64,000 nt of DNA, from the NCBI GenBank assembly GCA_020351875.1, contig CP070671.1, positions 2,553,913 through 2,617,912 of the forward strand. The letters are read 5' to 3'. This document shows positions 1-64,000 of this stretch, one piece after another. The position numbers and the translations under genes were made by a program. Position 1 is the first letter of the stretch. Every line of letters starts with the position of its first letter. Under the pieces are notes generated by a model that saw only the letters and a program-made list of their open reading frames with translations, was not told where the DNA came from and did no database searches. Source of the stretch: Chromatiales bacterium. GTDB lineage: Bacteria > Pseudomonadota > Gammaproteobacteria > Steroidobacterales > GCA-2729495.

Positions 1-10
1 ACGTCGGGGT

Positions 11-67
11 CCGGGACACGGGGCCGTCCCTGGCCCCGGGTCCCGGAGCCGCGCATCCCTGCGCGGC
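11..67. repeat. Pair of strong GC-rich hairpins
   Basis: Two adjacent perfect or near-perfect stem-loops are visible. The first pairs 11-25 with 32-46 (one mismatch) around the loop GTCCCT. The second pairs GCCGCGC at 48-54 with GCGCGGC at 61-67 around ATCCCT. No ORF with recognisable content covers them and no T-run follows either, so they do not look like terminators. They may belong to the same palindromic repeat unit as the inverted repeat at 258-392, which contains a third small hairpin (GCACA/TGTGC at 342-355) with the related loop GGGA. Function unknown. Confidence 0.6.
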
Positions 68-257
68 CCCTTCGGGCTGATCCCTCGTTCGCTCCGCTGC
101 TCGGCAAGCCGGCTGACTGTGACGGGCACAGACCCCGGCCCACCCGCTGACGCCGGCGTGCGTTCTCTGCCGCGGGCAGCAGGTCTTTGTCGCCTCGTTT
201 TAGCCGCGATCGTGACGCTTGGGCGCATTGAAAACCCGCCCAGCCAACACGCCGTTG

Positions 258-392
258 CCGCGGGTCGATAGCTCTTCCGGGCGTCGTCCCGGAGGAGCGG
301 AGCCATGGATGGCGGGAGCGACGGAGGGCCGATCCGACTGAGCACAGGGATGTGCGATGGAGGTTAAGCCCGGAAGAGCTATCGACCCGCGG
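258..392. repeat. Perfect 25-bp inverted repeat with 85-nt interior
   Basis: Bases 258-282 are the exact reverse complement of bases 368-392 (25 of 25). The 85-nt interior holds two short palindromes, GCCAT/ATGGC at 302-313 and GCACA/TGTGC at 342-355. The unit lies just beyond the stop codon of purD. It resembles a small palindromic element (REP- or MITE-like) rather than a terminator, because no T-run follows either arm. No transposase or target-site duplication was identified. Confidence 0.7.
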
Positions 393-428
393 TGGCGGCA
401 GTCCACCTGTTTTCAAACCGATCGGGCG

Positions 429-1706
429 TCAGCGGTCGATGGCGCGGTAGCCGATATCGGTGCGGTAGTACACGTCGGGCCATTCGATCTGGCGGACCAG
501 GTTGTAGGCCTCGCGTTGGGCTTCGGCGGTATCGTGGCCGAGGGCGACGGCGCAGAGCACGCGGCCGCCGTTGGTGAGTACGCGGTCGCCGTCCAGGCGG
601 GTGCCGGCGTGGAACACTTTCTGGTGTGGCGGCGGGTTGGCGGGCAGGCCGTGAATCTCGTCGCCCTTGCGGTAGCTGTCGGGGTAGCCGCCCGCTGCCA
701 TCACCACGCCGAGCGACACGCGCGGGTCCCACTCGGTCGTCGCCTGGTCCAGGTGGCCGTCCAGTGCCGCGTTCACGAGTTGCAGCAGGTCCGACTGCAG
801 GCGGAACAGGACCGGCTGGGTTTCCGGGTCGCCGAAGCGGCAGTTGAACTCCAGCACTTTCGGTGTGCCGTCGGCCATGACCATGATGCCGGCGTAAAGG
901 AAGCCCACGTACGGGTAACCGTCCGCCTTCATGCCGGCCACCGCGGGTGCCATGACTTCACGCATGATGCGGGCGTCTATTTCCGGTGTGACGACCGGTG
1001 CGGGGGAGTAGGCCCCCATGCCGCCGGTGTTCGGCCCGACGTCGCCGTTGTCGCGGGCCTTGTGATCCTGGGAGTTGGCCAGCGGCAGGATGTGGTCGCC
1101 GTCTACCATGGCGATGAAACTGGCTTCTTCGCCGTCCAGGAACTCTTCGATGACCACGCGCTGGCCCGCGTCACCGAAGCGGCCTTCTTCGAGCATGCTG
1201 CGCAACGCGGCTTCGGCGGTTGCCATGTCGTGGGCGACGATCACGCCCTTGCCGGCCGCCAGGCCGTCGGCCTTCACCACGATAGGCGTGCCGACCTGGT
1301 GCAGGTAAGTCAGCGCAGCCGCGAGGCTGCTGAAGGTTTCTGACTCACCGGTCGGGATGCGGTGACGGGCGAGGAAGTCTTTCGTGAAGGCTTTGGAGCC
1401 CTCGAGCTGGGCTGCGCCGGCAGTCGGGCCGAAGCAGCGGCGCCCAGCCGCAGAAAACACGTCGACCACGCCTGCCACCAGGGGTGCCTCCGGCCCGATC
1501 ACCGTCAGGTCGGCGCCTTCACTTTCAGCCAGGGCAAGGAGCGCTTCCGGGTCTTCGGCGTCGGCCGCCACGTTCCGCACCCCGGGCTCCAGGGCCGTGC
1601 CGGCATTGCCCGGGGCGACCAGCACTTCGCTGACCCCGGCGGACTGCGCCAGCTTCCAGGCCAGCGCATGTTCGCGGCCGCCGCCGCCGACTACCAGCAC
1701 TTTCAT
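429..1706 (-). CDS. purD: Phosphoribosylamine--glycine ligase (GARS)
   Basis: Catalyses ATP-dependent ligation of glycine to phosphoribosylamine, the second step of de novo purine synthesis, in the cytoplasm. The 425-residue protein has the usual length. It opens with the nucleotide-fold motif [13 protein letters not shown], has [13 protein letters not shown] at about 93-105, and the ATP-grasp segment [13 protein letters not shown] at about 143-155. It lies 47 bp after purH on the same strand, so it is probably the last gene of the fis-purH-purD end of the operon. The ATG start matches the family N-terminus exactly. Confidence 0.97.
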
Positions 1707-1753
1707 CGGGCCAGCCCTGTCATCGAGTCGTCAATCCTGCGCATTGCCCGGCC

Positions 1754-3307
1754 TCAGTGACGGAAATGCCGCATGCCGGTGAAGATCATTGCCATGCCGT
1801 GTTCGTCGGCAGCGGCAATGACTTCATCGTCACGCATGGAACCCCCGGGTTGAATGACCACCCCGATGCCCGTTTCGGCCGCCGTGTCGATACCGTCGCG
1901 GAACGGGAAGAACGCGTCGGACGCCATGGCTGCACCCTTGACCTCGAGCCCGGCTTCGGCCGCTTTCATCGCCGCAATTCGCGCGCTGACTACCCGGCTC
2001 ATCTGGCCGGCGCCCACGCCCAGGGTCTGCCCGCCCCGGCAATAGACGATCGCATTCGACTTCACAAAGCGCACCACGCGCCAGGCGAGCAAAGCGTCTT
2101 CCATTTCCGCAGGTGTCGGCTCGCGGCGGGTGACGACCCGCAGCGTAGATGTATCCAGCGGTGCGACGTCCTCGTCCTGCACCAGCACCCCGCCGTTGAT
2201 GGCCTGCAGTCGCAGGCCCGGCGGAGTGGGTTGTAATGCCCCGGTTGCGAGCACCCGGATGTTGCGCTTGCCGCCAAAGGCCTCCAGTGCGGCCGGGTCG
2301 TAATCCGGCGCGACGATGACTTCCAGGAATTGTCGGTCGATGATCGTTTGCGCCAGTTCGCCGTCCACCGTTTCGTTCACGGCGATGATGCCGCCGAACG
2401 CGGACGTCGGGTCCGTTGCATAAGCTTTCTCATAAGCCTCGGCGAGGGTGTCCGCCACCCCAACGCCGCACGGATTCGCGTGCTTGACGATCACGCACGC
2501 AGTGCACTGCATCGCCTTCACGCACTCCAGTGCCGCATCGGCGTCGGCGAGGTTGTTGAACGACAGTTCCTTGCCCTGGTGCTGCGTTGCGCTCAGTAAA
2601 GTGCCGCTCCCGCCCGCGGGCAGCCGGTAAAGCGCGGCACGCTGGTGCGGGTTCTCGCCATAGCGGAGCGTGGTATTGCGGCGCAGCCCGACCGGCAGTT
2701 CCGCCGGGAACTCTGGCGTCTCCTGGTCATTCTGCAGGTAGTTCCAGATGGCCGCGTCGTAGACCGACGTGTGCGCATAGGCCTTCGTTGCCAGGCGCCG
2801 GCGGGTTTGCGACGACAATGCGCCGTCATTGGCATCGAGTTCGGCGGCGATACCTTCGTAGTCAGTCGGATCGACCACGACGGTGACGAAGGCGTGGTTC
2901 TTTGCAGCCGCGCGGATCATCGCCGGGCCGCCGATGTCGATATTTTCTATGGCTTCGGCATCGCTGCAGTCTGGCCTGGCGACGGTGGCTTCGAAGGGAT
3001 ACAGGTTGACGACTACCAGGTCGATAGCAGGGATTTCGTGTTTGGCCATCACCGCGTCGTCGGTGCCGCGGCGGCCGAGCAGCCCGCCGTGAATTCTTGG
3101 GTGCAGGGTTTTTACCCGGCCATCCATGATCTCCGGAAAACCGGTGATCTCGCTGACCGGGGTCACGCTGAGACCCGCGTCCCGCAGGGCTTTCGCGGTG
3201 CCGCCGGTGGACACGAGCCGCACGCCCCGGTCGGCCAGGGTACGGGCGAAATCGACGATGCCGCGCTTGTCGGAAACGCTGAGCAGGGCCCGGTGAATCT
3301 GCCGCAT
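1754..3307 (-). CDS. purH: Bifunctional AICAR transformylase/IMP cyclohydrolase
   Basis: Carries out the last two steps of IMP synthesis. In the 517 residues, an MGS-like cyclohydrolase domain comes first (STGGTAKAL at 33-41, then [15 protein letters not shown] at 61-75). The transformylase domain follows, with RYGENPHQ at 215-222 and the catalytic Lys-His pair in [10 protein letters not shown] (K275, H276). Length and both active sites are intact. It follows fis by 34 bp and precedes purD, the common gammaproteobacterial fis-purHD arrangement. Confidence 0.98.
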
Positions 3308-3341
3308 GAGAGGCTCTATGAACGCATTGCGCTGGCCGGAA

Positions 3342-3644
3342 TCAACCCAGCAAGTGGTAAGTCTTCAGCTTCTTGCGCAGCGTCGCCCGACTGATGCCGA
3401 GAATTGCCGCGGCCTGGGTCTGGTTGCCCTGCGTGTAGTCCATCACGGCGTTGAACAGGGGCGGCTCGACTTCTCCCAGCACGAGGCCGTAGAGCTCTGC
3501 CGGCTTGTGGCCGTTCAGGTCTTTGAAATACCGGTCGAGAACTTCACCGGTGAAATCACGCAGTGGCCGCTTGCGATGGCTCGCCAGCTTGTTCGATGCT
3601 TTCCGCTTGACGCTCGAAAGAGTCTTGGATTTCGTCTTTGCCAC
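3342..3644 (-). CDS. fis: Fis family nucleoid/DNA-binding protein
   Basis: Small DNA-bending protein that shapes the nucleoid and controls rRNA and growth-phase promoters in gammaproteobacteria. The core [19 protein letters not shown] followed by [11 protein letters not shown] and the C-terminal helix-turn-helix ([20 protein letters not shown]) identify it. The frame is open up to a TTG at 3710. I chose the GTG at 3644, which gives 100 residues, close to the 98 of E. coli, but no good ribosome site decides the start. It sits directly downstream of dusB, whose reading frame runs into fis in another frame. Confidence 0.9.
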
Positions 3645-4671
3645 TGCACCGATACCGGGGGGAGAAATCCTCCGGCCTTGCGTCCCCCCCTGATTGGTCG
3701 CAGCCGGCAAAAAACTTCTTAGTGATGCGCATCTGTTCGCTGGTTGACTCGGCCCTGACCACGCCCCTGCGAATTGTTTCCGAGCAGTTCGCGTGCGATG
3801 CGTACCAGGCTAGATGCTTTCTTGCCACCCTCAGCCCCGTTCGTTCCCCATAGAAACGGTACATGGCTTCGAGGTGGCCGATAACTATATCACGTCGTTC
3901 GCGTAACGAGGGTGCAGGCAGCAGAAATTTTTTCTGCAAGTAGGTGTTCACTTGCTGGAACAACCAAGGTCGACCTTGCGCGCCGCGACCGATCATCACA
4001 CCGTCAGCACCTGTCTGTTCAAGAACATGTGCTGCTTTTTTCGGAGAGTCGACATCACCGTTTGCAAAAACCGGGATCGACACTACCGCTTTTATCTGCC
4101 GAATGGTTTCGTACTCTGCCTGACCGCGGTATGCACAAGCGCGCGTGCGTCCGTGCACTGCCAGCGCAACGATGCCTGCCTGTTCGGCGATTTGCGCAAT
4201 TTGCACGCCGTTGCGATTGTCGGGATCCCAGCCCGTGCGCATTTTCAATGTCACGGGTACGGCAACGGCGTTAACCACCGCGTCGAGAATTCGCGCGACC
4301 AGTTCCGGGTCGCGCATCAGCGCCGAGCCGGCCAGGCGGCGACAGACTTTTTTTGCGGGGCAGCCCAGGTTGATGTCTACGGCCGCCGCGCCCATGGCCG
4401 CGACCTGACTCGCTGCCGCGGCCATCATCGCTGGCTCACTACCCGCGATCTGGACGACGTGCGGGGGTGGCTCCAGCCCGAAGTCCAGCCGGCGGCGGCT
4501 CTTGTCCGTATGCCAGAGGCGCGCATCTGCGGTGGTCATCTCGCTTGCGGCGAGGCTGGCGCCCCAATCCCGGCACAGCCGGCGAAACGGCGCATCCGTT
4601 ACGCCGGCCATCGGCGCGAGCAGGGCGGGCCCACTCAGCTCGAGGTCGCCGATCTTCAGTGCGCCGCTCAC
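3556..4671 (-). CDS. dusB: tRNA-dihydrouridine synthase B
   Basis: FMN enzyme that reduces specific uridines of tRNA to dihydrouridine. Signature segments are ALLAPMAGVTDAPFRRLCR, VDINLGCPAKKVCRRLAGSA (catalytic Cys in NLGCP), VKMRTGWD-like LKMRTGWD, VHGRTRACAYRG and IPVFANGDV. The start is a GTG at 4671 that overlaps the stop of the preceding gene (GTGA), so translation is probably coupled. The normal family end would fall near SEQMRITKKFFAG. The frame continues about 35 residues further, giving 371 residues instead of about 320-340 and overlapping fis. Either a real extension or a frameshift near 3690-3700 explains this. Confidence 0.93.
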   Translation of the reverse strand: MSGALKIGDLELSGPALLAPMAGVTDAPFRRLCRDWGASLAASEMTTADARLWHTDKSRRRLDFGLEPPPHVVQIAGSEPAMMAAAASQVAAMGAAAVDINLGCPAKKVCRRLAGSALMRDPELVARILDAVVNAVAVPVTLKMRTGWDPDNRNGVQIAQIAEQAGIVALAVHGRTRACAYRGQAEYETIRQIKAVVSIPVFANGDVDSPKKAAHVLEQTGADGVMIGRGAQGRPWLFQQVNTYLQKKFLLPAPSLRERRDIVIGHLEAMYRFYGERTGLRVARKHLAWYASHANCSETIRRGVVRAESTSEQMRITKKFFAGCDQSGGDARPEDFSPRYRCSGKDEIQDSFERQAESIEQAGEPSQAATA

Positions 4672-5870
4672 GGCTGGTACGGCCGCTCGGCCAGCTGGCA
4701 TTCGAGCCCGGTCACACGGCGCTGCAGGCACAGGTCCACTTCGTAGCCCCGCGCGGCGGTGCCCGGGTCGGCCAGGCTCAGCGTCACGGGAATCCGCGTG
4801 CCGGGTGGCACAATGGGCGGCAGGTCCGACGCGAGATATTCGTCGGGCAGGAACACCCGGCGGCCAACGGTGTTCGACCACTGGTCACGCAGTGTCACTC
4901 GAACGAGCGGCAGGCCAACCGCTTGCGCGCCCGTGACCTCCACGGCCGCCTTGATATCCAGTGCGTCCGGTGTCGAGCCACCCGCCAGGGCTTCGCTGCG
5001 GCGAACGTAAAACGCGTCCAGGGGCCATTCCGGGTGCAGGCGCTGGCCGATTCGCTCGTAGGTACTGCGCACCAGTTCTCCATAGCGGGGGTGGGTCGCG
5101 AGGCTGTCGCGCGACTGGTGCGCAAGCTGTGCCAGCAGGGTAACGGCCAGGACGGCGGCAGCCACCGCCCAGCCGCTCCGGCCCGTGCCTGGCTCGACTT
5201 CGTCTGCCACGGGTTCGAGTCCGTCCCACGGCGGGGGCTCACTGTCGAGTTCGCCCTCGATGGCGATCCCCGTGTCTACCTCGTCGGGCGTATCCCGTGC
5301 TTCGTCCGACAGCGCGCGGGCTGCCTCGGCAAGCGCAGGGTCCATCATCAGGTCGGAATCATTCGCGGCAACCGCCGGTGCCGCGGCGTCGTTCGCCGCT
5401 TGCTGTTCCGCATCGGCGATGATGTAGACGGGCTGGGCCGCTTCGACTTCCTGGTCTTCGGGCAGCAGGGATGTCGCGGCCACTTCGATGCCTTCCTCCT
5501 CCTCGCAGGCTGCCGGGTCGACATCGCCCGGCTCCACACCGAGCTCTGCAAGCATCGAGCGCCACTCGGCCGGGTCCGCGGTGATGGCCTCCAGTTCCGC
5601 GTCCAGTGGCACGTCGCCGGGCTTTTGCGGGGCTGCAATGAAAATTTCTCCCCAGGTCTGCTCCGGGGCGTCGAACTCCAGCGAATTGTCCGCCGATTTG
5701 TTGGTGGCCGGCGCGTCCTCTTCTTCCAGTGGCGACAGGTCGTCCGCGAGGTATTCCATCGCGTTGAATACGTGGGCGCAGTTCCCGCAGCGCACATCAC
5801 CGCGTGCCGCGCGCAACTGGTTGGCAGTCACACGAAAGACCGTTTCGCACTGTGGGCAGCAGGTGAACAT
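4668..5870 (-). CDS. Zinc-ribbon and DUF3426 domain protein
   Basis: Membrane-anchored protein of unknown role commonly found between prmA and dusB. The N-terminus is an MJ0042-type zinc ribbon with CCPQC at residues 4-8 and CGNC at 28-31. A long acidic linker rich in Glu, Asp and Ala follows, then one hydrophobic segment (WAVAAAVLAVTLLAQLA) and a C-terminal DUF3426 domain resembling a CARDB/FxLYD-type beta domain. I chose the ATG at 5870, 4 bp after prmA, because the zinc ribbon starts there; the longer frame adds unrelated sequence. The stop overlaps the dusB start. Confidence 0.85.
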   Translation of the reverse strand: MFTCCPQCETVFRVTANQLRAARGDVRCGNCAHVFNAMEYLADDLSPLEEEDAPATNKSADNSLEFDAPEQTWGEIFIAAPQKPGDVPLDAELEAITADPAEWRSMLAELGVEPGDVDPAACEEEEGIEVAATSLLPEDQEVEAAQPVYIIADAEQQAANDAAAPAVAANDSDLMMDPALAEAARALSDEARDTPDEVDTGIAIEGELDSEPPPWDGLEPVADEVEPGTGRSGWAVAAAVLAVTLLAQLAHQSRDSLATHPRYGELVRSTYERIGQRLHPEWPLDAFYVRRSEALAGGSTPDALDIKAAVEVTGAQAVGLPLVRVTLRDQWSNTVGRRVFLPDEYLASDLPPIVPPGTRIPVTLSLADPGTAARGYEVDLCLQRRVTGLECQLAERPYQP

Positions 5871-5874
5871 GGAG

Positions 5875-6762
5875 TCAGATCCTACCGCGGGAACGCCCCG
5901 ACAGCAGAACCCAGTCGCCACGGAGGATCGGCGCGTCGAAGTGCACCCAGTCGGCGTAGCAGTCGCGTACCGTGGCCGCCTGGTCGACCAGAATGCCGGT
6001 CAGCGCAATGGCGCCGGCGGGCAGCAGCCGCGGGCCGAGGGCCGGCGCGAGTTCCATCAACGGGCCACTCAGGATGTTGGCGACCACCGCATCGAAGCGT
6101 CGCCCGGGCGCGAGGTCATCGGGCGCCAGGACTTCCAGCCGCCCGCTCACACCGTTGCGCGCCGCATTGTCGGCGCAGGCCTCGCGCGCCTGTGGATCGA
6201 TGTCTACCCCTACCGCATTGGTGGCACCGAGCGCCAGGGCCGCGATGGCCAGCACCCCGGAGCCGCAACCATAGTCCAGCACGGTCCCCCCGCAACCGAG
6301 GGCATCGAGCCACTCCAGGCAAAGCGCGGTGGTCTCGTGGCGGCCGCTGCCGAAAGCCAGCCCGGGTTCCAGGCGCACGACGGCCCCGGGCGCCGGTGGC
6401 AGCTCAGCGCTAGGCGGCACGATCCAAAGCCTGGCGCCGAAGCGTTGCGCTGTCAGCGTGCGGCGAAAATTTCGCACCCAGTCCTGGTCCGGCAGGGATC
6501 GAAAACGCACCGGTGGCAGCGCCGCCGGCGCCACCGCAGCCGCAACGGCAAGCCGCACCCGCTCGGCGGGCGTGTCCGGCGACAGCAGGGCGCTCAACAC
6601 GACTTCAGACCACAGCGGCGTGTCACCGGGCGCCGGCTCCAGCAGTGGTTCGTTGCCGGCGTCAGCATATTCAATGGCCAGCGCCCCGAGCTGTAGCAGC
6701 GCCGCTTCGACCGGTTCCGGTGCCAGGCGTCCGAGTTCGATCTGCACCTGCAGCCAGTCCAT
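5875..6762 (-). CDS. prmA: Ribosomal protein L11 methyltransferase
   Basis: SAM-dependent enzyme that trimethylates ribosomal protein L11. The 295 residues match the family length. The N-terminal substrate-recognition domain starts MDWLQVQIELGR. The methyltransferase domain carries motif I VLDYGCGSGVLAIAALALGA, the acidic loop VGVDIDPQA and the post-motif VVANILSGPLMEL. It follows accC by 17 bp in the same transcript, the usual accBC-prmA order. Confidence 0.96.
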   Translation of the reverse strand: MDWLQVQIELGRLAPEPVEAALLQLGALAIEYADAGNEPLLEPAPGDTPLWSEVVLSALLSPDTPAERVRLAVAAAVAPAALPPVRFRSLPDQDWVRNFRRTLTAQRFGARLWIVPPSAELPPAPGAVVRLEPGLAFGSGRHETTALCLEWLDALGCGGTVLDYGCGSGVLAIAALALGATNAVGVDIDPQAREACADNAARNGVSGRLEVLAPDDLAPGRRFDAVVANILSGPLMELAPALGPRLLPAGAIALTGILVDQAATVRDCYADWVHFDAPILRGDWVLLSGRSRGRI

Positions 6763-6779
6763 GGACGGATGCCGCCGGA

Positions 6780-8120
6780 CTACAGGCCCAGGCGCTTCTC
6801 CAGGTAATGGATGTCCGTGCCGCCGGCCTGGAAGGCGGCGTGCTGGCAGATCTCCTGGTGCAGAGGGATATTGGTCGTGATGCCTTCAATGACCATTTCG
6901 TTCAGCGCGACCCGCATGCGTGCAATTGCCGATTCCCGGTTGTCGCCGCAGGTGATCAGCTTGCCGACCATCGAGTCGTAGAACGGCGGCACCTCGTAAC
7001 CGCTGTAAAGGTGGCTGTCGACGCGCACGCCCGGGCCGCCCGGCGGATGCCACAGTTCCACCCGGCCCGGCGACGGCGTGAACTTCTTCGGGTCTTCCGC
7101 GTTGATGCGGCACTCGATCGCGTGGCCACGTGCCACCAGATCCGATTGCCGCAAACCCAGCGCTTCACCCGAGGCGATGCGCAGTTGCGCTTCCACCAGG
7201 TCGACGCCGGTGATCATTTCGGTCACCGGGTGCTCCACCTGCAGACGCGTGTTCATCTCGATGAAGTAGAACTCGCCGTCCTGGTACAGGAACTCGAAAG
7301 TGCCCGCGTTCGTGTAGCCGATCTCCAGGCATGCGTCGACGCAACGCTGGCCAATGGTCTCGCGCTGTTCCGGCGTGATGCCGGGTGCCGGGGCTTCTTC
7401 CAGCACCTTCTGATGGCGGCGCTGCATGGAACAGTCTCGCTCGAACAGGTGCACGGCATTGCCGTGCCCGTCCGCCAGCACTTGGAACTCGATGTGCCGT
7501 GGTCGTTCCAGGAACTTCTCCATGTAGACCACGTCGTTACCGAAGGCGGCGCGGGCTTCTGTCCGGGTCATGGTGATGGAGCTGATCAGTGCACCCTCGC
7601 TGCGCACCACTCGCATGCCGCGACCACCGCCGCCCCCGGACGCCTTGATGATCACCGGGTAGCCGATGTCGCGGGCCATGCGCAGGTTTTCCTCTGCGTC
7701 GTCGCCCAGTGGACCATCCGACCCCGGGACACAGGGCACGCCGGCCGCCTTCATCGCGCGGATCGCCGAGACCTTGTCGCCCATCAGGCGAATGACCTGG
7801 GCCGGCGGGCCGATGAAGGCGAAGCCACTATCACTCACTCGCTCGGCAAAGTCAGCGTTCTCGGACAGGAAGCCGTAGCCCGGATGCACCGCGGACGCGT
7901 CGGTGACCTCGGCTGCGGAGATGATCGATGGCATGTTCAGGTAGCTGTCGGCGGATGCTGGCGGGCCAATGCAGACGCTTTCGTCCGACAGCAGCACGTG
8001 CTTCAGGCTCGCATCCGCGGTGGAATGCGCGGCCACCGTGGTGATACCCAGTTCGTGGCACGCGCGCAGGATTCTGAGCGCGATCTCGCCGCGATTCGCA
8101 ATGAGGATCTTGTCAAACAT
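6780..8120 (-). CDS. accC: Acetyl-CoA carboxylase, biotin carboxylase subunit
   Basis: ATP-dependent carboxylation of biotin on AccB, first half-reaction of malonyl-CoA synthesis. The 446 residues are the standard length. Visible elements are the N-terminal [14 protein letters not shown], the glycine-rich ATP lid [14 protein letters not shown], and the metal/biotin site [17 protein letters not shown]. It lies 33 bp downstream of accB and is presumably co-transcribed with it. Confidence 0.98.
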
Positions 8121-8153
8121 GCGGTGTCTGTCGTTTGCGCGGCGGGCCGGCCC

Positions 8154-8621
8154 TCAGTCGATGACGAACAGGACCTGGCCGAATTCCACCGGCTGGCCAT
8201 TTTCTACCTGGATCGCAGCAATGCGCCCGGCGGTTTCAGCTTCGATTGTGTTCATCATCTTCATGGCTTCGATAATGCAGAGCGTGTCGCCGGCCGACAC
8301 TTTGTCGCCCACCTGCACATAAGGTTGCGCGTCGGGTGATGCTGCAGCGTAGAAGGTGCCCACCATCGGCGCCAGCACTTCGGCGCCCTGCAGGCGTTCG
8401 GCCGGCGCCGCAGCGGTTTCTGGCGCCGCGGGCGCAGGCGCCGGGCCGGACGCTTCTGCAACGGGCGGGCCGACCACCATTGGCACCGGTGGTGCCTGCG
8501 TGACTCCGCCGGACGGGTAGCGACTGATGCGAACCGCTTCTTCTCCCTCCGTGATTTCGATTTCCGCGATGCCCGATTCGTCGAGCAGTTCGATCAGTTT
8601 CTTGACCTTGCGGATATCCAT
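8154..8621 (-). CDS. accB: Biotin carboxyl carrier protein of acetyl-CoA carboxylase
   Basis: Carries the biotin that shuttles CO2 between biotin carboxylase and carboxyltransferase. In this 155-residue protein the N-terminus is helical, followed by a flexible Ala/Pro-rich linker (about 42-76). A biotinyl domain follows with the thumb-containing [18 protein letters not shown] segment and the biotinylation motif EAMKMMN (target Lys121). It is positioned between aroQ and accC. Confidence 0.98.
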
Positions 8622-8636
8622 GGGCGGTTCCTCGGT

Positions 8637-9086
8637 TCAGGCTTTGCTGGAGGTCTGCAGCAGCTCGTGCGCGGCGTCTAGAGCGAGTTCGTAACCTTTC
8701 GGTCCGAGCCCGCTGATGGTGCCGACGGCAATGTCGGAAAAATAGGATTCGCGGCGAAAGGCTTCCCGCGCGTGCACGTTGCTGATGTGAATCTCAATGA
8801 ATGGCACGCCCACGGCGAGCAGTGCATCGCGCAGTGCCACGCTGGTATGCGTGAGCGCGCCCGGGTTGATCAGGATGAAATCGACCTTGCCCGCAGCCGC
8901 CTGCACCTGGTTGACCAGGTCCGCCTCGGCGTTGCTCTGCAGCGTGTCCAGTTGATGGCCCAGGGCCTGCGCCCGGGCTGCGACCGCGGCTTCAATATCG
9001 GCCAGCGTGGTGTGGCCGTAGATGCCTGGCTCCCGGGTCCCCAGCAGGTTCAGGTTCGGGCCGTTCAGCAGCAGGACGCGCGCCAT
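8637..9086 (-). CDS. aroQ: Type II 3-dehydroquinate dehydratase
   Basis: Dehydrates 3-dehydroquinate in the shikimate pathway. The 149-residue protein shows the complete type II signature: [20 protein letters not shown] at the start, [17 protein letters not shown] in the middle and [14 protein letters not shown] near the end (catalytic Tyr in IYG and His in NVHARE). I used the ATG at 9086 rather than the longer frame because the family begins just before NGPNLNLLG. It is first in the aroQ-accB-accC chain; a TATAAC sequence lies about 35 bp upstream on the minus strand, without a good -35. Confidence 0.96.
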
Positions 9087-9212
9087 CGGATGGGGCCATT
9101 CGAGCAAGATGGCGGCAAGTTATACCCTTTTCGGCGCAAATAAAAGTCATTTCGCGTCTTTCATCACACACGCACGGATCGCGGGCCGCGGCCGGGCCCG
9201 CCCGGGCCGGGC

Positions 9213-9836
9213 TCAGCTGCCCGGAAAGCGGTCGCGGGCGTCGGCCACGGACAGCCGGCCCGCGCCGAGTTCGGCGGTGAGCCTGGCCAGGCCCCGGATT
9301 TCCGCCGGGTCGAGTTCGCCGGTTTCCAGGCCAATGACCTCGCCGTCCGCTGCCACCAGGATGGAAAAGGGCAGCGCGATGAATTCGGGCCCGAAGCTCT
9401 CGGCCGCGGCGATGGCATCTTCCTGACCGACGAGTATCGGGTAGGTGACGCCAGCTTCGGCAATGAAGGTTTCCACCGCCGGCTGCCGGTCGATCGCAAT
9501 GCCGATGACCTGCACACCGCCCGGGCTGTCGTCGTGCAGCGTCTGCAACAGCGGCATTTCCTTGCGACACGGCGCGCACCACGTGGCCCAGAAGTTGATC
9601 AGCAGCGGCTGGCCGGAGAAGTCGCGAATGTCCCGGCGCTCGCCGTCGAGGTCAGTGAGCTTGAAGGACGGCAATTCCGTCACCAGGGACAGCTCTGCTT
9701 CGCGTGCCGGGTCGGGCGACTGGGCCGGGGGCGCTGTGGGCCGGTCAGCAAAAAACCATTGCCCGGCGTACAGCCCGGCCAGCGCGCAGCAAGCCATGAT
9801 CGCGGTGACGCGAACGGCGCGCAGCGCGGGGTTCAT
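9213..9836 (-). CDS. TlpA/ResA-like periplasmic thioredoxin
   Basis: Membrane-anchored thiol-disulfide oxidoreductase facing the periplasm. The 207 residues begin with a signal anchor (VTAIMACCALAGLYAGQWFF). After a short linker comes a thioredoxin fold with INFWATWCAPCRKEMPLL; the redox cysteines are C87 and C90. The ATG overlaps the dsbD stop codon (ATGA), so translation is coupled. DsbD is the likely electron donor. The exact client cannot be read from the sequence. Confidence 0.88.
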   Translation of the reverse strand: MNPALRAVRVTAIMACCALAGLYAGQWFFADRPTAPPAQSPDPAREAELSLVTELPSFKLTDLDGERRDIRDFSGQPLLINFWATWCAPCRKEMPLLQTLHDDSPGGVQVIGIAIDRQPAVETFIAEAGVTYPILVGQEDAIAAAESFGPEFIALPFSILVAADGEVIGLETGELDPAEIRGLARLTAELGAGRLSVADARDRFPGS

Positions 9837-12040
9837 CCCGGGCTGCTGATGGCCGCGCGGGCGTGAGACGCAAACTCCTCGGCCGGCATGTAACCGACAA
9901 CTCGATAAGCCTGGCGTTCGGTGCCGTCACCGTCGTAGAACACGATGGTCGGCGGGCCGAAGATCCCGAAATACTGCAACAATGCCTGGTCCACTTCGTC
10001 GTTCGCCGTGACGTCGGCCTGCAGCAGCAGGGCACCTTCCAGCGCCGCATGCACCTCGCCATCGGTGAACGTGTAACGCTCCATCTCTTTACACGATACG
10101 CACCAGTCTGCGTAGAAATCCACCATCACCGGCTGGTCGGCCGCATCGGCGCGGGCCAGCGCATCCTCCAGGTCGGTGACGGACTTGATGCGCTGGAACT
10201 CCAGGTGCGCCTGGCTGCTGCCGCCACCCATCGGCGAACCGGCAAAGCGCAGCGGCTGCAGCGGGTCGTTCGCGCCGCCCAGGGCACCCACCAGTAGCGC
10301 GACGCCGTACAGCGCGGCGACCAGGCCGAAGGCCTTGCCGAGCTTCTGGCTCGGGGCAGCTTCCGCCGTGAGGTGGGTGAAGCCGCCGAGAAACACGCCC
10401 GCGGTGAGTATGAGCAGGCCCCAGAGTGCCAGGGTCATGGCGCCGGGCAGCAGCCTTTCCAGCATCCACACCGCGAGGCCGAGCATCATGAAGCCAAAGG
10501 CGCCCTTGACCTTGTTCATCCACGCGCCGGCCTTCGGCAGCAGCCGGCCGGCCGAGGTGCCGATGACCAGCAACGGCAGGCCCATGCCGATGCTCATCGC
10601 AAACAGCGACAGCGCACCGCGCAGGATGTCGCCGCTGGTGCCGATCACGGTCAGGGTCGCAACGAGCGGCGGCGCGACGCAGGTGGTGACCACGAGCGCC
10701 GACAGCGCACCCATCACCGCAGTGCCGAAAAAGCTGCCGCGGCGCTGCTGGTTGCTGGCCTGCGTCAGCCGGTTCTGGACGAAGGCTGGCATCTGCAGTT
10801 CATAGAGCCCGAACATGGACAACGCGAGTGCGACGAACAGGATGGCCACGCTGACGATGATCCACGGCTTCATCAGTGCGGCCTGCACCTGGGCACCAGC
10901 GGCCGCGAAGCCCGCTCCCGCGATGGTGTAGGTGAACGCCATGCCGAGCACGTAGGTCAGCGACAGCAGGAACGCGCGGCGAGTGGTGCACGCCGCCCCT
11001 TCGCCGGCAATGATGCCGGACAGGATCGGGATCATCGGCAGCACACACGGCGTGAATGCGAGCAGCAGGCCCAGGCCCAGGAAAGTGGCCAGCACGAGGC
11101 CGAGATTGCCTTCGATGATCAGTTGTGACAGCCGGTCCTGTTCGGCCATCGGCGGGCCGGTGTCATCGCCGAGCGTTGCCGTTGCGTTGGGCAGGTCGAG
11201 CCGTACCTCCGCCACGTCGGGCGGATAACAGATGCTGTTTTCCTTGCAGCCTTGGAAACCAAGTCGCAAGTACGCCGTTCCCGCATCCGGAGTTGCTCGC
11301 GCTAACGGTACTTCCAGACGAACTTGGTCGTAGAAAACTTCCACGTCGCCGAAATGCTCGTCCCACTTCGGCGTGCCGGCCGGTATTGCCGGCGGCCCGG
11401 GCTGGGCCGCGCCTTCGGCTCCGACGGTCAGGCTGTCGCGATACAGGTAATAGCCGTCGGCGATGGTCCAGGTCACGGCGGCCCGGAACGGGTCGACCAG
11501 TTCCACCGTCGGCTGAAAGGCGTCTGCCGGCGCCATGGGTTCATCGCTGCCCACGCCGGCGCCCTGGCCCATCAATTTCGACAGCGACCCGGCCCCGCCG
11601 CCAGTCGCAGGCAGCGCCACGGTTGCGAGCCATTTTTGCGGCGGATAGCAAAGGCCGATGTCGGCGCAGCCCTGGGACCGGATTTCCAGGTCCATCTGTT
11701 CAGTGCCGGTCGGGACGGCAACCAGTGGAATCTTTGCCGTGACGGTGCCCCGGTAGATCTCCATCGGGCCGAAGAACTCATCGTCGTAGGGCTTGCCAGG
11801 TGGCAGCACCGCATCACCGAGCTCCACGCCGGGCGTCTGGCTCGCAAAGCTCATGCGCTCGCGATACAGGTAGTGTGCCGGCTCGATGGTCCAGTGCACA
11901 CTCAACGCTTGGCTGTCCGCCGAGACTTCGTAGCGGAAGGCTTCTTCCGGCTTCAATATGTCTTCGGCGGCGCACACGCTGCCGGCCGTCAGCAGCAGTA
12001 GTGCAAGTCGCAGCCAGCGGGTTGCAGTGGGCATCTTCAT
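9833..12040 (-). CDS. dsbD: Thiol:disulfide interchange protein DsbD with duplicated N-terminal domain
   Basis: Carries electrons from cytoplasmic thioredoxin across the inner membrane to periplasmic thiol reductases. It has 735 residues; most DsbD proteins have about 570-620. Order: signal peptide (1-25), a first DsbD-alpha domain with QGCADIGLCYPP (C125, C131), and a second related domain with QGCKENSICYPP (C265, C271). The membrane core follows, with FTPCVLPMIPILSG and VVTTCVAPPLVATL. The C-terminal thioredoxin domain has DWCVSCKEM (C647, C650). The extra length is explained by the tandem alpha domains. Its ATG overlaps the cutA stop. Confidence 0.94.
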   Translation of the reverse strand: MKMPTATRWLRLALLLLTAGSVCAAEDILKPEEAFRYEVSADSQALSVHWTIEPAHYLYRERMSFASQTPGVELGDAVLPPGKPYDDEFFGPMEIYRGTVTAKIPLVAVPTGTEQMDLEIRSQGCADIGLCYPPQKWLATVALPATGGGAGSLSKLMGQGAGVGSDEPMAPADAFQPTVELVDPFRAAVTWTIADGYYLYRDSLTVGAEGAAQPGPPAIPAGTPKWDEHFGDVEVFYDQVRLEVPLARATPDAGTAYLRLGFQGCKENSICYPPDVAEVRLDLPNATATLGDDTGPPMAEQDRLSQLIIEGNLGLVLATFLGLGLLLAFTPCVLPMIPILSGIIAGEGAACTTRRAFLLSLTYVLGMAFTYTIAGAGFAAAGAQVQAALMKPWIIVSVAILFVALALSMFGLYELQMPAFVQNRLTQASNQQRRGSFFGTAVMGALSALVVTTCVAPPLVATLTVIGTSGDILRGALSLFAMSIGMGLPLLVIGTSAGRLLPKAGAWMNKVKGAFGFMMLGLAVWMLERLLPGAMTLALWGLLILTAGVFLGGFTHLTAEAAPSQKLGKAFGLVAALYGVALLVGALGGANDPLQPLRFAGSPMGGGSSQAHLEFQRIKSVTDLEDALARADAADQPVMVDFYADWCVSCKEMERYTFTDGEVHAALEGALLLQADVTANDEVDQALLQYFGIFGPPTIVFYDGDGTERQAYRVVGYMPAEEFASHARAAISSPG

Positions 12041-12357
12041 TCGACCGAGTCCCTGATCCAGTCCAGATAAGCGGTGGCGCCGGCAGCCAGGTCAATGGCA
12101 ATGACCTCTGGCGTTTCGTGGGGGTGGAGGCGATGGATGGTCGTCTCCACGTCCTGGTAGCGCGTCGCCCGAGTCTTGATCAGCAGCAGTACCTCGTCAT
12201 CCGTTTCAACATGTTCGTGCCAGCGATAGCGCGAGCGGACGCCGGAAATGCGGTTCACGCAGGCCGCGAGCCGTTCTTCCACCAGCGCGGTAGAGACCGC
12301 CGTGGCGGTCCCGTCGTCCGGGCAGGTGCAAATTACCAGCAGAAATTCAGCGTCCAT
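12037..12357 (-). CDS. cutA: Divalent-cation tolerance protein CutA
   Basis: Small trimeric PII-like protein linked to metal tolerance; its molecular role is not settled even in well-studied species. The 106 residues have family landmarks LVICTCPDDGTATAVSTALVEERLAACVN, read here in two parts: LLVICTCPDDGTA and EERLAACVNRI. YRWHEHVETDDEVLLLIKT and HPHETPEVIAID follow. The ATG at 12357 gives the normal N-terminus. It heads a cutA-dsbD-tlpA operon, divergent from groES. Confidence 0.93.
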   Translation of the reverse strand: MDAEFLLVICTCPDDGTATAVSTALVEERLAACVNRISGVRSRYRWHEHVETDDEVLLLIKTRATRYQDVETTIHRLHPHETPEVIAIDLAAGATAYLDWIRDSVE

Positions 12358-12458
12358 ATTCTTGGTGGCCGCCGTGCGGCGCCCCATCCCAGCCCGCCGA
12401 AAATATAGCCCCGGCGCAAGGAGCTGTCATGGGAATGGCGCACAGCTTACGCCCGCGC

Positions 12459-12487
12459 CTTGAAAATCCGGCCGCCGTCCCTATGAT
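12459..12487 (+). promoter_or_regulatory. groESL heat-shock promoter (sigma-32-like, overlapping sigma-70)
   Basis: CTTGAAA at 12459-12465 and CCCTATGAT at 12479-12487 are separated by 13 nt, matching the RpoH promoter pattern (CTTGAAA, 11-16 nt, CCCCATnT). The same bases read as a sigma-70 promoter: TTGAAA at 12460-12465, 16-nt spacer, TATGAT at 12482-12487. The CIRCE operator starts at the end of the -10, so HrcA binding would block initiation. Confidence 0.8.
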
Positions 12488-12513
12488 TAGCACTCCTCGA
12501 CGCCGAGTGCTAA
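12487..12513 (+). promoter_or_regulatory. CIRCE operator (HrcA binding site)
   Basis: TTAGCACTC at 12487-12495 and GAGTGCTAA at 12505-12513 form a perfect 9-bp inverted repeat around a 9-nt spacer, identical to the CIRCE consensus. This is the binding site of the heat-shock repressor HrcA, and it lies between the promoter -10 and groES. hrcA itself is not in the window. Confidence 0.97.
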
Positions 12514-12568
12514 CAGCGCTCTGCGTAGAATTCCGAAAAATTACCATTAAATGCAAGAGGTTAGCAAT

Positions 12569-12859
12569 ATGAAACTCCGTCCGCTCCATGATCGAGTGAT
12601 CATCCGGCGCATGGAAGAGGAGCGCACTTCGCCCGGCGGGATCGTGATCCCGGACAGCGCCACCGAAAAGCCCATCAAGGGCGAGGTGGTGGCCGTGGGC
12701 AACGGTCGCTTCCTTGAAAATGGCGAAATCCGCGCGCTGGATATCAAGGCAGGCGACAAGGTGTTGTTCGGCAAGTACAGCGGCACCGAGGTCAAGGTCG
12801 AAGGCGAAGAACTGCTCGTCATGAAAGAAGACGACGTGATGGCCGTCATCGAAGGCTAA
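12569..12859 (+). CDS. groES: Co-chaperonin GroES (Cpn10)
   Basis: Lid of the GroEL folding chamber. The 96 residues begin [14 protein letters not shown] and contain the mobile-loop region [19 protein letters not shown], then [11 protein letters not shown] and the terminal VMAVIEG. The start at 12569 is preceded by AGAGG about 8 nt upstream; an in-frame ATG 18 nt earlier is not used by the family. It is transcribed with groEL, 37 bp downstream. Confidence 0.98.
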
Positions 12860-12884
12860 GCCTTTCAACAGACAAGTTTATTAG

Positions 12885-14525
<1,641 letters not shown>

Positions 14526-14552
14526 GCGGCCCTATCGTCGCTGACGAACGGA

Positions 14553-14581
14553 AGCCCCGCCTCGTGCGGGGCTTTCTTTTT
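14553..14581 (+). terminator. Intrinsic terminator of groESL
   Basis: AGCCCCGC at 14553-14560 pairs perfectly with GCGGGGCT at 14566-14573 around the loop CTCGT, followed by TTCTTTTT. It lies 28 nt after the groEL stop codon. Confidence 0.93.
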
Positions 14582-14588
14582 GCGGGCG

Positions 14589-15185
14589 TCAGAACCTGAA
14601 TTCAAACCACCCGACCACCGCCGGGTCGTTGTTCTGCTCGCCGATCTTCTCCGCAAAGCCCACGGACGTGGTGAAGCGGCCGCTGCCGGCATAGCTGAGG
14701 CCCAGGTCCACGTCGAGCCGGTCATCCCAGGCGTAGTAGGCCGCGGGCAGCAGGTCATCCCAGTAACCGGCATACCTGACGGGCGAATTGGACCGCGCCG
14801 AACCCCGGCCCAGTGCCATGGTCCCGTCTGCCCGCAGGCGCGCGACACTGCCGAACAGAACGGCGAAAGCAGGCTCGGAGCCTGCGCTCACGGCGATCGC
14901 GTTGTCTTGTGCGAGGTAAGCGGGCAACAGTTCAACGTTGCGCAGATCGAAGCTGAGGCCGCCGTCCGCCCGGAGTCGATCGAGTGCCCCGGTCGCGGGA
15001 TACACGACCGGTGTTGGTTCAAGCTTCGCGGAAAAGTCGAGCCACGGCTCCAGCGATTCGCGCATGGTCCTGCCGTCATAGACGAAGGCGTCCTGGCAAC
15101 CCTCGTTGTCCACCGACTCGCACTTTGCCCAGGCGCCGGCCGAAAGGCTGCCGCACGCGCAGATCATCAGGAGTTGGCGCCACAT
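14589..15185 (-). CDS. Hypothetical exported protein, possibly outer membrane
   Basis: I do not recognise the family. From the ATG at 15185 the protein has 198 residues with a clear signal peptide (MWRQLLMICACGSLSAGAWA). The mature part contains alternating hydrophobic/polar stretches such as RFTTSVGFAEKIGE and ends in GWFEFRF. A terminal Phe with alternating residues is typical of small outer-membrane beta-barrels, so that location is an inference. Two cysteines (KCESVDNEGC) close to the mature N-terminus could form a disulfide. It is convergent with groEL and isolated. Confidence 0.6.
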   Translation of the reverse strand: MWRQLLMICACGSLSAGAWAKCESVDNEGCQDAFVYDGRTMRESLEPWLDFSAKLEPTPVVYPATGALDRLRADGGLSFDLRNVELLPAYLAQDNAIAVSAGSEPAFAVLFGSVARLRADGTMALGRGSARSNSPVRYAGYWDDLLPAAYYAWDDRLDVDLGLSYAGSGRFTTSVGFAEKIGEQNNDPAVVGWFEFRF

Positions 15186-15399
15186 TGTGATTCCGTTCAA
15201 TGGCACTGTTTGTCCCTGGTCATTTGTCGTTCTGGCCAACACGGTTAGTCTGACCGGTGCCCATTACTGTAGCGTTGACGCGCTTCGCGAAACGTCGCGA
15301 TCGACATAATGCGCGGCGTTTTTGCGGCGTCACTGATGGTGCCGGTTTCAGGGCGAAATCGGGGTTCTTTTTTGGCGCCGTCTCGACGAACATCGGGTT

Positions 15400-18264
15400 A
15401 TGCAAAAAGCCATCGCTTTACCTGCGGTGCCGCCGGCCTTGGAGCCGGTGGCGCAGGAGTGGCTGACCGCAAACGGCGAGTCGGTCGGTCGTCACCCGGA
15501 ATGCCGTGCGGCGATATCGAGAACGGTCGCGTGCAGCAGCTACCTGGCCGACGTGATGGCGAAGAATCCCGACGCGCTCGCGGAACTGCTGGCCGACGGC
15601 CGCCTGGAACGTTGCCTGCAACCCGGTGAACTCGACACGCTGTTTGCTGCTGCAGTCGGTCCCACGCTGGACGAAGGCGAATGCATGCGGCGACTGCGAG
15701 GCTTGCGCCACCGCGAACTGCTGCGCATCGCCTGGCGCGATCTGAACGGTGCCGCCGATGTGGCAGAAACGCTGGAGGAACTCTCGGCGCTGGCCGATGC
15801 GGCGATTTGCTCGGCGCTGGCGTGGTCGCGGGCGGCCCTGGCGGAACCCTACGGGACGCCGCGGCTGGAAGACGGCAGTGAGGCGGAGTTCGCGATACTC
15901 GGCATGGGCAAGCTCGGCGGCCGCGAGCTGAATTTCTCCTCCGATGTCGACCTCGTGTTCCTGTACACGGACCGCGGCGAAACCGACGGGCGGCGCGCGG
16001 TCAGCAACGAGCAGTACTTCCGGCTGCTCGGCCAGCGCATCGTCAATGTCCTGTCGAAACAAACGGCCGACGGCTTCGTGTACCGGGTGGACACTCGCCT
16101 GCGGCCCTTTGGCGACAGCGGCCCGCTGGCGGTGAGCCTGCCCGCGTTCGAGGCCTACCTGCTGAGCCACGGCCGCGACTGGGAACGCTACGCCTACGTG
16201 AAGGCCCGCGTGGTGAACGATGCTGGCTTCACGGAGGAGCTGGAAACGGAGATGCTCCGGCCGTTCTGCTACCGGCGTTACATCGACTACGGCGTGTTCT
16301 CGTCGCTGCGCGAAATGAAGGCGATGATCGAAGCAGAAGGCCGGCGCCGCGAGTACCACGACAACCTGAAGCTCGGCGCGGGCGGCATTCGTGAAGTCGA
16401 GTTCATCGTCCAGTCCCTGCAGCTGGTGCGGGGCGGACCGGTGGCGGACCTGCGCGGCCGCGAGTTGCAGCGGGTGTTGCCGAAGCTCGTGCAACACCAG
16501 CTGCTGCCACCCGAGGTCGCCGACGAGTTGCTGACCGCCTACCGCTACCTGCGCTGTGCGGAGAATCGCCTGCAGGCCAGCGCGGATCGCCAGACCCACG
16601 ATCTGCCCGACGACGAGCTGACCCGGGCGCGCCTGGCTTACGCGATGAATCACGAGAGCTGGGAATCACTGGTGACTGCACTGAACGAGCATCGGGACAT
16701 CGTCGCCGGCCATTTCCGCAACATCGTATTTCGTGGCGCCGAATCGGAAGAAGCCGACCCGGACACCGTCGCCCTCGGCGTGGCCTGGGCCGGTGGCTCG
16801 AGCGAGGAACAGAGCACCTCGCTGCTGACCCGGCTCGGTTATCCCGACGGCGCCGATGCATGGCGGCAGGTGCAGGCCTTTCGCGACAGTGGGCTGTACC
16901 GGCGCATGGACGAAACGGGTCGCCAAACGCTCGATGCATTGATGCCGGACCTGTTGCGCGTGGCCGCGAAGCAGGAACGACCGGACCGCGCATTGAGCGG
17001 CGCGATGCAGGTCGTCGAAGCGATCGGCCGGCGGTCGGCCTATTTTTCCCTGCTGAATGAGAACCCGGCTGCCCTGCAACGGCTGCTCCGCCTGTGTGCT
17101 TTCGGCGACTTCCTGGTGCAAAGGCTGGCGACCCATCCCTTGCTGCTGGACGAATTGCTGGATGCCCGCATCTTCGCCGAACCGCCGGCGCGCGACGAGT
17201 TGGCCGCGGAGCTGACCGCGCGCCTGGAGGCGGCCGGTCCCGACGATCCGGAACGGCGGCTCTATGCGCTAGTGAATTTCCAGCAGGCCGAGACATTCCG
17301 CGTTGCCGTGGCCGACCAGAGCGGCACCCTGCCACTGATGAAAGTCAGTGACCGCCTGACCGATATCGCCGAGCTGGTGTTGCAGGCGGCGCTCGACATG
17401 GCTTGGGAAGAACTGGCGGCCCGGCACGGTGTGCCCCGGTGCGTGGATGACGGCAACGCCCGCGATGCCCGTTTCGCCATCGTGGCTTACGGCAAGCTCG
17501 GCGGGCTCGAACTGGGCTACGGCTCGGACCTGGACCTGGTGTTCCTGAACGATTCGGCTGGCAGGAGCCAGCAGACCGCCGGCGAGCGGCCGGTGGACAA
17601 TGCGGTGTTCTTTGCGCGGCTGGTGCAGCGACTGATCAGCATGCTGAGCCTGACCACGGCGGCGGGCAGCCTGTATGAAATCGATACCCGGCTGCGCCCG
17701 TCCGGCCACTCGGGCCTGCTCGTGTCCAGCCTGGAGGCTTTCGATCGTTACCAGCGTGAAGATGCGTGGACCTGGGAACACCAGGCCCTGTTGCGCAGCC
17801 GCGCGGTGGCGGGCGACCCGGCCGTCGGCGCGGCATTCGAAGCCCTGCGCCGCGATGCGCTGGCCCGCTATGTGCGCCGCGATACGCTGCGTGACGAGGT
17901 CGTCAATATGCGCGGCCGCATGCGCGCCGAATTGTCCAAGGGTAACGCAACCGCTTTCGACCTGAAGCAGGATCCGGGCGGCGTCGCCGACATCGAGTTC
18001 CTCGTGCAGTACCTGGTGCTGAAGGACGCTGCGGACTATCCTGACCTGACGGAGTACTCCGACAACATCCGCCAGCTGGAGGCCTTGGCCCGGAACGGGC
18101 TTCTCCCGGCGGACGTCGCGGACTTCCTCACGGACACCTATCGTGACTACCGCGCCCGCCTGCACCATCTCGCACTGGCCGGCGAACCGGGCCTGGTTCC
18201 GCGTGACGAAGTCGCAGGCCAAGCAGCCAAGGTAGTTGCGCTGTGGCAACGGGCTTTCGGATAA
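15400..18264 (+). CDS. glnE: Bifunctional glutamine synthetase adenylyltransferase/deadenylase
   Basis: Adenylylates and de-adenylylates glutamine synthetase in response to PII, setting nitrogen assimilation. The 954 residues match the family. Two nucleotidyltransferase domains are visible: GMGKLGGRELNFSSDVDLVF at about 168-187 (de-adenylylase half) and AYGKLGGLELGYGSDLDLVF at about 697-716 (adenylylase half). A PII-associated helical region follows each. Both Asp-x-Asp metal sites are intact. The ATG at 15400 lacks a strong ribosome site; the gene stands alone. Confidence 0.97.
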   Translation: MQKAIALPAVPPALEPVAQEWLTANGESVGRHPECRAAISRTVACSSYLADVMAKNPDALAELLADGRLERCLQPGELDTLFAAAVGPTLDEGECMRRLRGLRHRELLRIAWRDLNGAADVAETLEELSALADAAICSALAWSRAALAEPYGTPRLEDGSEAEFAILGMGKLGGRELNFSSDVDLVFLYTDRGETDGRRAVSNEQYFRLLGQRIVNVLSKQTADGFVYRVDTRLRPFGDSGPLAVSLPAFEAYLLSHGRDWERYAYVKARVVNDAGFTEELETEMLRPFCYRRYIDYGVFSSLREMKAMIEAEGRRREYHDNLKLGAGGIREVEFIVQSLQLVRGGPVADLRGRELQRVLPKLVQHQLLPPEVADELLTAYRYLRCAENRLQASADRQTHDLPDDELTRARLAYAMNHESWESLVTALNEHRDIVAGHFRNIVFRGAESEEADPDTVALGVAWAGGSSEEQSTSLLTRLGYPDGADAWRQVQAFRDSGLYRRMDETGRQTLDALMPDLLRVAAKQERPDRALSGAMQVVEAIGRRSAYFSLLNENPAALQRLLRLCAFGDFLVQRLATHPLLLDELLDARIFAEPPARDELAAELTARLEAAGPDDPERRLYALVNFQQAETFRVAVADQSGTLPLMKVSDRLTDIAELVLQAALDMAWEELAARHGVPRCVDDGNARDARFAIVAYGKLGGLELGYGSDLDLVFLNDSAGRSQQTAGERPVDNAVFFARLVQRLISMLSLTTAAGSLYEIDTRLRPSGHSGLLVSSLEAFDRYQREDAWTWEHQALLRSRAVAGDPAVGAAFEALRRDALARYVRRDTLRDEVVNMRGRMRAELSKGNATAFDLKQDPGGVADIEFLVQYLVLKDAADYPDLTEYSDNIRQLEALARNGLLPADVADFLTDTYRDYRARLHHLALAGEPGLVPRDEVAGQAAKVVALWQRAFG

Positions 18265-18923
18265 GCGGTTCAGCGCCGAATTGAGGGCATTCGGCTCTCC
18301 ATTGCGGGCGCGCCGGGGATAATGTCCTCCACGACGTCTTGCCGTGCGTTTGGATCGCAACGCGCGTTCCTGTTCCCGGGTGCGAGTGACCGGTAGTGCA
18401 TCCTGACGGGGCAAGTCGTCTGACCGTTCCGGCCATAATCCCCGGCCCACCCGCTTGCCGCGGTCGCTGGTTTCAATGTCCGATCCTTCTTTCGCGAGCA
18501 TTTGGCGATTCAAAGCAGGGAACTGCACCGCGAATGCTGCGGCCGGCGGGTTGGCAGGCGAAGCCACGACCCTCAAGTACCCACCATCGCCCCCACCCCC
18601 GAGGGCGCGTGGCAATCCCGCCATCAATGCGTCCGTCTGCGCTCGCGTTGAGCGCCCACGACAGGGTTTTTCCCCTTAAGCGTGGCCGACCCACGCGTCT
18701 CCAACCCAAAGGAATTCGCAAGGGCCGCGCTGGGGATGTTTTTCCGGAGCGAATCTATTTGAGCGCAGGAAAAAGCATCGCCAGGAAAGCGGCCCAGGGC
18801 ACCAGCGCCGCGTCAGGAACCGCAATCTTCCCAGCGACCTCCAGGACGAGCCCCCGTCACTCGAACTCATGCGCCCAATTCACGCACAACCTATAATTCC
18901 CCCGCGACAACAGGACCCCCAAA
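18265..18923 (+). other. 659-bp gap with no convincing gene
   Basis: Six-frame reading shows only low-complexity Pro/Arg/Ala frames on either strand and no known domain, tRNA fold or terminator. Base composition is locally uneven (CCCCCACCCCCGAGGG near 18590-18605, AT-richer stretches near 18670 and 18745). It may be the remnant of a lost gene or intergenic repeat material. Its last 30 nt hold a TATAAT that probably serves the next gene. Confidence 0.4.
18892..18897 (+). promoter_or_regulatory. Candidate -10 element upstream of the zinc-finger gene
   Basis: A perfect TATAAT lies 26 nt before the start codon of the next gene. The -35 position has no TTGACA-like hexamer (ATGCGC at 17-nt spacing), so this is a partial match only. 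Confidence 0.4.
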
Positions 18924-19139
18924 ATGCCCAAGACCGCCAGCCAAGCCACCGACCAGATTCCCCCTAATGCCGAGAACCACTACCCGGTCACCCGCGCTGA
19001 CCTGCCGCTCAGCTGCCCGATGCCCGGCATGTCGTTGTGGAATTCGCACCCCCGCGTGTACCTGCCCGTGGAAGACAGCGGTACGGTAAGGTGTCCGTAC
19101 TGTGGGGCCGAATACGAGCTGGTCGACGCGGCGAGCTGA
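18924..19139 (+). CDS. Zinc-finger domain protein (zf-CHCC type)
   Basis: A 71-residue protein with the spacing C31, H42, C57, C60 (LSCPMPGMSLWNSHPRVYL, then VRCPYCGAEYEL). This matches the zf-CHCC family, related to the zinc-binding subunit NDUFS6 of mitochondrial complex I. Bacterial members are small and of undefined role. A ribosome site (AGGA) precedes the ATG. Stand-alone gene between the glnE gap and htpX. Confidence 0.82.
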   Translation: MPKTASQATDQIPPNAENHYPVTRADLPLSCPMPGMSLWNSHPRVYLPVEDSGTVRCPYCGAEYELVDAAS

Positions 19140-19163
19140 GCACGTGTCTTGCCGCGGGGCACC

Positions 19164-19191
19164 CTTGAAATCGCCCGGGGCGACCCAGATA
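19164..19191 (+). promoter_or_regulatory. Candidate sigma-32 promoter of htpX
   Basis: CTTGAAA at 19164-19170, a 13-nt spacer, then CCCAGATA at 19184-19191. The -35 is a perfect RpoH box; the -10 matches CCCCATnT only partly. The predicted start, near 19198, leaves a leader of about 25 nt before htpX. The same -35 with similar spacing occurs before groES and htpG in this window. Confidence 0.6.
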
Positions 19192-19222
19192 GAAACGACC
19201 TGAATCACTTCGACATCCAGCT

Positions 19223-20104
19223 ATGAAACGCATCATCCTGTTCCTTGGCACGAACGTGGCCGTGCTGGCGGTCCTTGCCATCGCGATCCAGCTGTTTGGT
19301 CTCGAGAGCTACCTGGATGCCCAGGGCGGCATCAACGTCACCAGCCTGCTGATCTTCGCTGCGATCATCGGGTTCAGCGGCTCGCTGATTTCCCTGGCCA
19401 TTTCGAAAAAGGCGGCCAAGTGGTCGACGAAAGCGCAGGTCATCGAGCAACCGCGCAACGCCACCGAGCAGTGGCTCCTGGCCACCGTGCAGCGCCACGC
19501 GCAGGCCGCCGGTATCGGCATGCCGGAAGTCGCGGTTTTCGATTCACCGGCACCGAATGCCTTCGCCACAGGCGCGCGTCGCGACAGCGCGCTGGTGGCG
19601 GTCAGCACCGGCTTGCTGCAGAACATGCGGCAGAATGAAGTGGACGCGGTGCTCGGTCACGAGATCGCCCATGTCGCCAACGGCGACATGATCACGATGG
19701 CGCTGATCCAGGGAGTCGTGAATACCTTCGTGATTTTCCTGTCCCGGGTCATCGGCATCGTCGTCGACCGCGCGGTGTTCAAGGTGGAGCGCGGGCACGG
19801 GCCCGGGTTTTTCATTACCAGTCTCGTCGCGCAGGTCGTGCTCGGCATCCTGGCCAGCATCATCGTGATGTGGTTTTCGCGGCAGCGCGAGTTTCGCGCC
19901 GACGCAGGCGGCGCACGGCTGGCCGGCCGGGAGAACATGATTGCGGCGCTGGAGCGGCTGCAGGCGGCACACAGCCCGAGCGGTCTGCCGGATCAGCTGC
20001 AGGCTTTCGGGATTTCCGGCGCCGGCGCCCGGGGGTTGAGGGAGCTTTTCACGACGCACCCGCCGCTGGAAGCTCGCATCGACGCGCTGCGCCGGCTGGG
20101 ATAG
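19223..20104 (+). CDS. htpX: Membrane protease HtpX
   Basis: Zinc metalloprotease of the inner membrane that helps degrade damaged membrane proteins alongside FtsH. The 293 residues contain two N-terminal membrane segments ([20 protein letters not shown] and a second near 40-60). The zinc motif HEIAH is at 146-150, two further hydrophobic segments follow, and the third ligand Glu223 is in [18 protein letters not shown] sigma-32-like promoter lies upstream, which fits its heat-shock role. Confidence 0.97.
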
Positions 20105-20121
20105 TCACCCGCCCTCGCGCG

Positions 20122-21528
20122 TCAGGAACTCTCTTCCAGGTCGGCGTCGTCGGCCGAGGTGGGTTCGCCGGCTTCGGCCGGTGGTTCGTCGGCGGGCGGC
20201 GTGCTGCCCATTTCGGTCTGGCCCCACTCAGCGCCTGCCAGCACGCCTGATGGTGCGCCGTCGGTTTCAATGCCGATGCGGAAGGCGGCGAAGCCGGGCA
20301 TCACGACCTGGTTCACGGCCATGCCCAGCACGCGGCCACCGTCGCTGGCATAGATCAGGTGTTGATCGTTGGTGATCGGGTCGGTGATCGTGCCGAGCAC
20401 GTCGCCGGCAGACACTTCCTGGCCAAGCCGGACCACCGCAAACAGGATGCCGCCGTGGTCGGCGCGCACCCAGTTCGATTCATAGAACACGGGCTCCGGC
20501 TGGCGCAACAGTTGCACCCGGCGCACCATGTCCTGTGAACCGAGCAAAGCGAAGATGCCGGCCACACCCTCGCTGACCTTGCTCGACTGCAGGCGCAGCG
20601 GCTCACCGGCCTCCAGCGTCACGGCGGGAATCCCGGCGTCCGTGGCGGCTCGCCGCAGCGTGCCCAGTGCCGGCTCGCTGTGCAGCACGGCCATGCCGCC
20701 GAATGCCTGGGTCATCTCACGCACGTGGCGGTAGCGCAGGTCCGCGCGCAGCTGCGGCAGGTTGGTGCGGTAGAAAGACCCGGTGTGCAGGTCCACCAGT
20801 GCGTCGCACTTGCGCACGATGTTCTCGAACAGGGAATACGCAATGCGCGCTGCTGAGCTGCCATCCGGGTTACCCGGGAAGAAGCGGTTCAGGTCACGCC
20901 GGTCGGGCAGGTAGCGCGAGCCGCGGCGGAAGCCCTGCAGGTTCACGATGGGCACGCCGATGACCGCGCCGCGCAGCTTCTTCGGTTCCACCTCGTGCAG
21001 CACGCGGCGCACCATCTCGATGCCGTTCAGCTCGTCGCCATGGATCGCGGCGGTCAGGCACAACACGGGTCCGTCCCGCCTGCCGTTGACGACCAGGACC
21101 GGGGTCGCCGTGGACACGCCTTCGAAGACTTCGCTGGCCGCCCAGGTCAGGCGGGCGGACGTGCCGGGAGGTACCTGCTGGCCGAGCAGTTCCAGCGCCC
21201 GGGCGTCGTCGTCATCGTCGTCACCAGTGCGCGGGTCTTCGGCGGCTGTGGCCGGGGCCGGCACGCTGGCCTGTTCCGGCACTGGCTGCGGCATCGCCGC
21301 CGGCGGGCTGGTCGGGGCGGGCGCGTCGAGCGTCGGAATCTCCTCGTCGCGGTCCATGGCCGCGCGCGTTTCGGCAGCCGTCAGCGGCGGCTCCGCCGTC
21401 GTTGGCTTTGCCTGCCGCAGCGCGACGGACGCCGGCGACGGATCGCACGCGGCCAGCAGCGCGCCGAGGATCAGCGCACCGGGTAACCACAGGGGTTTGG
21501 AGCCGTTCTTTAAGGCAGCTTGATACAT
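20122..21528 (-). CDS. Lipoprotein of the succinylglutamate desuccinylase/aspartoacylase family
   Basis: Zinc-dependent deacylase-like protein predicted to be lipid-anchored. From the ATG at 21528 it has 468 residues with lipobox LLAAC (Cys28). A Pro/Ala/Asp-rich linker (about 30-115, including a run of six Asp) follows. The catalytic domain has the zinc motif AAIHGDELNG (H163, E166), RDLNRFFPG at 212-220 and VDLHTGSF (H248). A C-terminal lipoyl-like barrel is typical of this family. The export signal is unusual, since most relatives are cytoplasmic. Substrate unknown; an envelope substrate is an inference. Upstream in-frame starts lack a leader sequence. Confidence 0.8.
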   Translation of the reverse strand: MYQAALKNGSKPLWLPGALILGALLAACDPSPASVALRQAKPTTAEPPLTAAETRAAMDRDEEIPTLDAPAPTSPPAAMPQPVPEQASVPAPATAAEDPRTGDDDDDDARALELLGQQVPPGTSARLTWAASEVFEGVSTATPVLVVNGRRDGPVLCLTAAIHGDELNGIEMVRRVLHEVEPKKLRGAVIGVPIVNLQGFRRGSRYLPDRRDLNRFFPGNPDGSSAARIAYSLFENIVRKCDALVDLHTGSFYRTNLPQLRADLRYRHVREMTQAFGGMAVLHSEPALGTLRRAATDAGIPAVTLEAGEPLRLQSSKVSEGVAGIFALLGSQDMVRRVQLLRQPEPVFYESNWVRADHGGILFAVVRLGQEVSAGDVLGTITDPITNDQHLIYASDGGRVLGMAVNQVVMPGFAAFRIGIETDGAPSGVLAGAEWGQTEMGSTPPADEPPAEAGEPTSADDADLEESS

Positions 21529-21766
21529 GTGTGGATGACAGTGTAGCTTATGTCCAGAAAGTGAGTGCAAATTACTGAACTCATAGCTCATTTTCCGTGA
21601 AACGTTGCTGCTTTTCAGCAGCGGTAACAATTCCGCGCCGGGTACCGGCGCGGGCCGGATTCGTCGGTTATGTGAAGTGGTTCAGGCCTTGGGCCTTTGG
21701 CCCGGCCTATTCTTAACCCTTCGTATTGCGGCCGCGGCCCGGACGATAAGGACAAGCGCTCAGACC

Positions 21767-24000
21767 ATGAGTTCCCGGCAACAGTTCACGCGACTATTCG
21801 GCGCCTCCGCCGCGGTGCTGCTGGTCCTCGCGGGCACGATCGGCGCGGCGCAGGCCGACGACGACGGCCTGTTCGGCCGCCGGGGCTGGAGCCGGACATC
21901 GGGTTCTGGCGGGAAATCTTCACCGGCGTCAGTTCCGCGGCGGGGCTGGTGCACGACGACCGGCACCTCGGGGTGGTCTACGAGCGCGTGGCCTTGCCGC
22001 CGGATGCGAGCCCCCGCCAGCGCCGGCGCGTGGCTGACAAGGTGCGGAAGAAATACCGGCGCATACTCGGCAGCCTGGCGAGCGGCAAACGCAAGGGCCT
22101 GACCAGCGATGAGCGGCGGGTCCTGGCACTGTGGCCCGCCGACGTCACCGACGCGGAGCTGAACCGGGCCAAGCGGCGCGTGCGCTTTCAGCAGGGGCTC
22201 GCGGATCGTTTTCGCGAGGGCCTCGCGCGGTCCGGCCAGTGGCGGGACTACATTCGTGACACGCTGGGCGATCACGGTGTGCCGCTGGCGCTGGCCGCGT
22301 TGCCGCACGTCGAATCGTCTTTCAATCCCGCGGCACGGTCCCACGTCGGCGCGGCCGGGCTGTGGCAGTTCACCCGCTCCACCGGGCGGCGTTTCATGCA
22401 AATCGACCACGTGGTCGACGGGCGTCGCGACCCGTTTATTTCCAGCTATGCCGCGGCTGAATTGCTGAGCTACAACTACTCGATCCTGAAGTCCTGGCCG
22501 CTGGCTGTCACGGCCTACAACCACGGTGTTGCCGGCATGCGCCGTGCGGTGCGCAAGATGGGCACCGAGGACATCGAAGCGATCATTCGCGGTTACGACG
22601 GTCGCGCCTTCGGTTTCGCGTCACGCAATTTCTACGTGGCCTTCCTGGCTGCCGTCGAAGCCGAGCGCAATGCCGAGCAGTTTTTCGGACCGGTGCGAAT
22701 GATGCAGCCGCGCCCGGAACTGGTGGTGACGGCCACCGAGTTCGTGCCCGCCGAGGCCCTCGCGGAAGCCTTTGGCGTGAGTACCGCAACGCTGCGCGAC
22801 AGGAATCCGGCTTTGCTGGACCCGGTCTGGCGCGGCACGAAGTACGTCCCGCGGGGCTTTCGGTTGCGCATACCGGCCCGGGACGGCGAGCCGAACCCGT
22901 CCGAGCTCATGGCGCGCGTGCCCGCCGAGCAGCGCTTCAGCGAGCAGACACCGGATCTCTACCACCGCGTGCAGCGCGGCGACACGCTCTCGGTGATTGC
23001 CGCCCGGTATCGCACCACCCAGGCCGACCTGATGGCGCTGAACGGCATCAGGAACCGCAACCGAATCCGGCAGGGCCAGGTGTTGCGTTTGCCTTTCTCC
23101 GGCGAGGCACCGGGGCCGGCCATTGCGGAGGGTGCGGAGACCTACCGGGTGCGCAGGGGCGACACGCTGGGCGCCATCGCGAAGCGCTCCGGCGTGCCGA
23201 AGTCTCAGCTGATGGCGCTGAACAACATCCGCAATCCGAACCGCATTTACCCGGGGCAGCCGTTGATCCTGCGCCCGACTTCTGCGTCGGATACGTCGGC
23301 GCCGCCGGTGGTCATGGCGTCGGTGCCACCGCCGCCGGAACCCGCGCCACCGCCTGCCAACGAGCCTGCCGTCGAGCCCGACCAGATGGCTGACGTGACC
23401 GAGCCGGCCGAGATCGGTGAGATTGCTGAGGTGGCCGAGCCGGCCGCGGTGGCCGGGGAGCCCGAGGAGCCCGTAGAGTCGGCGCTGGCGGTGGCTGACA
23501 GCGCCGGTGAGGACGACCAGCGCCTGCTGGCGGACCCCGCCGATTACCTGGTCGCCAGTGACGGCAGCATCGAAGTGCAGGCGGTGGAAACCCTCGGCCA
23601 CTATGCTGACTGGTTGCAGATTCGCACCCAGCGCCTGCGGGACCTGAACGGCTTTTCGTTCCGGCAGCCGGTGGTCATCGGCCGCCGGGTCAAACTGGAC
23701 TTCAGCCGGGCCACCCCGGACGAGTTCGCCGCGCTGCGCATCGCGTATCACCGCGAGCTGCAGGAGGCCTACTTCACGCGTCACCGGGTCACCTCTACCA
23801 CCGAGCACAAGCTGCGGCGCGGTGAGTCGCTGTGGGTGCTGACCCAGCGCCGTTACAAGGTGCCGGTCTGGCTGCTGCGTCAGTACAATCCGGAGCTGGA
23901 TCTCGATCGCGTGAAGCCAGGTGACCGCATCGTGTTTCCCCGCGTGGAGCGTGTGCAGGACGGCGCGCCTGACCAGCCGGCCATGGCGGAAGCTGGCTGA
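21767..24000 (+). CDS. MltD-like lytic transglycosylase with LysM domains, apparent frameshift
   Basis: Would cleave peptidoglycan glycan strands in the periplasm. The signal peptide (MSSRQQFTRLFGASAAVLLV, ending AQADDDG) is read in one frame from 21767. The enzyme continues in another frame from about 21885 (LEPDIGFWREIFTG). One base missing in the GC run near 21876-21885 would join them into about 744 residues. The SLT domain shows HVESSFNPAARS and GAAGLWQFTRSTG (catalytic Glu in VESSF). Three LysM-type repeats follow (YHRVQRGDTLSVIA, YRVRRGDTLGAIAKR, HKLRRGESLWVLTQR), the last two separated by a Pro/Glu-rich linker. As written, the exported enzyme cannot be made without frameshifting; a sequencing error is possible. 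Confidence 0.8.
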
Positions 24001-24093
24001 TGGAAACGAGGTCCTTGATCTCGTCCCGGCCTTGGGCTCTACTAGCGGCGCATTTCCCACGGTGATCTAGAGACCAGGTCGCAGAACCACACG

Positions 24094-24621
24094 GTGTTTG
24101 GGCTACTGCTACAAGGAAGTAACAGACTCGCCAGGGGGTGTTGCGCGGTCGCGCTGCTTTGCCTGCTGGCGGCCAATGCCAGCGGCACCGAATTTCCGTT
24201 GGCCGACCAGGTCATCATCAAGAAGTCCGAGCGCCAGCTGTTGCTCATGAACGGTGACAAAGTCATGAAGCGGGCGCGCATCGCCCTGGGCCTGTCCCCC
24301 GCCGGGCACAAGCGTGAAGAAGGTGACTTTCGCACGCCGGAGGGTAAATACGAGCTCGCCGAGCGCAACCCGAACAGCGACTTTTTCCTGTCGATACGAG
24401 TGTCTTACCCGAACGCGGTTGACGAACGGAACGCGTCACGGCGCGGCGTGTCCCCGGGGGGCATGATCATGATTCACGGCCAGCCGAACCAACCCAAGCA
24501 CAACGCGGAGTTCTACCGGCGAACCGACTGGACCGACGGCTGCATCGCCGTGGCGAACTCGGACATGGTGGATATCTGGTTGATGACGACAGTGAACACG
24601 CCGATCACCATTTTGCCCTGA
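24094..24621 (+). CDS. L,D-transpeptidase (YkuD domain), exported
   Basis: Catalyses 3-3 crosslinks or lipoprotein attachment in peptidoglycan. 175 residues from a GTG start; the N-terminus is a signal peptide (CCAVALLCLLAANASG). The YkuD core follows with VIIKKSERQLLLMNG, then EGDFRTPEGKYEL and the active site IHGQ (H128) with WTDGCIAV (Cys150). The usual SHGC is TDGC here, a variant seen in a common subgroup. It lies 93 bp after the LysM lytic transglycosylase, so both probably act on the cell wall together. Confidence 0.85.
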   Translation: MFGLLLQGSNRLARGCCAVALLCLLAANASGTEFPLADQVIIKKSERQLLLMNGDKVMKRARIALGLSPAGHKREEGDFRTPEGKYELAERNPNSDFFLSIRVSYPNAVDERNASRRGVSPGGMIMIHGQPNQPKHNAEFYRRTDWTDGCIAVANSDMVDIWLMTTVNTPITILP

Positions 24622-24673
24622 TCACGGCGCCACGGCGGCGGGCGGATCGCCGGCCGCACCCAGCGGAGTTTGA

Positions 24674-26038
24674 ATGGACGCAAACGCACAGCCAGTGGAA
24701 GTCACGCCCGAAGGCAGTCTCGAGGTCCTGTCGCAACAGGAAGTGGACCGCCTGCGCCGGGTGGACGAGGGCGGCCAGCACGAGATTCTGCGGCGCTGCG
24801 CGCTGGCGGTGCTGAATGTCGGCAGTCGCACCGACGACACCCGTGAGATTCTTGCGCAGCACGCTGACTTTGACGTCAACATCCTGCAGCAGGATCGTGG
24901 CGTGAAGCTCGCGCTGGCGAACCCGCCCGCCGATGCCTTCGTCGACGGCAAGATGATCCGGGGTATCCGCGAGCAGCTGTTCGCGGTGTTGCGCGACGTG
25001 GTTTACATCGACTCCGAAGTCACGGGTCACTTCGACCTGGACAGTGTCGACGGCACCACGAACGCGGTGTTTCACATCCTGCGGAATGCCGGCGTGCTGC
25101 GGGTGGGCCGCGACCCCAATCTCGTGGTCTGCTGGGGCGGGCACGCGATTGGCCGCCGGGAATACGACTACACCAAGGAGGTGGGGTATCAGCTGGGCCT
25201 GCGCGGCATGGATGTGTGCACGGGCTGTGGCGCGGGGGCGATGAAAGGGCCGATGAAGGGCGCCGCCATCGCCCACGCGAAGCAACGCGTCCGCAACGGG
25301 CGCTACATTGGTATCAGCGAGCCGGGCATCATCGCGGCGGAATCGCCGAATCCCATTGTGAACGAACTCGTGATCATGCCGGACATGGAGAAGCGCCTGG
25401 AGGCCTTCGTCCGTGTGGCGCATGCCATCGTTATTTTCCCCGGCGGCGTCGGCACGGCCGAAGAGCTCCTGTTCCTGCTCGGCATCATGATGAAACCGGA
25501 AAACCGGGCGATTCCGGTGCCGCTGATTCTGACGGGCCCGCCGTCCAGCGCGGACTATTTCGAGACGATCGACCGCTTTGTCGGTGCGGCACTGGGGGAG
25601 GACGCACGGCGCCTGTATCGCATTGCAGTCGGTGATCCGCCTGGCGTTGCCCACGCGATTCGCAGCGCGATGGACGCCGTTCGCGAGTTTCGTTATCAAC
25701 ACCAGGACGCGTATTACTACAACTGGCGGCTGCAACTCGATCGCGATCTGCAGGCGCCCTTTGATGCAACGCACGAGCACATGGCTGCGCTGCAGCTGCA
25801 CCGCCAGCAGGACGCGCACGATCTGGCGGTGGACCTGCGCCGCGCGTTTTCCGGACTGGTGGCCGGCAATGTGAAGGAGCATGGCATCCAGGCCATCGAG
25901 GCGCACGGTCCCTTCGAGTTGCGCGGTGAGCCCGAGATCGTGCGCCACCTGGATGAGTTACTCGGTGCTTTCGTGGCGCAGGGACGCATGCGCCTGGCGG
26001 CGGCCAGCTACGAGCCGTGTTATCGCCTGGTTGCTTGA
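24674..26038 (+). CDS. ppnN: Pyrimidine/purine nucleotide 5'-monophosphate nucleosidase
   Basis: Splits nucleoside monophosphates into base and ribose 5-phosphate; in E. coli it is regulated by (p)ppGpp. The 454 residues equal the E. coli YgdH/PpnN length. The central LOG-like Rossmann domain shows VCWGGHAIGRREYDYT, CGAGAMKGPMKGA and FPGGVGTAEELLFLLGI. N- and C-terminal domains specific to PpnN flank it. It starts at an ATG in line with the family and stands alone on the plus strand. Confidence 0.94.
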   Translation: MDANAQPVEVTPEGSLEVLSQQEVDRLRRVDEGGQHEILRRCALAVLNVGSRTDDTREILAQHADFDVNILQQDRGVKLALANPPADAFVDGKMIRGIREQLFAVLRDVVYIDSEVTGHFDLDSVDGTTNAVFHILRNAGVLRVGRDPNLVVCWGGHAIGRREYDYTKEVGYQLGLRGMDVCTGCGAGAMKGPMKGAAIAHAKQRVRNGRYIGISEPGIIAAESPNPIVNELVIMPDMEKRLEAFVRVAHAIVIFPGGVGTAEELLFLLGIMMKPENRAIPVPLILTGPPSSADYFETIDRFVGAALGEDARRLYRIAVGDPPGVAHAIRSAMDAVREFRYQHQDAYYYNWRLQLDRDLQAPFDATHEHMAALQLHRQQDAHDLAVDLRRAFSGLVAGNVKEHGIQAIEAHGPFELRGEPEIVRHLDELLGAFVAQGRMRLAAASYEPCYRLVA

Positions 26039-26148
26039 GTTCGCATAACCTGCAGGTTAAATCGCAACCCCTGTGATCCAGTTCCTCGTCGACAGGAGGC
26101 AATGATTTCTATGCTTTGCCTACCTTCCGCAATAGCGGGGAGCAGCAC

Positions 26149-26436
26149 ATGTCCGAGTCAAAATTCGCGCCGCAGAGACCGGGTAACGGTAACAACGGCG
26201 ATCACGCTGGTGACAACGGTCGCGCTTCAGATGCGTCGCTGGATCGGCATCCGCGCCAGCTGGTTTCGCAGCAAAAGCGCAAGAGCAACAACAGCTGGGA
26301 TACCTATCACCGGTGGCTGACCCGCGTGCAGGCACCGGGCGGCGGACGCATTCCGCTGGATCCGGGTCTCTACACCTGGAAGGGTTACCGGAACTGGTCC
26401 GACAAAGTTCGCCGCGACTGGAAACCCGAAGACTGA
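26149..26436 (+). CDS. Small hypothetical protein
   Basis: A 95-residue hydrophilic protein of no family I recognise. The first half is Asn/Gly/Asp-rich and probably disordered. The second half is basic and rich in Trp and Tyr (NNSWDTYHRWLTRVQAP, then LYTWKGYRNWSDKV). A ribosome-like GGGAG precedes the ATG at 26149 at a suitable distance. Its codon use and length of open frame support a real gene, but no function can be given. Confidence 0.6.
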   Translation: MSESKFAPQRPGNGNNGDHAGDNGRASDASLDRHPRQLVSQQKRKSNNSWDTYHRWLTRVQAPGGGRIPLDPGLYTWKGYRNWSDKVRRDWKPED

Positions 26437-26487
26437 CAAACATTGACCGTTGGCGCATGACGTCGGCCCGGCACCGGAAAAAAGACT

Positions 26488-26673
26488 ATGTCTGACATCA
26501 AACATAGCGACACCCTGATTACCAACGAGGCCACCCTGCAAAGGCGCAAATGGGTAGAGCGCGCCATTGCCGGTGTCCGTGGTCGGCAAAACGGGTCGGA
26601 TGCCCTGCCGGACATGCGGGAAAAATCTCCCCGCCCACCCCTGTTCGTCGTCGGTTCCCGCCGTTCGCGATGA
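26488..26673 (+). CDS. Small hypothetical protein (first of an ATGA pair)
   Basis: A 61-residue basic, hydrophilic frame beginning MSDIKHSDTLITNEATLQRR. No family recognised. Its TGA overlaps the ATG of the following small ORF (ATGA at 26670-26673), a sign of coupled translation. The preceding sequence CGGAAAAAAGACT has only a weak ribosome site. Real gene status is uncertain. Confidence 0.4.
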   Translation: MSDIKHSDTLITNEATLQRRKWVERAIAGVRGRQNGSDALPDMREKSPRPPLFVVGSRRSR

Positions 26674-26849
26674 CCCGGTTTGAGCCCGAATCCGTCGCCC
26701 GCTGGCTGGACGACCTGGATTGCGCGGCCGGTGCCCTCCGGCTCTTGTGGGGCTGGCGTTCAGCCAGGCGGCCGGGAATGGTGAGTCGCCTGATCCTGCC
26801 GCTGCTGGTCTCAATCGTGCTGGCCCTGGGGCCGAACGTCGGAATCTGA
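26670..26849 (+). CDS. Small hypothetical protein with C-terminal membrane segment
   Basis: A 59-residue frame with an amphipathic first half (FEPESVARWLDDLDCAAGAL), a basic stretch (WGWRSARRPG) and a hydrophobic end (LILPLLVSIVLALG) that could be a tail anchor. It starts inside the stop of the preceding ORF and ends 9 bp before the htpG promoter -35 box. No family recognised. The overlap and plausible topology are the only support. Confidence 0.4.
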   Translation: MTRFEPESVARWLDDLDCAAGALRLLWGWRSARRPGMVSRLILPLLVSIVLALGPNVGI

Positions 26850-26858
26850 GCCCGGCGG

Positions 26859-26887
26859 CTTGAAAGGCTGCCAGTCCGTCCCCAAAT
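26859..26887 (+). promoter_or_regulatory. Sigma-32-like promoter of htpG
   Basis: CTTGAAA at 26859-26865, a 14-nt spacer, and CCCCAAAT at 26880-26887, one base off the RpoH -10 consensus. Transcription would begin near 26893-26895, at or just before the htpG ATG (26895), so the heat-induced mRNA may be leaderless or nearly so. Confidence 0.75.
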
Positions 26888-26894
26888 CGGCGGG

Positions 26895-28802
26895 ATGACT
26901 GCAGAAACGGCCCAGGCGGGGGGCGCCGAGACCCGCGGTTTCCAGGCGGAGGTCAAGCAGCTCCTCCACCTGATGATTCATTCCCTCTACAGCAACCGGG
27001 AAATTTTTCTCCGGGAGCTGGTGTCGAATGCGTCCGACGCGGCGGACAAGCTGCGCTTCGAGGCCATCGGCAACCCGGCGCTGCTGGAGCAGGACACGGC
27101 GCTCGCGATCCGGGTCGCCTGTGACCCGGAAGCGGGCACGGTCAGTGTCAGTGACAACGGCATCGGCATGTCGCGGGACGATGTGGTGCAGCAGCTCGGC
27201 ACCATCGCGCGTTCCGGTACCGCGGAGTTCCTGTCCAGCCTGAGCGGCGACCAGCAGCAGGACGCCAGGCTGATCGGCCAGTTCGGCGTCGGCTTCTACT
27301 CGGCCTTCATCGTCGCGCACCGGGTCGAGGTGTATACGCGCCGTGCCGGCCTGCCCGCCGACCAGGGCGTGCACTGGGTGTCGGATGGTGAAGGCGAGTT
27401 CACGGTCAGTGGCATCGAACGGCCGGAGCGGGGCACCACGGTGGTGCTGCACCTGCGCGACGATGCGAAGGAATTTGCCGAAGACCTGCGGGGCCGCACG
27501 CTGATCCGCAAGTATTCTGATCACATTGCGTTTCCCGTGTTGATGCCGCCCGCAGCGCCGGCGGAAGGCGACGACGCGCCGGCCGAAGAAGCGGTGAACA
27601 CCGCCCGCGCGCTCTGGACCCGCCCGCGCACCGAGATCCAGGATGACGAGTACCTGGAGTTCTACAAGCACATCGCGCACGACTTCGAGGATCCGCTGAT
27701 CTGGAGCCACAACAGGGTCGAGGGCAAGCGCGAGTACACCAGCCTGCTGTACCTGCCGGCCCGCCCGCCTTTCGATCTGTGGAATCGTGACGCACCGCGT
27801 GGCGTCAAGCTCTACGTGCAACGCGTGTTCATCATGGACGACGCCGAGCAGTTCCTGCCGCTCTACCTGCGCTTTATCCGTGGAGTCGTCGACTCCGGTG
27901 ACCTGTCGTTGAACGTGTCTCGCGAACTGCTGCAGCAGGACGCTAATGTCGACGCCATGCGCAGCGCGCTCACGAAGCGCGCGCTGGACATGCTTTCCAA
28001 GCTGGCAAAGAACGAACCGGAGAAATACCAGCAGTTCTGGGACGGCTTCGGGCGCGTGTTGAAAGAAGGCCCGGCCGAAGACCCGGACAACCGCGACAAG
28101 ATTGCCGGGCTGTTGCGCTTTGCCACCACTGCAACCGATACCGAGACCGAGACCGCCGAGCAGAGCCTGGCGGACTACATCGGCCGCAAGCCGGCCGACC
28201 AGGACCAGATCTACTACATCACCGCCGACAGTTTCGCCGCGGCGAAATCGAGCCCGCACCTGGAGGTGTTCCGCAAGAAGGGCATCGAGGTGCTGCTGCT
28301 GAGCGACCCCATCGACGAGTGGCTCATGGGGCACCTGGGGGAGTACGACGGCGTCCCGCTGCGGGATGTGCGGCGCGGCAAGCTGGCATTCGACGGCGAG
28401 TCAGCCAAAGAGGATGCCGAGGCCCCGGCGCCGGGCGAACACGACGCGCTGCTGGAGCGAATCCGCACGCACTTTGGTGAGCGCCTGGCGGAGGTTCGCG
28501 CGACGGACCGGCTCACGGAATCGGCCGCGTGCCTGGCCCTTGGCGAATACGACATGGGCGAGCAAATGCGCAAGATCATGGCCGCGACAGGTCAGCCGCT
28601 CCCGGACAGCAAGCCGGTGCTGGAAATTAATCCCGGGCACGCGCTGGTGTCGCGGCTCGCGGCAGAGACCGACGAGCAACGCTTTGGCGACCTGGCCGAG
28701 GTCCTGTTCGACCAGGCCCAGCTGGCCGATGGCCGCCAGCTTGCCGATCCTGCGGCATTCGTCCAGCGACTGAACCGCCTGCTGCTGGATCTCGGCGCGT
28801 GA
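26895..28802 (+). CDS. htpG: Molecular chaperone HtpG (Hsp90)
   Basis: ATP-dependent Hsp90 chaperone of the cytosol. 635 residues, full length. The N-terminal GHKL ATPase shows [33 protein letters not shown] and [16 protein letters not shown]. The middle domain includes [20 protein letters not shown] and the catalytic-loop region [15 protein letters not shown]. The dimerisation domain closes it. The start matches other HtpG proteins. No Shine-Dalgarno is visible, consistent with the near-leaderless promoter just upstream. Confidence 0.98.
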
Positions 28803-28812
28803 TGTCGACCCG

Positions 28813-29013
28813 CTAGTCGAGCCGGTGAATCAGGCGGTGCACCAGCACCAGGATCCCGAAGCCAATATAAAGACCGGCGAGCGCCACCAGCATCAGCAAT
28901 GCCAGTTGTGGCGACACGGTCCTGGAGGCCGCCAGGTAAAAGACCACGCCGACCAGCGCGCAAAACGACACGGCGATCGCGGCGGCAATCCTGGGCACTC
29001 GGGTCCTGGCCAT
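28813..29013 (-). CDS. Small two-segment membrane protein
   Basis: A 66-residue protein with two hydrophobic segments (IAAAIAVSFCALVGVVFYLA and LALLMLVALAGLYIGFGILV), a basic N-terminus (MARTRVPR) and a His/Arg tail (HRLIHRLD). It could be a hairpin in the inner membrane. No family recognised. It is convergent with htpG. Confidence 0.6.
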   Translation of the reverse strand: MARTRVPRIAAAIAVSFCALVGVVFYLAASRTVSPQLALLMLVALAGLYIGFGILVLVHRLIHRLD

Positions 29014-29080
29014 ATTGCGTTTTCGATCTCCGGTGGCGAGCCAATCCGCAGGTGTCGGGCCGCTTGGCCCGCGTATACCC

Positions 29081-29716
29081 TCAGGCGTCGTCGCGAACCG
29101 CTGGGTTCAGGCTGTAGGTGCCCGTGAGCGACGCTTCGCCGAGCACGTGTCCGTCGATGGCCGCGAGCACGTCCGCGGTCGTGAACAGGCCTTCCACCGG
29201 GCAGCGGTCCAGGTCGGTGGCATAGACCGTGAATCGGTAGTGGTGCAGGCGTTCGTCGTTCCAGGGGGGACACGGACCGTCGTAACCCAGGTAATTGCCG
29301 CGCATGTCGGGATCGCCCGCCATGAACCCGGTGTAGTCATTGAGGCCCTGCCTGGAGCCCGCCGGTCCGGGGGTGTCGCGTTTGCCGCCGGCGATCACGC
29401 CAGTGGAGCACGCACCCTCGTCGAGACCGTTCAGCGTGGGCGGCACGTCCACCATGACCCAGTGGGTGAAGTCCACGCGCGGCAGGTCGGCCGGAATGGT
29501 CCGGCCTTCCTGGTTCACATTGTCTGCCACAGACGGCACGTCCGGATCGATGCACGTGACGACCAGCGACCGGGTACCGGGCGGCAGTTCCGACCAGCTC
29601 AACTGCGGGCTGTGGTTCGACCCGAAGCTCATGTGGGTGACGGAGTCCGGCACGCCAAAGGCGCAGCGCTCCGGAATGGCCTCGCCGTCGGCGAAATTGG
29701 TAGACGTCAGTTGCAT
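29081..29716 (-). CDS. YbhB/YbcL family phosphatidylethanolamine-binding-like protein
   Basis: Member of the PEBP/Raf-kinase-inhibitor-like fold; bacterial roles are poorly defined. Among the 211 residues, the ligand-site region shows HSPQLSWSELPPGTRSLVVT and DPDVPS. FTHWVMVDVPP and GYDGPCPPWNDERLHHYRF complete the family pattern. It is longer than E. coli YbhB (158). The longer form has insertions between the first strands and no signal peptide. Divergent from the next hydrolase gene. Confidence 0.88.
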   Translation of the reverse strand: MQLTSTNFADGEAIPERCAFGVPDSVTHMSFGSNHSPQLSWSELPPGTRSLVVTCIDPDVPSVADNVNQEGRTIPADLPRVDFTHWVMVDVPPTLNGLDEGACSTGVIAGGKRDTPGPAGSRQGLNDYTGFMAGDPDMRGNYLGYDGPCPPWNDERLHHYRFTVYATDLDRCPVEGLFTTADVLAAIDGHVLGEASLTGTYSLNPAVRDDA

Positions 29717-29856
29717 GCTTTTTTCCTGTCACTGCGCGTGGTGAGACTGAGCATGCCCCGTTCCGGCGGCCCTTCGCAAACTGCACGGGCCCTCCCGACG
29801 CCGGCCGCGGGCGCAAATGTTAACCTCCACGTTCCGTGGCCGAGGCGCCTGTCACG

Positions 29857-30504
29857 ATGAGCACATCCGCAACGCGCAGAGATGCATTGACCCTGGACGG
29901 CCCGGCCGGACGCCTGGAGGCCTTGCTGGAAGAACCGAAAGTGCCGTCCGGGTCGGCGGTGGCCGTGTTCTGTCACCCGCATCCCCAGTACCAGGGCACC
30001 ATGTTGAACAAGGTGGTGCAAACGCTCTGCCGGGCGGCCAACGCGCAGGGGGCGCCGGCCGTGCGCTTCAATTTTCGGGGTGTGGGCGCCAGTGACGGGG
30101 CCTTCGCGCAGGGCCAGGGTGAAGTCGAGGACACGCTGGCCGTTGCCGAATGGGCGCGCCAGCGCTATTCGGGCGCCGAGCTCTGGCTGGGCGGGTTTTC
30201 CTTCGGCTCGATGGTGGCGTGTCGCGCGGCGCTGGCGGCGCAGCCGACTCGCCTGGTCAGTATCGCGCCGCCGGCGCCCGGGATCGCCGACTTCATGCAG
30301 GGCGAACAGCCGGCCTGCCCGTGGCTCATCGTGCAGGGCGACGCGGACGAGGTCTGTGACTGTGACGCCGTGATCGACTGGGTGAACGCAATGGCGCCGG
30401 GGCCCGAACTGGTGGTGCTCGAGGGTGTCGATCATTTTTTCCACGGGCGCCTGACCGTGCTGCGGGAGACGGTCGAAGCGTTCCTGGGTGGTGCGCCGCA
30501 ATGA
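29857..30504 (+). CDS. Alpha/beta hydrolase
   Basis: A 215-residue serine hydrolase of the type often annotated as a carboxymethylenebutenolidase-like or YheA-like protein; substrate unknown. Visible elements are FCHPHPQYQGTMLNKVV, FNFRGVGASDG, the nucleophile elbow GGFSFGS, LIVQGDADEVCD (acid) and DHFFHGRL (His). The ATG at 29857 lies closest to the conserved core; a GTG 21 nt earlier is possible. Its stop overlaps the next gene (ATGA). Confidence 0.85.
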   Translation: MSTSATRRDALTLDGPAGRLEALLEEPKVPSGSAVAVFCHPHPQYQGTMLNKVVQTLCRAANAQGAPAVRFNFRGVGASDGAFAQGQGEVEDTLAVAEWARQRYSGAELWLGGFSFGSMVACRAALAAQPTRLVSIAPPAPGIADFMQGEQPACPWLIVQGDADEVCDCDAVIDWVNAMAPGPELVVLEGVDHFFHGRLTVLRETVEAFLGGAPQ

Positions 30505-30965
30505 TGGGCAAGCTGCGCTCTCTGCTGGCGGAGCTGGTGGCCGAGCCGGAGCAGCAACAGGATGACCTGGCGCTCGACCTGGCGGTGGCCGTGTTGCTCG
30601 TGGAGATGGCGCGCGCGGATCACCAGCTCGACGATGCGGAAGAACGCGAAATCAGGGCCCAGCTCGAGAACGCGTTTGGCCTGACGCGGGATGCTGCCGC
30701 GACACTCGTGGGCCGGGCCCACGATCTCGTGGAAGACGCGGTGTCACTGCACGAGTTTACTCGTGTGGTGCACGACGGAATGGACTACGCTGAGAAGCAG
30801 CGCGTCATCGAAATGCTCTGGCAGGTGGCGCTGACAGACCGCAATCTCGACAAATACGAAGACTACCTGGTCGGCAAACTCGGCGAGTTGCTGTACGTGT
30901 CGCGCGGCGACGTGATCCGGTTGAAAAACCGGGTCATGGAGGGCCTGGTCGCGCGCGACGGGTGA
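30501..30965 (+). CDS. TerB family tellurite-resistance-like protein
   Basis: A 154-residue helical protein of the TerB/DjlA-N fold, probably cytoplasmic, often implicated in metal sensing; no direct role can be read here. The pattern LAVAVLLVEMARADHQLDDAE, followed by RVIEMLWQVALTDRNLDKYED, matches the family, with acidic residues at the expected places. Start codon overlaps the hydrolase stop, so the two are co-translated. Confidence 0.82.
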   Translation: MMGKLRSLLAELVAEPEQQQDDLALDLAVAVLLVEMARADHQLDDAEEREIRAQLENAFGLTRDAAATLVGRAHDLVEDAVSLHEFTRVVHDGMDYAEKQRVIEMLWQVALTDRNLDKYEDYLVGKLGELLYVSRGDVIRLKNRVMEGLVARDG

Positions 30966-30971
30966 CGGCGG

Positions 30972-31469
30972 TTACTCGGCGTAGAACTTCCGCGTGAAAC
31001 GCATGGAAAAGCGACTGGTCTCGTTCATCGGCGTGACGTCGATGTTGAACACCAGCGTCTCGCGGTCGGCGACCGCCACGTCGCCGATGTAGTAGACGGC
31101 GCCGCCTTCCTTCACTTCCCTGACCTGCAGGTTTTTCAGCTGGCCGGTCAGGTTGGTCGCCGACGCACTCACGCTGCCGGGTACCGACTGGCCAATGGTG
31201 CCTTCTTCCTTGCGAATGATGCTCACGTTGAGCATGGCGCGGTTCGGGCTGCGCACGATGCCGTACTGTTTCGCGACGTCGGCCGTTAGCTGATCCGTGG
31301 TCAGCGCGTTGAAGTGCACGACGTAGTCGCCGAAGTCTTTCGACGACGCATCCGGTGGCACGGCGGCCGGTCCGCTGTCGAAGGTGTCGATATCCTGGCC
31401 ACCCCCGCCGCACGCGGCCAGGGCCAGTGGCACCAGCATGGCTATCACCGAGCGTCGATCGCAAAACAC
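30972..31469 (-). CDS. DUF4426 domain lipoprotein
   Basis: A 165-residue exported protein with lipobox LALAAC followed by GGGG. The DUF4426 core follows: DYVVHFNALTTDQLTADVAK, NRAMLNVSIIRKEEG, and the ending RFTRKFYAE. The start is taken as the GTG at 31469 because GGAGA lies about 6 nt upstream; an internal ATG 10 codons later is the alternative. In Pseudomonas-type genomes this family usually follows yggT-metX-metW; metXW are absent here. Confidence 0.82.
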   Translation of the reverse strand: MFCDRRSVIAMLVPLALAACGGGGQDIDTFDSGPAAVPPDASSKDFGDYVVHFNALTTDQLTADVAKQYGIVRSPNRAMLNVSIIRKEEGTIGQSVPGSVSASATNLTGQLKNLQVREVKEGGAVYYIGDVAVADRETLVFNIDVTPMNETSRFSMRFTRKFYAE

Positions 31470-31501
31470 TGCTCTTCTCCGAACCCCGGCAGGAACCATG
31501 A

Positions 31502-31669
31502 CTATAAACCAGCCTTCGCTTGGCTGACCATCGCGTCGGCCGGCAGGCGCGATCGCAGGCGCCCCTGCTGCAGCCCCGCCATTCCCTGACGGCTTGCGCG
31601 TCGCGGTGCGCGCACCCGGAGGCGCAGCACGTCGCCGCGCCAGTCACCCCAGGTCAGCGGCGTGCCCAT
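31502..31669 (-). pseudogene. yggU: Truncated YggU/DUF167 remnant
   Basis: Starting at an ATG 7 bp after the yggT stop, the frame encodes 55 residues reading GDWRGDVLRLRVRAPRRASR then QGMAGLQQGRLRSRLPADA. This resembles the first half of YggU (DUF167), whose typical form is D-L-x-L-x-V-x-P-x-A-S-R...G...G.LK.R..A. The family is about 95-100 residues long; here a TAG ends the frame early. yggT-yggU is a standard gene order, which supports the call. No full downstream half was found in other frames. Confidence 0.5.
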
Positions 31670-31675
31670 CACCGC

Positions 31676-32263
31676 TCAAAGCAGCTGCATTTGCAGGAAG
31701 TTGCTGCAGATCATGCCGCTCATCAGCTGCCGCCCCGACAACAGCCGCAGAAAAACCTGGATCGCAATAATCGCGAACAACGGCGACAGGTCGACACCGG
31801 CGATCGGCGGTATCAGCCGGCGGAACGGGCGCAGCACCGGGTCCACCACCTGGTTCAGCAACACGAACATCGGGTTGTACTGACCGGCGGCTACCCAGCT
31901 GATAATGACCTGGGCAATGATCAGGAAGAAATAGATATTCAGGGTCAGTCGCGCCAGCCGGATCACGCTGAGGCCGATCAGCTGAATCATGTTCGGCCCG
32001 GTTGTGCAGGCGATGTTCAGCAGGATGCCCGTCAGCAGGGCCTGCAACGCCAGGGCGATGAGCAGGGTGGCAGTGTCTACCGGCCCCACGGGCGGGACCA
32101 TGCGCCGCAAAGGCAGCACCAGCGGGTCGGTGACCTTCAGCACGAACTGGCACACGGGATTGCGGAAGTCCGCGCGCACGGCCTGCAAAATCAGCCGCAG
32201 CACGAAAGTCAGGATGTAGAGATCCAGCAGCGTCTGGAAAACGAAAATCAGGATGTCCTGCAT
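31676..32263 (-). CDS. yggT: YggT family membrane protein
   Basis: Inner-membrane protein with two YGGT repeats. Each has a hydrophobic segment followed by a Pro-rich loop: NPVCQFVLKVTDPLVLPLRR and QYNPMFVLLNQVVDPVLRPF. 195 residues with about four membrane segments. The role is unclear; links to osmotic stress and cell division have been proposed for relatives. The last 18 or so residues (GRQLMSGMICSNFLQMQLL) look unlike the family. Downstream of proC by 33 bp. Confidence 0.9.
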   Translation of the reverse strand: MQDILIFVFQTLLDLYILTFVLRLILQAVRADFRNPVCQFVLKVTDPLVLPLRRMVPPVGPVDTATLLIALALQALLTGILLNIACTTGPNMIQLIGLSVIRLARLTLNIYFFLIIAQVIISWVAAGQYNPMFVLLNQVVDPVLRPFRRLIPPIAGVDLSPLFAIIAIQVFLRLLSGRQLMSGMICSNFLQMQLL

Positions 32264-32296
32264 TGATGTGTCCCTATTCGTGCCGCTTGCGCGGCA

Positions 32297-33115
32297 TTAG
32301 GCGTCGCGGCCCAGTTCCACCGATCGCCGTCGCGCGGCTTCCAGTGCCATTCCAAACAGCTCGCGAATCTTCCCCTGCTCGAGAACTTCCAGGGCGGTCT
32401 GGGTCGTCCCGCCTGGTGAAGTGACCATTTTGCGCAGTTCGGCCGGTGGCGAGCCGGTCTCGCTGGCGGTCAGTCCGGTACCGAGGGCGGTTTGCACTGC
32501 GAGCTTGCGCGCGACCTCGGGTGCGATACCCATGTCCCGTGCAGTCGCTTCCAGAATTTCCATCAACAGGTAGAAATAGGCGGGACCGCTGCCGGACACG
32601 GCGGTGACCGCGTCCATCAGGCTCTCGTCTTCTACCCACGCCGTGTCCCCGCCCGCGCCGGCGAGGTAGGTGGCCTGCTCGCGCTGCGCATCGCTCACCG
32701 ACGGTGTTGCACACAGCACCGACATGCCCGCGCCCACCAGGGCCGGCTGGTTCGGCATCACGCGCACACACGGCGTGCCGGCGCCGAGCCAGTTCTCCAG
32801 CGTCGGCAGCGTGATGCCGGCCGCCACCGATACCACCAGCTGCCCGGCGCGCGGGCCGACGGCCTGCGCAACGCCGGCCAGCACCTGGGGCTTGACTGCC
32901 AGCACGATCATCTCGGCCGCGGCTGCAACCGCAAAGTTGTCGGCGCCCACGCCGAGGTCGGGGCTGAGTTCCTGCAGGCGTGCCTGCTGGGCCGGATCCG
33001 GGTCGGCGACACGCAACGCGGCGGGCTCGTGTCCGGCACGCAGCAGTCCGGCCAGCAGGGCTTGCGCCATGTTGCCGCCACCAATGAAGCCGATTGTCGA
33101 TTTGCTGTGATCCAT
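32297..33115 (-). CDS. proC: Pyrroline-5-carboxylate reductase
   Basis: Reduces pyrroline-5-carboxylate to proline with NAD(P)H. Of its 272 residues, the Rossmann start TIGFIGGGNMAQALLAGLL, LAVKPQVL and the C-terminal family signature (VSGSGPAYFYLLMEI, then LRKMVTSPGGTTQTAL) are complete. The ATG shares one base with the yggS stop (TGATG), a coupled yggS-proC pair as in many bacteria. Confidence 0.97.
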   Translation of the reverse strand: MDHSKSTIGFIGGGNMAQALLAGLLRAGHEPAALRVADPDPAQQARLQELSPDLGVGADNFAVAAAAEMIVLAVKPQVLAGVAQAVGPRAGQLVVSVAAGITLPTLENWLGAGTPCVRVMPNQPALVGAGMSVLCATPSVSDAQREQATYLAGAGGDTAWVEDESLMDAVTAVSGSGPAYFYLLMEILEATARDMGIAPEVARKLAVQTALGTGLTASETGSPPAELRKMVTSPGGTTQTALEVLEQGKIRELFGMALEAARRRSVELGRDA

Positions 33116-33798
33116 CAGGTTTCTCGTGGCCCGAACAGGTCAGTGCCGATTCGCACCACCGTCGCCCCTTCCTGCACCGCGGCTTCCAGGTCGTTGGACA
33201 TGCCCATCGACAAAGTATCCAGAGCCAGGCCGTCGGCGCACAGCGTTGCCAGCAACTCGCGTCCCGCCGCGAACTCGGCGTGCAGTTCTGCATCGCTGCG
33301 GCCTGCCAACGGCATCACCATCAACCCGCGCAACTGCAACCCGGGTAAACCGGCGACGTGGTGGGCCAGTTCCGGCACCGCCTGCGGCGGCACGCCGCCG
33401 CGGCTCTCGCCACCGCGTGGCGCCACCTGTATCAGCACCTGCAGGGGCGGGAGCTCCGCAGGCCGCTGGGCCGCCAGCCGGTCCGCCAGCCGCTTGCTGT
33501 CCACCGTGTGCAGCCAGTCGAAATGTTCCGCGACGCTGCGACTCTTGTTCGACTGCACGTGACCGACGAAATGCCAAACCGGTTCCTTGCCGTAGGCAGG
33601 CATCTTCTGCAAGGCTTCCTGCAGGTAGTTCTCGCCGAGATCCCGGATGCCGGCTGCCAGGGCCGCGGCGATACGCTCGGCGGGCTGGCGCTTGCTCACT
33701 GCCAGGATCCGGACGGCTGCCGGATCGCGGCCTGCAGCCTGCGCGGCAGCCTCGATTCGGCCCCTCAGACGGGCTAATTGTTCCGTGATTCGCGTCAC
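33115..33798 (-). CDS. yggS: YggS/PLPBP family PLP homeostasis protein
   Basis: Pyridoxal-phosphate-binding protein that keeps vitamin B6 and amino-acid pools balanced. The GTG at 33798 gives 227 residues and places the PLP lysine at position 36 (ILAVSKRQP), the E. coli position. Other landmarks are GENYLQEALQK, WHFVGHVQSNKSR and LSMGMSNDLEAAVQEGATVVRIG. A longer frame exists upstream but adds non-family sequence. Divergent from pilT. Confidence 0.95.
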   Translation of the reverse strand: MTRITEQLARLRGRIEAAAQAAGRDPAAVRILAVSKRQPAERIAAALAAGIRDLGENYLQEALQKMPAYGKEPVWHFVGHVQSNKSRSVAEHFDWLHTVDSKRLADRLAAQRPAELPPLQVLIQVAPRGGESRGGVPPQAVPELAHHVAGLPGLQLRGLMVMPLAGRSDAELHAEFAAGRELLATLCADGLALDTLSMGMSNDLEAAVQEGATVVRIGTDLFGPRET

Positions 33799-33900
33799 GA
33801 CCGCTGTTTGGCCCGTGGCTATACTATGTCTCGTACTCCGCCCGGTTATGGTAAGGGCAAAACGGGCCATAGCCGCTAACTTCTTGATCTGGGGACTGAT

Positions 33901-34941
33901 ATGTCCGTCGATATCGCTCAGTTGCTAGCCTTCTCGGTGAAGAACAACGCATCCGATCTGCACTTGTCTGCAGGCGTCCCGCCCATGATCCGGGTAGACG
34001 GGGACGTGAAGCGAATCAACATGCCGTCGCTTTCGCACAAGGAAGTGCACAGCATGATATACGACATCATGAACGACAAGCAGCGGAAGGACTTTGAAGA
34101 GTTCTTCGAGACTGACTTCTCGTTCGAGATTCCGAAGCTCGCGCGCTTCCGCGTGAATGCCTTCAACCAGGCCCGGGGCGCGGGCGCGGTGTTCCGGACG
34201 ATTCCGTCGGAGATCCTGAGCCTGGAAGACCTGGGCGCGCCGGCGATCTTCAAGGACATTTCGATGTACCCGCGCGGCATCGTGCTGGTGACCGGGCCGA
34301 CGGGTTCGGGCAAGTCCACCACGCTGGCAGCGATGGTCGACTACATCAACGACAACAAGCCGGACCACATTCTGACCATCGAGGACCCGATCGAGTTCGT
34401 ACACGAGAGCAAGAAATCCCTGATCAACCAGCGTGAAGTCCATCGTGACACGATGGGTTTTGCCGAAGCGTTGCGTTCGGCGCTGCGTGAAGACCCGGAC
34501 GTGATCCTGGTGGGCGAGATGCGCGACCTGGAAACCATCCGGCTCGCGCTGACGGCCGCCGAAACCGGTCACCTGGTATTCGGCACGCTGCATACGAGCT
34601 CCGCGGCGAAGACCATCGACCGTGTGGTCGACGTGTTCCCGGCCGCCGAGAAGGAAATGGTGCGGTCGATGCTGTCGGAGTCGCTCCGCTCCGTGATCTC
34701 GCAGACGCTGCTGAAACGCATCGGCGGCGGGCGGATCGCAGCCCACGAGATCATGATCGGTACGCCCGCGATCCGGAACCTGATTCGAGAGGGCAAGATC
34801 GCGCAAATGTATTCGGCGATTCAGACCGGCCAGTCAGCGGGCATGCAGACGCTGGACCAGAACCTGGCAGACTTGATGAGGAAGGGCGTCATCACCAAGG
34901 AAGAGGCGCGTTTCAAGGCCGTGAACAAGGAAAACTTCTAA
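33901..34941 (+). CDS. pilT: Type IV pilus retraction ATPase PilT
   Basis: Hexameric motor that depolymerises type IV pili and powers twitching. In the 346 residues the N-terminal PAS-like domain is followed by Walker A GPTGSGKST (132-140), the Asp box DHILTIEDPIEF, Walker B DVILVGEMRD (about 200-209) and the His box GHLVFGTLHTSSA. The C-terminal NLIREGK motif needed for retraction is present. It is first of three tandem paralogues and divergent from yggS, the usual neighbour. Confidence 0.97.
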   Translation: MSVDIAQLLAFSVKNNASDLHLSAGVPPMIRVDGDVKRINMPSLSHKEVHSMIYDIMNDKQRKDFEEFFETDFSFEIPKLARFRVNAFNQARGAGAVFRTIPSEILSLEDLGAPAIFKDISMYPRGIVLVTGPTGSGKSTTLAAMVDYINDNKPDHILTIEDPIEFVHESKKSLINQREVHRDTMGFAEALRSALREDPDVILVGEMRDLETIRLALTAAETGHLVFGTLHTSSAAKTIDRVVDVFPAAEKEMVRSMLSESLRSVISQTLLKRIGGGRIAAHEIMIGTPAIRNLIREGKIAQMYSAIQTGQSAGMQTLDQNLADLMRKGVITKEEARFKAVNKENF

Positions 34942-34975
34942 CCGCGTGCCAGGGATGGTTTGCGAGGAGTAACTG

Positions 34976-36133
34976 ATGGAGCGTGAACAAGCAACACGGA
35001 TGATGCAGACCCTGCTGAAGAAGCTGGTCGGGATGAACGGTTCCGATCTCTTCATCACGGCAGGTTTTCCGCCGGCCATCAAGGTCGACGGCGAAATTCA
35101 CCGGGCAGGCGAACAGGCCCTGACCCCGGAGCAGAGCGCGGTGATCGTTCGTTCCATCATGAACGACAAGCAGGCGCGTGAGTTCGACGCCACGAAGGAA
35201 TGTAACTTCGCGATCAGTCCACAGGGCATCGGCCGTTTCCGCGTGAGCGTCTTCGTGCAGCAGGGTGCCGTGGGCGCAGTGCTGCGGACGATCATCACCG
35301 ACATTCCGACCTTTGAGCAGCTCGAGCTGCCGCCGATTCTCCAGGACGTGGCGATGACGAAACGTGGCCTGGTGATCATGGTAGGCGCCACGGGTTCGGG
35401 TAAGAGCACGACCCTGGCGGCCATGGTGGGCCACCGCAACGACAACTCGCGTGGCCATATCGTAACCATCGAGGACCCGGTGGAATACGTGCACCCGCAC
35501 CGCAAGTGCATCATCACGCAGCGCGAAGTGGGGGTGGACACGGATAACTGGCACAACGCGCTGAAGAACACGCTGCGCCAGGCGCCCGACGTGATCCTGA
35601 TCGGCGAGATCCGGGACCGCGAGACGATGGAATACGGCATTCAGTTTGCCGAGACCGGACACCTGTGCCTGGCAACGCTGCACGCGAACAGCGCGAACCA
35701 GGCGCTGGATCGCATCATCAACTTCTTCCCGGAAGACAAGCGTGACCAGCTGCTGATGGATATGTCGCTGAACATCCAGGCCCTGGTTTCCCAGCGGCTG
35801 CTGCCCCGTAGCGGCGGCAAGGGCCGGGTGGCAGCCATGGAAATCATGCTGCGCTCACCGCTGATTGCGGACCTGATCCTCAAGGGCGAGGTGCCGCAGA
35901 TCAAGGAGATCATGGCCAAATCGAACCGCCTGGGCATGAAGACCTTCGACCAGGACCTGTTCGACCTCTACGAGGCCGGCAAGATCGACTACGAGGAAGC
36001 GATGCGCAACGCCGACTCGAAGAACGAACTGCGCCTGCGCGTGAAGCTGGAAAGCAAGCGCGGCGGTGAAGCGGCCGAGGCGGGAGGCCTCGAGCTGATG
36101 GACGAGGAAGAGGAGGGCATGGTGCGGCTGTAG
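34976..36133 (+). CDS. pilU: PilU-type accessory retraction ATPase
   Basis: PilT-dependent second retraction motor. The 385 residues have the PilU pattern: NGSDLFITAGFPPAIKVDGE, Walker A GATGSGKST (137-145), the Asp box GHIVTIEDPVEY, Walker B DVILIGEIRDRE and His box GHLCLATLHANSAN. A Glu-rich tail (LELMDEEEEGMVRL) extends the C-terminus. It lies 34 bp after pilT with its own ribosome site GAGGAG, so pilTU is an operon. Confidence 0.94.
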   Translation: MEREQATRMMQTLLKKLVGMNGSDLFITAGFPPAIKVDGEIHRAGEQALTPEQSAVIVRSIMNDKQAREFDATKECNFAISPQGIGRFRVSVFVQQGAVGAVLRTIITDIPTFEQLELPPILQDVAMTKRGLVIMVGATGSGKSTTLAAMVGHRNDNSRGHIVTIEDPVEYVHPHRKCIITQREVGVDTDNWHNALKNTLRQAPDVILIGEIRDRETMEYGIQFAETGHLCLATLHANSANQALDRIINFFPEDKRDQLLMDMSLNIQALVSQRLLPRSGGKGRVAAMEIMLRSPLIADLILKGEVPQIKEIMAKSNRLGMKTFDQDLFDLYEAGKIDYEEAMRNADSKNELRLRVKLESKRGGEAAEAGGLELMDEEEEGMVRL

Positions 36134-36166
36134 GACCGCGCCCGCCAAGGGAAGGAACCCGACGCA

Positions 36167-37222
36167 ATGAATGTCCAGCCACTGTTCAGCCTGATGGTGG
36201 AGAAAAAGGCCTCGGACCTTTTTCTAACCTGTTATGCACCCGTGAAGATCAAGATTGACGGCAAGATCATGCCCGTCAACAAGCTCGAGCTCACGCCGAA
36301 AATGGTCCGGCAGGCAGCGATGGAGCTGATGACCGAAGAGCAGATGGACGACTTCAATCGCGAACTCGAGGTGGACTTTGCGATCTCGAAGCCGGGGCTG
36401 GGGCGCTTCCGTGTCAACGTGTTCCACCAGCGCGGCAATGTGGCCATGGTGATGCGTTTCATCAGCCACGAGATCCCGTCGCTCGAAGAGCTGAGCATGC
36501 CGCCCATCCTGAAAGACCTGGTGATGTTTCGTCGTGGCCTGGTGCTGATGGTCGGTGCGAGCGGTAACGGTAAGTCGACGACGCTGGCCGCGATGATCGA
36601 TCACCGCAACGCAAAGACCTCGTCGCACATCCTGACGATCGAGGATCCGATCGAATTCCTGCACACCAACAAGCGGTCCATCATCAACCAGCGTGAAATC
36701 GGTTCTGATACCAAGTCTTATAACCGCGCCCTGCGCAGCGCGGTGCGCGAGGCGCCGGATGTCATCCTGATTGGTGAGATCCGCGACCGCGAGACGATGC
36801 AGGCAGCGATCGACCTGGCCGGCACCGGGCACCTGGTGATTGCCACGCTGCACTCGAACAACTCGGCCGAGGCCCTGGACCGGATCATCAACATCTTTCC
36901 GGAAGACCAGCACTCCCAGGTCTACATGGACCTGAGCCATTACCTGCGGGCCATCGTGTCTCAGCGCCTGGTGCGCAGCATCGACGGTAACCGGACGGCG
37001 GCGGTGGAGGTGTTGCTGAACACGCCGCGCATTGCCGAGCTGATCCAGGGCGGCGATATCGGTGAGGTGAAGGAGTCCTTCTACCAGACCACCGAGCAGG
37101 GCATGCAGACCTTCGATGCGTCGCTACTGGCTCTGTATCGGGAGGGCAAGGTGTCGATGGAAGAGGCGTTGGCCAACGCCGACTCCCGGGCCAACCTCGA
37201 GGCCCAGATTCACTTCGCCTGA
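36167..37222 (+). CDS. Third PilT/PilU family ATPase
   Basis: A 351-residue paralogue 33 bp after pilU. It begins MNVQPLFSLMVEKKASDLFL and keeps the Asp box HILTIEDPIEF, Walker B DVILIGEIRDRE and His box GHLVIATLHSNNS. Walker A reads GASGNGKST (130-138), with Ser and Asn replacing the usual Thr and Ser. It resembles PilU more than PilT and has no NLIRE motif. It is probably a further accessory retraction motor, possibly for heavy loads; that role is an inference. Confidence 0.9.
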   Translation: MNVQPLFSLMVEKKASDLFLTCYAPVKIKIDGKIMPVNKLELTPKMVRQAAMELMTEEQMDDFNRELEVDFAISKPGLGRFRVNVFHQRGNVAMVMRFISHEIPSLEELSMPPILKDLVMFRRGLVLMVGASGNGKSTTLAAMIDHRNAKTSSHILTIEDPIEFLHTNKRSIINQREIGSDTKSYNRALRSAVREAPDVILIGEIRDRETMQAAIDLAGTGHLVIATLHSNNSAEALDRIINIFPEDQHSQVYMDLSHYLRAIVSQRLVRSIDGNRTAAVEVLLNTPRIAELIQGGDIGEVKESFYQTTEQGMQTFDASLLALYREGKVSMEEALANADSRANLEAQIHFA

Positions 37223-37238
37223 GGGTTTGTCTGGCGGC

Positions 37239-38117
37239 TCAGCCGGGCGTCGCGGGATACACCGTGTAGCCGTCGAAGACCGGCCCGTCCACGCAGACGC
37301 GGCGCATCGCGGGCCCGTCATTCGTGTGCACTTCCACCGCGCACCCGGCGCAACCGCCCACGGCGCAGGCCATGTACTCCTCCAGGCAGAGCTGCGACGG
37401 CAGCGCGAACTCGCGGGCCAGCTGCTGGGTGGCGCGCAACATGGGTTCCGGACCGCATCCATAGATGCCGCATTGGTCCAGTGCTCCGGCGTCGAGGGAC
37501 GTGAGCCACTCGCGGGCCAGCTCGGTCACGAACCCGTCGTAGCAACCCGTCAGGCCACCATTGCTGGCAAGCCTGCCCGGCACGCCCCACGCCTCCAGCA
37601 GGGCCAGGCTGTGCGTTGCCGCGGCCGGCACCGGCAGGCGCAGTGCGCTTGCCTGGGTAATGAACGGAAAGGGCAGTTCCGAACCGAAGAAAGCCACAGG
37701 TGAGCTGTCGGATCCGGCCAGGCGTTCGGCGAGGAACAACAGCGGGGGAATGCCGACACCGCCGCCGATCAGCACACAGCAGGGCCGGGACAAATCGGGC
37801 CGGAATCCCTGCCCGATGGGCCCGAGCAGATTCAACCGATCGCCCTCGCGCACCCGGGTCAGGGCTGCGAGGCCGGGCCCGACCGGTTTGTACAGCACTT
37901 CTACCCAGCCGGCCTGGGAATCGGCGCGCTGAATCGATAATGGACGCCGCATCGGTATGTCTGCATCGCAGCGCAGGTGGATGAACTGTCCGGGCGCGGC
38001 GCGCACCGCGGCCTGGGGCGCAGCAATTCTCAACACGTGCTGATCGCCGGGGAAGCTGACGTGGCTGAGCACGTCCCCGTCTTCGACAAAAATGGTCCCG
38101 CGGTGTTCGCGGGTCAA
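37239..38117 (-). CDS. PyrK-like dihydroorotate dehydrogenase electron transfer subunit
   Basis: Flavin and iron-sulfur protein of the ferredoxin-reductase type, 292 residues. The FAD region shows APGQFIHLRC and RRPLSIQRA, the NAD region GGGVGIPPLLFLAERL. A C-terminal [2Fe-2S] site has C251, C256, C259 and C275 (MACAVGGCAGCAVEV, then RRVCVDGPVF), the PyrK pattern. The TTG start overlaps the pyrB stop, so it belongs to the pyrimidine operon. Its PyrD partner is not in the window. A related hydrogenase or sulfide reductase subunit is less likely given the neighbour. Confidence 0.82.
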   Translation of the reverse strand: MTREHRGTIFVEDGDVLSHVSFPGDQHVLRIAAPQAAVRAAPGQFIHLRCDADIPMRRPLSIQRADSQAGWVEVLYKPVGPGLAALTRVREGDRLNLLGPIGQGFRPDLSRPCCVLIGGGVGIPPLLFLAERLAGSDSSPVAFFGSELPFPFITQASALRLPVPAAATHSLALLEAWGVPGRLASNGGLTGCYDGFVTELAREWLTSLDAGALDQCGIYGCGPEPMLRATQQLAREFALPSQLCLEEYMACAVGGCAGCAVEVHTNDGPAMRRVCVDGPVFDGYTVYPATPG

Positions 38118-39091
38118 CGGTCGCGCCTCGCTTCCATCACCATGGCGAGGATCGCCATGCGCATTGCCAGTCCGTTCGTGACCTGCTGCACGATCACCGA
38201 TTGCGGGCCGTCGGCCACGTCGCCAGCGATTTCGACATCGCGGTTCATCGGGCCCGGGTGCATCACGATCGCATCCGGTGTCGCGCGCATCAGGCGTTCG
38301 GCCGTCAGACCATACTTGGCGTGGTATTCGTGCGTGGTCATCATCTGCGCTTTCTCGGTCATGCGTTCGCGTTGAATGCGCAGGGCCATCACCACGTCCG
38401 CACCGGGCAACGCGCCGTCCAGGTCCGATGTGATCGTGGTGCCCGGATACAGCTTCTCGTCCGGCGTCATGCCCGGGGGCGCCACGAGCCGGATGTCGCG
38501 CGTGCCCATGATCTGCAGGCCCTCGACGGCCGAGCGGGCGACCCGGCTGCGGGCGATATCGCCGACGATGACGACGCTGAGACGATCGAAGCGACCCTTG
38601 TGCTGGTGCATGGTCATCAGGTCCAGCAGGCCCTGCGTCGGGTGGGACACGGCCGCCTCGCCGGCGTTCAATACGCTGACGTGGGGCTCTACCGACGCCG
38701 CGATCAGTTCGGGGATGCCGGCAGACGCATCGCGCACGACGAATACGTCCACCTGCATCGCCTGCAGCGTATAGATCGTGTCCAGCACGCTTTCGCCCTT
38801 CTTGCGCGAGGACATGTTCACATCCAGGTTCAGGACGTCGGCGCCCAGCCGTTTCGCGGCCAGCTCGAAAGAGGCCCGGGTCCGGGTGCTCGGCTCGAAG
38901 AACAGGTTCGCGACGGTGCGTCCGCGCAGCACCGGGTCACGGGCCGGCGGTTCGCCGGGCGGCCGCAGGTAGGACTCGGCCCGCTCCAGCAGTTCTTCAA
39001 TGAGGTCGCGACTCATGTCGGTCAGAGTCAGCAGGTGGCGCAGCCGGCCCGACGGGGTCAGCTGCGTGCAGTGCGCCAGTTCAGTCGCCAT
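38114..39091 (-). CDS. pyrB: Aspartate carbamoyltransferase catalytic subunit
   Basis: Condenses carbamoyl phosphate with aspartate, the first committed step of pyrimidine synthesis. The 325 residues from the ATG at 39091 show the carbamoyl-phosphate site STRTRASFELAAKRL (68-82), HPTQGLLDLMT and VMHPGPMNRDVEI. The ATG lies 11 bp inside the 3' end of ruvX. The regulator PyrR and PyrC that often flank pyrB in Pseudomonas are absent here. Confidence 0.97.
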   Translation of the reverse strand: MATELAHCTQLTPSGRLRHLLTLTDMSRDLIEELLERAESYLRPPGEPPARDPVLRGRTVANLFFEPSTRTRASFELAAKRLGADVLNLDVNMSSRKKGESVLDTIYTLQAMQVDVFVVRDASAGIPELIAASVEPHVSVLNAGEAAVSHPTQGLLDLMTMHQHKGRFDRLSVVIVGDIARSRVARSAVEGLQIMGTRDIRLVAPPGMTPDEKLYPGTTITSDLDGALPGADVVMALRIQRERMTEKAQMMTTHEYHAKYGLTAERLMRATPDAIVMHPGPMNRDVEIAGDVADGPQSVIVQQVTNGLAMRMAILAMVMEARRDR

Positions 39092-39533
39092 TGTTCTCCG
39101 TTTCGGCCCCGGTTTCTTCCCGCAACCAGGTCTCGGCAATCAGCACCGCGGCGACGCGATCTACGTCCGTCTTGCATACCCGTCGGCGCCGCACCCCTGC
39201 CTGGCGCTGCTCGCGCAGGATCGTCTCCGCTTCTGCCGACGTCAGGCGTTCGTCGACGGTCTCCACCGCCAGCCCGTACCGCTCGGCCAGCAGCGCTGCG
39301 AAGGCCCGGACCTCGGTCGTCATGTCTGATTCGCTGCCGTCGGCATTATAGGGCAAGCCACTGACCAGCACGTCCGGGCCCCAGTCAGCGATGACTTGGT
39401 CCAGCGTGGCCCAGTCGGGTTGCCCGTCGCGGGCGGGAACGACCGTCAGTCCGGCCGCAGTGCCGGCCAGCCGATTGGCCACGGCCACGCCGATGCGCCG
39501 GCGGCCGTAATCGAAAACGAGTGCTGTGTTCAG
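39081..39533 (-). CDS. ruvX: RuvX/YqgF family Holliday-junction resolvase-like protein
   Basis: RNase H-fold nuclease linked to pre-16S rRNA maturation and recombination. The core begins VFDYGRRRIGVAVAN, then VSGLPYNADGSES and VDERLTSAEAETILR, and the terminal Asp in KTDVDRVAAVLI. No ATG, GTG or TTG occurs at the family start. The best candidate is CTG at 39533, which overlaps the algH stop (CTGA) and yields 150 residues. The frame is open further upstream to 39656, but that part is antisense-like filler. Confidence 0.9.
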   Translation of the reverse strand: MNTALVFDYGRRRIGVAVANRLAGTAAGLTVVPARDGQPDWATLDQVIADWGPDVLVSGLPYNADGSESDMTTEVRAFAALLAERYGLAVETVDERLTSAEAETILREQRQAGVRRRRVCKTDVDRVAAVLIAETWLREETGAETENNGD

Positions 39534-40093
39534 GCGTGTCCGGCTTCGCTGCTGAGCGTGGCGATGTCGATACCCAGCAGTCCCGCCGCCTGGCGCCAGC
39601 GGTCTTCGAACGGCGTTGAGAAAATGATGCCCGGGTCGGCCGGCACGCTGAGCCACGCGTTGGCAGACATCTCCTCTTCCAGCTGCCCGGCGCCCCAGCC
39701 AGCGTAACCGAGCGCCAGCAGCGCTCGTTCGGGCCCATTGCCGGCCGCTATTGCGCCGAGTATGTCCTGGGACGTGGTCACGAAAATATTGTCGGCGACC
39801 GCGACGGTGGAATCCCAGCCTTCGGGCGACTGGTGAATGACGAACCCGCGCTGCAATTCCACCGGCCCGCCGCGAATGATCGGAGTGCTGGCAACGGCCG
39901 GGTCTGCGAGTTCCAGCGACAGCTGCTGCAGGACTTCGCCGATGTCCATGTCCAGGGGCTGATTCACGATGATGCCCAGCGCCCCCTGGTCACTGTGCTC
40001 GCAGATATAGGTCACGGTGCGTTCGAAGTTGGGGTCGAGCATGGACGGCATTGCGATGAGCAAGTGGCCTGTCAGGTTCTCTATGCTCTCCAT
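39530..40093 (-). CDS. algH: YqgE/AlgH family protein
   Basis: 187-residue protein of the AlgH/UPF0301 family; named for an effect on alginate regulation in Pseudomonas, biochemical role unsettled. Recognised by LTGHLLIAMPSMLDPNFERT, ALGIIVNQPLDM, RGGPVELQRGFVIH and LLALGYAGWGAGQLEEE. The ATG at 40093 gives the standard N-terminus. algH-ruvX-pyrB is a conserved gene order. Confidence 0.95.
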   Translation of the reverse strand: MESIENLTGHLLIAMPSMLDPNFERTVTYICEHSDQGALGIIVNQPLDMDIGEVLQQLSLELADPAVASTPIIRGGPVELQRGFVIHQSPEGWDSTVAVADNIFVTTSQDILGAIAAGNGPERALLALGYAGWGAGQLEEEMSANAWLSVPADPGIIFSTPFEDRWRQAAGLLGIDIATLSSEAGHA

Positions 40094-40141
40094 CGTCACA
40101 GTATCAGCGCACCGAAGCCGCCGCACAAGTTCGGGAAACCG

Positions 40142-41071
40142 TTATGGCTGGTTCTGCGCGGTCATCCGGCAGATGCCGCCGTCGGGCCCGAAACGCCATT
40201 CGTAGGCAAAGCGCAGCACGTCGTACTCGGCGCGCAGAAATTCCGGGAAGGGATCGAAAGGCGCGGCGATGCGGAGAATTTCCATCGCGGCTTCGTCCAG
40301 TGCGACCTGTCCGGAGGATTGCAGGATCACGGCCTCGGTGAGTCTTCCGTCTGCCCGGATCGCAACCTCGAGCGTGGGGGCTGCGCCACCGGGGCGGGCC
40401 TGCGCCTGGCGCGGAAAGTTCAGGGTGCCGACTCGTTCCACCTTGCGTTTCCAGTTGCTCAGGTAGGCCGCAATCCGCGATTCGCGCGTGCTGGCGCTGA
40501 TCACCAGCTCGCGGGGATCCGGGTCGCTGATACGGGTTTCCGAGGCCGCTTCGTCGATGACTTCGACCGGCGTGGCGACGCCCGGCAGGGCGGTGCGCTG
40601 CATGGCGGCCTGGGCGGCCGGCTGGCCCTGGTCGTCCGGGCGGGGGGCCGCGTTGCCCGGGGCGGTGGTCAGTACCAGCGCGTCGGGGGCCGGGCGACCC
40701 GGGTTGGTCGGCAGCGGTTGCCCGGCCTGCTCCGGTCCGGGCGGCAGCGGCTCCAGGGACCCCGCGGCCGCGGTCGACAGGACGGCCGCATCTTCGACGT
40801 TACCGGCACCGTCCAGGCTGCGCTGGGCAAGGGTCCGGGCGTCTTCCGGCGGGCTTTGCTGGGCGGCGGTGTCCAGGACCAGCACCACGTCGAGGGAAAT
40901 CACGGGTCGGAAACCGCTGTTCGCGCTGCCGAAAGTGACGCCGAGTATCACGATGCCGTGAATCAGCGCAGCCAGGAACAGCGTGGAAGAAAAGCGGTCT
41001 CGCGCGGCGGCAGGAGTCCAGGAACCCGGGGCCTCGCCCGGGTTCGCCTCGGTCTGCCTTCCTGTTGCCAT
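40142..41071 (-). CDS. TonB-like energy transducer
   Basis: Couples proton motive force to outer-membrane receptors. In this 309-residue protein a short cytoplasmic N-terminus precedes a single membrane segment (FLAALIHGIVILGVTFG). A long Pro/Ala/Gly-rich periplasmic linker follows, then a TonB C-terminal domain (ARPGGAAPTLEVAIRADGRL, PFPEFLRAEYDVLRFAYEW). I chose the ATG at 41071. It lies between gshB and algH as in Pseudomonas. It could energise the BtuB receptor encoded 14 kb away, but no direct link is visible. Confidence 0.85.
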   Translation of the reverse strand: MATGRQTEANPGEAPGSWTPAAARDRFSSTLFLAALIHGIVILGVTFGSANSGFRPVISLDVVLVLDTAAQQSPPEDARTLAQRSLDGAGNVEDAAVLSTAAAGSLEPLPPGPEQAGQPLPTNPGRPAPDALVLTTAPGNAAPRPDDQGQPAAQAAMQRTALPGVATPVEVIDEAASETRISDPDPRELVISASTRESRIAAYLSNWKRKVERVGTLNFPRQAQARPGGAAPTLEVAIRADGRLTEAVILQSSGQVALDEAAMEILRIAAPFDPFPEFLRAEYDVLRFAYEWRFGPDGGICRMTAQNQP

Positions 41072-41171
41072 GAGCGAACTCCTGCCCGGGCGTTCGAAGC
41101 CTTGCGGCATCAGCGCTGATTATACGCCGGTGGCCGCGGGCAGGCGGCACTGGGTCACACTTTGCGGGCCC

Positions 41172-42131
41172 TCAGACCTGCTCGGCCAGGCGCCTCTCCA
41201 GCGCGTCCATCAGGCGCTCCGCGAGGTTTTCATCGCCGAGTTTGGCGATTTCCCGGATGCCCGTAGGGCTGGTCACGTTGATCTCGGTGAGGTAGTCACC
41301 GATCACATCAAGCCCGGCGAAAATCACGCCGCGTTCGCGCAGGACCGGTGCCACCTCGTCACATATCCATCGGTCGCGCGGCGAAAGTTCGCGCACCTCC
41401 GGCTGCGCGCCCATGACCAGGTTGCCGCGGTTGTCGTCCGGCGGTGGAATCCGGGCGAGCGACACGCCGGCCGGTTCACCGTCTACGATCAGGATGCGCT
41501 TGTCGCCGGCCGTGATTTCCGGGATGAAGCGTTGCGCAAGGGCAAACGCGCTGCCTTCTTCGGTGAGCGTCTCGAAGATCACGTTCGCATTGTTGTCACC
41601 GCGGCGCACGACGAAGATCGAGCGGCCGCCCATGCCGTGCAGTGGTTTGACGACGATTTCGCCGTGGTCTTTCAGGAAGCTGCGCATCTGCCCGATAGAG
41701 CGTGTGATCAGGGTGTCGGGACAGCATTGCGGAAACCAGGCGGTGAAGGCCTTTTCGTTGATGTCCCGCAATGCGGCCGGTTCATTGACGACCAGCGCGC
41801 CGTGCTCCTGGGCGCGTTCCAGAATGTAGGTGGTGTAGATGTACTCGGTGTCGAAGGGCGGATCCTTGCGCATCAGGATCACGTCCAGGCTCGCCAGGCG
41901 AAGGTCTTCGGGTGGTTCCAGCTCGAACCAGGATGCCGCGTCGTCCCGCACGTGGACCCGCTGCCCGGCACCGATGGCCTCGCCGTTGGTCAGCCGCAGG
42001 TCTTTCTGCTCGAAGTAGTACAGCGCCCAGTCATGGGCCTGGGCGGCCAGGAGCATGGCCAGGGTGCTGTCTTTGGCCGGCGTAATGCTGGCGATGGGGT
42101 CCATGACGACCCCCAGGCGTATCTGGCTCAT
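41172..42131 (-). CDS. gshB: Glutathione synthetase
   Basis: ATP-grasp enzyme joining gamma-glutamylcysteine and glycine. From the ATG at 42131 it has 319 residues, close to E. coli (316). Landmarks include RLGVVMDPIASITPAKDSTL, VILMRKDPPFDTEYIYTT, VKPLHGMGGRSIFVV and AGLDVIGDYLTEINVTSPTG. It is divergent from the pilG cluster, a very conserved neighbourhood in twitching gammaproteobacteria. The 295-bp intergenic region shows no clear promoter consensus. Confidence 0.97.
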   Translation of the reverse strand: MSQIRLGVVMDPIASITPAKDSTLAMLLAAQAHDWALYYFEQKDLRLTNGEAIGAGQRVHVRDDAASWFELEPPEDLRLASLDVILMRKDPPFDTEYIYTTYILERAQEHGALVVNEPAALRDINEKAFTAWFPQCCPDTLITRSIGQMRSFLKDHGEIVVKPLHGMGGRSIFVVRRGDNNANVIFETLTEEGSAFALAQRFIPEITAGDKRILIVDGEPAGVSLARIPPPDDNRGNLVMGAQPEVRELSPRDRWICDEVAPVLRERGVIFAGLDVIGDYLTEINVTSPTGIREIAKLGDENLAERLMDALERRLAEQV

Positions 42132-42426
42132 GGCAACCTCCCGAGGGCGCCGCAGGTCGCGCCCCGCGGCCGGGCAGTGTGGAACTGGATCCCAATTCTG
42201 TCCCAGGCCTGCTGAAATATCACCTGCCGCGCAGTATGATCGCGGCGTTGCCGGCGGCACGCCGATGGGGATCGGCGTCGCGCGGTCGGGCCGCATGAGG
42301 CGGCGGGTTGTTGTGTTGCGAGAGTCTGATTTGGCGCGCTTTGCCCTTTGCGCGAGCCCCGGGGCTTGCCCGGCGCGGTCATGGATGTCCCAACACCCTT
42401 ATGTTAAAAGTGTCTGGTAGGGGCCG

Positions 42427-42840
42427 ATGATGGAAATGCCCGTGGAAGAAGCGGCCGCGCGGAAGCTCGATGGCCTGAAAGTCCTGGTCATCGACGACAG
42501 CAAGACCATCCGCCGGACCGCGGAAACGCTTTTGTCCAAAGAAGGCTGCACCGTCTACACTGCGGTAGACGGCTTCGATGCACTGGCCAAGATCGCCGAC
42601 CATCATCCCGATGTGATTTTCGTGGACATCATGATGCCGCGGCTGGACGGGTATCAGACCTGTTCGCTGATCAAGCACAACAAGACATTCCGGGATACAC
42701 CGGTGATCATGCTGTCGAGCAAGGATGGGCTGTTCGACCGGGCGCGCGGGCGTATCGTCGGTTCCGAACAGTATCTCACCAAGCCCTTTACCAAAGACGA
42801 ACTGCTGGAAGCCATCGCCAGCCAGGTATCGTCCGCCTGA
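42427..42840 (+). CDS. pilG: Twitching motility response regulator PilG
   Basis: Single-domain CheY-like regulator that, when phosphorylated by ChpA, controls pilus extension and cAMP signalling. The 137 residues contain VLVIDDSKTIRRTAETLL, the phospho-acceptor D67 in FVDIMMPRLDG, the switch Ser-Ser in MLSSKDG and the Lys in LTKPFTKDELL. An N-terminal extension of about 17 residues is typical. First gene of the pilGHIJ-chpA operon. Confidence 0.95.
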   Translation: MMEMPVEEAAARKLDGLKVLVIDDSKTIRRTAETLLSKEGCTVYTAVDGFDALAKIADHHPDVIFVDIMMPRLDGYQTCSLIKHNKTFRDTPVIMLSSKDGLFDRARGRIVGSEQYLTKPFTKDELLEAIASQVSSA

Positions 42841-42857
42841 CCACGGAGGGTTGAGTC

Positions 42858-43220
42858 ATGGCACTGGTGTTGATCGTCGACGATTCTCCCACCGAGCAGC
42901 ACGTGCTGACCCAGGTGCTGGAGAAGAATGGTTTTGAGACCCTGGTGGCCAGTGATGGTGAAGAAGCCATCAGCATGGCCGAGACCAGCCAGCCGGACCT
43001 GATCCTGATGGACGTGGTCATGCCGGGCATGAACGGCTTCCAGGCGACGCGGCAGTTGTCCCGCAACCCCGGGACTTCTGATATCCCGGTGGTGATGGTG
43101 ACGTCCAAGAACCAGGAGACGGACCGCATATGGGGCTTGCGGCAGGGCGCGGTGGATTACCTGATGAAACCGGTCAAGCAGGATGACCTGCTGGCCACGG
43201 TCCGGGCGCGTATCGGCTGA
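42858..43220 (+). CDS. pilH: Twitching motility response regulator PilH
   Basis: CheY-like protein of 120 residues acting opposite to PilG in the Pil-Chp pathway. Acidic pocket in VLIVDDSPTEQHVL, acceptor D52 in LMDVVMPGMNG, and the conserved Lys in YLMKPVKQDDLL. A ribosome site (GGAGGG) precedes the ATG. Its stop overlaps the pilI start. Confidence 0.95.
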   Translation: MALVLIVDDSPTEQHVLTQVLEKNGFETLVASDGEEAISMAETSQPDLILMDVVMPGMNGFQATRQLSRNPGTSDIPVVMVTSKNQETDRIWGLRQGAVDYLMKPVKQDDLLATVRARIG

Positions 43221-43792
43221 TGCCTGCGGCCGCCGGAAGCCCGCTGAGGTCGCTGCGCGAACACCCGTTCGAACTGCTGCAGGAACTCGAGCGGCGCGGC
43301 AAGGTAGCGCTGGCCGGGGGCTCCATTGCCGGCTCAGACGTCACGGAGTGGGTCGGTATCGGTTTCCGGCTCGGCGCAGAGCAATTCCTGATGGCCCGGC
43401 AGGAAGTTCGCGAAGTGCTGATGGTGCCGTCGTCGCTGACGCGGGTGCCCGGCTCCAAGAGCTGGATCCGCGGCCTGGCCAATGTGCGGGGGCACCTGCT
43501 GCCGATTATCGACCTGCGGGCTTTCCTGGGCGCAGGCGCCGGGGGCGCTGGCAGGACGGCGCGCGTTCTGGTGCTGAATGACGGAGAATTCCCGGTGGGC
43601 CTGATCGTGGACGAGGTCTACGGGTTCCGGCGCTTCCTGGATCGGGAACACGAACCGGATGCGCCTGAGACACTGATTCGTTGCGACCGGTTTCTGACCG
43701 GCGCATTTCGGCGGGGCGATGAAGTCTGGCCGGTGTTCAGCTCGGTGCGCATATTGGCCGCCGAGGACTTCTCGCGAGCTGCCGAGAATTGA
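43220..43792 (+). CDS. pilI: CheW-like coupling protein PilI
   Basis: Links the receptor PilJ to the kinase ChpA. The 190 residues contain one CheW domain with VREVLMVPSSLTRVPGSKSW, IRGLANVRGHLLPIIDLRAF and GLIVDEVYGFRRF. The start codon shares bases with the pilH stop (TGATG). Order pilG-pilH-pilI-pilJ is the standard one. Confidence 0.93.
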   Translation: MPAAAGSPLRSLREHPFELLQELERRGKVALAGGSIAGSDVTEWVGIGFRLGAEQFLMARQEVREVLMVPSSLTRVPGSKSWIRGLANVRGHLLPIIDLRAFLGAGAGGAGRTARVLVLNDGEFPVGLIVDEVYGFRRFLDREHEPDAPETLIRCDRFLTGAFRRGDEVWPVFSSVRILAAEDFSRAAEN

Positions 43793-43871
43793 TGCAGTTT
43801 GCTGATCCGCATCGCGGCGTGGCCCGACCGGCCGCGGCGATACGGCAGAGGCGCTATGCGGGGTTTGCGCG

Positions 43872-45932
43872 ATGACGACGACAACCAGTGGAGCAAAACT
43901 GATGCCGGTGCTGGGCCTGGTGCTGATCGTGGCCCTCGGCGGTGCCCTGGCCCTGGTCATGACCGGTGGTGCAATACCCGGCCAGGCGCCGGGGGCCAGC
44001 GGCAGCGGTGGGGTCGGCCAGGCGCAGGCGGCGCTGGCCCGGGCGCGCCTGGCGCTGGACGGCAGCCCGGACGCGTGGTCCGAATTGCCGAAGCTGGCCG
44101 GTCAGCTGAACAACTCGCGCCGCGGACTGCCGGGCGAACAGGCCCAGGCCATCGGCCAGCTGGCCACGAACCTGGAGAACCTGGCCAAGACCGGGGCGGC
44201 CGCGACCGATGTGCGCCGCGCGGCCGATGGCCTGGACCTGCTGGCGGCGGAACTGACCGAGCGGGTCTACGCGCTGGAAGGTGCCATCGTGCTGCAACGC
44301 GAGCCGGTGGTGACCGCCCAGCTCGAGCGCCTGCGACTGCTCGGTGACAGCGCGCGCCGCGACGTGCGCAGCCTGGCCAGCGGCGCGGATCCGGGGCCCC
44401 TGAGCCAGCCGTTGCTGGATGCCGAGATCGGTCTGGAGCGGATCATTCGCGGCTTGCGCGAGGGCGATTCGGAACTTGGGTTGCGTGCCGTGTCCGATCC
44501 TGCCGCAGTCAAGGCGCTGCAGGCACTGTCGGGTACGGTGAGTGCAATCGCAGACAAGATCCGCGATGCACTGGCCCCGGCCGAACAGCTCGCGGCCCTG
44601 GGCCGCACCCGGGGGCAGCTGGACCAAGTCACGGTGGCCGTGGCCGCCCTCGGCGCGCGCGGGGGTGGTGGTGCGGCCGCGGCCGATCCCAGCTGGTTGC
44701 TGCAGGGCCTGCTCGGCACCGCCCTGGCCGCGTTCGTCCTGATGGCCTTGTTGTACATGCGGTCGGCGGGCCTGCGCCGCACGGCGCAGGAGCAGGCCGA
44801 GCTCACCGAGCGAAACCAGCGTGCCATCATGCGCCTGCTCGACGAACTGGGCGGCCTGGCGGACGGTGACCTGACCGTGACCGCAACCGTGACGGAGGAC
44901 ATCACCGGAGCGATCGCCGATTCGATCAACGTCGCGATCGAGGCGCTGCGCGAACTCGTCACCACGGTGAACGACAGCGCCATCCTGGTGGACGGTGCCG
45001 CCGAACAGACCGACACCACCGCGCAACAGCTGGCCGAGGCTTACGCGACGCAGTCGAAGCAGATCGAAGCCGCATCGACTGCGATGTCGCGCATGGCCAG
45101 TTCCATCGAAGAAGTTTCCGGTGACGCGGAACGATCGGCCGACGTTGCCAGGCATTCCGTGGATGTCGCCCACAAGGGCGGCGATGCCGTGCGCCGCACC
45201 ATCGAAGGTATGAATGCAATTCGCGAAACCATCCAGGAGACGTCCAAGCGCATCAAGCGCCTGGGCGAGAGCTCCCAGGAGATCGGCAACATCATCGAGC
45301 TGATCAACGATATCGCGGACCAGACCAACATCCTGGCCCTGAATGCGTCAATCCAGGCGAGCATGGCTGGCGAAGCCGGACGCGGGTTTGCCGTGGTGGC
45401 CGACGAGGTGCAGCGACTCGCGGAGCGGTCCGCGAACGCCACGAAGCAGATCGAGGTCCTGGTGCGCACGATCCAGGCCGACACCAACGAGGCCGTTGTA
45501 TCGATGGAACGCAGCACGACGGACGTGGTCGGCGGCGCATTGCTCGCAGAAAACGCCGGCGCGGCGCTCGAGGAGATCGAGCAGGTATCCAACCAGATCG
45601 CATCCCTGGTGCAAAACATCTCGGAATCGTCGCGCGAACAGTCGCAGGCTGCCGAAGCGGTAGCGCGCAATACCGACGTACTGCAGAAGATCAATTCCCA
45701 GACAGCGTCCAGCACGGCCGAGACCACCGATTCGATTCGCAAGCTTGCCGAGCTGGCCGCTCAGCTTCGCGAGTCCGTGTCGGGCTTCCGCCTGCCCGCC
45801 GCCGGGGGCGAGTCGGGCGCGCACGATGTGTACGTGACCGACGACGGGCCAGGGTCGGAGGGCGCGCCCGACGAGGTGGGTGAGGGCACTCTCGCGGAGC
45901 GCGTGCAATTCGTTGATCAGAAGACGGCCTGA
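43872..45932 (+). CDS. pilJ: Methyl-accepting chemoreceptor PilJ
   Basis: Receptor of the Pil-Chp system that senses pilus retraction or pilin. The 686 residues carry an N-terminal membrane segment ([20 protein letters not shown]), a periplasmic helical domain of about 240 residues and a second membrane segment ([18 protein letters not shown]). HAMP-like and long helical signalling regions follow, ending with [17 protein letters not shown] and [20 protein letters not shown]. No adjacent PilK methyltransferase is present, so adaptation by methylation may be absent or supplied elsewhere. Confidence 0.95.
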
Positions 45933-45956
45933 TCCGGGGGCGCCTGAATTCGTCGC

Positions 45957-48900
45957 ATGAACGCGGTCGTATCCGAATCTCTGCAGATCGTTGGTGACGA
46001 GCTTGCCGCGACCCTGAACGACGCCCGCGTTGCGCTGGAGCAGTTCGCGGAAGGCGAGGGCGGCCCCAATATCCTCGATCGCTGCGTCGGCATGCTGCAC
46101 ACGGTGCGCGGCGTGCTCCGCATGACAGAGACTTACGGCGCGAGCCTGTTGGCGGAAGAAATGGAGGCGACCTGCCGCCATCTCAGTCGTGCCCGCCAGG
46201 ATGGCAGCGACGAGGCGCTCGAGTCCCTGAGCCGCGCGGCGGTGCAATTGCCGGCTTACGTAGATCGGATCATGAGCGGCGGCCGGGACATCCCGCTGGT
46301 CCTGTTGCCGCTGTTGAACGATTTGCGTGCAGCCCGCGGTAAACCGCTGTTGTCCGAGAGCACGCTGCTGCTGCTGAACGTCTTCGGTACCGAAGGCGAT
46401 GAAGGCCCGGCGCTGCCCGAGTTCCAGCCCAGCGGTGAAGACGTGGTGGAGCTCTGCCACGAGCTGCGGCCGCGTTTCCAGCTGGCGCTGCTCGGGCTCA
46501 TCAAGGGTGAGGACGCCAATAACAGCCTCACACAAATGGCGGAAATCACGGCGCGTCTGGAACGCGCGTCCACCCTGGCGGAAGTTCGCCAGCTCTGGTG
46601 GGTGGCATCCGGCATCCTGGAATCGCTGCGCGACGGCCAGCTCGACACCAGCGTGTCCCTGAAGCGCCTGATGGGGCAGGTCGATCGCGAGATCAAGCGC
46701 CTGCTGACAATCGGCGAGCAGCGCTTTGCCGCGCAACCACCCCGCGAGCTGGTGAATAACCTGTTGTACTACGTGGCGCGGGTGTCGGAGCCCAACGCGC
46801 GCGTGGGCGAGATTCGCGATGCATTCAATCTCGGCGAGCTGGTGCCGGCCAACGAGCAGGTCGAAGCGGTTCGCGAGAGCCTGGCCGCCCCGAGCACGAA
46901 ACTGATGCAGACGGTGGCCGAGGCCATTCGCGAAGACCTCGCCCGCGTGAAGGACGTGCTGGACATTTACCTGCGCACCGGCATGGCGCACCCGGAAGAG
47001 CTGGTGCCCCAGGTCGAACTGCTGAAGAAGATCGGCGACACGCTGGGCGTGCTCGGTCTCGGCGAGTTGCGGGAGATCGTGGAGACACGCCGCGACGAGC
47101 TCGATGAGATCGCCGCGGGCCGGGGCCAGGCGCAGGAGAGTCGCCTGGTATCGATGGCAGCCGCGTTGCTCAGCGTCGAGCATCGTCTCAGTGACCAGTT
47201 GCTGAAACTGATCGCGCCCACGGACGAGTCGGAGGCGCCCGCGGGCGAAGACGACGCCGAATACGGTGAAGTCACGCGAGCCGTGATGCGGGAATGCGCG
47301 GTGAACCTGTCGCGTGTCCAGGATGCCATCACGCAGGTGCTGGAACGCCCGGGTGACGGCACGCCCCTGGATGCGGTGCCGCCCCTGTTACGGGGCATCA
47401 ATGCCGGCCTGCTGATCCTGGACAAGAGTGAAGCGGTCGAGCTCATCGAAGACACGGAAGGCGCAATCCGACAGTTGATCAAGGAAGACGGGACCGCGCC
47501 GGACAAGTCCTCCCTGGACCTGCTGGCTGACGCGATCGTCAGCCTGCACTACTACATGGAAACGCTCGAGGCGGGTCGCCGCGAGCCCACCTACATGCTG
47601 GACAACGCGCGTCGCTGCCTCGGCGCACTGCGCGAGCTGCCGCCGGCCATCCCGGAGATCGGCGAGGTGAGCACCGGCATGGCGACGACCCTGCAGATTG
47701 CCGAACCGTCGGCGACTGTCGAGGCCCTCGACCCGCGCGCGCTCGCGTCGCTGCCAGGCCTCGGCACGACCGGCGAACGCCAGGATCCGGAGCTCATCGA
47801 ACTGTTCATCGAAGAGGCCGGCGAAGAAATCGAGTCGATTCGCGCTCGCTACGGCGACTGGGCGGAGGACGCGGCGAACGAAGACGCGCTGTCGACCATG
47901 CGGCGGTCGTTCCACACGCTGAAGGGCAGCGGCCGAATGGTAGGCGCGAGCCTGATTGGTGAATTCGCGTGGAGCGTGGAAAACCTGCTGAACCGGGTGA
48001 TCAACAAGACACTCGAAACGTCGCAAGGCATCGTGGATCTGCTTGCCGAAGTGGTCAATGCACTGCCGCAGTTGCTGGAACAGCTCGAGACCGGTGAGCC
48101 CGTCACGGCAGACATCGCGGGATTGATGGAGCGCGCCGGTGTGCTCGCGGACGGCCGCTCGCTCGCGCCGGTGGGATCGCCGCCGCCGCCAACCCTGGTC
48201 TCGGACGAAGATCTCGAGCCGGAGGTCGAGGCCGAACTCGAGGCGGAGCCGGAGGAGGCCACGCCTGAGGAAGGCACCATCGAGATAGCCGGGATCGAAC
48301 TCGATGCGACGGTGGGGGATCTCTCGGTTTCAGAACTGATGGCCGGTGGTGAAGAAGCCGAAGAAGAGGCCGAAGTCGAAGCCGAAGCGGAGGCTGAAGC
48401 CGCGGGGATCGATCCGGTGCTGCTCGACATTCTGACCAAGGAAGTCGGTAGCCATCTGGAAATCTTGCGCGAGTTCATCGCCGACTGCCGGGCCGGCACG
48501 CCGCCTTTCGTCGTGCCCGAGGCTTTGTACCGCGCCTGCCACACCCTGCACGGCAGCGTGACCATGGCCCGGGCCGAACACGCCGAGACGCTCACCGCGC
48601 CACTGAACCAGATGGTCCGGCACGCGTTCGACCACCAGGTGCCGATAGGCGAACGGGTCGTGGACGCGTGCGACGACGCGCGCACGATGCTGGCCGAAGT
48701 GATCGCGGCGCTGGAAGCCGACGAGACGCCATTGCCCGACACCGGTGAACTGGCCGCGCGCCTGGCGGCCCTGGACGAAGAAATCGAGCAGTCTGCGGTG
48801 GCTGCCGCGGAAGCAGAGGCCGAAGCAGAGGCGGAAGCCGAAGTCGAAACGGAGGCCGGCGAAGTCATCGCCGCCGAAGCCGAGGTGCCCGAGGGGCCGG

Positions 48901-51368
48901 CCTTCGACCCGGAGATTGCGGCCATCTTTGCCGAAGAAGCGGGCGAGATCCTGGACGGCGCCGATGCGGCGCTGCCCCGGCTTGGGCAGGACGCCAGTCG
49001 CGCCGCGGCACTGGAAGAATTGCAACGCTGCCTGCACACGCTGAAAGGTGGCGCGCGCATGGCGGGCCTGACCGCGATGGGCAACCTGAGCCACGATCTG
49101 GAGGCATTGACCATCGGCATCAACAGCGGGCGCGTGCCGGCCGATGACTCGGTGCTGGGCCTGACCCAGGCGGTCGTCGATGAGCTGCATCGCATGCGCG
49201 AGCAGGTGGCGGGCGGCCAGGCGCCGGACGCCCCGCCTGCCCTGCTGGACAGCCTGGCCGCGGCACTGGCAGGTGAGGCGCCCGAACCTGTGACCGAGGC
49301 TGGCGTGGTCGAAGAAGTCGCTGCCGAGGAACCGGAGGCGGTGGAAGTCGAAGCGCCGGAGCCCGCCGAGGAAGAGGTCGAGGCGCCGGCCGAAGAGGAA
49401 CCCGCGGCGGCAGAACCGGAAGCGCCCGCGTTGCCCGGCGCCGAGCAGATTGGCGATTTGGCCGCGGCGCTGCAGGCGCCGGTGGAGCCGGCCAGCGGTG
49501 CCGGCCTGCAGGAGCTGTGGCCGGCGCCACCGGCGCGGGAGCCCGCCGTACCCGAGCGCCGCGCCTTTGCCCGCGTCGATCCGCAACTGTTGCAGCAGTT
49601 GCTGAACGGGGCCGGCGAGATCAGCATTTTCCATTCGCGGCTGATGCAGCAGACCAGCCAGATTCAGTTCAACGTCGAGGAACTGGGCCAGACCGTGGTG
49701 CGCTTGCGCGATCAGTTGCGCAGCCTGGAACTTGCGACCGAAGCCCAGATTCTCTACCTGCACCAGGGTGACATGGCGCAGGACGATTCCTTCGACCCGC
49801 TGGAACTCGACCGCTATTCGCGCATTCAGCAGCTGTCACGCGCACTGGCCGAGACCGCGAGTGACGTCAACAGCCTGAAAGACCTGCTGCAGCAGCTCGC
49901 CGCCGATAGCGAAACCTTGCTGGTGCAGCAGTCGCGAACGGCGAACGAGTTACAGGACGGCCTGATGCGTACGCGCATGGTGCCGTTCCAGGAGCACGGC
50001 ACCCGGCTCGCGCGCCTGGTGCGCCAGACGGCGGCGGAATACGGCAAGCAGGCAGAGCTCCAGCTGGAAGGCGGTGGCGAACTGGACCGCCAGGTGCTGG
50101 AGAAAATGCTGCCGCCGTTCGAGCACATGCTGCGCAACGCGGTGGTTCACGGGCTGGAGACGCCGGCAGAGCGCGAGGCCGCGGGCAAGCCGGCCATGGG
50201 CCACGTGGAGATCCTGCTGCGCCGCGAAGGCTCAGAGGTGGTGATCGAGGTCCGCGACGATGGTCGGGGGCTGGATGTGGCGGGTATCCGCGCCAAGGCC
50301 ATCGAGCAGGGGCTGCTGGATCCGGACACCGGGGTCACGGACGAAGAGGTGATGCAGTTCATCCTGCGCCCGGGCTTCTCCACCGCGGGCCGGCTGACAC
50401 AGTCGGCGGGCCGGGGCATTGGCATGGACGTCGTGGCCAGCGAGATTGCGAAGCTCGGCGGCACGCTGCTAATGGAATCCCAGGCCGGGGCCGGCACCGA
50501 GTTCACCATTCGCCTGCCGTTCACGCTGGCCGTCACCCAGGCCCTGATCGTGCGCACCGGCACGGAGTTTTACGCGCTGCCGTTGCCGACGGTCGAGGGC
50601 ATCATTCGCGTCAGTCGCGAAGAGTTCGCGCAATACATGGAGCAGGACGAGCCGGCCATAGACTACGCGGGCCAGTGCTACCACTTCCGCCACCTCGGCC
50701 AGTTCGTCGGCACGGGGCCGTCGCGAATTGCCGACGAGGAAGAGCGCATCTCCATCATCCTGGTGCGCGCCGGTGATAATTCCACCGCGCTGATTACCGA
50801 CGAGATGGTCGACAGCCGCGAAATCGTCGTGAAGCCGGTGGGCGCCCAGCTCGCCACCATTCGCGGTATCTCCGGGGCCACCATTCTCGGTGACGGGCGC
50901 GTGGTGGTGATTCTCGACGCCGGCGCGCTGGTGCGCGCGTCGCGGCCGCCGCTGGAGCCGACCGCGCCACCGGTTGAACAGGAGCGCACGGAGCCGGTGG
51001 CGCTGGTCGTCGACGACTCCATTACGATGCGGCGCGTGACGCAACGGCTGCTGGAGCGCAACCACTTCCACGTCCTGACGGCAAAAGACGGCGTGGAGGC
51101 CATCGGTGTGCTGCAGGAGCATCAGCCCGACATCATCCTGCTGGACGTGGAGATGCCCCGCATGGACGGCTACGAGTTTGCTTCGCACGTGCGCAACAAC
51201 GCCGAGACGAAGGACGTGCCGATCATCATGATTACGTCGCGAGTCAGCGAGAAACACCGCGCCCGCGCCATTGAAATCGGCGTGAATGATTACCTGGGCA
51301 AACCCTACCAGGAGACGGCGCTGATGGCGGCGGTGCGCGAACTACTGCAGCTGCCGGCCGAGCAATAG
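45957..51368 (+). CDS. chpA: Hybrid chemosensory histidine kinase ChpA
   Basis: Kinase core of the Pil-Chp system, 1803 residues (P. aeruginosa ChpA is about 2470). Hpt-type sites appear at H48 (LHTVRG, partly degenerate), H653 (FHTLKGSGRMVG), H862 (CHTLHGSVTM, Lys replaced by His) and H1027 (LHTLKGGARMAG). Glu/Ala-rich acidic linkers separate them. CheA-type dimerisation follows, then the ATPase (HMLRNAVVHGLETP, DDGRGLD, FSTAGRLTQSAGRGIGMDVV), a CheW-like domain and a receiver with D1730 in LLDVEMPRMDG. Fewer Hpt sites than P. aeruginosa explain the shorter length. Confidence 0.96.
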   Translation: MNAVVSESLQIVGDELAATLNDARVALEQFAEGEGGPNILDRCVGMLHTVRGVLRMTETYGASLLAEEMEATCRHLSRARQDGSDEALESLSRAAVQLPAYVDRIMSGGRDIPLVLLPLLNDLRAARGKPLLSESTLLLLNVFGTEGDEGPALPEFQPSGEDVVELCHELRPRFQLALLGLIKGEDANNSLTQMAEITARLERASTLAEVRQLWWVASGILESLRDGQLDTSVSLKRLMGQVDREIKRLLTIGEQRFAAQPPRELVNNLLYYVARVSEPNARVGEIRDAFNLGELVPANEQVEAVRESLAAPSTKLMQTVAEAIREDLARVKDVLDIYLRTGMAHPEELVPQVELLKKIGDTLGVLGLGELREIVETRRDELDEIAAGRGQAQESRLVSMAAALLSVEHRLSDQLLKLIAPTDESEAPAGEDDAEYGEVTRAVMRECAVNLSRVQDAITQVLERPGDGTPLDAVPPLLRGINAGLLILDKSEAVELIEDTEGAIRQLIKEDGTAPDKSSLDLLADAIVSLHYYMETLEAGRREPTYMLDNARRCLGALRELPPAIPEIGEVSTGMATTLQIAEPSATVEALDPRALASLPGLGTTGERQDPELIELFIEEAGEEIESIRARYGDWAEDAANEDALSTMRRSFHTLKGSGRMVGASLIGEFAWSVENLLNRVINKTLETSQGIVDLLAEVVNALPQLLEQLETGEPVTADIAGLMERAGVLADGRSLAPVGSPPPPTLVSDEDLEPEVEAELEAEPEEATPEEGTIEIAGIELDATVGDLSVSELMAGGEEAEEEAEVEAEAEAEAAGIDPVLLDILTKEVGSHLEILREFIADCRAGTPPFVVPEALYRACHTLHGSVTMARAEHAETLTAPLNQMVRHAFDHQVPIGERVVDACDDARTMLAEVIAALEADETPLPDTGELAARLAALDEEIEQSAVAAAEAEAEAEAEAEVETEAGEVIAAEAEVPEGPAFDPEIAAIFAEEAGEILDGADAALPRLGQDASRAAALEELQRCLHTLKGGARMAGLTAMGNLSHDLEALTIGINSGRVPADDSVLGLTQAVVDELHRMREQVAGGQAPDAPPALLDSLAAALAGEAPEPVTEAGVVEEVAAEEPEAVEVEAPEPAEEEVEAPAEEEPAAAEPEAPALPGAEQIGDLAAALQAPVEPASGAGLQELWPAPPAREPAVPERRAFARVDPQLLQQLLNGAGEISIFHSRLMQQTSQIQFNVEELGQTVVRLRDQLRSLELATEAQILYLHQGDMAQDDSFDPLELDRYSRIQQLSRALAETASDVNSLKDLLQQLAADSETLLVQQSRTANELQDGLMRTRMVPFQEHGTRLARLVRQTAAEYGKQAELQLEGGGELDRQVLEKMLPPFEHMLRNAVVHGLETPAEREAAGKPAMGHVEILLRREGSEVVIEVRDDGRGLDVAGIRAKAIEQGLLDPDTGVTDEEVMQFILRPGFSTAGRLTQSAGRGIGMDVVASEIAKLGGTLLMESQAGAGTEFTIRLPFTLAVTQALIVRTGTEFYALPLPTVEGIIRVSREEFAQYMEQDEPAIDYAGQCYHFRHLGQFVGTGPSRIADEEERISIILVRAGDNSTALITDEMVDSREIVVKPVGAQLATIRGISGATILGDGRVVVILDAGALVRASRPPLEPTAPPVEQERTEPVALVVDDSITMRRVTQRLLERNHFHVLTAKDGVEAIGVLQEHQPDIILLDVEMPRMDGYEFASHVRNNAETKDVPIIMITSRVSEKHRARAIEIGVNDYLGKPYQETALMAAVRELLQLPAEQ

Positions 51369-51383
51369 ACCAGGCCATAGCCG

Positions 51384-51866
51384 ATGGACGCCAATCACGA
51401 AGAGCTCTACAGCATGCTGGTGCCGCTGCACCAGCACCGGTTGATCGTGCCGCGTGCCTGTGTGGCCGAAGTGGTTCGTCATCCGCTCAGCGACCCGGAG
51501 CCGGACGAGCCGTCCTGGCTGCGCGGGCGCATGCCCTGGCTGGACCGGGAGATTCCCGTCATCGCGTTCGAAGAGCTCGCCGGTCTGCCTTTCGTCGAAC
51601 CCGGTGGACGAACCCGCGTGACGGTGTTTCACGCGCTGGCCGGGGTGTTGACCACTGGCGCGTTTGGCATCCTGAGCGAGGGCTTCCCGCAGCTCGTTCG
51701 GGTCAACCGGCAGGTCATGGAGCCCGACACCCGGCACGCGTGGCCCGAAGATGGCCCGGTGATATGCCAGATCCGGATGATTAACGAGTACCCGTTGATT
51801 CCCGACCTGGAGCGCCTGGAGCTGCTGATTGCCGGGCACATGACCGCGGGCGTCGAAACCGCCTGA
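51384..51866 (+). CDS. chpC: CheW-like protein ChpC
   Basis: 160-residue CheW-domain protein, probable second coupling protein of the Pil-Chp system. It includes LVPLHQHRLIVPRACVAEVV, SWLRGRMPWLDREIPVIAFE and a truncated end. In P. aeruginosa chpC follows chpB; here chpB (methylesterase) is missing and chpC comes directly after chpA, 15 bp downstream. Confidence 0.85.
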   Translation: MDANHEELYSMLVPLHQHRLIVPRACVAEVVRHPLSDPEPDEPSWLRGRMPWLDREIPVIAFEELAGLPFVEPGGRTRVTVFHALAGVLTTGAFGILSEGFPQLVRVNRQVMEPDTRHAWPEDGPVICQIRMINEYPLIPDLERLELLIAGHMTAGVETA

Positions 51867-51879
51867 TCCCGCCTGGCCG

Positions 51880-52620
51880 CTAGCCGCCTCCCAGGTCTCC
51901 GTACAGGTACTGCACGACGCTCAGGGCCGCCAGCGGCGCGGTTTCGGTCCTGAGCACCCGCGGGCCCAGCCGCACGCCGGTGAAACCGGCCTGCAGGGCG
52001 ATACTGCGTTCACCAGGCGTCAAACCACCCTCCGGTCCGGCGAGCAACACCACGATGCCGTCTGCGGGGGCCTGCCGGGCCAGCCCGCTGTCGGCTGCCG
52101 GATCCAGCAGCAGTCGCGTCGACCCAGTCGGCAGGCTGGCGACGGCGTCGTCGACGGTGGTCGCCGGATGCACCTTCGGGACTATCGCCCGGCCGCACTG
52201 TTCGGCGGCGGCCGCGGCGATACCAAACCAGTGATCACGCCGGCGCAGCGCACGCTCACCCTGCAGGCGTACGACACTGCGTTCACAGCGCAGCGGCAGA
52301 ATCGACGTGACGCCGAGCTCCGTCGCCTTCTGGATGACGAGATCCATTTTCTGGCCGCGGCAGATGCCCTGCATCAGTGTGATTTTCAGACCGGATTCCG
52401 TGGCCACCGGCCGGGCGCTTTGCACCCGCACCCGCAAGCCGCCGCGCACCGGGCCCTCGATCTGCGCGATGTAGTCCTGGCCGTCACCGTGAAACAGGCG
52501 CAATTCGTCGCCCGCCGTCAGTCGCAACACGCGGGTGAGGTGATTCGCCGCATTACCCGTCAGGACCACGTCGCTACCTGCGTGCAGGGGTTGCGGACTA
52601 TAGATGCGGGGACTGGCCAC
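51880..52620 (-). CDS. rsmE: 16S rRNA m3U1498 methyltransferase
   Basis: SPOUT-fold methyltransferase that modifies U1498 of 16S rRNA. The GTG at 52620 gives 246 residues (E. coli 243), starting with the PUA-like domain (RIYSPQPL, LRLTAGDELRLFHGDG). The catalytic knot follows: LLAGPEGGLTPGERSIALQ and VRLGPRVLRTETAPLAALS. The longer frame upstream is not conserved. Convergent with chpC, divergent from ampD. Confidence 0.96.
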   Translation of the reverse strand: MASPRIYSPQPLHAGSDVVLTGNAANHLTRVLRLTAGDELRLFHGDGQDYIAQIEGPVRGGLRVRVQSARPVATESGLKITLMQGICRGQKMDLVIQKATELGVTSILPLRCERSVVRLQGERALRRRDHWFGIAAAAAEQCGRAIVPKVHPATTVDDAVASLPTGSTRLLLDPAADSGLARQAPADGIVVLLAGPEGGLTPGERSIALQAGFTGVRLGPRVLRTETAPLAALSVVQYLYGDLGGG

Positions 52621-52704
52621 GACGGAATTATCTACCAGTGCCCCCAAACGTGCGCGCCACATCCTTCCGATGGTCTGGGCGCGGTGTTACGCTCAAAAGC
52701 GCTC

Positions 52705-53265
52705 ATGACCAGCATCGATCCCACAACCGGCATCGTGCACGGGGCGCGAATCCTGCGCTCGCCGAATTGTGATGCGCGTCCGGCCGGCTGTCGGCCGGAA
52801 CTGATTGTCGTGCATTCCATTTCGTTGCCGCCAGGGGATTTCGGCGGGCCGTGGATCGACCGGTTTTTCACCAATCGGCTGGATCCGGATGCCCACCCGT
52901 ATTTCCAGGAAATCTCCGGCTTGAAGGTGTCGGCGCACCTGCTGATTCGGCGTGACGGGGAGGTGGTGCAATACGTGCCACTGACCATGCGCGCCTGGCA
53001 CGCGGGTGAGTCCTGCCACGACGGCCGCGACTGCTGTAACGATTTTTCCGTGGGTATTGAACTGGAAGGCCTGGACGATTTCCCTTACGAAGACGTGCAA
53101 TATGAGCGCCTGGCGGCACTGGTACGCATGCTGCGCGAGTCCATCGGCTCGCTCTGCGATGCGCCTGTTGTCGGGCACTCCGATATCGCGCCGGAACGCA
53201 AGACGGACCCGGGACCGGCCTTCGACTGGGCGCGTCTGAACGGTTTGCTGAACGCGGTCGCGTGA
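52705..53265 (+). CDS. ampD: 1,6-anhydro-N-acetylmuramyl-L-alanine amidase AmpD
   Basis: Cytosolic zinc amidase that recycles anhydro-muropeptides and thereby tunes AmpC beta-lactamase induction. 186 residues from the ATG at 52705. Zinc ligands H37 (LIVVHSISL), H158 and D168 (VVGHSDIAPERKTDPGPAFDW) and catalytic Glu119 (NDFSVGIELEGLDD) are intact. ampE follows 10 bp later, the standard ampDE pair. A longer in-frame extension upstream overlaps rsmE and is not coding. Confidence 0.95.
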   Translation: MTSIDPTTGIVHGARILRSPNCDARPAGCRPELIVVHSISLPPGDFGGPWIDRFFTNRLDPDAHPYFQEISGLKVSAHLLIRRDGEVVQYVPLTMRAWHAGESCHDGRDCCNDFSVGIELEGLDDFPYEDVQYERLAALVRMLRESIGSLCDAPVVGHSDIAPERKTDPGPAFDWARLNGLLNAVA

Positions 53266-53275
53266 GAAGACATCC

Positions 53276-54157
53276 ATGAATCTGTTTGCCCTGTTGCTCG
53301 GACTCGCGATTGAACGCCTGGTGACCCACCTGTTTCACCTGCGGGAGTTCCGTTGGCTGGATTCCGTGTTCGACCGCGCCTGCGAAAAGCTCGCGGGCCG
53401 GAGCGAGCTGGCGATCATGCTCGGCGTGGTGTTGCTGGCGCTGGTATTGGCCGCGCCCGTGGCCCTGGTGTCCATCGCATTGGGCGATGCGCTGTTCTAC
53501 CTGCCCGCGTTCGTCTTCGCCGTTATCGTGCTGCTGTTTTCCCTCGGTCCGCGCGACCTGAAAGAGGAGGTGGACGAGTACTGCACTGCGGTCGATGCCG
53601 GTGACGCCGAGACGACCCGGCGCGTGGCGAAAGAACTGCTGGAGGCAGACGCGCCGGACAACGCGGGCGAGCGAGCCAAGCTGGTCGAGCGAGCCATTTT
53701 CGTCCAGGCCAACAATCGTATTTTCGGCGTGGCGTTCTGGTTTATCGTTCTGGGCCCGCCGGGTGCGTGGCTGTTTCGCGTGCTCGACTTGCTGCGGCGG
53801 CGCGTGGCTTACCGCCACGCCGAGTCGGCTGGTCTCGACCCGGCCGTGCGGAAGGTTCACGCGCTCGTTGCGTGGATTCCGGCGCGCCTGCTCGCGGGCG
53901 GCTACGCACTGGCCGGCAGTTTCGAAGACGCGATTGCGGACTGGCGTGGCTATTACCAGAATTGTGCGCCGCACATGTTCGACGTCAACAACGATGTGCT
54001 CAGTTGCGCCGGCATGGGCGCCGCCGGGCGCGCCGCCGAGTCCGTGGAGGTGACGCCGTCGGCCGGCGCGCGGGCCGCCATGAGTCTCGTCGTGCGCACC
54101 CTGTGGCTCTGGTGCGCTGTTATCGCCGTGCTGACCTTGCTGAATATCGTGTCGTGA
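53276..54157 (+). CDS. ampE: AmpE-like inner-membrane protein
   Basis: 293-residue membrane protein partnered with AmpD; a signalling role in beta-lactamase induction has been proposed, mechanism unknown. Several hydrophobic segments are visible (NLFALLLGLAIERLV, IMLGVVLLALVLAAPVALV, and others near 200 and at the C-terminus LWLWCAVIAVLTLLNIV). A conserved cytoplasmic loop holds DEYCTAVDAGDAETTRRVA and ERAIFVQANNRIFGVAFWF. The next gene begins inside its stop (GTGA). Confidence 0.9.
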   Translation: MNLFALLLGLAIERLVTHLFHLREFRWLDSVFDRACEKLAGRSELAIMLGVVLLALVLAAPVALVSIALGDALFYLPAFVFAVIVLLFSLGPRDLKEEVDEYCTAVDAGDAETTRRVAKELLEADAPDNAGERAKLVERAIFVQANNRIFGVAFWFIVLGPPGAWLFRVLDLLRRRVAYRHAESAGLDPAVRKVHALVAWIPARLLAGGYALAGSFEDAIADWRGYYQNCAPHMFDVNNDVLSCAGMGAAGRAAESVEVTPSAGARAAMSLVVRTLWLWCAVIAVLTLLNIVS

Positions 54158-55038
54158 GCCCATCGCGGCGGGCGGTCCCGCGAATGACAGGTCTGCTGTT
54201 CGCGGTCATCCTTTGTGGTTGCGCGCCGCCGCCCCCGGCGCCCGGCGGCAGCGGGCCGGCCCAGCGTATCGTGTCCCTGGCCCCGCACCTGACCGAAATG
54301 GTCTACGCGGTCGGGGCCGGCGACCGGCTCGTGGGTGCGGTGGAATTCAGCGACTATCCCGCCGCCGCCCGGGAGTTGCCGCGGGTTGGTGACGCATTCC
54401 GCGTTGACTACGAAATCCTGGCCTCGTTGTCGCCGGACCTGGTTCTGGCCTGGCGCACCGGCAATCCTCCCGCGCTGATCGAGCGCCTGCGCAGCCTCGG
54501 CTACCGGGTAGAGGAATTCGACCCGACCACCCTGGACCGGCTGGCCGGGCAGCTGCTTCGCCTGGGGGAATTTGCGGGTAACCCGGACGAGGCACGTCGG
54601 GCAGCCGACAACCTGCAACGTGGCCTCGACGCCCTGCGTGTCCAATACCGGTCGGCGCCGTCCCTGCGGGTCTTCTACCAGGTGGCGCGTGAACCCCTGT
54701 TCACGGTCAGCAACCGCCATGTGATTGGCCAGATGATCCAGCTTTGCGGCGGCGTGAACGTATTCGGCGACCTGGCACAACTGACACCGGTCGTGGGTAT
54801 CGAGGCGGTGCTGGAAGCCGCACCCGAGGTGATCCTGATCGGGTCTGCACCGGTGGGCGTCGCGGCAGACCAGGCGGACTGGTCGCAGTGGCGGGCCCTG
54901 CCCGCGGCGCGCAACGGCGAAATTCACGCGATTAATGCCGACCTCGTCAGCCGGCCCGGCCCCCGCGTGCTGCTGGGCGCCGATCAGATCTGCCAGGTGT
55001 TGGCGGCGGCCCGGGCGAACGCCTCCTCAGTCCGGTGA
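54154..55038 (+). CDS. btuF: Cobalamin-binding periplasmic protein (BtuF-like)
   Basis: Substrate-binding protein of a vitamin B12 ABC importer. With the GTG at 54154 (overlapping the ampE stop) it has 294 residues; an ATG at 54184 is possible. A short leader ends in a lipobox-like LCGC, so it may be a lipoprotein. The helical-backbone fold is seen in RIVSLAPHLTEMVYAVGAGD, LVGAVEFSDYPAAA, ASLSPDLVLAWRTG and NVFGDLAQLTPVVGIEAVL. B12 assignment rests on the neighbours (riboswitch, BtuB, adenosyltransferase). It overlaps the convergent adenosyltransferase by 12 bp. Confidence 0.85.
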   Translation: MSPSRRAVPRMTGLLFAVILCGCAPPPPAPGGSGPAQRIVSLAPHLTEMVYAVGAGDRLVGAVEFSDYPAAARELPRVGDAFRVDYEILASLSPDLVLAWRTGNPPALIERLRSLGYRVEEFDPTTLDRLAGQLLRLGEFAGNPDEARRAADNLQRGLDALRVQYRSAPSLRVFYQVAREPLFTVSNRHVIGQMIQLCGGVNVFGDLAQLTPVVGIEAVLEAAPEVILIGSAPVGVAADQADWSQWRALPAARNGEIHAINADLVSRPGPRVLLGADQICQVLAAARANASSVR

Positions 55039-55578
55039 CTTCTGCCAGACAGGCTCGTCCCGGCCGGCCGCGCGGTTCAGGACGCGCGCCAGCACGAACA
55101 ACAGGTCCGACAGCCGGTTCAGGTATTGCAGCGCGAATTCGTTGACCGGCTCCTTGCCGGCCAGCGTCCAGCACCGGCGCTCGGCGCGCCGGCACACAGC
55201 GCGAGCCACGTGGCAGGCGGCGGCGGCCGGCGTGCCGCCCGGGAGGATGAAGTCTTTCAGGGGCGGCAGGTCGGCGTTGAACTGATCCAGGTGCTGTTCG
55301 ACGGCGGCCACGGCGCGCGCATCAATGACCGAATGACCGGGCAAACACAGTTCGCCGCCCAGGTCGAACAGCCGGTGCTGAATCCGCGTGAGGCAAGCGT
55401 TCACCGGGTTCGGCAGTTCCGGTATGGCCAGCACCGCGCCGAGGGCGGAATTCAGTTCATCGACGGTGCCATAGGCTTCGACGCGCAAGTGATCTTTGGC
55501 GACTCGTTCGCCCGTGCCCAGGCCGGTGGTGCCGGCGTCGCCGGTGCGCGTGTAGATCTTCGTCAACCGGTTGCCCAT
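55027..55578 (-). CDS. PduO-type cob(I)alamin adenosyltransferase
   Basis: Transfers the adenosyl group of ATP to corrinoid cobalt, making coenzyme B12. The 183 residues show the ATP-binding N-terminus KIYTRTGDAGTTGLGTGER, VEAYGTVDELNSALG, ILPGGTPAAAACHVARAVCR and the arginine-rich RRAERRCW. It is downstream of btuB by 108 bp and likely in the riboswitch-controlled transcript. The CDS end overlaps btuF on the opposite strand. Confidence 0.94.
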   Translation of the reverse strand: MGNRLTKIYTRTGDAGTTGLGTGERVAKDHLRVEAYGTVDELNSALGAVLAIPELPNPVNACLTRIQHRLFDLGGELCLPGHSVIDARAVAAVEQHLDQFNADLPPLKDFILPGGTPAAAACHVARAVCRRAERRCWTLAGKEPVNEFALQYLNRLSDLLFVLARVLNRAAGRDEPVWQKSPD

Positions 55579-55686
55579 GTGGTCATCTTACCCAAAGTTG
55601 TCACACGGCAAGTGCGCCGCACAGGGACGTTCGCCACCGGCAGGTAGACAGATGTCCCGGCGGGGTGCAGCCGGGGTCGGTGAAGG

Positions 55687-57624
55687 CTACCGCAGGCGCA
55701 TCCGGATGCCCGCGTAGTAGGCTTCGCCCGGCGTTTCGTAGCCGAACAGGTTCTCGTAATCCTTGTCGAACAGGTTCTCCGCCCGGGCGTAGACGGAGAA
55801 GGCATCGTTCAGCTCGTAGCTCACCACCAGGTTGACCAGCGTGTAGTCGTCCAGCTGCACGGTCTGGCGGGCAAAGGCGGGCGGCGGAAAATAGTCGTCT
55901 TTCTGCTTGCCCGTGTACGACACGTTCAGGTTCAATCGGGCGCGGTCTGCCAGGAACCTGTAGTTGAGATTCACGGCTGCCATGTGCCGCGGGCGGCGAA
56001 TTTCCCGCCGCTTCCCGCCGGCCGCGTCCGGCTCCTTCGCGTTCGTATACGTGTAGTTGGCCCGGGCATCCAGATTCGCGGGCAGCTGGGCCTGCAGGTC
56101 CACCTCCACACCCTGGCGGCGGCTGGAACCGTCTTCGTTCTCCGCGGTGAATGCGCCGGATAGCGGGTCGAAGACGAAGCCGTTGATTTCGTCTTCGACC
56201 TTGTCGTAGAAGTAGGTCACGTCCGCCTCGACCCGCCCATTGAAGGCAACCTGGGTCACGCCGACGTCAAAGCCCCTGGATTCCTCGGGCTGCAGGTCCG
56301 GGTTGCTGATGAAACCGGGGTCACCGACAAAGAAACCGAAACGCTCGACGAAGGTGGGCGCCTTCTGGCCCTTGCCTGCGCTCGCGTGCAGGCGGGTATC
56401 GGTTGTTGCGAAACGCCAGGTCCCGGCCAGGCGCCAGGTCGTCTCGTCGTCGTAGTCCGAGTTGTCGTCATAGCGGAGACTCGCAGACAGGTTGATGGCG
56501 TCCACCGGCTGCACCAGGTACTCGGCGACGAAGCCGGTGTTGTCCATTTCCTGGTTCTGGTTCGGGTTGCCGAAAGTGACGGGCCCGCTTTGCTGGTACT
56601 CATCGCGTTCGTGATCCACCGCCAAGGTGAGTCGGTTGGTTGCCAGCGCGCTCGCGAAATCGTAGTTGGTCTGGTAGTAGACACCGTAACGATCGCCTTC
56701 GTAGTCGACGGGATCATCCAGCGGCCGTTTGTCCTGGTTGTCGCGGTCCGATCCGGAATACGTAAACTGCAGGCGGTGGGTCCAGCGATTGTCCAGCAGC
56801 GCCAGGTCGCCGGCGGCGCGGAACAGGAGCAGCTCGACGTCGCTCTCCAGCGGTGCGTCCGCCGGCAGGCCGGTCACGAAGCTGATCTCGTCGATGTCGT
56901 TGGTGGCATTTGAGTATCTGCCGAACAGCGACAGGCGCAGCTTATCCGTGGGCTGGTAACTGCCGGTCAGGCTCGCAGTCACGTTCTCGTAACCGTCATC
57001 TTCACTGCCCGTGCGGGAAATGTTGTCGCCGTCCGTGTCGAAGGCGGACGCGCTGAAATCCACGCTCCCCCGGTCGAGCCTGGCACCCAGGTGGCCACCG
57101 AAAAAACGGCTGCCAAATGACCCCGTTTCCGCAAAGGCGCCGATCTGCCGGGCGTCCGTGCTGCGCCGGGTCGTGATGCTGACGAGGCCCGCCATGGCAT
57201 CACTGCCCCACAGTGCGCTTTGCGGTCCGCGCACGACTTCGATGCGTTCGACATCCCAGCTCGTCAGTTGCTCGAAACTGAATTCATCACTCGCCGCCGG
57301 GTCGTTGACCTGGACACCGTCAATCAATACCAGGACGTGGTTGGCTTCGCCGCCACGGACCCGGACCTGGGTCTGGGCACCGAAGGCACCGGCGCGACTC
57401 ACGGCAATGCCGGGCAGGTCCTGCAGGAGGTCGGAGACAAACACGGGTTTACGTTGTTCGATCCGTTCACGGTCGATCACCGAGATGCTGCTCCCGATGT
57501 GCGTGGCCGGTTGTGCGGTGCGGTTGGCGCTGACAACGAGGTTGTCGATGTTGTCGGCGGCCGAGGAAAAAGACGCCAGGCCAACGGCCGCTGCGGTCAC
57601 GCCGACGCGAATGAGTTGTGGCAT
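55687..57624 (-). CDS. btuB: TonB-dependent vitamin B12 receptor
   Basis: Outer-membrane channel for cobalamin uptake powered by TonB. Of the 645 residues, a signal peptide (ending ASFSSAA) and a plug domain come first, the latter with DLLQDLPGIAVSRAGAFG, VLVLIDGVQVNDP and VERIEVVRGPQSALWGSDAM. A 22-strand barrel ends in ENLFGYETPGEAYYAGIRMR. The last residue is Arg rather than the usual Phe. Assignment to B12 rather than iron rests on the cobalamin riboswitch 98 nt upstream and the B12 neighbours. Confidence 0.93.
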   Translation of the reverse strand: MPQLIRVGVTAAAVGLASFSSAADNIDNLVVSANRTAQPATHIGSSISVIDRERIEQRKPVFVSDLLQDLPGIAVSRAGAFGAQTQVRVRGGEANHVLVLIDGVQVNDPAASDEFSFEQLTSWDVERIEVVRGPQSALWGSDAMAGLVSITTRRSTDARQIGAFAETGSFGSRFFGGHLGARLDRGSVDFSASAFDTDGDNISRTGSEDDGYENVTASLTGSYQPTDKLRLSLFGRYSNATNDIDEISFVTGLPADAPLESDVELLLFRAAGDLALLDNRWTHRLQFTYSGSDRDNQDKRPLDDPVDYEGDRYGVYYQTNYDFASALATNRLTLAVDHERDEYQQSGPVTFGNPNQNQEMDNTGFVAEYLVQPVDAINLSASLRYDDNSDYDDETTWRLAGTWRFATTDTRLHASAGKGQKAPTFVERFGFFVGDPGFISNPDLQPEESRGFDVGVTQVAFNGRVEADVTYFYDKVEDEINGFVFDPLSGAFTAENEDGSSRRQGVEVDLQAQLPANLDARANYTYTNAKEPDAAGGKRREIRRPRHMAAVNLNYRFLADRARLNLNVSYTGKQKDDYFPPPAFARQTVQLDDYTLVNLVVSYELNDAFSVYARAENLFDKDYENLFGYETPGEAYYAGIRMRLR

Positions 57625-57630
57625 TTTTCT

Positions 57631-57651
57631 TTCTCCCGCGACGCGGCGCGG
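57631..57651 (-). promoter_or_regulatory. Hairpin that can hide the btuB ribosome site
   Basis: On the minus strand, CCGCG (57651-57647) can pair with CGCGG (57640-57636). The second arm overlaps the Shine-Dalgarno GGGAGAA (57637-57631) that lies 7 nt before the btuB ATG. This fits a riboswitch expression platform acting on translation; pairing with the aptamer has not been modelled. Confidence 0.5.
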
Positions 57652-57721
57652 TTAATCCCCGATCATCGAGAGAGGAGGAAAATGCACAGTTGGAGACAGC
57701 AACTGAGCGAGTACCCTCCGC

Positions 57722-57957
57722 ACTCTCGTCCCTGCACCAGGCCGGTCTCCGGGCTGACGAGCGGACGCATGGCGCCCGGCCGACTCACCTTCCCGCGCGT
57801 CAGCGCAGTGGCTGCGCATCCTTGACGGATACGCTGAGTCGGTTTGACTCGATCACCGTTGCGGGGGCAGCGCCGGAATCCGCGAACCGAGACGGTTCAG
57901 CAACACCGGCTTCCCGTTATTCCGGCCTGACGGCCGGAAGCACCTGGCGAGCAGGCA
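57722..57957 (-). ncRNA. Cobalamin (adenosylcobalamin) riboswitch
   Basis: The leader of btuB contains all hallmark B12 aptamer segments in order on the minus strand. These are GGAATAACGGGAAGCCGGTG at 57923-57904, GCTGCCCCCGCAACGGT at 57871-57855, the B12-box AGCCACTG at 57813-57806, and GTCAGCCCGGAGACCGGC at 57758-57741. When B12 is bound, such RNAs turn the downstream gene off. The boundaries are approximate. The controlled genes should be btuB and the adenosyltransferase. Confidence 0.96.
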
Positions 57958-57982
57958 CTCTAATCGGCGGCGCGGCGAGGGG

Positions 57983-58786
57983 TCAAGGTTGGGGCGCGAC
58001 CGGAAACAGCACCGTCTGGCCACCGTGGTCGACGCAGGCGAAAGGTGTCTGGTAAAGCGATTCGAGGCGGTCCGTGGTCAGCAACTCGTCGGCCGGCCCA
58101 TAAGCCCAGCGGCCGTCGCCATGCAGCAGCAACGCGTGGCTCGCATAGCGTGACGCGAGCATCGGGTCGTGGAGGCTTGCAACGACAGCCTTGCCGGCGT
58201 CGCACAGCCGGGCCAGGCAGTCCAGGACCATGAAGCGGTGCTGGGGGTCGAGGTGATTCAGCGGTTCGTCCAGCAGCAACAGTTGTGGGTCCTGGGTCAG
58301 CAGCGTGGCCATGGCCAGGCGGCGTCTTTCACCGCCAGACAGGCTCACCGCGGCGCGTTGCTCCAGGCCCTGCAGATCCACCGCTCGCAGGGCGGTGCGC
58401 GCTGCCTCGATGTCGGCGGGTGACTCCCAGTGCCAGAGTCCGGTTTGCGCATGCCGGCCGAGAAGGGCCGTCTCCAGCAGGGTGGTCGGGAACGGGTCCG
58501 ACTGGTGCTGCAGCATCATGCCCAGCTCGCGGGCGACCCGGCTCCGCGGCAGCGCGGCCAACTCGGTGCCCCCGAGGCTCACGCGGCCGGCGCTGGCCGG
58601 GCGCAGACCCGCCAGCGTGAGCAGGGTCAGCGTCTTGCCGACCCCGTTGGGCCCCAGCATGGCGATGAAGCTGCCCGGCTCGACCGTCAGCGACAGGCTG
58701 TGCACCAGCCGGCGGCCGGCCACGGCCACGTCGAGCTCTGTGCAGCTCAGTGGCTTCGTCGGCGCGTCGCGCTGGCCCGGACTCAT
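57983..58786 (-). CDS. btuD: BtuD/FecE-type ABC transporter ATPase
   Basis: ATP-binding subunit of an iron-siderophore/cobalamin type importer. 267 residues from the ATG at 58786. Walker A MLGPNGVGKTLTLLTLAG, the signature LSGGERRRLAMATLL, Walker B LLLLDEPLNHLDP and the switch His in VVASLHDP are all present. It lies just before the cobalamin riboswitch on the same strand, so a B12 role (BtuD) is likely. The BtuC permease that it needs is not encoded in the window. Confidence 0.85.
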   Translation of the reverse strand: MSPGQRDAPTKPLSCTELDVAVAGRRLVHSLSLTVEPGSFIAMLGPNGVGKTLTLLTLAGLRPASAGRVSLGGTELAALPRSRVARELGMMLQHQSDPFPTTLLETALLGRHAQTGLWHWESPADIEAARTALRAVDLQGLEQRAAVSLSGGERRRLAMATLLTQDPQLLLLDEPLNHLDPQHRFMVLDCLARLCDAGKAVVASLHDPMLASRYASHALLLHGDGRWAYGPADELLTTDRLESLYQTPFACVDHGGQTVLFPVAPQP

Positions 58787-58829
58787 GGTTGCAGCATAAC
58801 GGCTGGGGGGTCCGGCGTTTCCTGCAGGC

Positions 58830-58857
58830 AAAAAAAACCCCGCTAGGGAGGCGGGGT
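58830..58857 (-). terminator. Intrinsic terminator of the sigma-54-dependent small RNA
   Basis: Read on the minus strand, GCGGGG-compatible arms CCCCGC (58856-58851) and GCGGGG (58843-58838) enclose the loop CTCCCTA, followed by eight T (58837-58830). It is a textbook Rho-independent terminator for a minus-strand transcript and lies 43 nt before btuD. Confidence 0.92.
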
Positions 58858-59055
58858 GTACGGGTTATTGTTGTTGTCGCGAATTCGGTTACTTGGTCAA
58901 CAGCGAGGCTGTGGTGGCTTATCGTTGTTGTTGTCGCTCGTGCCTCTACTTCTTCTTATAATTTTTCTTCTTGTTGTTGTTGGCGTCTTCTGGCTTCGAT
59001 GTCTGGTGAACAGATGTCGAATTGCCACTGTTGCCGGTAACCTTTTTTGTGCGCG
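58830..59055 (-). ncRNA. Candidate CrcZ-like small RNA (Hfq/Crc titration RNA)
   Basis: A transcript of about 225 nt can be drawn from the sigma-54 start near 59055 to the terminator ending at 58830. It contains repeated A-rich CA tracts: CAACAACAACAAGAAGAA (58983-58966), GACAACAACAACGATAA (58935-58919) and GACAACAACAATAA (58878-58865). There is also an AAAAAA stretch and AAGAAGAAG near 58950. A small hairpin ACAGC-CTC-GCTGT sits between the last two tracts. Tracts of the type AAnAAnAA are the Hfq/Crc binding motifs of Pseudomonas CrcZ and CrcY, which are also RpoN-dependent and intrinsically terminated. The only ORF inside (GTG, 40 residues, very basic) has no ribosome site. Homology to CrcZ is inferred from architecture only. 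Confidence 0.7.
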
Positions 59056-59064
59056 ATATAAATT

Positions 59065-59082
59065 AAGCAAGAGCCGTGCCAA
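59065..59082 (-). promoter_or_regulatory. Sigma-54 (RpoN) promoter
   Basis: On the minus strand the sequence TTGGCACGGCTCTTGCTT matches the sigma-54 consensus TGGCACG-N4-TTGC at every conserved position. GG (59080-59079) and GC (59068-59067) are separated by exactly 10 nt. Transcription would start near 59055. I could not see a CbrB- or NtrC-type enhancer palindrome in the 250 nt upstream. Confidence 0.88.
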
Positions 59083-59338
59083 CAGCGAAAAATCGTTGAC
59101 GTTTTAGTCACTTGACTGATCCTGATCGAGCGCTTTCCGCGCGAGGGCCGCCCATGTGTAATGGATGTCGACACCCCCTGGCTGCCTTTCGCAGTGAAAA
59201 AACCGCGTCAGAGTGCTGATCGGGCGGCGAAAAGGGCCGGCGCCGCGCGGCTCCACGCCTCCCCTCCGGCCGGTGCGGAGCCCCCGGACCCGACTGGCAT
59301 AAACTGGCCAATTCCCGCAGAAACGAGCAGTTTCCCGA

Positions 59339-62212
59339 TCAGGGACTGTAAAACTTTCCAACGCCTGGCCCGGACATCAGCCCTGATCGGGTGTAGACCC
59401 GGCCGTTGATCACGGTCATTTCCACGTTCGCTGCATCGTCGATGTCTTTCAGCGGGTCGCCCCTCACGAGCACCAGGTCCGCCAGCAGTCCCGGCCTGAT
59501 GGCGCCCACGGCGTCGCCGGCACCGATGGCCTCCGCCGCATCCAGGGTGGCCATGCGCAGCACCTGGAAGGGCTGCAGGCCCGTCTGGCGCAGCAACCGC
59601 AGTTCCGCATGCAAGCCCAGTCCGGCGGGCACCGACGGTGCGCCGCTGCCCGCGACGATGCGGGCCCCGCGGCCGACGGCCCGGAACAGGCTCTGCCCCG
59701 CGGTGCGCGCCTCGGCCCGCAACGCGGTGCTGAACGCGTTGGCCTGGGCTTGCCAGCTTTGCCGGTACCAGCCCAGCTCGCCCGGCCGCAGCAGCGCCTC
59801 GACCCGTGAGTCCATGGTCAGGTCGCTGCCGGCCAGCAGGCCGGGCAGGCCAATGGCGCTCAGCGTGGACACGCTGGTCAGGCCTGCCGCACCGGCGACT
59901 TCGATCACGTCGCCGTAGACGAAGCGATTGGCCGCGTCCGGGTAGCCGATGGTCTCGCCGATGGGCCCGCGGAGCGGGATTTCGCGAGCGCCCAGCAGTG
60001 ACCCCGGGAAGGGGTCAACGGCGATGGTATTCAGGCCTTCGACGCCGGCGCGCTGGATGGTTTCGGCGCGTTCGGCGCCGCCCTGGTCGGCACACACCGC
60101 GATGGCGACCGCCGCCAGTCGTTGCGTGGTGGTCAATGCGTTGGGTGCGGTGCAAGCTGACATGACCGGGAACAGCCGCGGCCCGGGTCGTTGCCCGCTG
60201 GCCCAGCTCTCCCGCCGCTCGATGCTCGTCGCCGGATCACGCGCAAACTCGCGCACGCCCGTCACGCCCCAGGCGAGCCAGGCCCGGCCCGCCAGCTGGC
60301 TGCGCGGGCGTCGCGGTTGCACGGCCAGGTCCAGCAGCCCGGGCAACACGGTCAGGTCACGGGCGTCCAGCAGTTCGCCGGGCGGCGGGTCGCGCCAGGG
60401 CCCGATGGCTTCGATACGGTTACCGACGATCACGATATCCTGGGCGAATTCGTAGTCCGGGCCCAGGCCGTCGAATAGCCGCCCGGTGCGAATCACCAGG
60501 CGGCGTTCTGCGGGTGGCTGGGCGGCGCGCCAGGTCAGCGCGACGGGCATCGGCCGCACGTCGCCGCCGTCAGCCGACCAGGTCATCGGCCCCGATGGTC
60601 CCAGCCAGGCGAGCAACTTGCCGCCGTCGATCCACTGCGGGCGCGCGGCATGAGCTTCCGCGACGGTGACCGCCTCCTGCAGCCGCTCAGCGCCCACAAC
60701 CCGCGCCACGGTCAGCCGACCCCCGGCGAGCGTCGCGACATGGGCGCCGACAGGAGAGACATACTCGGCCACCGGTCCTGATGTGATGGGGAGCGCCGCG
60801 GGGGTGGCGTCTTCGTTGAAGGCCAGCCGACCGCCCTGGGCAAACTGCACCGTTAACGTGCCGTCGGGCAGCCATTGTGGCCGGGCCGTGTCGGGCAGAC
60901 CCCGGGCCAGCGTCCGCGCTTCTGCCGACGTGATGTCGATGATTTTCAGGCTCAAGTTGCGGGCGTCGGGATGCGGCTCGGCGAGGTACGCAATGGCACC
61001 GCTATCCGGTCGCCATGCAGGGTAGAACGCTGCGCCGGGCTCCGTTGTCAGCGCACGCAGGGCGCCATCGTCCAGCCGCGCCAGCCACACCTGGAAGCCG
61101 TCGCCGCGATCCGACACGAAAGCGAGGTGCGAGCCGTTCGGTGCCCCGGTGAGTTGCGTGTCCACGAAAGGTGCGGTGGTGAGTTTGCGCACCACGCTGC
61201 CGGAAGCGTCGAGTTCCCAGAGATCACCCAGCGCGGTGACGAAACGCCGGTCGCCAGCCTGCGCCATGCCGGTGATGCCGCGCACGGGCCTGGCTTCGGC
61301 GGTGGGGATGTTCGCTGCGCCCGCGGCGACCCTCGCCCTGGGCACGGCAAGACGTGCCTGGAAGGGCATGTCCGTGCCGTGAAAATCGTCGAAACGACGC
61401 CGACGAATGCGGCCGTCAGCCGCATAGATGAACTGTTGCGTGTCCAGCCAAAGCGCGGGGGAGGTGAGCACATTTTCGCCGCGCGTCAGGGGTTTCACGA
61501 CGGGCGGGTCCGACAGGATCGCGATGCGCAACTCACTGACGCCCGGCGTTCGCTGCACGAAAGTCAGCAAGCTGCCGTCGGGTCGCCAGGACGGGACGTG
61601 CAGCCGGCCCCGGCTGGTCACGACGCGTTCGGACCGGCCATCCTCGCCGACGATATACAGCGCATCCCCGTCGCCGACAGCAGAGACGTACGCGAGCAGT
61701 TCGCCGGACGCGGAATAGGCGGGTTCCCGTTCGTCGCCCGTGGAGAAACTGCGCTGGCGCAGGTCCAGGGAGTCCGGTTCGAGCTCCCAGATGCTCAGGT
61801 CACCGCCGCGATTCGATACGAAAGCGACGCGGCGGCCGTCCGGGTGCCAGACTGCACTGTGATGGTCGTAAGCGCCAAACGTGAGCTGCTGCGGTGTGCC
61901 GCCGTCCGCATCCACGGCCCACAACTGGCGGCGCCCCGGCACGCCGGCATCGAACACGATGCGCTCGCCGTCCGGCGACAGGGCCGGCCGCCGGGCGAGC
62001 AGCTGTGGTTCGGTCAGCGACCGCGCGTTGCCGTCGGCCCCGTTGATCATCCAGATCAGTCCGGCGAGGTCGAAACTGAGTCGGCTCGCGTCGGTGTTGG
62101 CCGACACGCGCATATCGGTGCCTTCCTGCAGCGTGACGACGGTTTGCGCCTGCGCCGCCAGGCTGAAGGCGAGGGCGCAGCCCGCGAGCAGTCGGTGAGG
62201 CTTGCGCTGCAC
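59339..62212 (-). CDS. TolB-like propeller plus degenerate amidohydrolase protein, exported
   Basis: 957 residues from a GTG at 62212, two bases after the upstream gene's stop. Signal peptide ([16 protein letters not shown]). The first part is a PD40/TolB-type beta-propeller with repeats such as [30 protein letters not shown] and [16 protein letters not shown]. The C-terminal third (from about 570) follows the amidohydrolase plan ([20 protein letters not shown], ending [15 protein letters not shown]). The metal motif HxH expected after VLPGLLD is LAVQPR (about 624-629), and the usual GTD near 850 is GSG. The hydrolase is probably inactive or altered. The neighbour is a gamma-glutamyltransferase. 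Confidence 0.85.
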
Positions 62213-62214
62213 TG

Positions 62215-63744
62215 TCAGTCTGTTGACGCCCAGGTCCCGCCGGTCCGGCGCGGATCGGCCGCCACTGCGAACCCGTTGCGGGGCGACCAGGAGACCGCGC
62301 CGACACCACCGAAGAACATGGACAGCCCGGGAAAGTGGCGCGTGGGCTGGTCCGTGCGGATATCCAGGCCCTCTTCGCAGGCCACGCGGTACGCGTCGTC
62401 GACGAATTCCACGTGCAAACGCGGGTGTCGAACCGCTTCGTCGAGCGGCATCGCGAGTTGCAGGTGATTGATGAGGGTCTGCAGTACCGCGGTGGTGATG
62501 CGGTCCGCGCCCGGCGAGCCGATTGCAATGACTTCTCCGTCGGCGCTGACGGCGGTAGTCGGAGTCATGTTCGATGGCAGCCGTCCGCCCGGGGATCCGG
62601 GTTCCAGGCCTCGCTTGTTCAGTTCGAGTTCGCCGAGGTTGTTGTTCAGCCAGATACCGGTCCCCGGCAGCATGTCGCCGGACCCGTAACCGGCTGACAT
62701 CGTGATGCTGCACGCCATTCCGTCGCTGTCTACCGCTGAACTGTGGCAGGTCGAGCCGGATTCGATGAGCGTTTCCAGGTCGCCGGCGCCTGCCGCCTCC
62801 AGCAGGTACCCCGCATCGGTCACGAGATCTTCGCTGAGATCCAGGCGCGCGCGCCGATAGCCCAGCGTGGCGCGTTGCACCGCGATTAGCCGGTCCAGGC
62901 TGTGCTGGTCCCATTGCTGCAGTGTCTCGCGACTCATCAGTTGCAGCATCGCGCTCAGTACGGCACCGCCAATGGCGGGTGGCGGGTTCGTGGCGATCTC
63001 CCAGCAACCGACGCGACTCACCAGGCTGTTGCGCTGCAGGACTTCGTAGGCCGACAGGTCCGTCTTGCTCAGGCGGCCGCCGTTCGCCTGCACGAAGTCG
63101 GCCATCGCCCGGCCGAGTTTGCCGGTGTAGAAATCTGCCGCGCCCTCGTTGGCGATGCGTTCCAGCGTGTCCGCCAGGTGCGGCACCACGATGTTTTCCC
63201 CGGCAGCCTTCAGCCGGCCGTCAGGGTGATGCAGGGCGGAGTAACCTTCGGCCGAGCGGCCGAAAATCGGTTGCCCCGAGTATTCGAGATAGTGGAAGGA
63301 CGCTGCCGGTAACGGAAACCCCTGCCGGGTGATGGCAACTGCCGGTTCGAACAGCACCCGCCACGGCACGTGGCCAAACTGGCGTGATGCCGCATCCAGT
63401 GCCGCAATGCCGCCGGGCACCGCGACGCTGTCGGGCCCGACGGTGGTGTCGATACCGCCGCCGTACTCCAGGTGCACGGTCACCGCCTGGCGCTCGTCCG
63501 GCGGTGGCTGTTCGCCCAGCCCCGGAACCGCGGCATAACCGTCCAGGGTCACCGGCGTGCGTCCGGGCGGGCGCACGGTAACGTAGCCGCCGCAACCCAG
63601 TGAGCACACCCCGGGTTCACTGTTGATCGACACCAAGGTGGCCGCGATTGCGGCATCCACGGCGTTGCCCCCGGCCAGCGCCATCTGCGCACCCGCATCG
63701 GCGGCAAGCTGGGAGCTGGAAGCGATTGCGATTCTGGTGGCCAT
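62215..63744 (-). CDS. ggt: Gamma-glutamyltransferase family protein
   Basis: N-terminal nucleophile hydrolase that cleaves gamma-glutamyl bonds such as that of glutathione. The 509 residues are shorter than E. coli Ggt (580). The family start [20 protein letters not shown] lacks the usual signal peptide. Autoprocessing and catalysis should use Thr332 in [13 protein letters not shown], where the second Thr of the usual TTH is Cys. The oxyanion region [16 protein letters not shown] is present. It sits upstream of, and is probably co-translated with, the exported amidohydrolase-like protein. A cytosolic location or an unrecognised export route is open. Confidence 0.85.
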
Positions 63745-63824
63745 AACCGGGGCGCGATTGTAGCCGAGCCGCGGCGCGGGAACGTCGGCAAAACGCTGCC
63801 GGCTAAGTTACCTTATGCCGCGTT

Positions 63825-64000
63825 ATGGAACTCGACGAATTACGCCGGCGGCTGTCCGCCATCGACCGGCAGATCATCGACCTCGCGGCCGAGCGGCAGG
63901 TCGTGGTGGATCGCATCGGCGAGGTCAAACTTGCCACCGGCGTGGCCACCCGCGACTTCAGCCGCGAGAAGGAAGTGCTGGACGCGGCCAGGGCGCAGGC
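63825..64000 (+). CDS. Chorismate mutase domain protein, truncated by window end
   Basis: The first 58 residues read MELDELRRRLSAIDRQIIDL followed by AAERQVVVDRIGEVKLATG and DFSREKEVLDAAR. This is the start of an AroQ-type chorismate mutase helix bundle, with the active-site Arg (LRRRLSAID) and Lys (EVKLA) in place. It could be a stand-alone chorismate mutase or the N-terminal domain of PheA. The rest lies outside the window. Divergent from ggt. Confidence 0.88.
   Translation, partial: MELDELRRRLSAIDRQIIDLAAERQVVVDRIGEVKLATGVATRDFSREKEVLDAARAQ

Follow-up and report, generated by a model that had tools for sequence, protein, structure and literature searches.

A conserved non-coding RNA family with a predicted PrsR/sigma-54 promoter and A-rich tracts: a candidate Hfq decoy that may work like CrcZ

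Introduction

RsmY/RsmZ and CsrB carry GGA sites for RsmA/CsrA, and class II Hfq sRNAs such as ChiX combine ARN motifs with a U-rich 3′ end. Also among the described systems closest to the RNA reported here is CrcZ, which together with CrcY and CrcX is found in Pseudomonas and Azotobacter. CrcZ has been characterized as 407 nt long, with six (ARN)n stretches; it binds Hfq at the distal face and titrates the protein, and phased A-R-N repeats have been given as the ligand of this face (PMC4063720). The CA motif is defined as AAnAAnAA (PMC3480352). A review states that the two-component system CbrAB is exclusive to Pseudomonas and Azotobacter (PMC8871633), and the sites of CbrB were described as non-palindromic with TGTTAC-type subsites (PMC6296734).

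Another sigma-54 element was described upstream of proteobacterial PEP-CTERM genes, where a 17-nt motif 1 ending in TTTACA is followed, after a spacer of 32–92 nt, by the sigma-54 motif 2, and PrsR was predicted as the activator of motif 1 (Haft et al., 2006; PMC1569441). According to the same source, this cis site and PrsK, PrsR, and PrsT have exactly matching profiles across PEP-CTERM genomes. An RpoN-dependent PEP-CTERM gene with a predicted enhancer upstream has also been described (PMC9850573). Among the matches listed in a search of titles and abstracts of the open PMC literature, there was no report of an RNA under the control of PrsR.

Here, we describe a conserved RNA gene with a predicted PrsR/sigma-54 promoter in a 64-kb window, that is, the whole stretch of DNA that was analyzed (64,000 nucleotides). 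The genome of the window (G000) is a single contig with an estimated completeness of 95.6%. Its family is designated f1, and two further families of the same order are designated f6 and f7.

Results and Discussion

The RNA gene and its distribution

The RNA gene has a length of about 225 nt and covers positions 59054–58830 of the minus strand. The start predicted from the sigma-54 site, at about 59055, coincides with the one given in an earlier note on this DNA, which had proposed a sigma-54-driven small RNA acting as a CrcZ-like Hfq decoy. On this strand, an amidohydrolase/beta-propeller gene (ending at 59339; PF01979, PF07676) is followed by an enhancer-like dyad, the −24/−12 site, the RNA, and a btuD-like gene for an ABC transporter ATPase of the B12/haem/iron type (58786–57983), which lies outside the RNA. 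The intrinsic terminator (ACCCCGCCUCCCUAGCGGGGU, 58857–58830), placed by the earlier note about 225 nt behind the promoter, consists of a GC stem and a U8 run (eight T in the DNA) and is conserved in the alignment. Three parts were absent from that note, namely the dyad at 59173–59157, a covarying long-range stem, and the purine A-rich tract at 58981–58949.

The element was found once in G000 by BLAST. Over 60 genomes (G000 included), 31 gave a BLAST match, comprising 30 of the 37 genomes of f1 and one of the 23 others; a weak match in G054, outside f1, which covered 33 bases at the end of the query (query bases 234–266), was set aside. A covariance model (R1) was built from 29 f1 copies after one duplicate of the 30 had been dropped; it matches the RNA at 59054–58830, the window copy being part of R1 by construction. 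At E values up to 0.001, R1 gave matches in 63 genomes (32 in f1, 24 in f7, and seven in f6) out of 396 from the order. This is an undercount, since G042 carries the RNA yet gave no match in the order-wide search. Two divergent f1 copies were added to those found by BLAST: the copy of G006 (L105), which has the same promoter, B12 neighbors, the GCCAGAAGAC core, and a terminator, and the copy of G027, which was found by R1. Thus, 32 of the 37 examined f1 genomes carry the RNA. The loci taken by the model comprise all 31 R1 matches outside f1 and that of G027.

R1 and a second model, R2, hold few base pairs (11 and 4, respectively) and act mostly as sequence profiles; the paired columns of R1 at the terminator are misaligned. 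L174 and L183 were omitted from alignment A3 because the model match stops before the terminator. Part of the 3′ segment UUCGCGACAACAACAAUAACCCGU was searched as an exact pattern in one genome per species (84,980 species) and occurred in 30 DNA stretches. The record titles name Gammaproteobacteria in 18 of these; the others give Pseudomonadota, Chromatiales, Nevskiales, or, in a few cases, a discordant taxon. The discordant titles (Nocardiopsaceae, Myxococcota, Janthinobacterium, and Rheinheimera) were taken as recorded. R2 matched eight of 369 genomes of the class, convincingly in G000, G012, and G042, all within the order of the window. The five R2 matches elsewhere in the class (E 8.6e-5 to 8.1e-4) were taken as chance, the fetched stretches having no dyad with a sigma-54 site.

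In Rfam 15, no family matched the RNA, and at gathering scores only cobalamin riboswitches were found. The RNA represents a real, conserved family that is absent from Rfam 15 and for which no description was found.

The promoter and its predicted activator

The −24/−12 site TGGCACGGCTCTTGC (59081–59067, minus strand) was identified by a pattern scan as the only TGGCAY-N5-TTGC match in the window; with 0.40 matches expected and at least one in 36 of 100 shuffles, it is, taken alone, not beyond chance. It was accepted because 60 of the 62 orthologous loci (30 found by BLAST and 32 by the covariance model) keep a −24/−12 site and, at an almost constant distance upstream of it, a dyad. The promoter lies outside the covariance model that found the 32 loci and therefore provides an independent check. 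The dyad (TGTCGACATCCATTACA, 59173–59157) is located 92 bp upstream of the −24 element in the window and 90–93 bp upstream in the 60 loci, with a spacing of 92 in 36 of them. Its 17-bp consensus is GTCG-N7-TTAC(A/G), the TTACG end occurring in five loci. By this conservation, the sigma-54 site proposed in the earlier note is real, and the promoter, CA tracts, and terminator are kept in relatives at syntenic loci.

Two loci, L180 (G155) and L181 (G116), have neither dyad nor −24/−12 site, while the RNA body and the terminator are kept; a consensus scan detected no sigma-70-type promoter upstream of either copy. Their RNAs match R2, which does not contain these copies, at 74 and 80 bits. Both genomes belong to one genus, PrsR was not detected in them, and they are 86% and 92% complete. 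L180 and L181 are counted as a single evolutionary case, and parts of these genomes may be missing from the drafts. In L028 and L030 (genus g7), the RNA is a variant whose hairpin differs in sequence, and the dyad contains a GTGACA half-site. PrsR does not reach the cut-off in the genomes of these two loci but does so in another g7 genome, which is less complete.

Dyad and sigma-54 site fit the text description of motifs 1 and 2 at the published spacing (PMC1569441): the 17-nt motif has a TTTACA-like end, and the spacer between dyad and sigma-54 motif measures 75 nt in the window, inside the range of 32–92 nt. The total length of 106 bases from the dyad to the −12 element is not specific for the RNA, as it is shared by a PEP-CTERM gene in L118. 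CbrB was rejected as the protein recognizing the dyad, which differs from the TGTTAC-type non-palindromic subsites.

Nine proteins of G000 matched PF00158. Two are ClpB and ClpA, and the other seven are sigma-54 activators, three of which (NtrC, PrsR, and PspF) score above the respective NCBIfam cut-offs. One activator is NtrX-like and below the cut-off; the others are a PAS-containing protein, an orphan, and a protein we read as PilR-like, which lies behind a 558-aa kinase of, in our reading, the PilS type without transporter domain. None of the seven is CbrB-like, so that control by CbrB, to which the earlier note had pointed, found no candidate in this genome. PrsK (TIGR02916, 521 bits, cut-off 300) and PrsR (TIGR02915, 707 bits, cut-off 502.6) are encoded by adjacent genes (G000:C1:2679953–2683582; L113:5954–9583) near UDP-sugar and mannose-nucleotide genes.

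A strict pattern for the dyad with the sigma-54 site, built from the RNA's own promoter, was present in 26 of 37 genomes searched, and the reversed control gave no match. It yielded 52 sites, 18 of which belong to the RNA itself (copies of G006 and G042 included). In G000, the RNA has the only strict site; a relaxed pattern gave six sites in this genome versus two for the reversed control. Sixteen of the remaining 34 sites and one from L118 were examined. At nine of these 17, the protein encoded behind the site passes TIGR02595 (eight) or the VPLPA-CTERM model (one), so that the element in front of the RNA also precedes PEP-CTERM genes in the order of the window; the difference is that it would drive an RNA here instead of a PEP-CTERM protein. 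Ten proteins were tested at the 17 sites, of which only that of L109 failed the CTERM cut-offs; the proteins of L120, L122, and L123 are outside these ten. Eight of the 17 sites are not in front of a protein shown to be PEP-CTERM, and no long ORF was found near the promoter at L115, L116, L121, and L124. G013 carries both the RNA and, at a distance of about 1.8 kb, a PEP-CTERM gene preceded by the same element (L119). Taken together, the RNA is a highly probable target of PrsR.

In L116 (G039), L121 (G040), and L124 (G043), a PrsR box with a sigma-54 site was followed by a mostly A-rich, apparently non-coding stretch and a terminator. These loci are outside the B12 neighborhood and not syntenic, and the R2 match is weak in L115, L116, and L124 and absent in L121. 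L116, L121, and L124 are possible further PrsR-driven RNAs.

RNA structure

The minimum free energy of the RNA has a z-score of −3.6 versus dinucleotide shuffles. The long-range stem P1 is formed in the window by GGUUAC (59042–59037) and GUAACC (58892–58887), with double changes in three of the six pairs. A conserved hairpin (UUCGACAUCUG...CAGACAUCGAA, 59021–58995), supported by alignment and covariation, is followed by the conserved core GCCAGAAGA (58994–58983), which is also present in the f7 orthologues. In f1, 15 pairs of the long-range stem (GGUUUC/GAAACC) and the hairpin were tested; they form in 92.6% of cells, five of them show double changes, and none of 500 shuffles reached any of the five measures. 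When the pairing was slid by one column as a control, pairing fell to 58% or 44%, with four and three double-change pairs remaining by chance. In f7, the stems GUAACUG/CAGUUAC and GGAUUU/GAUCC are nearly invariant and therefore give little covariation evidence. The middle stem of f7 varies with compensation: 96.3% of cells pair, and none of 500 shuffles reached the observed values on three measures, whereas the number of double-change pairs was reached by 159 and that of pair types by nine of 500 shuffles, and one slid version holds more double-change pairs than the real one (five versus four). The long-range stems are thus conserved; the f1 stem covaries, and the covariation evidence for f7 is mixed.

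A-rich tracts and Hfq

All five AANAANAANAA matches of the window lie inside the RNA (0.20 expected; five were reached in none of 100 shuffles), which also contains five non-overlapping AAnAAnAA motifs; at least three CA tracts had been counted in the earlier note. Three motifs are located in the (AAN)n tracts at 58981–58949, one in the A-rich tract AACAACAACGAUAA (58932–58919), and one in the 3′ segment UUCGCGACAACAACAAUAACCCGU (58883–58860), which is nearly invariant in alignment A1. The tracts at 58981–58949 are candidate Hfq distal-face sites by motif counts and predicted accessibility.

The enrichment was quantified in three groups of orthologues, A (f1, n = 30), B (f7, n = 24), and C (f6 and L186, n = 6); L180 and L181, having no promoter to set the start, were omitted. 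The mean number of AAnAAnAA motifs per RNA was 4.1, 3.5, and 3.8 in A, B, and C, compared to 0.77, 0.67, and 0.81 in dinucleotide shuffles, with p < 0.05 in 28 of 30, 24 of 24, and six of six RNAs, respectively. Tracts of at least three AAN triplets covered 44, 39, and 40 nt versus 7, 6, and 8 nt in dinucleotide shuffles (p < 0.05 in each of the 60 RNAs). In 25 (A), 22 (B), and five (C) RNAs, the coverage by ARN runs of at least four exceeded that in shuffles at p < 0.05. The enrichment was weaker when the longest ARN run alone was scored, with p < 0.05 in 16 of 30, 11 of 24, and two of six RNAs. The predicted unpaired probability of the tracts was 0.93, 0.91, and 0.78 (A, B, and C), versus 0.47, 0.39, and 0.47 in the remaining core.

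Hfq is encoded in 56 of the 60 genomes. The G000 protein, for which the earlier note had suggested a check, is present and is identical to the Hfq of PDB entry 1u1s, which we take to be that of P. aeruginosa, throughout the distal-face segments VPVSIYLVNGIKLQG and QMVYKHAISTVVP. These segments contain the ARN-binding residues Y25, G29, I30, Q33, Q52, and T61. The 1u1s sequence shares PDB entry 8bvh with Crc.

With these features, the RNA appears equipped as an Hfq decoy of about half the length of CrcZ, and a decoy that does not need Crc would be the simplest reading. We infer the following course of events. PrsR, with its kinase PrsK, would bind the dyad about 92 bp upstream of the −24 element, and sigma-54 RNA polymerase would then transcribe the RNA gene up to the strong terminator. 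The long-range stems may serve as a scaffold that leaves several (AAN)n tracts single-stranded for binding to the distal face of Hfq. Hfq would thereby be titrated away from mRNAs in which A-rich sites lie close to the ribosome-binding site, and activation of PrsK/PrsR would result in the relief of Hfq-mediated translational repression, a CrcZ-like action under another two-component system and without Crc. For a PrsK/PrsR- and sigma-54-activated, Hfq-titrating RNA that forms a new family working like CrcZ without being a member of it, we estimate a probability of roughly one half (about 0.52). The conserved segments GCCAGAAGA and GAUCCAGAUCC exceed what a decoy needs and speak against it, and titration would require that the RNA is abundant.

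The strong conservation of GCCAGAAGA and other non-A segments makes an Hfq-dependent base-pairing sRNA, likewise controlled by PrsR and sigma-54, the main rival. Such an sRNA would be anchored on both faces of Hfq by its (AAN)n tracts and its U-rich 3′ end, both of which are present, and GCCAGAAGA, UUCGCGAC, and, in f7, GAUCCAGAUCC would pair with target mRNAs. The extent of the AAN tracts in f1 is, however, beyond the need of one distal-face anchor, and among the non-A segments only GCCAGAAGA is clearly common to the f1 and f7 groups. In comparison with class II Hfq sRNAs of the ChiX type, ARN motifs and the U-rich 3′ end are common to both, but the RNA described here has more AAN repeats and no known target pairing. 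A pairing sRNA is a serious though rather unlikely alternative, and the Hfq decoy appears the more likely of the two.

A decoy for a different protein that binds A-rich sequences or structures could use the conserved hairpin and the 3′ segment as its site. This is improbable, given that the distal face of Hfq, the segments of which are conserved here, has been reported to bind phased A-R-N repeats (PMC4063720). The general logic of an Hfq decoy, a regulator-activated RNA with repeated protein sites, resembles that of RsmY/RsmZ and CsrB, which are named in the same source; the RNA described here differs from them in carrying AAN repeats instead of GGA sites.

Gene neighborhood

Orthologous neighbors were assigned by tblastn of the window proteins, using the best three matches per locus. 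In at least 27 of 30 f1 loci, the RNA is followed on its own strand by a B12 gene, which encodes the ATPase, the PduO-type adenosyltransferase, or a BtuB-like protein; in the remaining three loci, the contig breaks off within about 170 nt. The adenosyltransferase gene is downstream in seven of seven f6 loci. In f7, the B12 ATPase gene follows in at least three of 24 loci among the matches listed, within the at most 2 kb or so that were fetched. The amidohydrolase gene is found upstream of the RNA in all 31 f6 and f7 loci and in at least 14 of 30 f1 loci. The RNAs of f1, f6, and f7 thus share one chromosomal slot. PduO scored above its NCBIfam cut-off. The BtuB-like and BtuF-like proteins and the ATPase remained below theirs (that of BtuD for the ATPase) and were named by context, which includes a cobalamin riboswitch (57962–57723, minus strand, 85 bits). 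This riboswitch, upstream of the BtuB-like TonB receptor gene, is a second B12-linked RNA element in the locus, about 870 nt downstream of the RNA 3′ end.

This gene order, together with the ATPase start codon about 44 nt past the terminator in the window, would suit a 5′ leader or attenuator through which PrsR controls B12 uptake by read-through. However, the aligned copies end in a terminator with a T run, and the downstream gene is not constant. In addition to the low ATPase count in f7, another ORF precedes the adenosyltransferase gene in L169 and L176, the two f6 loci looked at with that layout, and an opposite-strand ORF separates the RNA from the ATPase gene in L025. The differing intervening genes and the opposite-strand ORF make a leader function for the B12 genes very unlikely, and it was rejected on the distances and the intervening ORFs. 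The association with B12 genes is a conserved gene order in three families that looks positional, because the next downstream gene varies.

Coding potential

The triplet phase of the AAN repeats could, in principle, encode Asn/Lys-rich peptides of a small-protein mRNA. Among 60 orthologous RNAs examined, there was no ORF of conserved position or frame and no conserved start codon, and roughly half of these RNAs contain no ORF that reaches 19 residues. The conserved protein that the earlier note had named as a finding that would speak against its proposal was thus not found among these RNAs, and a coding function, rejected on their ORFs, is hardly credible.

Comparison with CrcZ

The RNA has the broad architecture of CrcZ, CrcY, and CrcX, consisting of a sigma-54 promoter that depends (here by prediction) on an enhancer-binding response regulator, several AAnAAnAA motifs, and a terminator, and like these it is a stand-alone non-coding RNA in a genome with Hfq. 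It differs from them in its length of about 225 nt versus the 407 nt of PAO1 CrcZ, in its long-range covarying stem and the GCCAGAAGA core, in its PrsR-type instead of CbrB-type site, and in its neighborhood, and it is set apart by Rfam and the published descriptions. The covariance search suggested in the earlier note did not recover CrcZ or CrcY among the Rfam matches at E values up to 10, the PF00158 inventory of G000 contained no CbrB-like activator, and no CbrA-like kinase was found.

A Crc partner, which the earlier note had envisaged, was found in none of the five PF03372 proteins of G000. The nearest Crc-like protein (L071, 1492–2259) reached 338 bits to the exodeoxyribonuclease 2jc5 versus 262 bits to Crc and keeps the active-site motifs, which points to a catalytically intact exonuclease III. 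The protein of L070 reached 276 bits to 2jc4 versus 64 bits to Crc, and those of L072–L074 had no Crc match. As the closest relative of Crc in G000, the exonuclease III of L071 may give a clue to how Crc arose.

Despite the shared architecture, a true orthologue of CrcZ/CrcY that is controlled by CbrAB and acts on Hfq/Crc is ruled out for practical purposes by the Rfam search, the activator inventory, the comparison of exonuclease III and Crc, and the different enhancer site, in line with a review that places CbrAB exclusively in Pseudomonas and Azotobacter (PMC8871633). Of the CrcZ-like Hfq decoy put forward in the earlier note, the class of mechanism is plausible, given the exposed AAN motifs and the encoded Hfq, and the affiliation with CrcZ/CrcY is wrong. 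That the RNA works like CrcZ is a reasonable reading. A role in carbon catabolite repression, which the earlier note had considered, gained no support and met no counter-evidence.

PrsK/PrsR and exosortase

PrsR scored over its cut-off in 44 of 60 genomes, comprising 32 of 37 in f1 and 12 of 23 outside f1, and in 24 of the 31 RNA-positive genomes outside f1. Eleven RNA-positive genomes have no PrsR over the cut-off: the f1 drafts G004, G010, G017, and G028 (92%, 98%, 94%, and 87% complete, respectively), all of which have the RNA and the dyad, and seven of the 31 outside f1. Nine of the 11 keep the dyad. G010 and G017 belong to one genus. Conversely, 11 of the 12 PrsR-positive genomes outside f1 gave no BLAST match to the RNA, and the twelfth gave a weak one that was set aside; in one of the 12, G042, the RNA was present by model. 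As PrsR-positive genomes outside f1 mostly have no RNA match, PrsR does not imply a recognizable RNA.

Exosortase (PF09721) was present in 38 of 60 genomes searched and was not detected in G000 (95.6% complete). It was also not detected in the drafts G008, G015, G023, G031, and G035 (72%–92% complete), in which PrsR and the RNA are present. The presence of PrsK/PrsR and the cis site in a genome without detected exosortase is unexpected, because the profile of the cis site was reported to match that of PrsK, PrsR, and PrsT among PEP-CTERM genomes (PMC1569441).

Conclusions

Beside the predicted switching of PEP-CTERM/exosortase surface proteins, PrsK/PrsR may have a second output, dominant in some lineages, in the form of a structured Hfq-titrating RNA, a proposal that we make tentatively and with more doubt than confidence. 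If true, the RNA would be the reason for keeping PrsK/PrsR in G000 without detectable exosortase, and an exopolysaccharide-linked signal would control global Hfq activity in an independently evolved counterpart of CbrAB-CrcZ. Natural tests are offered by the genomes with PrsK/PrsR and the RNA but no detected exosortase, and by the genus that has the RNA without a PrsR-type promoter. If the reading as an Hfq decoy is right, Hfq titration by a sigma-54-driven RNA would have arisen outside Pseudomonadaceae and without Crc. PrsK/PrsR would gain a testable regulatory output, and the exosortase/exopolysaccharide program would be linked to post-transcriptional control.
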